A DNA stretch of 45,539 nt from Spirochaetales bacterium (GCA_016936295.1 JAFGYD010000042.1:1-45539), one strand, 5' to 3'. Positions 1 to 45,539 are shown, numbered from the stretch's first letter. Numbers and translations are program-made. The notes: generated by a model from the letters alone, not told the origin.

Positions 1-1004
1 ATATTCTCAATAAATAGTGTAGATTTTGTTGAATAAAACAGTTTTTTAATTCCATTTGAATCAAAAAAATATGAATCTCCTACAACTAAGCTATTAATTA
101 TTTTTTGACTACTAGGATTTCCGGTTATAGAAAACTCTTTATACATTGTTTTAAATCCATTTGATAATTCTATAGTAATATTTCCATTTTGACTATGAAT
201 TATATTTTTTGAAAAAAAACCCTCTGCATTTCCCAATAAATTAAAGGATTTTAATAACTCACCTTCATCAGAAACTAAAAAAACTGATTCTTTTAATAAA
301 ACTAAAACATTGCCATTTACAATATCTATATCGATAATTTCCTGTTCAAAATTATATATGGAACTAATCTCACTACTATTTATATTTTTTTTCATTAATT
401 GGTTATCATTAACATAAAAATATATGTTTCCATTTAACATAATATAACCGAGAGGAAATAGGTTTCCCAAAAAAATATTCATTTGATTTAAAATATTTAA
501 TTCATTATCAACTTTATAATAATTAAACCAATACCCTGATGGATCACCACTTTTATAGATTTTATCACTTTTAATAAAAATGGCATCACCTTGATCATTA
601 TATTCAATAAATGAACCATAACTTTTAGAAGAAAGTGAGAGCTCCATTTTACTAAAACTATCAAAATCATTGTACTTGATAAGGTCAATTTTATTATTAA
701 TGTTACTGTAAGCTATAGTTATTTTATTATTAAAATTAAAAACTTTAACTTGCTCTAAAGAAACATCAATATTTACAAATTTATCAATAGTTTCTATTTT
801 TAAAATATCCCCATTTATATTTGCATATACTAAAACCATTAAGTATTTGTAATTATTCAGATTTGCGATAAAGCAAATTTTGTCATTTCCAAATGGAGTC
901 AAATCTGTGACCCCATTATATAATTCTAAAGAATTGAATGATATTTTTGAGTCGCAAGCTGATAAAATAAATAGTAGTATAAGAAAAAATATAAACCTTT
1001 TCAT
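1..1004 (-). CDS. putative lipoprotein, 3' end truncated by window edge
   Basis: Open frame from ATG at 1004 to the window edge with no stop; translation starts MKRFIFFLILLFILSACDSKISFNSLELYNG..., a signal peptide with LSAC lipobox. Missed by the ORF track because it has no stop inside the window. Confidence 0.8.
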   Translation of the reverse strand, partial: MKRFIFFLILLFILSACDSKISFNSLELYNGVTDLTPFGNDKICFIANLNNYKYLMVLVYANINGDILKIETIDKFVNIDVSLEQVKVFNFNNKITIAYSNINNKIDLIKYNDFDSFSKMELSLSSKSYGSFIEYNDQGDAIFIKSDKIYKSGDPSGYWFNYYKVDNELNILNQMNIFLGNLFPLGYIMLNGNIYFYVNDNQLMKKNINSSEISSIYNFEQEIIDIDIVNGNVLVLLKESVFLVSDEGELLKSFNLLGNAEGFFSKNIIHSQNGNITIELSNGFKTMYKEFSITGNPSSQKIINSLVVGDSYFFDSNGIKKLFYSTKSTLFIEN

Positions 1005-1012
1005 AATTTTAA

Positions 1013-1294
1013 TTATAGTTTTAATTCTGAAATTTTTTCTTCAATTTTCCACTCATATATAATTTTTTCTATCTCTTCATCATCTGTTAAGTTATATACC
1101 AGGACATCTCTGAAATAAAGTTCTAACTGATCTACAGGGATATCATATAATTTTGCAATTTTAATTGGTTCATCTACTAAAAATCCGTCTTCCTCTAAAG
1201 AAATAATCATACCTCCACACTCTTTATATATAGAAAATGCTTCATAAAAATTATTAACAGGAGGAAAATATACAATTCCCTTGGATTTTAACAT
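1013..1294 (-). CDS. hypothetical protein (93 aa)
   Basis: ATG directly after the upstream gene's TAG with SD-like CAGGAG; co-directional with both neighbours. Confidence 0.7.
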   Translation of the reverse strand: MLKSKGIVYFPPVNNFYEAFSIYKECGGMIISLEEDGFLVDEPIKIAKLYDIPVDQLELYFRDVLVYNLTDDEEIEKIIYEWKIEEKISELKL

Positions 1295-1741
1295 CTATTT
1301 CTCCTGTTCAATTAGGAAATATGTAGCATTGCTTGCATTTAATGCTTTTGAGATTGTTGATCCAACAACTTCAGCTGTTTTTTTAACTTTACTTTCATCT
1401 ATTTTAATATTATCTAATATGAACTTTTCTATTGAATCAATAACTGATTTTGTAGATTTTTCAGGATTTGAAGAGTCAAAACCTACAACTTTAACGCTCA
1501 TGGTTATTACTTCATTCTTCTCATGTTCTTTAAGGGTAAAAACAAGAATATTATCAGTATCATCTCCAATCTCTAAAAAACTATAGTCTGTAAATGGAAT
1601 TTTTACTAACTTATTAACATTTCCTCTAACTTTTACAATTTCACCAACATATTTTTCCGGGTTACTTTTTAAATCACTAATTTTTGTTGCACATGACATA
1701 AGTAAAATTAATGATAAAACAAACATAATTATTTTTTTCAT
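1295..1741 (-). CDS. putative lipoprotein with OB-fold-like N-terminal region
   Basis: Signal peptide ending LMSCATK (lipobox); 'YVGEIVKVRGNV' resembles OB-fold domains; SD AGGAG upstream of ATG. Confidence 0.7.
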   Translation of the reverse strand: MKKIIMFVLSLILLMSCATKISDLKSNPEKYVGEIVKVRGNVNKLVKIPFTDYSFLEIGDDTDNILVFTLKEHEKNEVITMSVKVVGFDSSNPEKSTKSVIDSIEKFILDNIKIDESKVKKTAEVVGSTISKALNASNATYFLIEQEK

Positions 1742-1753
1742 TTAAAATCTCCT

Positions 1754-1784
1754 AAAAAAAAGACTTACCATTTATGGTAAGTCT
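1754..1784 (-). terminator. Rho-independent terminator downstream of carB
   Basis: Perfect 11-bp inverted repeat AGACTTACCAT-TT-ATGGTAAGTCT (1761-1784), followed on the minus strand by a T tract (1754-1760). Confidence 0.85.
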
Positions 1785-1789
1785 ATAAA

Positions 1790-4700
1790 TTATAGCTTTA
1801 TTTCAACATTCATGGAAGGCAGTGGTCTTACTTCCACCTCATTATTTATTAAATGTTCAATTCCTTCTGCTGCAGCTTCTGCGGCACTAATTGTTGTTGT
1901 ATATGGAACCTTAAGTTTAACAGCCTCTGACCTAATATAACCATCATCTATTTCAGAAACACTACCCATTGGTGTATTTATTAATAATGATATTTTTCCA
2001 CTTGATAGATAATCAACAGCATTAGGATGTCCTTGCCTTAATTTTTGAATTACTTCTGCGAAAATACCATTTTCATAAAGAAAATTAGCTGTTCCTCTTG
2101 TTGCTGCAATTCTAAAACCTAATTTATCAAGTTTCTTTGCAATTGGTAAAACTGCTTTTTTATCTTTATCATTAACAGATATAAATACCGTTCCAGTTGT
2201 AGGAAGTTTAGCACCTACAGATGCCTGGGCTTTACTAAAAGCTTCACCAAAAGTTGCACCTGTTCCAATAGCTTCACCTGTTGATTTCATTTCTGGTCCT
2301 AGTACAGGATCAATCATATCAAATCGATCAAATGAAAAAACAGCTTCTTTTACAGCCCAGCCACATGTACACTTACCTATACCAACACCTGAAGAATCAA
2401 CTAGCCCTTGTGCCTGTAAATCCTTACCCTGCCAAACATTAACAGCAGCATCAACCATATTTATACTAGATGCTTTAGATAAGAAAGGTACAGTTCTACT
2501 AGCTCTTGGATTTACTTCTATAATATAAAGAACATTATCCTTTGCTGCAAACTGAATATTTAGAAAACCTTTAACTTCTATCTCTCTTGCAATTTTTACA
2601 GCTGCTTCAATCATCTCTTTTTCTATTTTATCATTAGCTTTATATGGAGGGAAAACACAAGCTGAATCACCAGAGTGAATACCAGCAGCTTCAATATGTT
2701 GCATTATTCCACCAACATATATATTTTTTCCATCTGAAACAGCATCTAAATCATATTCAAAAGCATCTTCTAGAAATTGGTCAACTAAGACAGGTTTTTT
2801 CTCGGAAATCTCAATACCTTTTTTCATGAATTCTTCCAGTTGTTGGTCTGAATATGCAATAAACATACTTCTACCACCAATTACAAATGAAGGTCTTAAT
2901 AAAACAGGATAACCAATCTCTTTAGCATATTTCCTTACTAAATCAAAACTACCAGCCATTCTATTTTCAGGTTGTCTAAGACCTAATTTTCGAACTAATG
3001 ATGCAAATAAGCCTCTATCCTCAGTATCAAAAATACTTTTAACGCTAGTTCCAAGAATATTTGCTCCATAAGCTTCTAACTCTTCAGCCATATTTAAAGG
3101 AGTTTGTCCTCCTAATTGAACAACAATATCCTTAACACCCTCTTTATCCATAATTGATTTTATATATTCAGGAGTTAATGGCTCCATATATAATCTGTCA
3201 GAAATTTTAAAGTCTGTAGAAACAGTTTCCGGATTTGAATTAACAATAATTGTTTTTCGTCCTTGAGCTTTGTAAGAAAGTGTACTCATTGTACAACAAG
3301 TATCAAATTCAAGCCCTTGACCAATTCTGTTAGGCCCAGATGCTAAAATCATCACCGAATTATCAGATAATTGACCTCCTTCATTGATTTCTCCATAGGT
3401 AGAGTAAAAGAAAGGTGTTTTTGCTGTAAATTCACCAGCACATGTATCTACAAAGTGATAACTTGGAACGATTCCATTAGTAATTCTTATTTTTTCAATC
3501 TCTGTTTCTTCTTTTCCACTAAGAGAAGCTATTCTTTTATCAGATAATCCTGCTTTTTTTGCTTCTTCTAATAGTTCGATAGATAAATCTTGAGATTGGA
3601 TTTTATTTTCTAATTCTAATAACTGACACATCATGAATAGGAACCATCGATCATAACCTGTTATTTCATTTAATTCTTTAACAGCGTCTGGACCTTTCTG
3701 CTTTAACACAGTATAAATGGCAAATATTCTTCTAGGATGAGCAGATCTTAAAATAGTTGCAATTTCAGCATCTGATAAGTTTTTCATTTCGGTTATACCG
3801 TCGAAGCCAAATTCAGCAGCTCTTATTGCTTTGTTAATAGCTTCTAATGCAGTTCTACCAAGGGCTAAAGACTCCCCTACACTTTTCATCTGTGTTCCTA
3901 AAGCTGAATATGCAGTTGGAAACTTTTCCATTTCAAATCTAGGAACTTTTACAGCGCAATAATCTAATGCAGGCTCAAAGCAAGAAGCGGTAACCCCCGT
4001 AATTTCGTTTAGAACTTCATCTAAAGTATATCCTACAGCTAATTTTGCAGAACATTTTGCAATTGGAAATCCTGTTGCCTTGGATGCTAAGGCAGATGAT
4101 CTGGAAACCCTTGGATTCATCTCAATTACAATCATTCTGTCAGAATCCGGTTTAGTGGCAAATTGAACATTTGATCCACCGCAATCTACACCTACTTCCC
4201 TTAAAATATTGATTGAACCAGTTCTCATCCTTTGATACTCTTTATCTGAAAGTGTTTGAGCAGGAGCAATTGTTATGCTATCTCCGGTATGAACACCCAT
4301 TGGATCTATATTTTCAATGGAACAAACAATAATTGCATTATCATTTTTATCCCTCATTACTTCCATTTCAAACTCTTTCCAGCCAATTAAAGACTCTTCG
4401 ACTAAAGCTGTACCTACAGGTGATTCTTTTATCGCTCTGGTCATAATTCGTTCTAGTTCCTCCAGAGAAAATGCAATGTTTCCACCCATTCCCCCTAAAG
4501 TATATGAAGGTCTAACAACAATTGGGAAACCTATCTCTTTTGAAAATTCTACAGCTTCAGCAACTGATGAGGCAACAACAGAATATGGGGATTCCAAACC
4601 AACTTTTTCTACAACTTTTTTGAACTCACCTCTATCCTCAGCTTTTTTAATTGATTCAATTCCTGCACCAATGATTTCTACGTTATATTTTTTTAATATA

Positions 4701-5017
4701 CCTTTTGCATCTAAATCAAGAGTTAAATTTAAGGCTGTTTGTCCACCCATTGTAGATAAAATGGCATCAGGTCGTTCTTTTTTAATAATTGCTTCAACAT
4801 ATTCAACTTTTAAAGGCTCTACATAGATTGCATCAGCAATACCTGGTGAAGTCATTACAGTTGCTGGGTTAGGGTTAACTAAAACAACCTCGTACCCCTC
4901 TTCTTTTAAAGCAGTTACAGCCTGTGTACCTGAATAATCAAATTCGCATGCTTGCCCAATAACAATTGGACCTGAACCTATAACTAAAATTTTCTTAATA
5001 TCTTTTCGTGCCGGCAT
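1790..5017 (-). CDS. carB: carbamoyl-phosphate synthase large subunit
   Basis: 1075 aa; [33 protein letters not shown]; duplicated ATP-grasp halves; C-terminal MGS domain. Confidence 0.98.
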
Positions 5018-6165
5018 TATTTAAACCCCTTAATAAATTCATCAAATATCCATTCAGAATCTTCTGGACCTGGTGCTGCTTCAGGATGGAATTGACAAGA
5101 TCTAATATTTAGATTTTCTTCTACAATACCTTCAACTGAATCATCGTTTGCATTAACAAGCCAAATATCAACTCCATTAGGTAAAGTATCTTTATCTACA
5201 GCAAATCCATGATTTTGTGATGTTACAAAAACCTTTTTTGTAAACTCATCTCTAACTGGATGATTACAACCATGATGTCCAAACTTCATTTTAAAAGTTT
5301 TTGCACCAAGGGCTAATGAAATAATTTGATGTCCAAGACAAATACCGCAAAGCTGTACTTTTCCGACTAACTCTTTTACTGTGGCTATTTGATCCTTTAG
5401 CATTGCAGGATCTCCAGGACCATTGGAAAGCATAATTAAATCTGGATTAAGTGAAAGCATATCCTTAGCTGAAGTTGTAGATGGGACAACTGTTACTTTA
5501 CAATTTCTTTTAACATACTCTCTAATAATATTAGCTTTAACACCGCAATCATATAAAACTATATGTTTTTCTCCGTTTTCATTAACAACAACAATTTTCT
5601 GTGTTCCAACTTCGGTAACTAAATTTCTACCTGCCATTGAAGGGAACTCTCTTAAATATAAAAGAACCTCTCTTTTCTCTTCATCTGTTAATGTTTTACC
5701 ATCTAAAGATGAAACAATAATTCCATTTAGACTCCCTTCATCCCTAAGTTTTAGGGTTAAAGCTCTAGTATCCAAGTCTGTAATTCCAAATTTACCATTT
5801 TCTTTTAAGAAATCGGATAGAGTCTGTCTTCCTGGAGAGATGGGACCTTCGTAATAATTTCTTGTTATAAAACCTGCAGGCTTTACTCCTGATTTACTAC
5901 TATCTTCCGGGCCAATCTCAGACCATTCATTGTTACACCCGTAATTACCTAGATGTGGATATGTCATGAGAACCAATTGCCCAGTATATGATGGATCAGT
6001 TAATATTTCGTGGTAACCAGTCATACCTGTATTAAATACTACTTCTCCAGCAGATAATAAAATATCACCAGGGATCAATTCTTTAGAAAGTGGGGCTGTT
6101 GCTCCAAAACTCTTTCCTTTTAATACTGTACCGTCTTCTAGGACGAGAAAGCATATACTTAACAT
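5017..6165 (-). CDS. carA: carbamoyl-phosphate synthase small subunit
   Basis: 382 aa; GATase motif [10 protein letters not shown]; 1-nt stop/start overlap with carB (TAATG). Confidence 0.98.
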
Positions 6166-6191
6166 TCAGTCTCCTTAATATTTATACGACT

Positions 6192-6220
6192 ATTATGCAT
6201 AATTATACATAGATAATCAA
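6192..6220 (-). promoter_or_regulatory. candidate carAB sigma70-type promoter (TTGATT-17-CATAAT) with ARG-box-like dyad between the elements
   Basis: -35 at 6215-6220 and -10 at 6192-6197 on the minus strand; near-palindrome TATGCATAATTATACATA at 6194-6211. Confidence 0.5.
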
Positions 6221-6230
6221 TTCTATTTAT

Positions 6231-6253
6231 AAAAAAACCGCCAATAGGCGGTT
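6231..6253 (-). terminator. Rho-independent terminator of apt
   Basis: AACCGCC-AATA-GGCGGTT inverted repeat, followed on the minus strand by a T run; the stem begins within the apt stop codon. Confidence 0.9.
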
Positions 6254-6788
6254 AATTAATATTTTCATTATGATAATCAATTAATGTGGTAACATTAATT
6301 CCCTTAAACTTCTCTTTGAAATTTAAAAAGGGAAGACCAATTACAGCAAAAATATCTGTAACTTGTGCACCTGCTTCATTGAACATATGCACTGCAGCAT
6401 CCAGAGTTCCTCCGGTGGCTAACAAATCATCGATAAGGAGAACTTTATCCCCCTTGTTTATATCGGACTTTTGTACTTCAATAATAGCTTCACCATATTC
6501 AAGCTTATAAGATCTTTTATAAATATCACCTGGTAATTTTCCAGCTTTTCTTACTAAAACAATAGGTAACCCTAACTCTTTTGCTAAAGGAGCTCCAAAA
6601 ATGAAACCTCTGGATTCTACACAAGCAACAGATGTAAAACCAGAATCCTTATAAAGATCTACCATTTTTTCGATTACAAAACTAAATGCCTCAGGTTTCA
6701 TTAGAATACCGGTTATATCATAAAAAAGAATTCCTTCCTTTGGAAAATCTGGAATCTTTTTTACTGCTGAATCTAAATCATAACTCAT
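6252..6788 (-). CDS. apt: adenine phosphoribosyltransferase
   Basis: 178 aa; PRPP motif VLLIDDLLATGGTL; N-terminus IPDFPKEGILFYDITG. Confidence 0.97.
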   Translation of the reverse strand: MSYDLDSAVKKIPDFPKEGILFYDITGILMKPEAFSFVIEKMVDLYKDSGFTSVACVESRGFIFGAPLAKELGLPIVLVRKAGKLPGDIYKRSYKLEYGEAIIEVQKSDINKGDKVLLIDDLLATGGTLDAAVHMFNEAGAQVTDIFAVIGLPFLNFKEKFKGINVTTLIDYHNENIN

Positions 6789-6850
6789 TACTACTCCCTT
6801 TCTGGATTTGGCTAAATCCTTAAAGATAATATAGATTATTCACTATAATA

Positions 6851-7864
6851 TCAAGGGTAACCGCGACGAAAAGCCATAACTCGTGAAATAGCTGTTAAGG
6901 TGTAATCATCGAACAGACCTCTATTTAAATATTCAGAACCTAGGGCTGCAATCATTGCACCATTATCTGTACATAATGATAAAGAAGGAAAATAAGCATC
7001 TATACCTTTAATGTTTTTTAATCGTAACCTTAAATAGCTATTGGCTGTTACTCCACCACCGGCAACAACTCTTTTTATATTTGTATCTTTAATAACTCTT
7101 TCTACTCTTTTAATTAACATATCTATAGCCACATGTTGAAATGATGCAGCTATATTTTCTGGTGATTTTTCACTAACTCCATCCCAAAATTGATTGATTT
7201 GATTAATAACAGCTGTTTTAAGACCTGAATAGGATATATCGTATTTATGATCTCCCTTGTGTAGACTAGATCTTGGAAAATCAAATGCTTTTGGATTACC
7301 ATTTTTTGCTAAATCATCGATTATTTTTCCACCAGGATAACCCATATTATAATATTTTGCTACTTTATCAAAAGCTTCACCGCACGCATCATCTATAGTG
7401 GAACCTAAAATTTCCATATCATCGAAGCCGTTAACTTGAGCTATAACGGTATGCCCCCCAGATACAAGTAAACCAATATACGGGTACTCAATATCATATT
7501 CTAAATGTGGTGCAAAAAGATGTGCTTTAACATGATCAATTCCAATAATAGGAATATTCAAACCAAAAGCCAATCCTTTTGCGTATGAAACACCGACTAG
7601 AAGAGACCCAGAAAGACCAGGTCTATTAGCTACAGCAATACCATTAAGATCTTTTGGTTCAATTTTTGCAGTTTTAAGAGCTTCTTCTACAACTCCGGAA
7701 ATCCAATTAGTATGTATACGAGATGCTATTTCAGGTACAACCCCCATATAGGGGGTATGTTCTTCTATTTGAGTTGCAATAACATTACTCAGAATTATTT
7801 TACCATCTTTAATTACAGAAGCTGCACATTCATCGCAGGAAGTTTCTATACCAAGAACTAGCAC
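6851..7864 (-). CDS. tsaD: tRNA N6-adenosine threonylcarbamoyltransferase
   Basis: 337 aa; LGIETSCDECAASV, GLLVSGGHT, GGVTAN; GTG start. Confidence 0.97.
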   Translation of the reverse strand: MLVLGIETSCDECAASVIKDGKIILSNVIATQIEEHTPYMGVVPEIASRIHTNWISGVVEEALKTAKIEPKDLNGIAVANRPGLSGSLLVGVSYAKGLAFGLNIPIIGIDHVKAHLFAPHLEYDIEYPYIGLLVSGGHTVIAQVNGFDDMEILGSTIDDACGEAFDKVAKYYNMGYPGGKIIDDLAKNGNPKAFDFPRSSLHKGDHKYDISYSGLKTAVINQINQFWDGVSEKSPENIAASFQHVAIDMLIKRVERVIKDTNIKRVVAGGGVTANSYLRLRLKNIKGIDAYFPSLSLCTDNGAMIAALGSEYLNRGLFDDYTLTAISRVMAFRRGYP

Positions 7865-8040
7865 TGTTTACCCCATAACATTGTGGATATTTGATTTAAA
7901 GGAGTTCCGATTTCTAATAAATCCGGGAGCATTTCTGCAACAGCTTCACCAAGTTCTCGACTAAGAGCACCTTCACATCTAACTGCGGGTTTTCTTTTTT
8001 TTTCTTTTATATTTATTATTTTTATTTGAACTGCCACCAA
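7858..8040 (-). CDS. small hypothetical protein coupled to tsaD (TTG at 8040 or GTG at 8037)
   Basis: SD-like AGGGGGA upstream, promoter-like elements further upstream, 7-nt overlap with the tsaD start (GTGCTAG). Confidence 0.6.
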   Translation of the reverse strand: MVAVQIKIINIKEKKRKPAVRCEGALSRELGEAVAEMLPDLLEIGTPLNQISTMLWGKQC

Positions 8041-8054
8041 GTCCCCCTATTTAT

Positions 8055-8083
8055 ATAATACTGAAGGCAAATATAAATGGCAA
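8055..8083 (-). promoter_or_regulatory. candidate sigma70-type promoter for 60-aa ORF-tsaD-apt
   Basis: TTGCCA (8078-8083), 17-nt spacer, TATTAT (8055-8060), then GGGGGA SD and start about 15 nt downstream. Confidence 0.6.
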
Positions 8084-8111
8084 GTAAGACTATCATTTCT
8101 GATATATAAGA

Positions 8112-8426
8112 TTATTCATATTTTTTAACAGCTAATTGTTTATACATCATATCTGCAATTCCCAATCCTGCTGTTTTAGACATTTTTTTTGCATATTCAT
8201 CATATAACATGTCATCAAATATTTTCTCACCCATGTTTTCTTTGATTAGATCAGACTTATTAACTGTACTCTTCATAGCACTGAGCATCTGTTTGATAAA
8301 CATTGCTTCAAATTCTTCACAAGTCTCTCTTAATTTTTTATCATCTGCAGTTCTCTCAATACTTTTTTTAAGAGATGTTGCTTTTGTATTTCCAATTAAC
8401 TGGTCTGTATCTATCAAATTATTCAT
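8112..8426 (-). CDS. FlgJ-type rod-binding protein (no muramidase domain)
   Basis: 104 aa; 'LRETCEEFEAMFIKQMLSAMKSTV...MGEKIFDDMLYDEYAKKMSKTAGLGIADMMYKQL' matches the rod-binding domain pattern. Confidence 0.85.
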   Translation of the reverse strand: MNNLIDTDQLIGNTKATSLKKSIERTADDKKLRETCEEFEAMFIKQMLSAMKSTVNKSDLIKENMGEKIFDDMLYDEYAKKMSKTAGLGIADMMYKQLAVKKYE

Positions 8427-8456
8427 ATTATATTTTTCGTCAGTATAAAAAAAAAC

Positions 8457-8831
8457 TTAACTCAAATAGTTGAGATCAAGCATAACCTGCATAATATATT
8501 TAATTAAATCTAACCCTAATTCATCACTACTTTCATTAACTATAAGTTTGATATATTCCCACTCTTCTTCGTTAAATGGATCTTTATCTATATCATAGTT
8601 TTCTTCAAATAATTCAAACACATTAATCAAATTATAAAGTGCATCTTTAAAATCTCTATCTGTATATGTTACAAACCTACTATAAATTTCAGAAGCACTA
8701 TCTTCTGGTAAATATCTAAAAGCCTCTAAAAAAACTTGTAAGAATTCATCTTGATACTCCTCAACAGGCTTATCGTGATATTTTTTAAAAATTTTTGAAA
8801 CATTTTTACTATATAATTTGGACGATTCCAT
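8457..8831 (-). CDS. acidic hypothetical protein
   Basis: 124 aa ORF within the block, 8 nt after the Skp gene. Confidence 0.75.
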   Translation of the reverse strand: MESSKLYSKNVSKIFKKYHDKPVEEYQDEFLQVFLEAFRYLPEDSASEIYSRFVTYTDRDFKDALYNLINVFELFEENYDIDKDPFNEEEWEYIKLIVNESSDELGLDLIKYIMQVMLDLNYLS

Positions 8832-8839
8832 AATAACTC

Positions 8840-9346
8840 CTAATTCATTAACGCTTTTATTACTAATTCTGTTACATCAACATCGTTATGATACCAAATT
8901 AAGTTAGGATCACTTGATTGAAAAATAACAGAATAACCATTTTGCATTCCAACCCTCTTTATAGCTTCTTCAAACTTTTTAGAAAAATCATTTTTAGTCG
9001 CATCAGAAGAAATTCTAGCATTTAATTCCATATTTTTATATCTGGTATACTCTTGAAGATTAATTTTTTTAATCTGTAATTCACTCTCTAATTGGGCAAC
9101 AAGATCGATATTATCATCATCTCTTGCCTCTATTAATTCTTTATCAATTTGATCAATTTCAATTCTTCGTTTTGAAATTTCTTCTTGAATAGTTTTTTTA
9201 TACTCATCAAATTTTCTTGCATCTGCAGATTCTTTAATAAATCTGGTATAAACTTCATTAACATTAACAACACCAACTTTTGTTAATTCATCTGCAAAAC
9301 TATTAGTTAAAATTAGTATAAATGATATTAATAATATTTTTCTCAT
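8840..9346 (-). CDS. Skp/OmpH-family periplasmic chaperone
   Basis: Signal peptide, 'KVGVVNVNEVYTRF', long coiled coil, C-terminal 'GYSVIFQSSDPNLIWYHNDVDVTELVIKAL'. Confidence 0.88.
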   Translation of the reverse strand: MRKILLISFILILTNSFADELTKVGVVNVNEVYTRFIKESADARKFDEYKKTIQEEISKRRIEIDQIDKELIEARDDDNIDLVAQLESELQIKKINLQEYTRYKNMELNARISSDATKNDFSKKFEEAIKRVGMQNGYSVIFQSSDPNLIWYHNDVDVTELVIKALMN

Positions 9347-9355
9347 TTCGTCTCC

Positions 9356-11854
9356 TTATTGTAATAGATAGTTTAAGTTTAGTGCGATACCCCAGGTCAA
9401 ATTACCACCAAAAATCTTATTATACTCACTCTCCGGGCTCCAAACAATATCACCATCCTGGGTATAAAAGGTTTTAGCCATAAAGAAAGATATTGGCATA
9501 ATCTGATTTGTTATACCTAAACTACCACCAAATGAAAATTTAAAATCATCCAGTTTTAAACTTGCAGTATTATCATCTCCATTCCATATATTTGCTGCAT
9601 CAAAAAATAGAGTTGCTCCAAACATATTAGGAACAATAGGAGCATTAATTTCAACTTTTAAATCAAGCAATGCTTCCCCATCTCCCTCTTGTGACCAACC
9701 TCGTCCTACAAACATTCCATCTATTTTAGCATTTTTTGCAGCACTATCCAATTCTGTACCTGGTTTTGCAAAAATCCTTGTATAAGCTGCATGTAATCGA
9801 AGTGATAGAATAAAATTCCACTCTTCTGTTACTGGTTTATCCAAAATTTTAAAGAATACATCTCCATTTGTTATAGATTTAATATAATCTAAATTCTCGT
9901 CTGTAGGAATTATTCCACCAATCGATAAATTTTGTGATAGACCATATCCCTTTGTTGTACCTACAGGGACATCCCTTTTATCTAGTATAACTTTACCCCA
10001 GACTCTATCTGTAAACTCCCAAGTTCCTGCATCCCTTCTATACTCAGTTTTATATGGAGTATAGTCGTCGTTATATATTAATGTATCCATTGAAGATATA
10101 TAACCTAATGAACCTCTAAGTCTTCCTGCATCTGTATACCATAAATGTCCACCAGAAATGGCTAAGGATATATCATATTTATTTAAATCCAATTCAGAAT
10201 CTTTAACAGAGTTACCATCATCAACCCATTCTTCATATTTAGAATAACTTTCAAAACCAACTGGGTATTCATTCCCTTCTAAATCATAAAGAACTTGTCC
10301 TGCTTCATCCAATTGTAATTTAAGAATATCCTCTTTAGTATGTGTAAATGATAGAGAACCACCACCAAAATACTCAGTATTCAATATTCTTGGCTCAGTA
10401 TATTCTAAAGAGAAAGATTGAGTATCCAGACCCAGATTTAAAGAACCACCAAAAGTTCTACCCATCCCCATAAAGTTTGTATCCTTCAAACTAAATGATA
10501 GTGCTGGCTCAAACTCCGCACCAGAAACTGTTATTCCACCCATAAGATTTAAAGTTCTAGCTTCTTCAACCTCAAAAACTAAATCCATATTCCCTTCATC
10601 ATTTTTATTTAATTGAGGGTATGTATTGGTAAATAGTCCTGTACTCATAATATTACTCATAGATGTCCAAACTTCCTGACGGCTAAAAACATCTCCTGGT
10701 TCTATTTGAATCTCTCTCAAGATTACAATATCCTTTGTTTTACTATTTCCCGAAACTTTTATATCTCCAACATGGGCTACACCCCGCTCAATAATTGTAA
10801 TTGTATGGGAAATAATTTTATTCTCTTCATCTATTTCTACTTCATCATGAAAACTATTTTCTATATATCCGTTATCATAGTATAAACTCTGAATTTTAAC
10901 AAAACGTCCCTCATGTTTACTTTTATTATACATATCACCATATTTTAAAAACTCAAATTTATCAAAGTCCGATGCTTGAAATATTTCATTTCCAACATAT
11001 TGAATTCCACCATATGTATAGACATCACCCTCTTCGATAAAAAAGTCAATTATCATATTTTTAACATTTGGATCTTTTTCATCATCTTCAATGGTTGTTT
11101 TAACATCTAAGACTGATGCTTTAGCATAACCATTATTTCGGTATAAACCTTCAATTAATAGGATATCTCCTTCTAAGACATTTGGTCTATAAACACCATC
11201 CTTAAATAGTGTTTTCTTTTTTGTCTCAATTAAAGAACGTAATTTATTGTCTGTTGCATATAAATTATTTCCATGAAAATTTATCTCTTTAATTAAAGTT
11301 TGGGTTCCCTCTTCAATTTTAAAAACAACGGAAACGGAGTTATCTTCTGGATTACTCTCTTTTATTGTCTCTATAACAACACTATCGTAACCCTTATCTT
11401 TGTATAAGTTTTCAAGTAGTGTTTTAGCTCTTTCTAATTTAAAATCAGAATAAATATCCTTTGCTTTTAAAACAATTGTACTAAAAAGCTCTGTTTTCCA
11501 TATAGAATCATTCCCTTCAAAGGTAATTTTTGATATATAGGGAGCTTCTTGTACTTGAAATACAATAATTACAGTATTCTTAGAATCATTTCCAGGTTTA
11601 GCATTTGGAACAATAAACTCAAAATAATCTAATTCGTACATTATTGTCTGTAGTTCCAAAAATAGATCATCGCTAAATATTTTTCCTATATATGGTGTAA
11701 CAATACCATTTAATTCATTTTTATCTACATTTACTAATCCTTCAAACTCTACATCAACAATGGTTGCACCATCAATCCAAGATGTATCTTCCTGGGAAAA
11801 AAGTGTTGTAAGAGCAAACGAAATTAATATTAAAATATAGTTAATTTTTTTCAC
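9356..11854 (-). CDS. bamA: outer membrane protein assembly factor BamA
   Basis: 832 aa; signal peptide, several POTRA-like repeats, barrel with 'GRGWSQEGDGEALLDLKVEINAPIVPNMFGATLFFDAANIW'. Confidence 0.93.
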   Translation of the reverse strand: MKKINYILILISFALTTLFSQEDTSWIDGATIVDVEFEGLVNVDKNELNGIVTPYIGKIFSDDLFLELQTIMYELDYFEFIVPNAKPGNDSKNTVIIVFQVQEAPYISKITFEGNDSIWKTELFSTIVLKAKDIYSDFKLERAKTLLENLYKDKGYDSVVIETIKESNPEDNSVSVVFKIEEGTQTLIKEINFHGNNLYATDNKLRSLIETKKKTLFKDGVYRPNVLEGDILLIEGLYRNNGYAKASVLDVKTTIEDDEKDPNVKNMIIDFFIEEGDVYTYGGIQYVGNEIFQASDFDKFEFLKYGDMYNKSKHEGRFVKIQSLYYDNGYIENSFHDEVEIDEENKIISHTITIIERGVAHVGDIKVSGNSKTKDIVILREIQIEPGDVFSRQEVWTSMSNIMSTGLFTNTYPQLNKNDEGNMDLVFEVEEARTLNLMGGITVSGAEFEPALSFSLKDTNFMGMGRTFGGSLNLGLDTQSFSLEYTEPRILNTEYFGGGSLSFTHTKEDILKLQLDEAGQVLYDLEGNEYPVGFESYSKYEEWVDDGNSVKDSELDLNKYDISLAISGGHLWYTDAGRLRGSLGYISSMDTLIYNDDYTPYKTEYRRDAGTWEFTDRVWGKVILDKRDVPVGTTKGYGLSQNLSIGGIIPTDENLDYIKSITNGDVFFKILDKPVTEEWNFILSLRLHAAYTRIFAKPGTELDSAAKNAKIDGMFVGRGWSQEGDGEALLDLKVEINAPIVPNMFGATLFFDAANIWNGDDNTASLKLDDFKFSFGGSLGITNQIMPISFFMAKTFYTQDGDIVWSPESEYNKIFGGNLTWGIALNLNYLLQ

Positions 11855-11870
11855 AATATCTCCTTAAATA

Positions 11871-14800
11871 TTATTTTGGGCTATAAATCCACTCCAGAGA
11901 GAGCCCTAACTCTGGTTCAAAAACATATTCATTATTCAATTTAGGTATAAAATTGAAACCAAGCTGAAAATGAGGGGAATATAGGGTAAAACCTAAATTT
12001 ACTTCAACCCCCAACTCCTTATTTTCAAATATAGATGCAACACTACTTTTAATAAAAAAATCATCAGTTATAAAATCACCAAAAGTAATGCTTGAATCTT
12101 TTAAGATTTCTGATAGATTATATATGCTTTCGTCACCAGTATCAAATGAATTATTTGTAATGTTTGTTAGTAAATTGGATATAAAACCCGATTTTATTTT
12201 TACATCATCTATACCAATTGCACGTTCCAAACCCTCTTCAAATGGAGCTGTTAAGTATGAAGTAGCTAACTCATCTATAATATCAAAAGCTAATAAACCT
12301 AGATCATCACCTGTAAAAGCAAGCCCTATTAATCTACTAATGTCTTCCTCTGTTTTAGTAGCATCAGATGATGAAAACTTTGGTTTAAAGTCGCTAAAAA
12401 GTCCACCATCATAACTAATATAAACTTCGACCTGCCTATCATCATCGTCAATAACTGTTTTTGATCCTAAAATACTAATTTGTGGATCAATATTATCCTT
12501 TGATATATCTAACTTAACTATTCCTTCTTTTAATATAAATGGTTTTCCTGAATAATCCACCTCTCCACTAACAATGGAGAGTTGTCCATTTACAAAGAAT
12601 TCATCGGTTATTGATTTATATTTTACACTTATTTGATCTCCTGGGTTCAAAGTTGCATTTACTACAGGAAAACTTTTAGTAGGCCAATACAGCTTATTGC
12701 TAGGACCAAATTTTAATAACATATCTAATTCAACACCTGCACTATCATTTTTTGCACTTTTATTTTGATTATTTATACTATTTTTTACACTATTTAGTTG
12801 TGTATAAAATTCACCTTCCTCAATTATTAAATCTCCAGTAATTAATGATCCAGAGTTATCCCAGTAAAATTGTAATTTTGAACTATATATAGATGTATCA
12901 ATAACAATCCTGTCATAGTAATATATAATAGGTATTTTTCCGGAATATGGAATTTCTAAATTTAACAATATAGAATCAATATTCCAGCTTTCAAATATTA
13001 TTTCTCCAGAAACATCGATTTTACCTCTATCTCCAACTAGAATATTATTATTTAACACTGTAAATTTATTATCTGTAACACGTATATTTATACGTGTAGG
13101 TTTTACTTCATCCTTAAAATAATTTATAGTAACATTTGTATCCAGCCATAAAAGACCATTAATTACCGGTTTATCCATATCTCCAGATATTTTAATATCA
13201 CCATGTAATTCTAGCTGTTTAATATTAACAGGTTTTTGAGCAGTATTATCCATGGGGATAAAATCATTTATAAATGAACCATCAATATTAATGTTGGAAA
13301 TAGATAAATCTAATTTATTATTTAAAATTTCCCCGGTAATTATACTTTCCATAAAGTAGGGTTTTACTATTTTACCATTTACTACACCAGTAGTATATGA
13401 GTAGAATAGTTTTAAATTTTTATCTAATGAATATACTTGAAGAGCATTTCTATTTTTAAAAAAACGAAATGCTTTATTTTGAAAAAAAGTCTTATCGTTA
13501 CTTTTCATTGAAAGAATATTAATTTTCCCATTAAACAATGATAATAAATCATTATTTATTAGAAGTATATTTTCTGCAGGCTGAATATTTGTTTCCAATG
13601 TTAAATTAGTAATAACTCTATTTTCCCCAACATTAATATTACTCTCTATTTTACCAATGATATCCCCATTTTTATAATTATATGTTACTAATGGTAAATC
13701 TATAATATTATTATCAATTATAGCCTTAACATTAGTTATTGTTATTAAATTTTCATTTAGTTTTGCATTTAAATTTAAATCAACTAGACTCCTATTATAT
13801 TGAACTTGATTTGCAATAAAGGATCCTGTTCCATTAAACTCTTCTAAACTCCCTTTAAATTGGAAATTAGCATCTGCAACACCTTTAAGACCAGTAATAT
13901 TTAATCTTTCCAGTATAATTTTTTCTAACCCCACAGTTATATCATAGTTTTTAAAATCATTACTTATGTTTGCCAAGAGGTTAGCTTTTTCACTTTTATT
14001 TTCAAAAAATCCTTTTGCTGCGTATCCATTATCACCTTTTAATGCAATCTCAATTTTACCATTTAAAGGAGCAATATTATCTTCCAAAATTAAATTGCTT
14101 ATTTCTATATTTGAATTTGAACCATTAATTACCGCCGATAATTTGGGAGAGAAAGGTAGATTAGCACCAGTTAACTCTAAGTTTAAATTTGGTATTGAAA
14201 AAATGAAAGAATTCTTTTCTTGGTATAAACCTTTAAATTCTATTGTTGAAAGTAAGCTATATTCTTTGTAATTAATTGGTAGATCTTTAGCTCTAAGGGT
14301 TATATAATAACTGCCATCAAATATATATGTACCATCTATTCCATACGAACCTGTACAGGTGATTTTATTATCAGAATATTGAACGTTCAACTTATACTTA
14401 TTATCATTAAATAGTGCATCAACAGTAAATTTTGACTCTTCCGTACCAATATTCCCTGAAATTTGACTCTGGATTTCTATATCAGGCAGTGTAATTTTTA
14501 ATTGATCTATTTCAAAGTTATAGTCTGTGCCATGTCCCTCTAACTCACCAATAATATTTTTATTAACATCTTTTAATACAAAATCATTTATAAAATAATT
14601 AGAGATACCTTCTATATAATTAAAATCTATATCACACGATATATCTCCACCACTAATATAGGGTGTTAATAATTCGACCTGTGAAAATGTATTTAAAATA
14701 TTAGTATTCAAGTCAGTAACTTTAATATTAGCGCTTAAATTCTTTGACTCTAAATTTAGTTTTGATGATAATGAGATTCTTCCATTTTTATCATTTTTTA

Positions 14801-16124
14801 ACGCTTTTAAACTTATTGAACTTTCATCTATGAAAAATAGAGCTTTAATATCAGATATGTTTAAATCACCTGTTTTTAAATAATCGAAATTTAGACTTAC
14901 AAAATTATCATCTATAATTTTGGTATAAAAATCTGCATCGAAATTAATATTATTAATATTTAAGTCTCTCACATAAAAACGACCCTGCGGAAATAGTTTT
15001 TTAAGATCAATACCTCCATAGAATCCAATATAGCCATACTTTGTGCTAACATTTAATTTTTTTACTCTTAAATAATTTAAATCACCAACTGCATAAATAT
15101 TCCCGGAAAACCACTCCTGATCTATCTTTATATCTCCATTTCCTTTTATAGAATAATCAAAGAAATTATTATTTATATCGTGTACACCACTAAATTCACC
15201 TGTAAATTTAGAGCCTAAGTAGGAATCCAACTTGGTAAAATTAGAGTTTGGTATAAAAATATCTTTTATATCTATATTTTTACCTTTAAGCCAGTAGTAA
15301 TTTTCCATTAAATTTATTTTTATTGTAAATAAATAATCTAAATTACTTTTGTCCCTATTTCTTATACTAACCTCATCTTTGTTTATAATAATGTTTGTAT
15401 CTAAATCTTTAACAGTTCCAATATCTGAAACTGTATTTTTGGATTTAACAATTGAATTTATCTTAGAAAAATTATGGGATAAATTTCCACTTGCTTCTAT
15501 ATCAGCGGTTATATATTTAAAGGGAAGTTCAATTTTTGAATTATAGGTTACTTTTGCTTTAAGTTTAGAAGTATATCGATTATATCTCCCTGTAATAGAA
15601 CCATTTAACTTATTTACTTCTAAACCCATAACCTCATTATTTATATATACATCGATGTCTTTTGCATAAAGAGTTGTTTTTATAATAGATATAGAGTTGC
15701 CTGATCCACTAAAAAGATTTAATAACCATGGATCATCGACATCTAAATGAATTGAACCATTACTTAATGTTACATATGTTAAAAATTGTGGAGGATCAAT
15801 TTTTTTCCATGATGATAAAATAATATTTATAATATTAAATTTTATTGTTACATTACCTATATCAAGACTGTTTATCCCACTAGGGCTACTTAGTTTTAAA
15901 TTATTTAACTTTATAGAGTCTACAATTAAGGGAGACATAGAAGAATAACTAATTTTAAGACCTGTTTTATACTCAAACTCCTTAATAATAGTCTCTCTTT
16001 TATTAAAAATTTCTGTTTGTAATTTTTCTATTGATGGTTTTATTACTATAAAAACTATAAATGACAATATTAATAAAGAGAGGATCTGTATAAAATTAAA
16101 TACTCCTTTATTTTTTATATACAA
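11871..16124 (-). CDS. tamB: TamB/AsmA-like translocation and assembly module protein
   Basis: 1417 aa; N-terminal membrane anchor, long beta-rich repeats, DUF490-like C-terminus; TTG start overlapping the upstream gene by 17 nt. Confidence 0.85.
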   Translation of the reverse strand: MYIKNKGVFNFIQILSLLILSFIVFIVIKPSIEKLQTEIFNKRETIIKEFEYKTGLKISYSSMSPLIVDSIKLNNLKLSSPSGINSLDIGNVTIKFNIINIILSSWKKIDPPQFLTYVTLSNGSIHLDVDDPWLLNLFSGSGNSISIIKTTLYAKDIDVYINNEVMGLEVNKLNGSITGRYNRYTSKLKAKVTYNSKIELPFKYITADIEASGNLSHNFSKINSIVKSKNTVSDIGTVKDLDTNIIINKDEVSIRNRDKSNLDYLFTIKINLMENYYWLKGKNIDIKDIFIPNSNFTKLDSYLGSKFTGEFSGVHDINNNFFDYSIKGNGDIKIDQEWFSGNIYAVGDLNYLRVKKLNVSTKYGYIGFYGGIDLKKLFPQGRFYVRDLNINNINFDADFYTKIIDDNFVSLNFDYLKTGDLNISDIKALFFIDESSISLKALKNDKNGRISLSSKLNLESKNLSANIKVTDLNTNILNTFSQVELLTPYISGGDISCDIDFNYIEGISNYFINDFVLKDVNKNIIGELEGHGTDYNFEIDQLKITLPDIEIQSQISGNIGTEESKFTVDALFNDNKYKLNVQYSDNKITCTGSYGIDGTYIFDGSYYITLRAKDLPINYKEYSLLSTIEFKGLYQEKNSFIFSIPNLNLELTGANLPFSPKLSAVINGSNSNIEISNLILEDNIAPLNGKIEIALKGDNGYAAKGFFENKSEKANLLANISNDFKNYDITVGLEKIILERLNITGLKGVADANFQFKGSLEEFNGTGSFIANQVQYNRSLVDLNLNAKLNENLITITNVKAIIDNNIIDLPLVTYNYKNGDIIGKIESNINVGENRVITNLTLETNIQPAENILLINNDLLSLFNGKINILSMKSNDKTFFQNKAFRFFKNRNALQVYSLDKNLKLFYSYTTGVVNGKIVKPYFMESIITGEILNNKLDLSISNINIDGSFINDFIPMDNTAQKPVNIKQLELHGDIKISGDMDKPVINGLLWLDTNVTINYFKDEVKPTRINIRVTDNKFTVLNNNILVGDRGKIDVSGEIIFESWNIDSILLNLEIPYSGKIPIIYYYDRIVIDTSIYSSKLQFYWDNSGSLITGDLIIEEGEFYTQLNSVKNSINNQNKSAKNDSAGVELDMLLKFGPSNKLYWPTKSFPVVNATLNPGDQISVKYKSITDEFFVNGQLSIVSGEVDYSGKPFILKEGIVKLDISKDNIDPQISILGSKTVIDDDDRQVEVYISYDGGLFSDFKPKFSSSDATKTEEDISRLIGLAFTGDDLGLLAFDIIDELATSYLTAPFEEGLERAIGIDDVKIKSGFISNLLTNITNNSFDTGDESIYNLSEILKDSSITFGDFITDDFFIKSSVASIFENKELGVEVNLGFTLYSPHFQLGFNFIPKLNNEYVFEPELGLSLEWIYSPK

Positions 16125-16779
16125 TTGTCAACTCTCCCCTACTAGAAGATTCACTCTCACTAAAATGAAACTTCGCTACATATTGCTTAACAAGAATATC
16201 AAACTCTACAGATCCAGAACCCGGGGGTTTTATCTCTATATCATAAACACCACCACTTTTGTCTACGGTAAAGTAAACAGTTACTCCCACACCTGTAAAT
16301 GACTTTTCAGGAAATGATGAGAAATCAATAGAACTATTATTTTGTAAAGTTCTATTATTACTATCCCATTTAATACTAGGTCTGGACTCATTTTCTTCAA
16401 GTAACTCTTCAAAAGTAATCATTTCTGTTAAAGAATCCTCAAAACTACTTATATCCATTTTTTTAATGGATATATCAGAGTCATACTCCTTCTTTCTTAA
16501 AACTAGATCGGCAACCTGATTTGTTTTAATTAAATTATCAACTTCAGGATCACTAGATTCTGGTGTTTTTTTATTCTTACTCTCTATTATATCGACATTC
16601 TGAGCTATAACATCCCTGCTATTTGGTACAATTTCATTATTATTTTTTAATATTATTTCAACGGAAATAGGGTCATTTTCTTCTTCTAAAATTTTTTTTT
16701 GAGGTAAAAAAACTAAAGCAACCATTAATATAATTACATGAAAAGCCAATGATATAGAGAGAGAATTTATATATTTCAT
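16108..16779 (-). CDS. TonB-like energy transducer
   Basis: N-terminal TM 'SLSISLAFHVIILMVALVFL', low-complexity linker, C-terminal 'GVGVTVYFTVDKSGGVYDIEIKPPGSGSVEFDILVKQYVAKFHF'; immediately follows exbD. Confidence 0.75.
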   Translation of the reverse strand: MKYINSLSISLAFHVIILMVALVFLPQKKILEEENDPISVEIILKNNNEIVPNSRDVIAQNVDIIESKNKKTPESSDPEVDNLIKTNQVADLVLRKKEYDSDISIKKMDISSFEDSLTEMITFEELLEENESRPSIKWDSNNRTLQNNSSIDFSSFPEKSFTGVGVTVYFTVDKSGGVYDIEIKPPGSGSVEFDILVKQYVAKFHFSESESSSRGELTIVYKK

Positions 16780-17174
16780 AACCTTTTAACAACTAATGAA
16801 ATATTATTAAATCCTAGAACTTTTACTCTATCCATAATACCCATTAAAAATTCATAGGAGATATGTTTATCACCTTCAATAATAATAGTTGGCTCTTTTA
16901 AACTACCAACACTATTTAACAATGAAGCAGAAAAAGATGAAAGTGTAGTCTCTTTATCGTTAATAAATATTCTCTGATCTTCGGTAATAACAACTTTTGT
17001 CTCTATTTCACCAATACTAGAACCTGAAATTGCTTGTGGAACATTAACTTCAACTGCTTTATTTTTTTCAAAACTGCTATTTAACACAAAGAAAATTAAA
17101 ATTAAAAACATGATATCAATTAATGGTGTAATTATTAATACATTTTCATCAGTTAGTGTACCTTTTAATTTCAT
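16776..17174 (-). CDS. exbD: ExbD/TolR-family biopolymer transport protein
   Basis: 132 aa; 'ITPLIDIMFLILIFFVLNSSF' with the conserved TM Asp. Confidence 0.93.
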   Translation of the reverse strand: MKLKGTLTDENVLIITPLIDIMFLILIFFVLNSSFEKNKAVEVNVPQAISGSSIGEIETKVVITEDQRIFINDKETTLSSFSASLLNSVGSLKEPTIIIEGDKHISYEFLMGIMDRVKVLGFNNISLVVKRL

Positions 17175-17767
17175 TATGATCCTTTTACTGCTAAAATTTC
17201 AGAAGATGAACTTTCCATTAAACTAATGTGTCTTTTAATAATTGAAATAAATATAGAATAAAACAACATAGCAGGGATAGCTGTAATTAATCCTGCTGCA
17301 GTAGTTAGTAAAGCTTGAGAAATTCCACCTGCTAATGTGTATGGATCTGAGCTTTTTGATACCATCATTTCATAAAATGTAAATATCATACCTGTTACTG
17401 TACCTAATAATCCCATTAATGTTGACATATTGGCAATTGAGGATAAATACGTAACATTTTTCTCCATTTCAAAGATTTTTCTCTGGGCAAGAGCTTCTAC
17501 TTTATATGAAAAAACTGTTCTATTTCCTTCTCCTAATAACTTAGCTTCGTATTTAATAATATCTGCTGTTGGAGATTTTTCAGTTTGAATAGCATCAAAT
17601 GCCTCTTTATATCTACCTTGCAATAATTTATTTAAAGCAAAATCTATTCTTTTCTGTTTTTTTATTCTTATTTTATAAAAATATATGGATTTATTAATAA
17701 TTAAACCAAGAGATACAACTGATAAAATTATAATTGGTAATAAAGCATATAAATTTTTTAATAACAA
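17174..17767 (-). CDS. exbB: ExbB/TolQ/MotA-family proton channel protein
   Basis: 197 aa; 'MSTLMGLLGTVTGMIFTF...GGISQALLTTAAGLITAIPAMLFYSIF'; TTG start overlapping the upstream gene. Confidence 0.92.
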   Translation of the reverse strand: MLLKNLYALLPIIILSVVSLGLIINKSIYFYKIRIKKQKRIDFALNKLLQGRYKEAFDAIQTEKSPTADIIKYEAKLLGEGNRTVFSYKVEALAQRKIFEMEKNVTYLSSIANMSTLMGLLGTVTGMIFTFYEMMVSKSSDPYTLAGGISQALLTTAAGLITAIPAMLFYSIFISIIKRHISLMESSSSEILAVKGS

Positions 17768-18831
17768 ATCTTTAATGGATTTCCAACCTTATATTCAAAC
17801 ATTAAGCCTACTTTAATTTCTCTTAGATCCAAATCATAATGAATATAATTATTTAGGGAAAACTTCTGATTATATGAGATTCCTAAAGAAAATTTATATA
17901 AATTAAAATCTAAAATATTTAAAGAAATTATAGAGTTAAATTTATCTTTAATAAAGCCGAAGTTAAAGTTTAATTCATTTAGAGACAATAAATATTCTCT
18001 CTCTCCAAAAAATAAATTTTCTTTAATATAAAAAACAGGCTCAATGTCGTAATTATTAAGTTGAACTCCTCCACTTAACAATATTTTTCTTTGTAAACCA
18101 TATGTAAAACCTGTTAAATATCGTATATCTTCACCAATTAATTCTGTATAAAAAGTGTAGGGTACATACATTATTTTTTTATCAATTTTTAAATATGGAT
18201 AGAAATTATTTTTCACAACAGAAACACCAATTTTTATATCATTTGAACCTAATCCAATATAACCATTATAAAAATTATTAGAATTAATACTAAATGTTAA
18301 AAGAGGATGAAGAGGTCCTTTACTTTCAAGATCAATTTTTCCTAAAAGACTCTCATTATTTAATAAACCATATATTGAAAGAGAGAAAGGAAGCCTATAT
18401 TCAGAATATAGTAATCCCATATAATAATTAAAATTTATAGGATTTAAAGAAGCCTTACCCAACATTTTAAACTGATTACTACTATATTCAGGGGAGAACC
18501 CAATGTTAAAGGATTCAAAATCTGTTTCAGAAAATAATGAATATGAATAAAATCCCTTTGTTGTAATTTTTCTATTTAAAAATTCATTGTATTCATAGTA
18601 CTCAATACTATTTATATCTATGCCTCTAACCAATATGTCATTTAAATAAATGTCTGTATTATCTATTGTTTCTATTGGTGTAAAGGATTCTATTGGAAAA
18701 GGTGGAAGCGGGAGAGAATTTTGAGAAAATTTCTCAGGAATAGTTATAATTATTCCTTCCGACATTGCATCTAAATTATTGTATGAGTTAATAAGATATA
18801 TAACAATTAAAATCTTTATGATATTATTCAC
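17758..18831 (-). CDS. putative outer-membrane beta-barrel protein with TonB-box/plug-like N-terminal segment
   Basis: 357 aa; signal peptide, N-terminal 'EGIIITIPEKFSQNSLPLPPFPIESFTPIETI...IYLNDILVRGIDINSIEYYEY', then alternating beta-strand pattern; GTG start. Confidence 0.65.
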   Translation of the reverse strand: MNNIIKILIVIYLINSYNNLDAMSEGIIITIPEKFSQNSLPLPPFPIESFTPIETIDNTDIYLNDILVRGIDINSIEYYEYNEFLNRKITTKGFYSYSLFSETDFESFNIGFSPEYSSNQFKMLGKASLNPINFNYYMGLLYSEYRLPFSLSIYGLLNNESLLGKIDLESKGPLHPLLTFSINSNNFYNGYIGLGSNDIKIGVSVVKNNFYPYLKIDKKIMYVPYTFYTELIGEDIRYLTGFTYGLQRKILLSGGVQLNNYDIEPVFYIKENLFFGEREYLLSLNELNFNFGFIKDKFNSIISLNILDFNLYKFSLGISYNQKFSLNNYIHYDLDLREIKVGLMFEYKVGNPLKICY

Positions 18832-18837
18832 TGATTT

Positions 18838-18865
18838 ATTTTACATATAAAGGATGGTTATGCAA
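18838..18865 (-). promoter_or_regulatory. candidate promoter for the envelope block
   Basis: TTGCAT (18860-18865), 16-nt spacer, TAAAAT (18838-18843) on the minus strand; expected start site at the GTG codon. Confidence 0.4.
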
Positions 18866-19471
18866 ACAGAAGTTCTTAATAATTTTATTGTTCTGGAAGG
18901 TCTTGATGGGTCCGGGACTACTACTCAATTAAAAAAAATTGAAGAAAAATTATCTGAAATGGGAAAAACAGTTTTTTCAACCTGTGAACCTACAAAAAAT
19001 GAAATAGGAAAACTAATTAGATCTGTTTTACAAAAAAAAATAGTTATGGATCCTGTTACAGTTAGTCGTCTATTTGTAGCAGATAGAAATGAACATATAT
19101 ATGGAATAAACGGAATTAAAGAACGGACTAAAAGAGGTGAAATTGTAGTTAGTGATAGATACCTTTTTAGCTCTTTGGCTTATCAATCCCCTCAGTGTGG
19201 ATTTGATTTTGTGAAAATAATTAATTCAGACTTTCCTCTTCCTGAGTATCTATTTTTCATATCAACACCTGTTAAAGAGTGCCAAGAAAGAATTCATAAA
19301 CGAGGAGATGAAAAAGAACTTTTCGACGATGCAGATTATCAACAGAAAGTTGATGATAATTATAGAAAAGCTATAGAGTTATATAAAAACAGCGGAGTTA
19401 AAATTTTTATTATTGATGGGTTAAAATCAATTGAAAATATCACTAATGAAATAATAGATATAATTCGATAA
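18860..19471 (+). CDS. tmk: thymidylate kinase with altered Walker A (GLDGSGTTTQ)
   Basis: 'NFIVLEGLDGSGTTTQLKKI', 'VSDRYLFSSLAYQ', LID region. The second ATG (18860) has SD AAAGGA at 5-nt spacing; the ORF track uses ATG at 18854. Confidence 0.9.
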   Translation: MQTEVLNNFIVLEGLDGSGTTTQLKKIEEKLSEMGKTVFSTCEPTKNEIGKLIRSVLQKKIVMDPVTVSRLFVADRNEHIYGINGIKERTKRGEIVVSDRYLFSSLAYQSPQCGFDFVKIINSDFPLPEYLFFISTPVKECQERIHKRGDEKELFDDADYQQKVDDNYRKAIELYKNSGVKIFIIDGLKSIENITNEIIDIIR

Positions 19472-19478
19472 TTATACT

Positions 19479-20081
19479 ATGTTAAGAAGAGTTATACCCC
19501 TCATATTTTTATTTTTTCCAACAATTACCTTTAGTTATAATATTAAATACCTGGAAGGATTTTATAATTTATATGTTGAAAATTTTTATCAATATCCACA
19601 GGATGTAAACCGAAATATTTTCTATTTAAAGGCATGTTTAGGTGTCCCTTTTAGTAACCCTCTTTATGCATTAGCAAAAATTGAAAATACAACAGAGTGG
19701 GAGAAATATAGATATTTAATGTATACCCATATAAATTTGAAGTTAGTTGATTCATATTTACAACTGGCTAAAGGACTAGATAAACAGACAGCTTATTTTT
19801 ACAATGCTCCATGGAAAGAATACAATATAAAAAGTTTGAATGAAGCAGAGAAATACTATTTAGAAGCAAAGAAATACTGGGTTGATGCTGTTGAATGGTC
19901 TAAAAGAGCTTCTGATGAAAAATTTATGTTCTTATATATTGAAGAGATAATTACTTTTGAAGATGAGTCAACTATGATACAAAGTGGTGAACTGGACTAT
20001 AATAAGATTATTGATAAACACTTAACTCGTTTAAATAAAGTTAGAAATGAATTTGAAAATATGGATGAAAATACATATTAA
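19479..20081 (+). CDS. secreted hypothetical protein
   Basis: 200 aa ORF with signal peptide, 7 nt after tmk. Confidence 0.8.
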   Translation: MLRRVIPLIFLFFPTITFSYNIKYLEGFYNLYVENFYQYPQDVNRNIFYLKACLGVPFSNPLYALAKIENTTEWEKYRYLMYTHINLKLVDSYLQLAKGLDKQTAYFYNAPWKEYNIKSLNEAEKYYLEAKKYWVDAVEWSKRASDEKFMFLYIEEIITFEDESTMIQSGELDYNKIIDKHLTRLNKVRNEFENMDENTY

Positions 20082-20085
20082 GGAG

Positions 20086-20125
20086 GCAGATGCTGAAACT
20101 CAGCATCTGCAAAATGTTTTTTATT
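20086..20125 (+). terminator. hairpin terminator between convergent genes
   Basis: GCAGATGCTGA-AAC-TCAGCATCTGC perfect 11-bp stem, followed on plus by AAAATGTTTTTTATTT. Imperfect T tract. Confidence 0.7.
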
Positions 20126-21311
20126 TATTACCGATTTTTCTTGTTGCAACATCAAATATAACGGCACCTGCTAATACAGCACCACGAACAATGTATTGAG
20201 AAGAAATATCAATACCCATTAAGTTCATTCCACTTGTTAAAGAAGTATAAACAATAGCTCCAATTAATGAACCTACAACACTACCAACACCACCAGCAGC
20301 TGAAACACCACCAATATATGCCGCGGCAATAGCATCAAGCTCTAATAAAGTACCTGCTGTTGTAGTTGCTGATTGTAATCTTGAAGCAAATAATATCCCT
20401 GAAAGTCCAGATAACATACCCATAGAACCAAAAACTAAAAATGTAATTTTCTTTACATCTATACCACTTAATTCAGCTGCTTCAGGGTTACCACCAACTG
20501 CATAAATATGTCGACCAACAACTGTTTTTTTAGTTATAAAATTATATATTCCAACAACAAGTAATACTATTACTAATGTCCATGATAGACCATTATAACC
20601 AGCAAGTATCCAAGTAACTATTGCAACAATCACAGAAACAAATGCAAGTTTAAGAATAAATAGATCGAAAGGAACTACTTCAAAGTTATATTTAATTTTA
20701 TTTTTTCTTGCATTAAATGAACTATAAACTAACCAGGCAATAGCTACTAACCCAATAAATAGGGTGAATTTATGCATATCTGGTAAAAATGTATCAGATG
20801 CAAAAAGATCTGGAATATAACCATTTCCTATAGCATTAAAACCTTTGTTTGTAATAATTATAGTTCCTGTTCTAAGAGTTGCTAATAATAGTGCACCACG
20901 ATAAATTAACCACCCTGCTAAGGAAGCAACAAAAGCAGGAATACCTAATTTAGCAACAGGATATGCTGTGATTAAACCAGCTATCATACCTAATATAAGT
21001 ATTGAAGGAACAACAATAAATGCAGGAACATTCCAAAATGCCAATGCAATAGCTGCTATAGCACCAAGAAATCCTGATAAAAATCCAACAGATAAATCTA
21101 TATGTCTTATAACTATAACAAGTGTCATACCTACAGCAATTACAGCAATATATCCTGTTTGATTTAATAAATTACTTATATTCCTAGGAGATATAAATAT
21201 ACCATCTGTTAAAATTGAAAATAACACAATAATTACGAAAAGAGCTATGAACATACCATAGTCTTTTATATGTGTCTTTAAATCTTTTACTAAACCTTTA
21301 AAAATCATCAA
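20121..21311 (-). CDS. monosaccharide ABC transporter permease (GguB/XylH type)
   Basis: 396 aa; 'VGMTLVIVIRHIDLSVGFLSGFLGAIAAI', 'GRHIYAVGGNPEAAELSGI'. Confidence 0.92.
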   Translation of the reverse strand: MMIFKGLVKDLKTHIKDYGMFIALFVIIVLFSILTDGIFISPRNISNLLNQTGYIAVIAVGMTLVIVIRHIDLSVGFLSGFLGAIAAIALAFWNVPAFIVVPSILILGMIAGLITAYPVAKLGIPAFVASLAGWLIYRGALLLATLRTGTIIITNKGFNAIGNGYIPDLFASDTFLPDMHKFTLFIGLVAIAWLVYSSFNARKNKIKYNFEVVPFDLFILKLAFVSVIVAIVTWILAGYNGLSWTLVIVLLVVGIYNFITKKTVVGRHIYAVGGNPEAAELSGIDVKKITFLVFGSMGMLSGLSGILFASRLQSATTTAGTLLELDAIAAAYIGGVSAAGGVGSVVGSLIGAIVYTSLTSGMNLMGIDISSQYIVRGAVLAGAVIFDVATRKIGNK

Positions 21312-21318
21312 ATGCTCC

Positions 21319-22842
21319 TTAATTTGTTGCTAACTGCATAATATTTTCCTGGGTTGCTTCACTTATGTGTTTTTCCCCAGTTAGTCGTCCTTCGGATACA
21401 ACATAAATTCTATCACTCATTCCTAAAACTTCTGGAAGTTCTGAAGAAATCATTATGATTGACATACCTTGAGCTACTAATTCATTCATTAATGTGTAAA
21501 TTTCAAATTTTGCACCTACGTCGATACCCCTTGTTGGTTCATCTAAAATTAAAACGTGAGGCTTAACAAATAACCATTTTGCTAATTGAACTTTTTGTTG
21601 GTTTCCTCCACTTAGATTATTTACAAGCTGTTCAATAGATGGTGTTTTAACCCGTAAAGATTTGGAATATTCTGTGGCAATTTTAATTTCTGCATTTGTA
21701 TCTATAACAAAATTCTTCTCTAGCTCTTTTAAATTAGCTAAAGTTATATTCTCCATTATACTTTGCTGAAGTATTAAACCATTACCTTTTCTATCCTCGG
21801 ACAAATATGCAAGTCCTGCTTTTACAGCATCCTTGGGATGGTTAAAAGATTTAATGTCACCATTAATTTTTAATTCTCCAGAAACTATGTAATTATCGGG
21901 ATTTCCAAATAATGATCTGGCAAACTCTGTTCTTCCAGCGCCCATTAATCCAGCAAAACCAATAATTTCTCCTTTCTTTAAATTAATTGATATATTATCT
22001 AGAACTTTTCTACCTAATTTAGTATCGAAAGCACTCCAGTTATTAACTTCTAAAACTATTTCATCTGATATCTTATGTTCTCGGTTAGGATAGATATTAT
22101 CAATTTCTCTTCCTACCATGTTTTTAATAAGTAGATTTTCAGATACTTCACCTGCAGATGCATCTAATGTACAAATACTTTTACCATCACGTAAAACTGT
22201 AACAGTATCTGCAATTTGTATAATCTCCTTAAGTTTATGGGTTATCATGATACATGTAACACCCTGTTTTTTTAAATCTCTTAAGAGTTGTAATAAATTA
22301 TCACAATCATCTTCATTTAAGGCAGCTGTCGGCTCATCTAATATCAAAATTTTTACATCTTGGCTTAAAGCTTTAGCTATTTCAACTAGCTGTTGTTTTC
22401 CTACACCTAAGTCCTTAATCTGAGTTTCCGGATTAATTTTTAATCCAACTTTCTTTAAGACTTCTCCAGCCTGTTTTATTGTTTCATTCCAATTTAAAAT
22501 TCCGTTTTTATGAATTTCATGGCCTAAAAAGATATTTTCATAAATTGAGAGTTCAGGTACTAAAGCCAGCTCTTGATAGATTATAGCAATACCAGCCTTT
22601 TCACTATCAGATATGTGGGCAAATTTTTGAACTTCTCCTGAAAAAACAATATCACCACTGTAGTTTCCGTGTGGATATACTCCACTTAGAACCTTCATTA
22701 ATGTTGATTTTCCAGCACCATTCTCACCAACAAGGCAATGAATTTCTCCCTCTTTTACACTAAATGTTACTTCATCTAATGCTTTTACTCCCGGAAATGA
22801 CTTAGATATTCCTTTCATTTCAAGGATCATATTATTTGACAT
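21319..22842 (-). CDS. monosaccharide ABC transporter ATP-binding protein (GguA/MglA/XylG type)
   Basis: 507 aa; two ABC domains (GENGAGKSTLMKVLSGVYPHG; NLSGGNQQKVQLAKWL). Confidence 0.95.
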   Translation of the reverse strand: MSNNMILEMKGISKSFPGVKALDEVTFSVKEGEIHCLVGENGAGKSTLMKVLSGVYPHGNYSGDIVFSGEVQKFAHISDSEKAGIAIIYQELALVPELSIYENIFLGHEIHKNGILNWNETIKQAGEVLKKVGLKINPETQIKDLGVGKQQLVEIAKALSQDVKILILDEPTAALNEDDCDNLLQLLRDLKKQGVTCIMITHKLKEIIQIADTVTVLRDGKSICTLDASAGEVSENLLIKNMVGREIDNIYPNREHKISDEIVLEVNNWSAFDTKLGRKVLDNISINLKKGEIIGFAGLMGAGRTEFARSLFGNPDNYIVSGELKINGDIKSFNHPKDAVKAGLAYLSEDRKGNGLILQQSIMENITLANLKELEKNFVIDTNAEIKIATEYSKSLRVKTPSIEQLVNNLSGGNQQKVQLAKWLFVKPHVLILDEPTRGIDVGAKFEIYTLMNELVAQGMSIIMISSELPEVLGMSDRIYVVSEGRLTGEKHISEATQENIMQLATN

Positions 22843-22867
22843 CCCAATTCCTTCCTCTCTACGTGTA

Positions 22868-22895
22868 GAAAAAGGGTGATATAAATATCACCCTT
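22868..22895 (-). terminator. intra-operon hairpin between binding protein and ATPase genes
   Basis: AAGGGTGATAT-AA-ATATCACCCTT (22872-22895), followed by a T run on the minus strand. Confidence 0.8.
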
Positions 22896-22918
22896 AACTC
22901 TAAATACTAAGCTTGTTT

Positions 22919-24037
22919 CTAAAGTCCTGTGAAATCAGAAGCAGAATAGTATCCGCTGTCAACTATTACAGATTTAACGTTATCTTGTGTTACTGTAATA
23001 ACTTCAGTTTGAATTGCTGGAACTTCTTTTGCACCGTTAGCGTAAGAACCTGTTGCAGTAGGTGTTTTACCTTCTAAGTACATAACAGCAGCTTTAATAG
23101 CATCTGCTACTAGGATTCTAACATCTTTTAAAACTGTCATTGATTGTTTTCCATCAATAATATATTGAACAGAAGCTTTCTCTGCATCTTGTCCAGTAAT
23201 ATAGTATTTAGTTACATCACCATCAGCAGCAAAAGCATCAGCGATAGCTCTAGCTGTTCCATCGTTTGGAGCTGCAATAAATACTTCACCTTTTGCATCT
23301 TTATTAGCAACTGTTAAGTTTGCTTCTGCAAGGTTTTTAGCAACATTAAAGTCCCAGTTAGTTGTAACTTGACCAATAATTTTACCTAATTCTGCTCTGC
23401 TTAATTTTGCTTTGTTCATTAAAGCAATAGCTTCTGAAGAGTTTTGGATTACAAATGTTCCATCCGCAATTTTTGGTTGTAATGCTGACCATGCACCATC
23501 AAAGAAAATAAATGCATTGTTATCACTTGCTGCACCAGCATATAAGTAAAGGTTATTTCCTGTACCTTTAGCTTGTTTAACTAAATATTCACCGAAAGCT
23601 TTACCAACTGCAAAACTATCAAATGTTACATAGAAATCTACAGATTCAGTATTTGTGATAAGTCTATCGTAAGATATAACTTTTACACCTGCTCTGTTAG
23701 CTTCATCTGCTGCTGCTGCTGCTGCTGCACCATCGTGTGGTGTCATAATTAAAACTTTAACACCTTTTGCAATTAATGCTTCAACATTTGCTCTTTCTCT
23801 AGCTGAATCACCTTGAGAAAATAAAATCTCAACTGAATAACCAGCTTTTTCTAAAGCATCTCTAAAACGCACTTCATCTTGTAACCATCTAGGCTCATCT
23901 TTTGTTGGCAGGATAATACCTACAGATAATTTCTGAGCACCAGTAGCTTCAGTTTTTTCGCCATTAGCGCTAGCGAAAAGTCCAGTCATTGTCATGGATA
24001 CAATTGCGATAAGTGCAATTCTAAATAATAACTTCAT
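22919..24037 (-). CDS. ChvE/XylF-type periplasmic sugar-binding protein
   Basis: 372 aa; signal peptide, 'KLSVGIILPTKDEPRWLQDEVRF', 'VISYDRLI', 'GQDAEKASVQYIIDGKQSMTVLKDV'. Confidence 0.93.
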   Translation of the reverse strand: MKLLFRIALIAIVSMTMTGLFASANGEKTEATGAQKLSVGIILPTKDEPRWLQDEVRFRDALEKAGYSVEILFSQGDSARERANVEALIAKGVKVLIMTPHDGAAAAAAADEANRAGVKVISYDRLITNTESVDFYVTFDSFAVGKAFGEYLVKQAKGTGNNLYLYAGAASDNNAFIFFDGAWSALQPKIADGTFVIQNSSEAIALMNKAKLSRAELGKIIGQVTTNWDFNVAKNLAEANLTVANKDAKGEVFIAAPNDGTARAIADAFAADGDVTKYYITGQDAEKASVQYIIDGKQSMTVLKDVRILVADAIKAAVMYLEGKTPTATGSYANGAKEVPAIQTEVITVTQDNVKSVIVDSGYYSASDFTGL

Positions 24038-24078
24038 AATTTCTCCTTTTGTTTTGTTGATGTTTTAATTCTGTAGTC

Positions 24079-24104
24079 GAAAATACGATATGAAAACAGG
24101 ATAT
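24079..24104. repeat. tandem imperfect 13-mers upstream of the binding protein gene
   Basis: GAAAATACGATAT (24079-24091) and GAAAACAGGATAT (24092-24104), 11/13 identical, directly adjacent. Confidence 0.75.
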
Positions 24105-24156
24105 TTTTGCTAAAGAGAGTCTAATTATGATTATTCTATTAGATTTATGTTAAAGT

Positions 24157-24188
24157 ATAGCACAATTTCAAGATCAAAATTGTGCTAT
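24157..24188 (-). repeat. 12-bp inverted repeat after the sugar-binding lipoprotein gene (weak terminator or operator)
   Basis: ATAGCACAATTT - 8-nt loop - AAATTGTGCTAT; only a weak T tract follows on the minus strand. Confidence 0.65.
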
Positions 24189-25195
24189 TATTGATAAATA
24201 TCTTCTCTATTATGAAATCCATCTAAAATTACAGTTTTATCTATATTATCTTTTGTTACAGGAATAGGCCTTTCAAAATAAAAAGGGATATATTTTCCGC
24301 TATTATTATTAATATATAAATCTGGCTCTGGGATAGTTCCACCTGCAATTGAAACAGCAATTATTGCTGCTCTGGAGGCTAAATTTTGTATTGGTTTATA
24401 TACTGTCATTAACTGAGTATTGTTTATTATACTCTGACATGAAGCTAAATCTGCATCCTGTCCTACAACATATACCTTTCCAGCAAGTCTTCTTTCTGAA
24501 AGGGCTTTAATTACGGCTTGTGCAATCATATCATTTGCGGCAGATATAGCATTTATTTCGGGATCCAAATCCAAAACCCTATTAGCTTCCTTGTATGCAT
24601 CATCATAACTCCATTCGTTTAGCCAAACTTCATCAACTAACTCAATCTCATTAGATGTTATTTTAGGATCCAATATTTTATGCAAGCCCGTATTAACTTC
24701 GTAGCTATTATTATCGTGTATTGAACCATTAATTATTAAGTACTTCCCGTTTGGTACTTTATCAATTAGAGCCTTTCCCAAGTATTTTCCAACTTCATTA
24801 TTATCGAAGGATACGTACGCATCTAGAGGAACATCCATTATCAATCGGTCATAAGCTATAACCGGGATTCCTTTTAACCTAACTTTTTTTAATACATCCC
24901 CTAATACATTTTTATCCCTGGGAATTATTACTAGAACATCGATGTCCTGTTTTGCTAAATAGAGAATTTCCGAGACTTGATCATCGCTATTTTTTGAGGA
25001 TTTTGTAAATAAAACTTCTGCACCTAATTCCTTTGCTTTACTTGTAAAAATTTGAATATCTCTTTCCCATCGTTCTTGAACAAAAACTTCAGTGGAAACG
25101 GAAAATCCAATTTTCAATGGTCTTTGAGCTGTTTTAGGAGGATTACATGATAAAAATAAAGTTACAAAAACTATAAAGACTAATCTATTTCTGAT
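24188..25195 (-). CDS. XylF/ChvE-like sugar-binding lipoprotein, probable non-AUG (AUC) start
   Basis: In-frame sequence upstream of the track's TTG (25117) encodes IRNRLVFIVFVTLFLSC-NPPKTAQRPLKIGFSVS, a complete lipoprotein signal; GGGAG SD at 25203-25207, 7 nt before ATC at 25195-25193. Confidence 0.7.
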   Translation of the reverse strand: MRNRLVFIVFVTLFLSCNPPKTAQRPLKIGFSVSTEVFVQERWERDIQIFTSKAKELGAEVLFTKSSKNSDDQVSEILYLAKQDIDVLVIIPRDKNVLGDVLKKVRLKGIPVIAYDRLIMDVPLDAYVSFDNNEVGKYLGKALIDKVPNGKYLIINGSIHDNNSYEVNTGLHKILDPKITSNEIELVDEVWLNEWSYDDAYKEANRVLDLDPEINAISAANDMIAQAVIKALSERRLAGKVYVVGQDADLASCQSIINNTQLMTVYKPIQNLASRAAIIAVSIAGGTIPEPDLYINNNSGKYIPFYFERPIPVTKDNIDKTVILDGFHNREDIYQ

Positions 25196-26622
25196 GGTGA
25201 TACTCCCATATACTTTCGATAAATTCTACTAAAATAGTTAGGGTCGTTATAACCGACACTAAAAGCCGCTTCTTTAATTGATAAATTACTATTTTTTAAA
25301 AGTTCTGTTGCTCTTTCTATTCTATAAACATTTAAGTAATCAATAAATTTTGTCCCTAAATGTTCAGTAAAAAGTCTACTTAAATGGCTACTGGATACCG
25401 AACAAATTTCAGCCACAGATGATAATTGTAGACTATCTGCAAAATTATCTTTTATATAATTTAAAGCAATTTTTAAAGGCTTTGGCATAGTTGCAAGCTT
25501 ATCATTGTTTAATAAAAGATAAAATTTATCTATTGCATCCAAACTCCATTTCTTCCACTTTTCAATACTATCAATGGGAATAATTTCTTCTGCTATGTCA
25601 ATTCTCTCTTTCTCTATTTTAAACATTAATAGTGTAAATAGTGAAATCATAATCCCTTTTGCCACTTCAAAATTATTATTGGTAAACACCCACTTCCAAT
25701 ACTCTTCAAAAACCATTAGACCATGTTCTTTACTGCTAAAAATTAGTTCGTTATATATATTTAATAGATCATTACTATTGTAACATGAGATTTCATTATC
25801 TAAAGAAAATAATGCTTCTTTGTATGATTTATTTAATTCAATAAAATTATAAATTTCTCCCTGACCTAAATGAAATGTAATACTATTTATTTCGCTTAAT
25901 ACTCTGTTTACATAATCATTAATACGAGTTTTGTTGGAATCTGTCGAAATTAAAATAATTAATTTATCTCCAGAAATAGTACTTAATGATGTATATCTAA
26001 ATTTAATTTTTTGTGATATTTCTTTATATGTTTTAACACGTAATAAATCGTTTATGTTAGAGAGTGTTTCAATTATAATAATTGAACCTGAATCATACTG
26101 AATATTATTTCTTTCTTTAGCATCTAACCAATTATTTTCAGAGATGCTATTCCATATAATTGAGTTTAAAAAATTTTCATCTTTTTCATTATTTTGCTCA
26201 ATAACTTGTTTAAGGCTCTCATTTTTTAGTTTTTCGAATTCGTTCCTTTTGTCTAATTCCAGCCTAACTTTATCTAACTCTTGGAGTATTTGATTCTTTG
26301 ATACAGGCTTTACTAGATAATCAAAAACACCTGTTGTTATTGCTTTTTGTGCTATATCAAATCTTTCATAAGCAGTTGAGAGTATAAATAGAGTTTTAGG
26401 AACCCATAATTGTAGTTGTTTTATAACATCTAAGCCATTAATTCCTGGCATTTCAATATCCATAAAGACTAAGTCCGGGATTAAATCTTTTACAATTTTT
26501 ATAGCATCATTTCCATTTCGAGCTTTTCCACAAATTGTAAAGTCAATAACATGTTTTTCAAAAATAAACTCAAAACTATTTAAAACAGGTTCTTCATCAT
26601 CAACTATTACAACTCTATACAT
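25180..26622 (-). CDS. YesN-type response regulator with AraC-family DNA-binding domain
   Basis: 480 aa; receiver 'VVIVDDEEPVLN...LVFMDIEMPGINGLDV', C-terminal AraC HTH 'SSSHLSRLFTEHLGTKFIDYLNVYRIERATELL...IKEAAFSVGYNDPNYFSRIYRKYMGVSPSE'. Confidence 0.94.
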   Translation of the reverse strand: MYRVVIVDDEEPVLNSFEFIFEKHVIDFTICGKARNGNDAIKIVKDLIPDLVFMDIEMPGINGLDVIKQLQLWVPKTLFILSTAYERFDIAQKAITTGVFDYLVKPVSKNQILQELDKVRLELDKRNEFEKLKNESLKQVIEQNNEKDENFLNSIIWNSISENNWLDAKERNNIQYDSGSIIIIETLSNINDLLRVKTYKEISQKIKFRYTSLSTISGDKLIILISTDSNKTRINDYVNRVLSEINSITFHLGQGEIYNFIELNKSYKEALFSLDNEISCYNSNDLLNIYNELIFSSKEHGLMVFEEYWKWVFTNNNFEVAKGIMISLFTLLMFKIEKERIDIAEEIIPIDSIEKWKKWSLDAIDKFYLLLNNDKLATMPKPLKIALNYIKDNFADSLQLSSVAEICSVSSSHLSRLFTEHLGTKFIDYLNVYRIERATELLKNSNLSIKEAAFSVGYNDPNYFSRIYRKYMGVSPSEID

Positions 26623-28049
26623 GGTTCTATCTCGCTATCAATAGTTATAATAATCCGTGTACCACGACCTTGGCTACTAATAATTTTTATAATATCCTTT
26701 TGATCTGGATAAAAGAAAAAACATCTCTGAATAACATTTTCCAATCCCATAACCTTTGAATTAATCTCATACTCATGTACATGAGATACAAGAAGATTAT
26801 CTATAACATCCTGAGGTATTCCAATACCATTATCTTCAACTATTAGTTTTAATATTTTATCTTTACCATCTATAGTGATACGAACTGTACCAAGACCATC
26901 ATGTTCTTTAAATGCGTGAATTACAGTATTTTCAACAAGTGGTTGTAATAGCATAGCAGGACATTCAAAATCGTCGAGAATACTTTCATTAACATCAATA
27001 TCAAAATTTAATGATTTGGGAAATCTTATTTTAAGAAGATTAATATATGAGACAAGTCCTGTGTACTCCTTTCTTAAAGGGACAAAAAACCTTTTTTCTC
27101 TTAAATTATATCTTAACAATGAAGCCAAATTCTCCATATATTCGGCAGTTTTTTCTGCATCCTCTACAATTGCTAGCTGTAGACCTGTATTAATTGTATT
27201 AAATAAAAAATGGGGATTCATTTGAGCTTGCATGGTGTAAAGTTCCATTCTTTTTAAGACTTTCTCTAAATCATTTTTTCTATTAATTTCACTAATGTAG
27301 TGTCTAACACCATTTTTCATATTGTTAAAACCCATAGCTACCATATTTATCTCGTCAACGGAATGTATTTCTAAATCCGGCATATCAAAATAACCATCTG
27401 ATATCTGCTCTGTCATTAACGATAATTGGGTTAAGGGATGGGAAATAGAATTAATTCTATTTAATAAAACAAGGAATGACACTGAAACTATTAGTAAAAT
27501 GAAAAATATACTGTAAAGTTGTAGCCCTCTGTATAATTTTAAAAAATTATTATATTTAACAAGTTGATTTCTAAAACCCTCTAAACTCAATATATCAATC
27601 TTATTAGAAATATAATTATATAATATTGTTAACTCTTCGTACCCTTTACTGTACTCATTAACTTTTCTACCCCTTTTTTGATTCATAATAATTTTACAGC
27701 TAGCAATATACTTATCAATAAGAAAATAGATCTCTCTTTTTTTTATTTCGTGGTCTGAATTATAAATAGTTCTATCAGAAGGTAGCATTCCTTGGAGTTT
27801 TTCCATATTAGTTAAAAGATCAGATAGAGCAGATGTAGAGAAAATTCTCAAATATGATTTTAAAGGATTTTGAATATCTGTAATGGTTGTTTGTAAAGAT
27901 ATAAAATATTGTTCATCGTTAAATCTGTCATCAGCAATTTTTTGAAGCCTAATGGTGTTTATTAAGCTAAAACTAAAAGATGATAAGGTTAATAAGATAG
28001 ATATTGTAAAAGTATAAAATAATCTGGATTTTAAACTATTATTTACCAT
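26607..28049 (-). CDS. LytS/YesM-type sensor histidine kinase
   Basis: 480 aa; TM, HAMP-like, 'QAQMNPHFLFNTINTGLQLAI', ATPase 'VEDNGIGIP'. Confidence 0.93.
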   Translation of the reverse strand: MVNNSLKSRLFYTFTISILLTLSSFSFSLINTIRLQKIADDRFNDEQYFISLQTTITDIQNPLKSYLRIFSTSALSDLLTNMEKLQGMLPSDRTIYNSDHEIKKREIYFLIDKYIASCKIIMNQKRGRKVNEYSKGYEELTILYNYISNKIDILSLEGFRNQLVKYNNFLKLYRGLQLYSIFFILLIVSVSFLVLLNRINSISHPLTQLSLMTEQISDGYFDMPDLEIHSVDEINMVAMGFNNMKNGVRHYISEINRKNDLEKVLKRMELYTMQAQMNPHFLFNTINTGLQLAIVEDAEKTAEYMENLASLLRYNLREKRFFVPLRKEYTGLVSYINLLKIRFPKSLNFDIDVNESILDDFECPAMLLQPLVENTVIHAFKEHDGLGTVRITIDGKDKILKLIVEDNGIGIPQDVIDNLLVSHVHEYEINSKVMGLENVIQRCFFFYPDQKDIIKIISSQGRGTRIIITIDSEIEPCIEL

Positions 28050-29002
28050 AATGTTTTTATTCCTGTATCTAAATAGGAGGATGTAAATCCTGTATTTTCT
28101 ATTTCGTATAGAGATTTTACAGCATTATATCCAATTTCGTAGGGATTTCTAACAATTGATCCAAGAATTACCCCTTTATCCATATAATTTAAAATTTCAT
28201 CGCTATCGCCAAAACTTATTATTTGAATTTCTCCAACCATATTACTGTCAATTATAGCTTGAACCGCAACTAAGGAGTCATTAGGATCGGTTAAAACAAT
28301 TAAATCCACTTCTGGCGAGTTTTTTACAATTTCATACACAATTCTTTCTGCATCTAAAGGGTTTAAACTTGTTATTGTATAATCAAGTTTATTAATTTTA
28401 TCCCCTAAAGAACTCTTTAAACCTAATTCAACAATACTTTTGTTAGATAGAAGTCCTGGATTTTTTTCTGAGTAAATAATCTGAATATTTAGTAGATCTT
28501 TTTCAGTTCTTTTAGAAATTTCACCAATAGCTCTTCCTGATTCAAAATTATTAGTACCAACATAAAAAGTATTTTTATCCCTTAATACCTCATTTTCAAT
28601 TTGAATAACAGGGATTCCATACTCTTCTAAAAATTTAATTTGATCTTTAATTTCAGAACTTTTACCTAAAGGATAGAGTGCAATTCCATTTATTCCAAGG
28701 AATGGCACCATATTTAAATCCATAATATTATTATCAATTGAATAAAATGAAACATAACAATCAAAATCTTCCTCTGCAGCCATAGCCCCTTTTTTTAATC
28801 CATTAAAAAAGGCTTGATCGGATGTAGGAATGAAAAATGCATAATAAGATTTTCGAACAATATTACTAACACTCTCTTCTTTAAGAAAGTCTGTACTACT
28901 TAGTAAAATATTAATTAAAAAAATTAATATTGCAATTGTAATAAAAGAAAAGACAAAAGGGATAGATTTTAGTATATTTCCTAAAGACTTTTTTCTATTC
29001 AA
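28043..29002 (-). CDS. membrane-anchored periplasmic sugar-binding-domain protein
   Basis: 319 aa; N-terminal TM then RbsB-like domain (AFFNGLKKGAMAAEEDF, VGTNNFESGRAIGE); TTG start overlapping the queA stop. Confidence 0.85.
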   Translation of the reverse strand: MNRKKSLGNILKSIPFVFSFITIAILIFLINILLSSTDFLKEESVSNIVRKSYYAFFIPTSDQAFFNGLKKGAMAAEEDFDCYVSFYSIDNNIMDLNMVPFLGINGIALYPLGKSSEIKDQIKFLEEYGIPVIQIENEVLRDKNTFYVGTNNFESGRAIGEISKRTEKDLLNIQIIYSEKNPGLLSNKSIVELGLKSSLGDKINKLDYTITSLNPLDAERIVYEIVKNSPEVDLIVLTDPNDSLVAVQAIIDSNMVGEIQIISFGDSDEILNYMDKGVILGSIVRNPYEIGYNAVKSLYEIENTGFTSSYLDTGIKTLW

Positions 29003-30017
29003 TTAGCATCGCATCCCCATAACTGAAAAACATATAACCTCTGTTAATAGCCTCAGTATAGGCTTTATCAATTAAATTTTTTGTAGCAAAAGTAGAAACT
29101 AATACCAATAAAGTAGATTCAGGAGTATGAAAATTAGTAAACATCTTATCTACAACTTTAAATTCATAGCCTGGTTTAATAAATAAATTTGTTCTTTGTG
29201 TTCCTCTTTTTAAAGCTCCATCACTCCATGAAGACTCTAAAGTTCTAACAGAAGTTGTTCCTACTGCTAAAATTTTTTTACCATTTTTTTTAGCATTTTC
29301 AATAATATCAGCGGTTTCGTTTGAAATATAAAAATCCTCAAAATGCATTTCATGATCGTCTAAATACTCAGCTCTCACCGGAGCAAAAGTTCCAAGCCCT
29401 ACATGAAGGGTTACAAATGCAATTTCGGCACCTTTTTCTCTAATTCTATCCAATAGATCATTAGTAAAATGGAGAGAGGCTGTAGGAGCTGCACAAGAAC
29501 CTATCTCTTTTGAGAAGACAGTTTGATATCGTTCGGAATCTGCATTATCATCATCTCTTTTAATATAAGGAGGTAGTGGAATGTGGGCGTTAACATCAAG
29601 ATAGTCGTCATCAATATCTCTATCAAATTCTATTAACCTATGATTTGTAGATACAACTTCAACAATTCTACCGGAAGCCCCGCCTTCAAACATATAATTT
29701 CGCCCCAAAATTTGTCTTTTTGCCTTTGAAACCATTACTTCCCATAAGCCCGGGGCTTTTTTTTCCAGCATAAAAAACTCTACACGGCCACCACTGTCCA
29801 TTGTTGTTCCAAATAATCGAGCCTTTCTAACCCTTGAATTATTAAAAACTACAACTGTGTTTTCATCTATAAAATCAGGTAAATCCTGCATGTTTTTATG
29901 TTCTATTGTCTGATTAGTTCTATTAAGAACCATTAAATTTGCTGTCCCTCTTTCTTCTGGAGGGTATTGAGCTATCTGTTCTTTTGGTAAATCAAAAGAG
30001 TAATCGCTGATTTTCAT
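28995..30017 (-). CDS. queA: S-adenosylmethionine:tRNA ribosyltransferase-isomerase
   Basis: 340 aa; [35 protein letters not shown]. Confidence 0.97.
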
Positions 30018-31014
30018 GTAATTCCAGTCCTAAATGTTTATATGCTAATGGTGTTGCAACACGGCCTCTTGCTGTTCTTTTAATAAAACCTTTTTGTATT
30101 AGATAAGGTTCATAGAAATCCTCTAATGAGTCAATTCCCTCTCCAACACTTATTGCTAAAGTTTCAGCACCTACAGGGCCCCCACCATACTTTGTAATTA
30201 TTGTTCTTAAAATCTCACGGTCATGTCTCTCTAGACCATAACCATCAATTTCTAGCCGTTTTAATCCTTCATCTACTATTTTATTAGTAATAATTCCATT
30301 ACCTGTAACCTGGGCAAAGTCCCTCATACGTCTTAGAAGTCTATTTGCTACCCTTGGAGTCCCTCGGGAACATTTTGCTAGTAACATTGCAGCATCTTCA
30401 TCAATCAATATATTAAGAATTGTAGAGCTTCGATGTATAATATCCCGTAATTCCTCATCGGTATAAAAATTCATACGGATATTTATTCCAAATCTGGTAA
30501 AAAGTGGGCTAGACACCTTTCCTGGTTTTGTTGTTGCTCCAACTAATGTAAATGGAGGTATTGGTATTCTAATAGTTCTTGCAGATGGACCTTGCCCAAT
30601 AATCCAGTCAAGTTCATAATCCTCCATTGCTATATAGAGCATCTCCTCGACAGTTGGCTTTAATCTATGTATCTCATCGATAAAAAAAACACTATTTTCA
30701 GATATTGTAGTGAGAAGTCCTGCTAAATCCTTTGGTTTATCTAATGCCGGGGCTGAAGTCACCCTTGTTTCTACCCCAAGTTCATTTGCCATAATATTTG
30801 CAAGTGTAGTTTTACCCAACCCTGGAGGCCCATTTAAAAAAACGTGATCCAGAGCTTCTCCTCTATCTCTTGCTGCTGTTATAAATATATTAAGGTTGTC
30901 TTTAATCTCTTCTTGACCTTGAAAATCTGCTAAAAGTTTTGGTCTTATTGGGTTATCAAAACGCTCTGCTTCATCGTTAAAAAGAGTCTCACCTGTTAAT
31001 ATACTTTCATCCAT
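29992..31014 (-). CDS. ruvB: Holliday junction helicase RuvB
   Basis: 340 aa; [31 protein letters not shown]. Confidence 0.98.
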
Positions 31015-31022
31015 TTCTTATC

Positions 31023-31604
31023 CTAAATAGTTAGTTTAATTATTACCTGTCGGAGAATTTCTCCTTCATCTAATTTTTCAGAAGTTGATGTAACTTCTGT
31101 TAATGCTATTTTTGCTTTTTTCTTGTCAAAGCCCATAGCAACAAGAGAATCCAGTATCTCCTTATCTACGCTATCGGAAGAACTCTCTTTAATTTCATCA
31201 TCTTCCAGCTTTAATTTTCCTTTTAGTGCAAGAATAATTTTCTGAGCTGTTTTTTTACCTAGACCAGGAACCTTTTCCAATCTATTAATATCTTCTTCGT
31301 CCAGGCATCTAATAAAATCTGATGGCTTTATTCCAGAAAGAATTTTTTGTGCTGCTTTAGCTCCAACACCATTAACCTTTATTAGATCCAGAAATAAAAT
31401 TCTCTCGTCCTTAGTTGCAAAACCAAATAGGGTCATTCCATCTTCTTTATGTTGTAAATATGTGTATATTTTTTTCTCTTCACCTAAATGGCATTGATCA
31501 AGTGTATATAATGAAGCCTGAATATCCCATTCAATTCCACCAATCATTAAACAAAGGCGACTTATACTTTTTTCTGTAATTTTACCTGTTAAGCTATTAT
31601 ACAT
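31023..31604 (-). CDS. ruvA: Holliday junction protein RuvA
   Basis: 193 aa; MYNSLTGKITEKS, HhH motifs. Confidence 0.95.
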   Translation of the reverse strand: MYNSLTGKITEKSISRLCLMIGGIEWDIQASLYTLDQCHLGEEKKIYTYLQHKEDGMTLFGFATKDERILFLDLIKVNGVGAKAAQKILSGIKPSDFIRCLDEEDINRLEKVPGLGKKTAQKIILALKGKLKLEDDEIKESSSDSVDKEILDSLVAMGFDKKKAKIALTEVTSTSEKLDEGEILRQVIIKLTI

Positions 31605-32079
31605 TTATCCTCACGCTATGAACATGGCAAATAGCTGCGGCTAGTGCATCTGCAGCATGATCTGGTTTAGGAATGGTTTTAAGTTTTAAAAGAAGTTTTA
31701 CCATTTCCTGGACCTGAATTTTACTAGCTTTACCATTTCCAACTACTGCTTGTTTTATTTGAATTGGAGTGTACTCTCCTGTAATTATTCCTTTATTTCC
31801 TAAAGCTAATAACTGTACCCCTCTTGCTTGAGCAACAGGAAGTGCCGATGTTACATTTTTGGAAAAATAAAGAGTTTCAATACCTGCATTTGTTGGTTCG
31901 TATTTATCAATTATTTCTGTTAATTGATCATATATATTCTTTAATCGAATATTTGGCATTAATTCATTTTTGGTTGTAATTGTACCATGTATTAAATATT
32001 TAAATCTTATACCATCGGTCTCTATTAAACCCCAGCCTGTATTTGCAAGGCCGGGATCAATTCCTATAACCCTAACCAC
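31597..32079 (-). CDS. ruvC: crossover junction endodeoxyribonuclease RuvC
   Basis: 160 aa; VIGIDPGLANTGWGLIE, DHAADALAAAICH. Confidence 0.96.
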   Translation of the reverse strand: MVRVIGIDPGLANTGWGLIETDGIRFKYLIHGTITTKNELMPNIRLKNIYDQLTEIIDKYEPTNAGIETLYFSKNVTSALPVAQARGVQLLALGNKGIITGEYTPIQIKQAVVGNGKASKIQVQEMVKLLLKLKTIPKPDHAADALAAAICHVHSVRINV

Positions 32080-32793
32080 CTAGGCTAGATTTGAGGAAAC
32101 ACTTTGAACATCATCGTGATCTTCTAGTTTATCGATAAGTGCTAGAAGTTTTTCAGTTTTTTCTTCATCAAGTTCAACTGTATTATCTGGAACCATTGTT
32201 ATTTCTGCTCCTAAATGTTCATACCCAGCTGATTGTAAAGCATTTAATACTGCCTCAAAATCACCTGGTTCAGTTACTACTTCTATAACATCACCTGTGG
32301 TCACATCTTCGGCACCAGCATCTAATGCTGTTTCAAATATTGCATCGAAGTTATTTCCCTCTAAATCGTAGGTAATAACACCTTTTCTATTAAATTGATA
32401 TGAAACAGCTCCAGTTGCAGCTAATGACCCACCATTTTTATTAAGAATAGATTTAACATCGGCACTTGTTCTATTTTTATTATCAGTTAATGTTTCAATT
32501 ATTATACCTACTCCACCATGACCATAACCTTCATATACAAGCTCCTGGAAAATTGCACCGTCAGTCTCTCCACAACCCTTTTTAATTGCTCTTGAGATAT
32601 TATCTTTTGGCATATTTGCAGCTTTAGCTTTTAGTAAAGCAGTTCTTAATCTTGGGTTTGTTTCTTCATCTCCACCACCCATTCGTGCTGCAACAGTAAT
32701 CTCTTTAATTATTTTGCAGAAAATCTTTCCTCTTTTAGCATCTAGAGCACCCTTTTTATGTTTAATTGTTGCCCATTTACTATGTCCTGACAT
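32080..32793 (-). CDS. yebC: YebC/PmpR family protein
   Basis: 237 aa; MSGHSKWATIKHKKGALDAKRGKIF. Confidence 0.97.
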   Translation of the reverse strand: MSGHSKWATIKHKKGALDAKRGKIFCKIIKEITVAARMGGGDEETNPRLRTALLKAKAANMPKDNISRAIKKGCGETDGAIFQELVYEGYGHGGVGIIIETLTDNKNRTSADVKSILNKNGGSLAATGAVSYQFNRKGVITYDLEGNNFDAIFETALDAGAEDVTTGDVIEVVTEPGDFEAVLNALQSAGYEHLGAEITMVPDNTVELDEEKTEKLLALIDKLEDHDDVQSVSSNLA

Positions 32794-32825
32794 GAAGTCT
32801 CCTTTGTTGATAATTGTACAAAAGT

Positions 32826-33401
32826 TTACACAATAAAGATTTCTTCTGTCAACATAAACTCTTTGCTACCATAGTAGTTTATATTCCACGATGAATCAAA
32901 AATAATTGATGTAAGTGAACAATTATGAATAGGGGTATTTTCCCAGTTTAATTCCCCTTCACTTAACATATTTAAAAGGATATTTATTACTCCTCCATGA
33001 GTTACAACAATATGCGTCCCTTGAGTCAATTTTTCCATATCCTTTAAGAAAGAACTAATTTTACTTTCCATACTATGAATACTTTCAACTCCAAAAAGGT
33101 CTCTATTTACAGTTTTAGAATAATCTACAGATTTTCCTGAAAGCTCCCCGAAATCCCTTTCCACTAATCGACGATCACTATATATATTTAATCCTAATTT
33201 TTTATTTAAGATTTCCGCTGTTTCATAGGCTCTTGAAAGAGGACTTGATGTTATTGAGTTCACACTAATATTAAAACTTGAAGTAAGTCTTTCAGCCTCT
33301 TCCCTACCTGTCTGATTAAGTGGAATATCCTGTATGCCCTGTAATCTTTTTTCCAGATTCCAATCGGTCTGCCCATGTCTAATAAAAATTAATTCTATCA
33401 T
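32826..33401 (-). CDS. histidine phosphatase family protein
   Basis: 191 aa; IFIRHGQTDWNLEKRLQG. Confidence 0.93.
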   Translation of the reverse strand: MIELIFIRHGQTDWNLEKRLQGIQDIPLNQTGREEAERLTSSFNISVNSITSSPLSRAYETAEILNKKLGLNIYSDRRLVERDFGELSGKSVDYSKTVNRDLFGVESIHSMESKISSFLKDMEKLTQGTHIVVTHGGVINILLNMLSEGELNWENTPIHNCSLTSIIFDSSWNINYYGSKEFMLTEEIFIV

Positions 33402-34117
33402 CTTCGCTTCCAGGATATATAATCTAGAAAATCATCTGCATGTCTATTTAGCACTAAATTAATTGGAAACCCTATTTCCTGTATTAAACTTATAGCCATA
33501 TCAAATCGACCTACAGACGATGTATGATGAGCATCACTACCCATAATAACAGGTAAATTATAATTTCCACAAACTTCCAGAATTTTTATTAACCCTTCTC
33601 TACTATTCTCCCTAAAAGTGGTTGGAAGCAAAGAACTATTGTTTATTTCTAAAAGAGTTTTACTCTCTTTAGCTGCAATTACAACATTTTCAATATCAAA
33701 TGCATATCTTCTATCTTCGGGGTGTCCTATAACAGAAACATATCTGTTCTCCATTAAATTAAGTAATGCATCGGTGGTTTTAACTATATTAGAAGGTTCT
33801 ATACATGGTGAATGAAAACTGGCAATAACTAACTCCATTTCAGATAATATTTCATGGGGGATATCCAATTCGCCCTGAAAATTAATTATATTAGCTTCAA
33901 CACCCCTAAGAATCCTGACATCATGTATAATTTTAGGTATTACCCTCAAATTATGGAAATGATAAATATGAGCGCCACCCGGCATAGCTGGAGCATGATC
34001 GGTTGTTGCTAAAATCTTTAATCCTTTTTCAGAGGCAGCTAAAGCCATCTCGTTAAGAGTGGAATAAGCATGTCCACTTGCCGTTGTATGTGTGTGTATA
34101 TCTAACTCTATATTCAT
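33398..34117 (-). CDS. PHP-domain phosphatase (YcdX-like)
   Basis: 239 aa; LDIHTHTTASGHAYST, TDHAPAMPGGAH, MGSDAHH. Confidence 0.88.
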   Translation of the reverse strand: MNIELDIHTHTTASGHAYSTLNEMALAASEKGLKILATTDHAPAMPGGAHIYHFHNLRVIPKIIHDVRILRGVEANIINFQGELDIPHEILSEMELVIASFHSPCIEPSNIVKTTDALLNLMENRYVSVIGHPEDRRYAFDIENVVIAAKESKTLLEINNSSLLPTTFRENSREGLIKILEVCGNYNLPVIMGSDAHHTSSVGRFDMAISLIQEIGFPINLVLNRHADDFLDYISWKRR

Positions 34118-34137
34118 AAATAGAGTATAAAGGAGAT

Positions 34138-35460
34138 CTATATTATATTAAAGATGGTATCTTTAATTGATTCTGAAATTGTAGGATGAGGAAATATAAT
34201 TTCTTGAAATCTTTTAAAATCATACCCTTCTGTAATTGCAATTGTTGCTATAGAGATAATTTCTGAGACTCCACTTCCTATAATATGAATACCTAAAATT
34301 TTATGACTATCCTTATCTCCAATTACAATACAAATTCCGCCATCAAAACCATCTTCTACCCTGTATCTTCCATTACTTTTTAAATAAAGGACATTTTTTA
34401 CTATAGATATATCCCTCTCTTTAGCCTGTTTTATACTTAAACCAACACTTGCAACTTCTGGTTCTGAATAAATAACAGAAGGAATTATATTAAAATTCAT
34501 TATTTTTGGTTCAAAAAAGATATTATTAATGGCAAATTTTGCCATCTGCTCTGCACCATGAGCTAAATATGTCTTCCCTGTTACGTCACCAACTGCATAT
34601 ATATTGTTTATCGAAGTTTTAAAATAATCGTTAACTTCGACTCTCCCATTATTAACTATTCCTAAATGTTTAAATTCATCGCAGTTTGGTGTACGACCAG
34701 TTGCAATTAAAATATATTGGGAATCGATATATTCCATATTATTTTTATATTTAAAAAAAACTCTGTTTGAATCAATCTCCAATACTTCAGCTTCTAAATA
34801 TATTTGGGCATTTAAAGACTTCCCTAAAACCTTCCCTAATCTCTCCTCCATATTGGGTATTAAATTGGAACTTAATTCTAAAATTTTAACATCAACACCT
34901 ATATTTGAAAAAATAGAAGCGAATTCAACACCTATAACACCTCCACCGATTATAGTTATTGACTCAGGGATTTTTTTTAATTCAAGTATTTGTGTTGTTG
35001 ATAATACATTTTTAGAACTTATCCCCTTAATTTTGGGTACTGATGGTCTACTTCCTGTTGAAATTAATATAAATTCGCCGCTGTATATTTTTTGTTCAAC
35101 TTGAATTCTATTTTTATCCAGGATAACTCCGTGACCCTTTACTATTTCAATTCCTTTTTGTTTAAGTAGTGATATTAGAGAATTTCTTATATCTGTTACT
35201 GCTAAATTCTTCCATTCCATTGCTTTATCAAACTTAAAGGTACTTAAAGAATTTACTACTCCTATATGTTCGCTATGAACAGATTTCTTAAAGGTTTTAG
35301 CGGAATTCAATAGGGACTTAGTAGGAATACATCCTTTATTTAAACATACCCCTCCCATTTCATCTTCTTCAATGATTAGAACTTTTTTCCCTAATTTAAC
35401 AGATTCTAAAGCAGCAGTATATCCTCCAGGACCACCACCTAAAATCATTAAATCGAACAT
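34138..35460 (-). CDS. lpd: dihydrolipoyl dehydrogenase
   Basis: 440 aa; EEDEMGGVCLNKGCIPTKSLL redox motif; FAD/NAD motifs. Confidence 0.94.
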   Translation of the reverse strand: MFDLMILGGGPGGYTAALESVKLGKKVLIIEEDEMGGVCLNKGCIPTKSLLNSAKTFKKSVHSEHIGVVNSLSTFKFDKAMEWKNLAVTDIRNSLISLLKQKGIEIVKGHGVILDKNRIQVEQKIYSGEFILISTGSRPSVPKIKGISSKNVLSTTQILELKKIPESITIIGGGVIGVEFASIFSNIGVDVKILELSSNLIPNMEERLGKVLGKSLNAQIYLEAEVLEIDSNRVFFKYKNNMEYIDSQYILIATGRTPNCDEFKHLGIVNNGRVEVNDYFKTSINNIYAVGDVTGKTYLAHGAEQMAKFAINNIFFEPKIMNFNIIPSVIYSEPEVASVGLSIKQAKERDISIVKNVLYLKSNGRYRVEDGFDGGICIVIGDKDSHKILGIHIIGSGVSEIISIATIAITEGYDFKRFQEIIFPHPTISESIKDTIFNII

Positions 35461-36320
35461 AATAACCTCCTTGCATTGTAAGAACTTCTTATAAGTGGAC
35501 CAGACGCAACACCTTTAAATCCAAGCTTAATGGCATAATCATACCAATATTTAAATTTTTCAGGGGTTATATAGGATATAACATCTAAATGCTTTTTGGT
35601 TGGCTGGCAATATTGACCTATAGTTAACAGATCACAATTAACTTCTCTTAAATGATTTAAAACCTTTTCAATTTCGTGATCTTTTTCACCCATACCAAGA
35701 ATTATTCCGGATTTTGTAATAATCTTACTTTTTTCTTTAACTCTTTTTAATAATTCAAGACTTCTATCATAGGAGGCTCCTATCCTAACAGATGAATATA
35801 ACCTTTCAACTGTTTCTATATTATGATTTATAACTGTTGGATTACAATTAATTACATTATCGATTGCTGATAGATTACCTAAAAAATCTGGTACCAGGAG
35901 CTCAATTTCTGTTTTCATTGATTTTTTTCTAATAGAATTCACTACATTTACAAAATGGGAAGAACCTCCATCTACTAAGTCATCCCTTGTTACAGAAGTT
36001 ATAACTACATATTCTAAACCAAGACGATTAACAACCTTGGCTATATTTTCTGATTCCAAATTATCAACAGTTTGAGGAATACCTTTATCTATATTACAAA
36101 ATCTGCAAGCTCTGGTACAAATATTGCCAAGAATTAAAAATGTTGCGGTCTTATTACTATAACACTCTGTTCTATTTGGACATTTAGCAGATTTACAAAC
36201 ACTATTTAAATTATGCTCTACTAAAAGATTTTCTACATATGTAATCATTTTACCATCAGGAATTTTTATTTTAAGCCAACTCGGTTTTCGGTTATTCACT
36301 AAACAACTCCGGAAAAACAT
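35448..36320 (-). CDS. lipA: lipoyl synthase
   Basis: 290 aa; CKSAKCPNRTEC and CTRACRFCNI cysteine motifs. Confidence 0.96.
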   Translation of the reverse strand: MFFRSCLVNNRKPSWLKIKIPDGKMITYVENLLVEHNLNSVCKSAKCPNRTECYSNKTATFLILGNICTRACRFCNIDKGIPQTVDNLESENIAKVVNRLGLEYVVITSVTRDDLVDGGSSHFVNVVNSIRKKSMKTEIELLVPDFLGNLSAIDNVINCNPTVINHNIETVERLYSSVRIGASYDRSLELLKRVKEKSKIITKSGIILGMGEKDHEIEKVLNHLREVNCDLLTIGQYCQPTKKHLDVISYITPEKFKYWYDYAIKLGFKGVASGPLIRSSYNARRLLCSI

Positions 36321-36914
36321 TTTTTATATTTCCCCCAATTATTTTTTTTACTATGGCTATATTAACTTCTTTATGTAGAATTTCTTTAACACTTGTTGCT
36401 TCAAATCCAACTAATCCGCATGGGTTTATCCATGAAAAAGGTTTAAGATCTGTATTTATATTAATTGCAATCCCATGAATGGTTATTCCATTCTTGACTC
36501 TTACACCTATACTTGCAATTTTTTTATTATCAACCCATACACCATGGTTAATTTTACTTCGAGTAGCTTTAACACCAAAATACTCTAAACTCTTAATAGA
36601 TAACTCTTCCAGTCTATAAATATACTCTTTAATTCCAATATTTATTTTTTTTATATTAATAATTGGATATACCACAACTTGACCAGGTCCATGATATGTT
36701 ATATTTCCACCACGATCTGTTTCAAAAACTGGAATATCATTTTTTATAATAATATTTTCCACTCCCCCCCTTTTTCCTAAAGTATAAGTAGGTGTATGTT
36801 CCAGTATTAAAAATGTATCGTTAATTAAATTTCTCTCTCTTTTAGAGTGTAGTTCCATCATCTGTTTTAATCCATGGGAATATGGGCAATACTCTCTTTC
36901 TTCTATAATATCAA

Positions 36915-36918
<4 letters not shown>
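36292..36918 (-). CDS. lipB: lipoyl(octanoyl) transferase
   Basis: 208 aa; TDRGGNITYHGPGQ, INPCGL. Confidence 0.96.
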
Positions 36919-38350
<1,432 letters not shown>

Positions 38351-38354
<4 letters not shown>

Positions 38355-39652
38355 ACACCCTCCCTTACAATTAATAAAAATTCATCCATATCAATTTTTG
38401 TTAAAACCTCGGTAACTGTAATTAAATAGTATTCATCAATTTTATATCCGGGAATAATTTTGTATTTTTTAAAAAGGTTCATATCAAATGTTTTAGGAAA
38501 TTTTACTAGAAATTCATTAAATGTTTCTGATTCATATTTTAAAGAACACCCTAAATTTATTAATCCTTTCTTTAAATATTCAGAATTGCTAAAGTTAATA
38601 GATGCTAATCTTTTTAATCCTTCCCCACCTAGTAAAGACATATAAATTGTAGCAGAAACAACACATAACCCCTGGTTGGAACAGATGTTACTTGTTGCTT
38701 TTTCACGCCTGATATGTTGCTCTCTTGTTGCTAAAGTTAAAGAGAAACTTCTATTCCCATTTTTATCAATAGTTTGACCAACTAATCTACCGGGAACAGC
38801 TCTTAAAAAATCTTTTTTAAACCCAAAGATTCCCAAACAGGGTCCTCCATAATTTTGGGATAATCCAAAACTCTGAGCCTCGCCGCAGGCTAAATCCGCA
38901 TTGTAAAAACCTGGAGGTTGAAAAAGTCCGAATGACAATATTTCTGTAAACACAGAGATAAAGAGTGTACAATTACTCCCAATAATTGGTTTAACTTTTT
39001 CCTGATCCTCAATAACTCCAAAATAATTAGGTGATTGTATAGAAATTGAAGCGAGTTCTGATATATTCTCAATAGAATCAAGGTCTGTTTTACCATCTTT
39101 GTTTAGTTCTAAATAGATAATTTCTAAATCTGCACCCTGGGAGTATGTTTTTAAAACATCCAGATAGTGTGGATTAATACCCATAGAGACTGCAACTTTT
39201 TTACTTTTATTTACCCTAACAGATAATAAAACACCTTCAACAAAGCTTGTTGCCCCATCGTACATAGATGAGTTTGAGTAATCCATCCCTAAATAAGTTG
39301 AAATATAAGTCTGAAATTCAAATTGAGTCTGTAACGTCCCTTGGGATATTTCAGGTTGATATGGTGTATATGATGTTAAAAATTCTGATCTTGAAGTTAA
39401 ATAGGGTATTATACTTGGTATAAAATGGTTGTATATACCTCCCCCTAAGTAGGATTTTTGCAGACCATCATCTTTACTAATTTTGTTAAAATAAGATTCT
39501 AACTCCCATTCGGATATTGGTTTTGGAAGATTTAAACCTTTTTCTAATTGTAATGATTTAGGTATAGAATCGAATAACTCATCAATACTTTTTTTACCTA
39601 TAATCCCTAACATATATTCAATTTCATTAGAACTATGGGATAGATATCTCAT
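38351..39652 (-). CDS. gcvPA: glycine dehydrogenase (decarboxylating) subunit 1
   Basis: 433 aa; MRYLSHSSNEIEYML, ATREQHIRREKATSNICSNQGL. Confidence 0.96.
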
Positions 39653-39653
39653 T

Positions 39654-40034
39654 TTAACCCTCTATTATTTTTTTAGCCTCGTCACTATTTAATAATTTAT
39701 TAAAATCATCTTCACTATCTGCCTTAATTTTTATAATCCATGAACTATATGGTTCTGAATTAATTAGTTCAGGGGAATCGGTTAACTCGTTATTAACAGC
39801 TATAATTTCTCCTGAAAATGGCATATTAATTTCCGAAACAGCCTTGGATGACTCCAGTTCTCCAAAGGAATCCCCGGATTCTAATTTTGTTCCTACACCG
39901 GGAAGATCGACATAAACAATATCTCCTAATTGACTCTGGGCAAAATCAGATATACCTACAATATAAACATCTCCATCTTTTTTTACCCATTCGTGGGTTT
40001 TTGCATACATTAAATCCTGTGGGAAATTACTCAT
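39654..40034 (-). CDS. gcvH: glycine cleavage system H protein
   Basis: 126 aa; lipoyl-Lys motif GELESSKAVSEINMP. Confidence 0.97.
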   Translation of the reverse strand: MSNFPQDLMYAKTHEWVKKDGDVYIVGISDFAQSQLGDIVYVDLPGVGTKLESGDSFGELESSKAVSEINMPFSGEIIAVNNELTDSPELINSEPYSSWIIKIKADSEDDFNKLLNSDEAKKIIEG

Positions 40035-41163
40035 ACATACTCCTTATTCTTTTAAGTGAGTATCTAGCCGTTCTTTCGGGCCTAATACTCTCTACAATTT
40101 CAACTTCCAAATCCCTGGATCCATCACTAATTATAACTCTGTCACCTGAGGTCATTTTTCTATTTATAATTATAAAACCTGCAGCCAATCCCTTTATTTT
40201 TATATCAGAAGAATTCTTTGACTTAACACTAATTATTTCATTGCCAACTCTTGTTAAGGAAACTTCTGAAACACAGGATAAAACCCGCCCGATTTCTTCT
40301 GAATTATAGTAGACAACTCCACTATTTTTTAATTTTCGTACATCGTATCCCAAATAGCTATATGTATAGGATGTATTTGAAATAATGGGAGTATCAACGC
40401 AAAAATCCCAGGGGGTATTACAAAACTTCCAATTTCCAAAATCTTGATGGGATAGAGGCAAATTTGCACCTACCCTTAGTGAATCTCTGGAAGCTAATCC
40501 GCATGACATTATGTTAAATACTTCTCCTTGGATTAGTAATTCATCCCATAATTTAGTACCTAGATCATTTTTACAATAAATTTCAAAACCCAATTCACCA
40601 GTGTATCCAGACCTTGAAATAAGGTAGTCATTATTAGTGAAAGAACCTTTAAACGTGTAATATGGAAAATCTGCAAATAACGCCTTCCCAAATATTTTCT
40701 CCATTAAAAAAAGGGATTTGGGACCTTGAACATCAATTTTACATATTGTATTTGTATGGTTAAAAATTGTTACATTACTAAAATTAAAACTCTTTAAGTG
40801 ATCAATAATAATTTCACCCATACCTGCATTAACAACAATAATAAATTCATTGTGGGAAAATTTATAAATAACAGCATCATCTATAACAAAATAATCCGGA
40901 GTTAAAAATAATCCGTAAATCTCCTTTCTTGGAGATAGATTTGTAATATTTCTAGAGAAAGAACTATTTAATAGTCTTTCGGAATTCTCCCCTGTCAAAC
41001 TTAGAACAGACATATGGCTAGTGTCAAAAATACCAACATTATTTATAACATTAATATGTTCATCCTTTGCGGAATGATACCATAATGGCATATCATAGCC
41101 ACCAAAAACCGAAAACATAGCTCCTTTATTTAAATGTTTTTCATAAAGAGGTGTTCTATTCAT
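40027..41163 (-). CDS. gcvT: glycine cleavage system T protein
   Basis: 378 aa; TPLYEKHLNKGAMFSVFGGYDMPLWY, SRSGYTGELGFEIY. Confidence 0.95.
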   Translation of the reverse strand: MNRTPLYEKHLNKGAMFSVFGGYDMPLWYHSAKDEHINVINNVGIFDTSHMSVLSLTGENSERLLNSSFSRNITNLSPRKEIYGLFLTPDYFVIDDAVIYKFSHNEFIIVVNAGMGEIIIDHLKSFNFSNVTIFNHTNTICKIDVQGPKSLFLMEKIFGKALFADFPYYTFKGSFTNNDYLISRSGYTGELGFEIYCKNDLGTKLWDELLIQGEVFNIMSCGLASRDSLRVGANLPLSHQDFGNWKFCNTPWDFCVDTPIISNTSYTYSYLGYDVRKLKNSGVVYYNSEEIGRVLSCVSEVSLTRVGNEIISVKSKNSSDIKIKGLAAGFIIINRKMTSGDRVIISDGSRDLEVEIVESIRPERTARYSLKRIRSMYE

Positions 41164-41617
41164 TATTAACCTCTATAGCATTGCAAGGAATCTTTGTATT
41201 AAATTCTTTATATACGACAAATGTTTCCACCCCCTGTATCTGCTCAATTTTATTCATCTCATTTAAATAAAAATCGGCCAGGGTTTTTCCTTTTCTAAGT
41301 AGAACAGTAGCCATTAAGTCAAATCGTCCGGTTACAACTAAAACATTTAAAACACTAGGTAAATGACTAATCTCTTCTCCCTTACCTACAAGATCCATAG
41401 TGGAAAGTTTAATTCCTATTTGAACCATGTTATACCCATCCAATGCCTCAAGATCTACTTGACCTCTGATCTCTAAAATGCCAGAATTAACCATAGAATG
41501 AATTCTATTTCTAACAGTCCCTTCTGAAAGGGTTAATGAGTCGGCAATCTTTTGAAAAGATGCTCGCCCATCTCCTAATTTATTTAATATTTTTAAAGCT
41601 GTTTCGTCTAATTCCAT
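41156..41617 (-). CDS. Lrp/AsnC family transcriptional regulator
   Basis: 153 aa; N-terminal HTH, C-terminal AsnC-type ligand-binding domain. Confidence 0.88.
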   Translation of the reverse strand: MELDETALKILNKLGDGRASFQKIADSLTLSEGTVRNRIHSMVNSGILEIRGQVDLEALDGYNMVQIGIKLSTMDLVGKGEEISHLPSVLNVLVVTGRFDLMATVLLRKGKTLADFYLNEMNKIEQIQGVETFVVYKEFNTKIPCNAIEVNNE

Positions 41618-41658
41618 AATAATTTAATATTCACCTGTTTTGCTGATTTTTGCAAATA

Positions 41659-41680
41659 AATTTAATATATTTATTAAATT
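41659..41680. promoter_or_regulatory. candidate operator palindrome between divergent lrp-like and M20 peptidase genes
   Basis: Perfect 9-bp arms AATTTAATA-TATT-TATTAAATT; AT-only, so chance occurrence is possible. Confidence 0.4.
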
Positions 41681-41703
41681 CAGTAAAATCGATATAATAA
41701 ATT

Positions 41704-42789
41704 ATGGATAATAACATTATAGCTCTAGCTCAGGAATTAATTAAAATTGATAGTGTAAGTTCTACAACCAACAAACTAATTATAGAACTTTTAGCAGAAA
41801 TATTAGAAAAAAATGGTTTTACAAATGAAATTTTAATTTATTCTAATAATAATGAAAAAAAATTTAATTTAATTGCACATAGAGGGAATTCATCGGGGTT
41901 AGCTTTTTTGATGCACTCAGACACAGTTCCACTTGCATCTAACACCCAATTAGAACCATTTATAGAAAATAATAAGCTATTTGGCCGTGGTGCATGCGAT
42001 ATGAAGGGGCCTATTTCTGCTGGTATTAATGCAATTATTGATTCATCCAAAAATAAAAATATAACTGTAATAGTCACCGCAGATGAAGAAACAGGATGTG
42101 AAGGTGCAGATTTTATAGTTAAAAATTCCAAGTTATTAAAAAAATATCCTCCTTTATTTGGAATTACAACAGAACCAACAGAATTAAAACCTGTATATGC
42201 TCACAAGGGTTTAGTACAAATAACCGTGACTGCTAATGGAATAGCAGCCCACTCAAGTACGGGTTTGGGGGATAGTGCTAATTTTAAAATTACCCCATTT
42301 TTATTTTTTATTTCAGGACTCAGAGAAAAATATGAAAATGATAAAAGTTACCAAAACTCACTGTTTACCCCTCCAACAAATACTCTAAATATGACCATAA
42401 CAGATTTTAATTGTGCTTTAAATGTTACTGCTAGTAAAAGTAGGTGTAAAATCTGTTTTAGAGCTATGCCAAATGCCAAAACAGATGAAATAATTACAGA
42501 AATTGAAAATGAAGCAAAAAGATTAAATTTGGATGTTTCCACAATTGTGCTACAAGATCTATATACCGACCCAAAATCAAAAATTGTACAGCTAGCTGAG
42601 GATGTAACAGGAAATAAAAGTGAAACTGTGGCCTATTTAACTGATGCATCCCAATTTTCTCCACTTTTTAAATCTATTATTCTGGGCCCAGGATCTATAA
42701 AACAAGCCCATACAGAGAACGAATTCATAGATTTACAAGAGTTGTTAAATGGATATAATGTTTATAAAAAAATAATTGAACATTTTTGA
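41704..42789 (+). CDS. M20-family peptidase (ArgE/DapE-like deacylase)
   Basis: 361 aa; FLMHSDTVPL, GRGACDMKGPIS, TADEETGCEGA metal motifs. Confidence 0.9.
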   Translation: MDNNIIALAQELIKIDSVSSTTNKLIIELLAEILEKNGFTNEILIYSNNNEKKFNLIAHRGNSSGLAFLMHSDTVPLASNTQLEPFIENNKLFGRGACDMKGPISAGINAIIDSSKNKNITVIVTADEETGCEGADFIVKNSKLLKKYPPLFGITTEPTELKPVYAHKGLVQITVTANGIAAHSSTGLGDSANFKITPFLFFISGLREKYENDKSYQNSLFTPPTNTLNMTITDFNCALNVTASKSRCKICFRAMPNAKTDEIITEIENEAKRLNLDVSTIVLQDLYTDPKSKIVQLAEDVTGNKSETVAYLTDASQFSPLFKSIILGPGSIKQAHTENEFIDLQELLNGYNVYKKIIEHF

Positions 42790-42795
42790 GGATAT

Positions 42796-43560
42796 ATGGA
42801 ACTTGATATAATTGTTATTTTAATTTTAACTGTAATTACATTCTTTGCAGGATTTATTGACAGCATTGCCGGCGGTGGTGGTTTAATTATAATTCCATCC
42901 TTTTTAATAGCAGGTATACCTCCACAATTTGCACTGGGTACAAATAAATTTCAAGCAACATTAGGAACATCTGTATCAACCATTAATTTTATACATAAAA
43001 AGAAAGTTTCGTTAAAAATTGTTTTATCTGGGATATTTTTTGCACTTTCTGGGGCATATATTGGCTCAAGATTAATTTTATCATTTAATTCCGATATTGC
43101 AGGAAAAATAATTGTATTCATGCTTCCATTAGGGGTATTAGCAACCCTTATCCCTAGAAAAAAGGTAAAAAGAAGCCAGGAATTTCATAAGTTAGACTAT
43201 TTTGTTAAGATCCCCCTAATTTGTTTAATTATTGGTTTTTATGATGGTTTTTTTGGCCCAGGAACAGGTTCTTTCCTCACTCTGTTTTTTTATCTTTTTA
43301 TGAAATTAAATTTAATTGAAGCTACAGCAAATGCAAAGGTTTTTAATTTTGTTTCAAACCTTGGGGCTCTTGTTGCTTTTTTATTTAGTGGAAAAGTCCT
43401 CTTTTTATTAGCGCTTCCAATGGCTCTTTCAAATATGGCCGGGAACTATTTTGGTTCACATTTAGCATTAAAAAAAGGAGATAAGGTAATAAAGTTATTT
43501 TTAATTATTGTACTGGTTATTCTATTTGTAACATTAATTTGGAAATATTTTTTATCTTAA
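42796..43560 (+). CDS. TauE/SafE family sulfite exporter-type membrane protein
   Basis: 254 aa; FAGFIDSIAGGGGLIIIPSFL, GTNKFQATLGTS, GFYDGFFGPGTGSFL. Confidence 0.92.
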   Translation: MELDIIVILILTVITFFAGFIDSIAGGGGLIIIPSFLIAGIPPQFALGTNKFQATLGTSVSTINFIHKKKVSLKIVLSGIFFALSGAYIGSRLILSFNSDIAGKIIVFMLPLGVLATLIPRKKVKRSQEFHKLDYFVKIPLICLIIGFYDGFFGPGTGSFLTLFFYLFMKLNLIEATANAKVFNFVSNLGALVAFLFSGKVLFLLALPMALSNMAGNYFGSHLALKKGDKVIKLFLIIVLVILFVTLIWKYFLS

Positions 43561-43986
43561 AGATTCAAGATAAACGGTAACGTACTCGTGAAAAGATGTC
43601 TCTTGATAGTTATTAATTACATCTTCTAAAATTTTTATTCCAGTATCCCTATTCTTTTTATAAATCTCATATTCACCTAATGCAGCTAAATAGTATGATC
43701 TATCTTCCCTATTTAATTGATCGAACCTAGTTTTAAAAAAATCTAAATCTTCATCCACAATTTTTATATAGGATTTTGGAGAATTCATGGTTACGCCAAG
43801 TAAATGTCTTAATCGGTACTTTCTATTTTCAATATTTTCTGGTTCCATCTTAATTGATTCATTCATTAATTCTACTGCTTCGTTAAGAACTTTTAATGAT
43901 TTATGTATAGATGTACGCCTTAAAGACCTTGCTTTACCTAACATGGCTACTGCTTTTAGCATCATGTTTTCAGAATATATACTCAT
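43552..43986 (-). CDS. hypothetical protein, helical/TPR-like
   Basis: ATG at 43986 (track starts at TTG 43992); 9-nt tail-to-tail overlap with the TauE gene. Confidence 0.7.
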   Translation of the reverse strand: MSIYSENMMLKAVAMLGKARSLRRTSIHKSLKVLNEAVELMNESIKMEPENIENRKYRLRHLLGVTMNSPKSYIKIVDEDLDFFKTRFDQLNREDRSYYLAALGEYEIYKKNRDTGIKILEDVINNYQETSFHEYVTVYLESLR

Positions 43987-44027
43987 TAACAATTATATTA
44001 TATTTTTATTTATGTTATGTTAAGCAG

Positions 44028-45404
44028 ATGAAACAATTTAGTACACTTAACCTATCAAAAACAATGTTGGAAAACATTGAATCTTTGAATTATAAATACA
44101 CAACGGACATTCAGGAAAAAGCTATCCCTGAAATATTAATGGGTCGTGATATTTTAGCAATGGCTAAAACAGGGAGCGGGAAGACTGCGGCATTTGGAAT
44201 TGGAATTTTAGAAAATTTGGATGTGTCCTTGTTTAGAGTACAGTCACTAATTTTATGTCCGACTAGAGAATTGGCAGAGCAAGTTACCAATGAGTTGCGA
44301 AAAATTGCAAAATTTAAGCATAATATAAAAATTGCTAAATTAATTGGTGGACTCCCTATGTATAAACAGGAGCACTCCTTAAGACATTTAGCCCATATAG
44401 TTGTAGGAACACCCGGTAGAGTTCAAAAACTATTAGATAGAGGATCACTAGATTTAAAAGAGCTTAAAAGTTTTGTATTAGATGAAGCAGATAGAATGCT
44501 TGATATGGGTTTTATAGATCAAATAGAAGATATTTTTAGATATACACCAAAGGAGACTCAAGTTCTATGCTTTTCAGCCACATTTTCTGAACCTATAAAA
44601 AAATTAAGTATGAATTTTCTTAACAAACCTGCAATTATTGAAGTAGAAAAAACCCATGAAACCACTGTGATAGACCAGTTTTTCTATAATGTAGAAAATG
44701 ATACAAAAGAGAGTAGTATTGTCACACTATTAAACTACTTTAAGCCAAAATCTACAATAATATTCTGTAATACAAAAGATGTCTGCCGTAATGTTCAAAA
44801 AATCCTTTTAAAAAACGGTATCCAATCTCTTGCACTTCATGGTGATTTAGAGCAAAAAGAGAGAACTGAAACATTAGTACAGTTTTCTAATGGAAGTTGC
44901 AGAGTCTTGGTTGCGACAGATGTTGCTGCTAGAGGTTTAGATATTAAAAATTTGGAGGCAGTAATTAATTTCGACCTACCATTTGAGACAGAAACATATA
45001 TACATAGAATTGGAAGAACTGGAAGAGCAGGAGAAAAAGGGTTATCACTATCCCTACTTACCCAAAAAGAAGATTTTAGATTAAACCAAATTAATTCATA
45101 TTTTGGTACAAATATACAAAATAGCAATATACCTGAATTAGTTGATATATCTTCTTATCCACAACCAGATAATATTACGGTTTCTATTAATGGAGGAAGA
45201 AGAACAAAGGTTAGTGCTGGTGATATTTTAGGAGTACTAACGAGTAATCCAGGTATTAAAGGAAATTTAATAGGTAAAATTGATAGATTAGACTATATAA
45301 CTTTTATTGCTGTAAATAGAGAGATAAAAAATGAAGTAGTTAAAACCCTGGAAATGAGTCCTATTAAAGGGAAAATATATAGGGTTATTTCCCATAATAT
45401 TTAA
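44028..45404 (+). CDS. dbpA: DEAD-box RNA helicase DbpA-like
   Basis: AKTGSGKTAAFG, DEAD, SAT, HRIGRTGRAG motifs; DbpA-type C-terminal RNA-binding domain (RRTKVSAGDILGVL). Start MKQFSTLNLS at 44028; the track start at 43911 lies inside the opposing gene. Confidence 0.9.
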   Translation: MKQFSTLNLSKTMLENIESLNYKYTTDIQEKAIPEILMGRDILAMAKTGSGKTAAFGIGILENLDVSLFRVQSLILCPTRELAEQVTNELRKIAKFKHNIKIAKLIGGLPMYKQEHSLRHLAHIVVGTPGRVQKLLDRGSLDLKELKSFVLDEADRMLDMGFIDQIEDIFRYTPKETQVLCFSATFSEPIKKLSMNFLNKPAIIEVEKTHETTVIDQFFYNVENDTKESSIVTLLNYFKPKSTIIFCNTKDVCRNVQKILLKNGIQSLALHGDLEQKERTETLVQFSNGSCRVLVATDVAARGLDIKNLEAVINFDLPFETETYIHRIGRTGRAGEKGLSLSLLTQKEDFRLNQINSYFGTNIQNSNIPELVDISSYPQPDNITVSINGGRRTKVSAGDILGVLTSNPGIKGNLIGKIDRLDYITFIAVNREIKNEVVKTLEMSPIKGKIYRVISHNI

Positions 45405-45539
45405 GAAATACATAGATATTTAAAATATTAACCGAATAGAAATAGAGTGATAATCCTATGCTTGAAACCATTATTAAAATCATGTTTTTTGATAATGGGA
45501 TGGCTAAAAAAACAAGATTGATAATTGATAGAATAAGAA
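45385..45539 (-). CDS. partial membrane protein, C-terminus only, 5' end beyond window
   Basis: Open minus frame from the window edge: LILSIINLVFLAIPLSKNMILIMVSSIGLSLYFYSVNILNIYVFLKYYGK*; hydrophobic; overlaps the dbpA 3' end by 20 nt. Confidence 0.5.
   Translation of the reverse strand, partial: LILSIINLVFLAIPLSKNMILIMVSSIGLSLYFYSVNILNIYVFLKYYGK

Follow-up and report, generated by a model that had tools for sequence, protein, structure and literature searches.

A putative proton motor encoded with tamB and bamA in spirochaetes

ExbB, ExbD and TonB form a motor that runs on protons and whose normal task is to energise nutrient uptake. No motor genes are known alongside tamAB in E. coli, whose TAM (TamA-TamB) has TamB in common with the locus described here, where the partner of TamB is BamA itself. 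Closer still is the hybrid BAM-TAM of Borrelia (BB0794-BB0795), with which the present locus shares the TamB-BamA gene pair: TamA is absent from Borrelia, TamB is predicted to complete the BamA barrel (PMC13382580), and the TamB-BamA complex is backed by experiment and modelling, no such motor being described (PMC13382580, PMC11361582). Here, by contrast, an ExbBD-TonB motor precedes tamB, and the small-genome, apparently Borrelia-like relatives of family f20 have no ExbD. BAM is generally held to need no energy source (PMC13067283), and anterograde phospholipid transport in E. coli is described as diffusive, not energy-dependent (PMC11226057). The spirochaete tamB-bamA pair is known; its association with ExbBD/TonB was not found in the literature searched, from which preprints and most subscription papers were excluded and in which we came upon no published link between ExbBD/TonB and TamB/BamA in spirochaetes, the TAM evolution paper making no mention of TonB or Exb. 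Below, the codes G, f, g and L are labels of this analysis for genomes, families, genera and loci, respectively.

The locus and its motor components

The window, i.e., the whole stretch of Spirochaetales bacterium DNA that was analysed (45,539 nt; GCA_016936295.1 JAFGYD010000042.1:1-45539), contains the locus at positions 8,112-18,831 (Table 1). The minus-strand order proposed in a sequence-only reading of this DNA, namely the gene for an outer-membrane protein (OMP), exbB, exbD, tonB-like, tamB, bamA, skp, a gene for a small acidic protein and a flgJ-like gene, was recovered with all nine ORFs in place. That reading had the first five junctions overlapping or abutting; its overlap lengths are confirmed by the coordinates (OMP/ExbB 10 nt, ExbB/ExbD 1 nt, ExbD/TonB 4 nt and TonB/TamB 17 nt), and the junctions that overlap number four, not five. 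The later gaps, read as 8-30 nt, are 16 nt (TamB/BamA), 9 nt (BamA/Skp), 8 nt (Skp/acidic protein) and 30 nt (acidic protein/FlgJ). A promoter and terminator scan performed no better than on shuffled sequences.

Table 1. Genes of the locus and the adjoining tmk gene, with positions in the window
Gene product	Position	Strand	Evidence or remarks
OMP	17758..18831	-	signal peptide, disordered Pro-rich stretch, ~20-strand barrel (AlphaFold2), no plug domain
ExbB (MotA/TolQ/ExbB proton channel)	17174..17767	-	PF01618, E 2.5e-27
ExbD, transmembrane Asp (PLIDIMF)	16776..17174	-	PF02472, 8.4e-27
TonB-like: N-terminal TM helix with S-xxx-H, linker, divergent TonB C-terminal domain	16108..16779	-	homologue profile
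TamB, 1417 aa	11871..16124	-	start overlaps tonB by 17 nt; relatives match PF04357; adjoins bamA
BamA, five POTRA and Omp85 barrel	9356..11854	-	PF07244 (five times), PF01103, TIGR03303 (395.6 bits; cut-off 297.15)
Skp/OmpH periplasmic chaperone	8840..9346	-	PF03938, 1.2e-17
Small acidic protein, no family	8457..8831	-	homologues only in L005/L014/L015
FlgJ-like rod-binding protein, without peptidoglycan hydrolase domain	8112..8426	-	PF10135, 5e-16
tmk, divergent boundary marker	18854..19471	+	homologues at the corresponding position in most class genomes

Searched by itself, the window's TamB matches nothing in Pfam, but of 13 TamB proteins that were aligned, 10 match PF04357 (best 9e-23); as in the hybrid BAM-TAM, its gene adjoins that of a five-POTRA BamA. 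As for the motor, the transmembrane Asp of ExbD lies within a P-L-[IL]-D motif in 16/16 cluster loci of the window's class, and S10 and H14 (the S-xxx-H motif), G176, G189 and D194 are invariant in 19 homologues of the TonB-like protein. When searched alone, the latter scores 21.4 bits (E 2.4e-4) against TIGR01352, under the cut-off of 27.1 bits, whereas the profile of the 19 homologues matches TonB in the PDB at E 6.9e-9, compared with 5.8e-4 for TolA. All 16 class cluster ExbBs have Q, R or S, and never Glu, at the position of E176 in E. coli ExbB; the equivalent residue varies also in some receptor-linked ExbBs and is therefore no strict family marker. With the TonB-ExbB-ExbD system that serves TonB-dependent receptors, the locus shares ExbB, the transmembrane Asp of ExbD, the S-xxx-H helix and, by the homologue profile, a TonB-type C-terminal domain. 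It differs in being encoded with tamB-bamA-skp rather than with a receptor, in occurring in some hosts that lack a detectable receptor, in a TonB C-terminal domain that falls under the curated cut-off, and in an ExbB without the E176 equivalent.

At the other end of the operon, the flgJ-like gene had been taken to hint at a link with penetration of the envelope by the flagellar rod. The genes for the acidic protein, which has no match in family scans, and for the FlgJ-like protein follow skp in all three loci from the window's genus, whereas no cluster locus elsewhere has them there. Because this neighbour is genus-specific, the flagellar link is unsupported, and we rejected it.

Distribution and descent of the arrangement

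The survey covered 61 relatives, in which the positions of ExbD were compared with those of BamA and the respective stretches were then read and annotated. The usual order in the window's class is a divergent tmk followed by tamB-bamA-skp. Within the class, tamB has the exbB-exbD-tonB block ahead of it in families f1 (genera g1, g2 and g5), f7, f13, f19 and f22; where tmk is found beside the block it is on the far side, the block lying between tmk and tamB, and most of these loci begin with the OMP gene. Several lineages have less than the full set. Genus g4 keeps OMP-tonB-tamB-bamA-skp and lacks exbBD at the locus in 5/5 genomes (L030, L134-L137), its TonB still carrying S-xxx-H; family f7 and genus g5 (L017, L019, L026 and L027) lack the OMP gene and keep exbBD-tonB-tamB; and the block is missing altogether from genus g3.

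In other classes, bamA comes immediately after exbB-exbD in f36, f38, f48, f52, f55, f59 and f61. The exbB-exbD-bamA arrangement is accompanied by tonB in f47 and in one f36 genome and by tamB in f39, and both tonB and tamB are present in f45 and f62, the latter without exbB at the locus; most sister-class loci pair exbBD with bamA and have neither tonB nor tamB. Thus, the adjacency of motor genes to tamB-bamA, first noticed in a single stretch of DNA, extends well beyond one strain, to five families of the class and, in shorter forms, to about 11 families of other classes. Given that the order is kept in other genera and families, chance is an implausible cause. At every locus that has both genes, including those of other classes (L065-L067), tonB is located directly before tamB, and the two frames overlap in 11 of 13 class loci, by exactly 4 nt in six. 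The usual overlap, and the fact that tonB keeps this position when exbBD or the OMP gene is gone, speak for TamB/BamA as the client of the motor. Conversely, TamB-BamA-Skp is found in genomes without any ExbD (e.g., G044 and G049); therefore the coupling is not universal, and the basic machine can do without the motor.

A conserved neighbourhood is by itself no proof of a joint mechanism, and the genes could merely belong to an envelope neighbourhood that is co-regulated and has no functional coupling. In keeping with this, tmk and other unrelated genes also hold position, and exbD is found beside an RNase gene in some sister loci. Nevertheless, the recurrent 4-nt overlaps, the retention of tonB beside tamB after the loss of exbBD and the presence of the arrangement across classes all speak against co-regulation as the whole explanation, and we consider it very improbable.

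In the tree of combined ExbB and ExbD from 69 loci (L028 was dropped because its ExbB lies inside a 706 aa ORF and aligned poorly), all 15 class cluster loci fall on one side of a branch with 96 bootstrap and 92 SH-aLRT support, recovered in 98% of the bootstrap trees. This tamB-linked branch is separate from the der(engA)-linked family and from the receptor-linked sets. In the BamA tree of the class, four state changes suffice to account for the loci with the block or part of it, compared with an average of 17.8 for shuffles; this tree, from a quick search with 53 rows, is unrooted with some long branches unsure, so that the direction of change is unproved. Taken together, the two trees fit an old operon that would have been inherited with a few losses. 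The single ExbBD branch and the four changes in the BamA tree favour a motor for TamB/BamA.

Candidate clients of the motor

In G037 (99% complete), G031 and G056 (95%), the cluster copy is the sole ExbBD, and family searches detected neither a Plug domain nor a TonB-receptor barrel in these three genomes. Some members of the group thus have the cluster motor but no detectable receptor for it. The window's genome may still have a receptor as client; its single Plug gene, however, has a separate exbB-exbD-exbD-tonB set behind it. Classical receptors are accordingly not the sole clients. A receptor-free ExbBD is not unique to the tamB locus, since G032 and its near relative G057 each have one ExbD of the der branch and no Plug protein. 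These observations bear on one alternative, namely that the locus encodes an ordinary TonB system energising TonB-dependent receptors elsewhere in the genome. Such a role would agree with the several Plug proteins usual in sister classes with exbBD before bamA, and with G003, which has one receptor and whose cluster ExbD is its only ExbD. It is difficult to reconcile with the three genomes, at least 95% complete, that combine a cluster ExbBD with no Plug domain or receptor barrel, with the separate motor set of the window genome's receptor, and with the position of receptor-linked ExbBDs outside the tamB-linked branch. There is only a slight chance that this explanation is correct, and it is already contradicted for G031, G037 and G056 unless receptors there escaped recognition.

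The co-encoded OMP is the main rival to TamB/BamA as the client. In the window, its signal peptide is followed by about 70 disordered, Pro-rich residues with a TonB-box-like N-terminus, EGIIITI, and then, at modest confidence (pLDDT 63), by 20 strands over residues 92-354 in the AlphaFold2 model. The protein has no Pfam or NCBIfam match, and an attempt to identify it by fold gave generic porin/VDAC-like barrels with low TM-scores in Foldseek. Homologues or positional equivalents are found upstream of exbB in relatives, and sister classes have the gene for a conserved barrel family of 480-510 aa just ahead of exbB. The model of this sister-class barrel matches BtuB (TM 0.72, E 7.6e-15) but is plugless; because its sequence profile gave only chance matches in the PDB, the kinship to BtuB is one of fold alone. 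With this BtuB-like, plugless barrel in sister classes, the OMP has to be considered seriously as an alternative client: TonB would bind the N-terminal periplasmic tail of the OMP as it does a receptor TonB box and power transport, bamA, tamB and skp adjoining because they assemble the barrel. Consistent with this possibility, the operon begins with the barrel gene at the majority of class cluster loci, and in the window, L014 and L067 no other part of the protein matches a TonB box better than the mature N-terminus does. The N-terminal match, scored with a rough weight matrix built from ten receptor N-termini and with rough signal-peptide ends, ranks first in only three of 16 OMPs, most being unremarkable, and each of the three top-ranked tails has p ~0.07 after allowing for 22 positions. 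Furthermore, f7 and g5 retain exbBD-tonB-tamB without the OMP, and a plugless barrel would amount to an open pore. We regard the OMP as a somewhat unlikely client, albeit one to be taken seriously.

A further alternative draws on the Tol-Pal system (TolQRA-TolB-Pal), with which the locus shares the motor superfamily, a periplasm-crossing arm and an envelope function. Under this alternative, ExbBD-TonB would form a Tol-like system of spirochaetes without TolB and Pal that connects the two membranes and holds the envelope together during division, its place by bamA reflecting envelope co-expression. No TolB reached the cut-off in any of the 61 genomes, and in G000, G001, G031, G037 and G056 none was found at any score; the model that gives the window's ExbB its highest score is that of TolQ, though the score is far under the TolQ cut-off; and depletion of TamB in Borrelia is reported to yield chains of unseparated cells (quoted in PMC13382580). 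However, the arm is nearer to TonB than to TolA by profile, no pal-like gene is recognised in the operon and many relatives lack any ExbBD, so that a Tol-like role appears distinctly improbable.

A putative motor for the TamB-BamA machine

Of the single explanations considered, a dedicated motor for TamB-BamA driven by the proton motive force is the best, and we assign it a probability of about 45%. In addition to the trees and gene order discussed above, this explanation is favoured by G037, G031 and G056, genomes without a detectable receptor, by the conservation of S-xxx-H and the ExbD Asp, by the absence of TolB at cut-off, and by the direct TamB-BamA complex reported in Borrelia (PMC13382580, PMC11361582). 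Counting against it are the ExbD-free genomes with TamB-BamA-Skp, the sister-class loci in which exbBD accompanies bamA alone, and the description of anterograde lipid transport in E. coli as diffusive (PMC11226057). The sequence-only reading had envisaged such an outer-membrane biogenesis machine, with either TamB/BamA or the OMP as the target; the widespread adjacency and the finding that receptors are not the sole clients lend partial support to the general idea, TamB/BamA being the more probable of the two clients.

Beside the observed gene order, ExbBD subfamily, motor residues and genomes without detectable receptors, we infer a physical contact, a direction of work and a cargo. ExbB and ExbD with their own TonB-like arm would constitute a dedicated proton motor of the inner membrane, synthesised in coordination with TamB. 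Protons passing through ExbB/ExbD would move the TonB-like protein via its S-xxx-H membrane helix, and the TonB C-terminal domain would reach the outer-membrane end of the TamB-BamA conduit, where the candidate targets are the TamB C-terminus, the BamA POTRAs or the co-encoded barrel while engaged there. Skp would feed substrates to TamB-BamA, and cyclic pulling might speed the release of barrels or the flow of lipids through a passage that is otherwise energy-free.

Thus, these findings suggest that the building of the outer membrane may be powered by a motor in these spirochaetes. We tentatively propose that, beside those for nutrient uptake and Tol-type maintenance, there could be a third kind of ExbBD-TonB, a proton motor in the TamB-BamA assembly bridge, which some spirochaetes would have inherited as a single operon and which other lineages, those that have TamB-BamA alone, would have lost or never acquired. 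Close relatives whose corresponding locus has the complete motor, part of it or none provide natural controls, and a motor whose frame overlaps that of TamB in genomes without detectable receptors would make energised outer-membrane biogenesis directly testable.

Other ExbBD-TonB sets in the genome

The genome that holds the tamB-linked operon carries further ExbB-ExbD-TonB-like genes on two other contigs (see table). The set adjacent to der (engA) is kept throughout the class and forms a separate branch in the tree, members of which are also present in genomes free of receptors. The other set accompanies the only protein of this genome with the plug domain of TonB-dependent receptors, and the TonB adjoining that protein matches PF03544 over the cut-off (1.7e-17).

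Coordinates of the features discussed
Feature	Locus	Remarks
Second ExbB-ExbD-TonB-like set, beside der/engA	L034:1077-13534	contig C279; also L036-L047
Plug protein with its own exbB-exbD-exbD-tonB	L035:5204-10456	contig C15
tonB-like gene in two frames	L018:11215-11956; L022:3145-3833	two assemblies
ExbB ORF of 706 aa, TamB ORF of 2515 aa	L028:966-12769	genome G046
Start codons of divergent OMP and tmk	window 18831-18854	22 nt between them
Conserved OMP family, 480-510 aa	L057:3933-5441 (example)	upstream of exbB in L054-L058, L060, L072

ExbB residue and unusual reading frames

In all 16 of the tamB-linked cluster ExbBs of the class, the GGISQAL motif carries Q, R or S where Escherichia coli ExbB has Glu176. 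At individual loci, the two-frame tonB-like genes may reflect assembly error or decay, and the ExbB and TamB ORFs of G046 are much longer than those elsewhere.

Boundary and barrel genes of the cluster

The spacing between the OMP and tmk starts is so short that the two promoters would necessarily extend into coding sequence or into one another. At a locus of family f21 (L086), tmk adjoins bamA-skp, and tamB was not found within the stretch read.

In several families of the sister classes, exbB-exbD-bamA-skp is adjoined by the conserved outer-membrane proteins of 480-510 aa listed above; the single member that was modelled is predicted to be a BtuB-like TonB-receptor barrel devoid of the plug domain.
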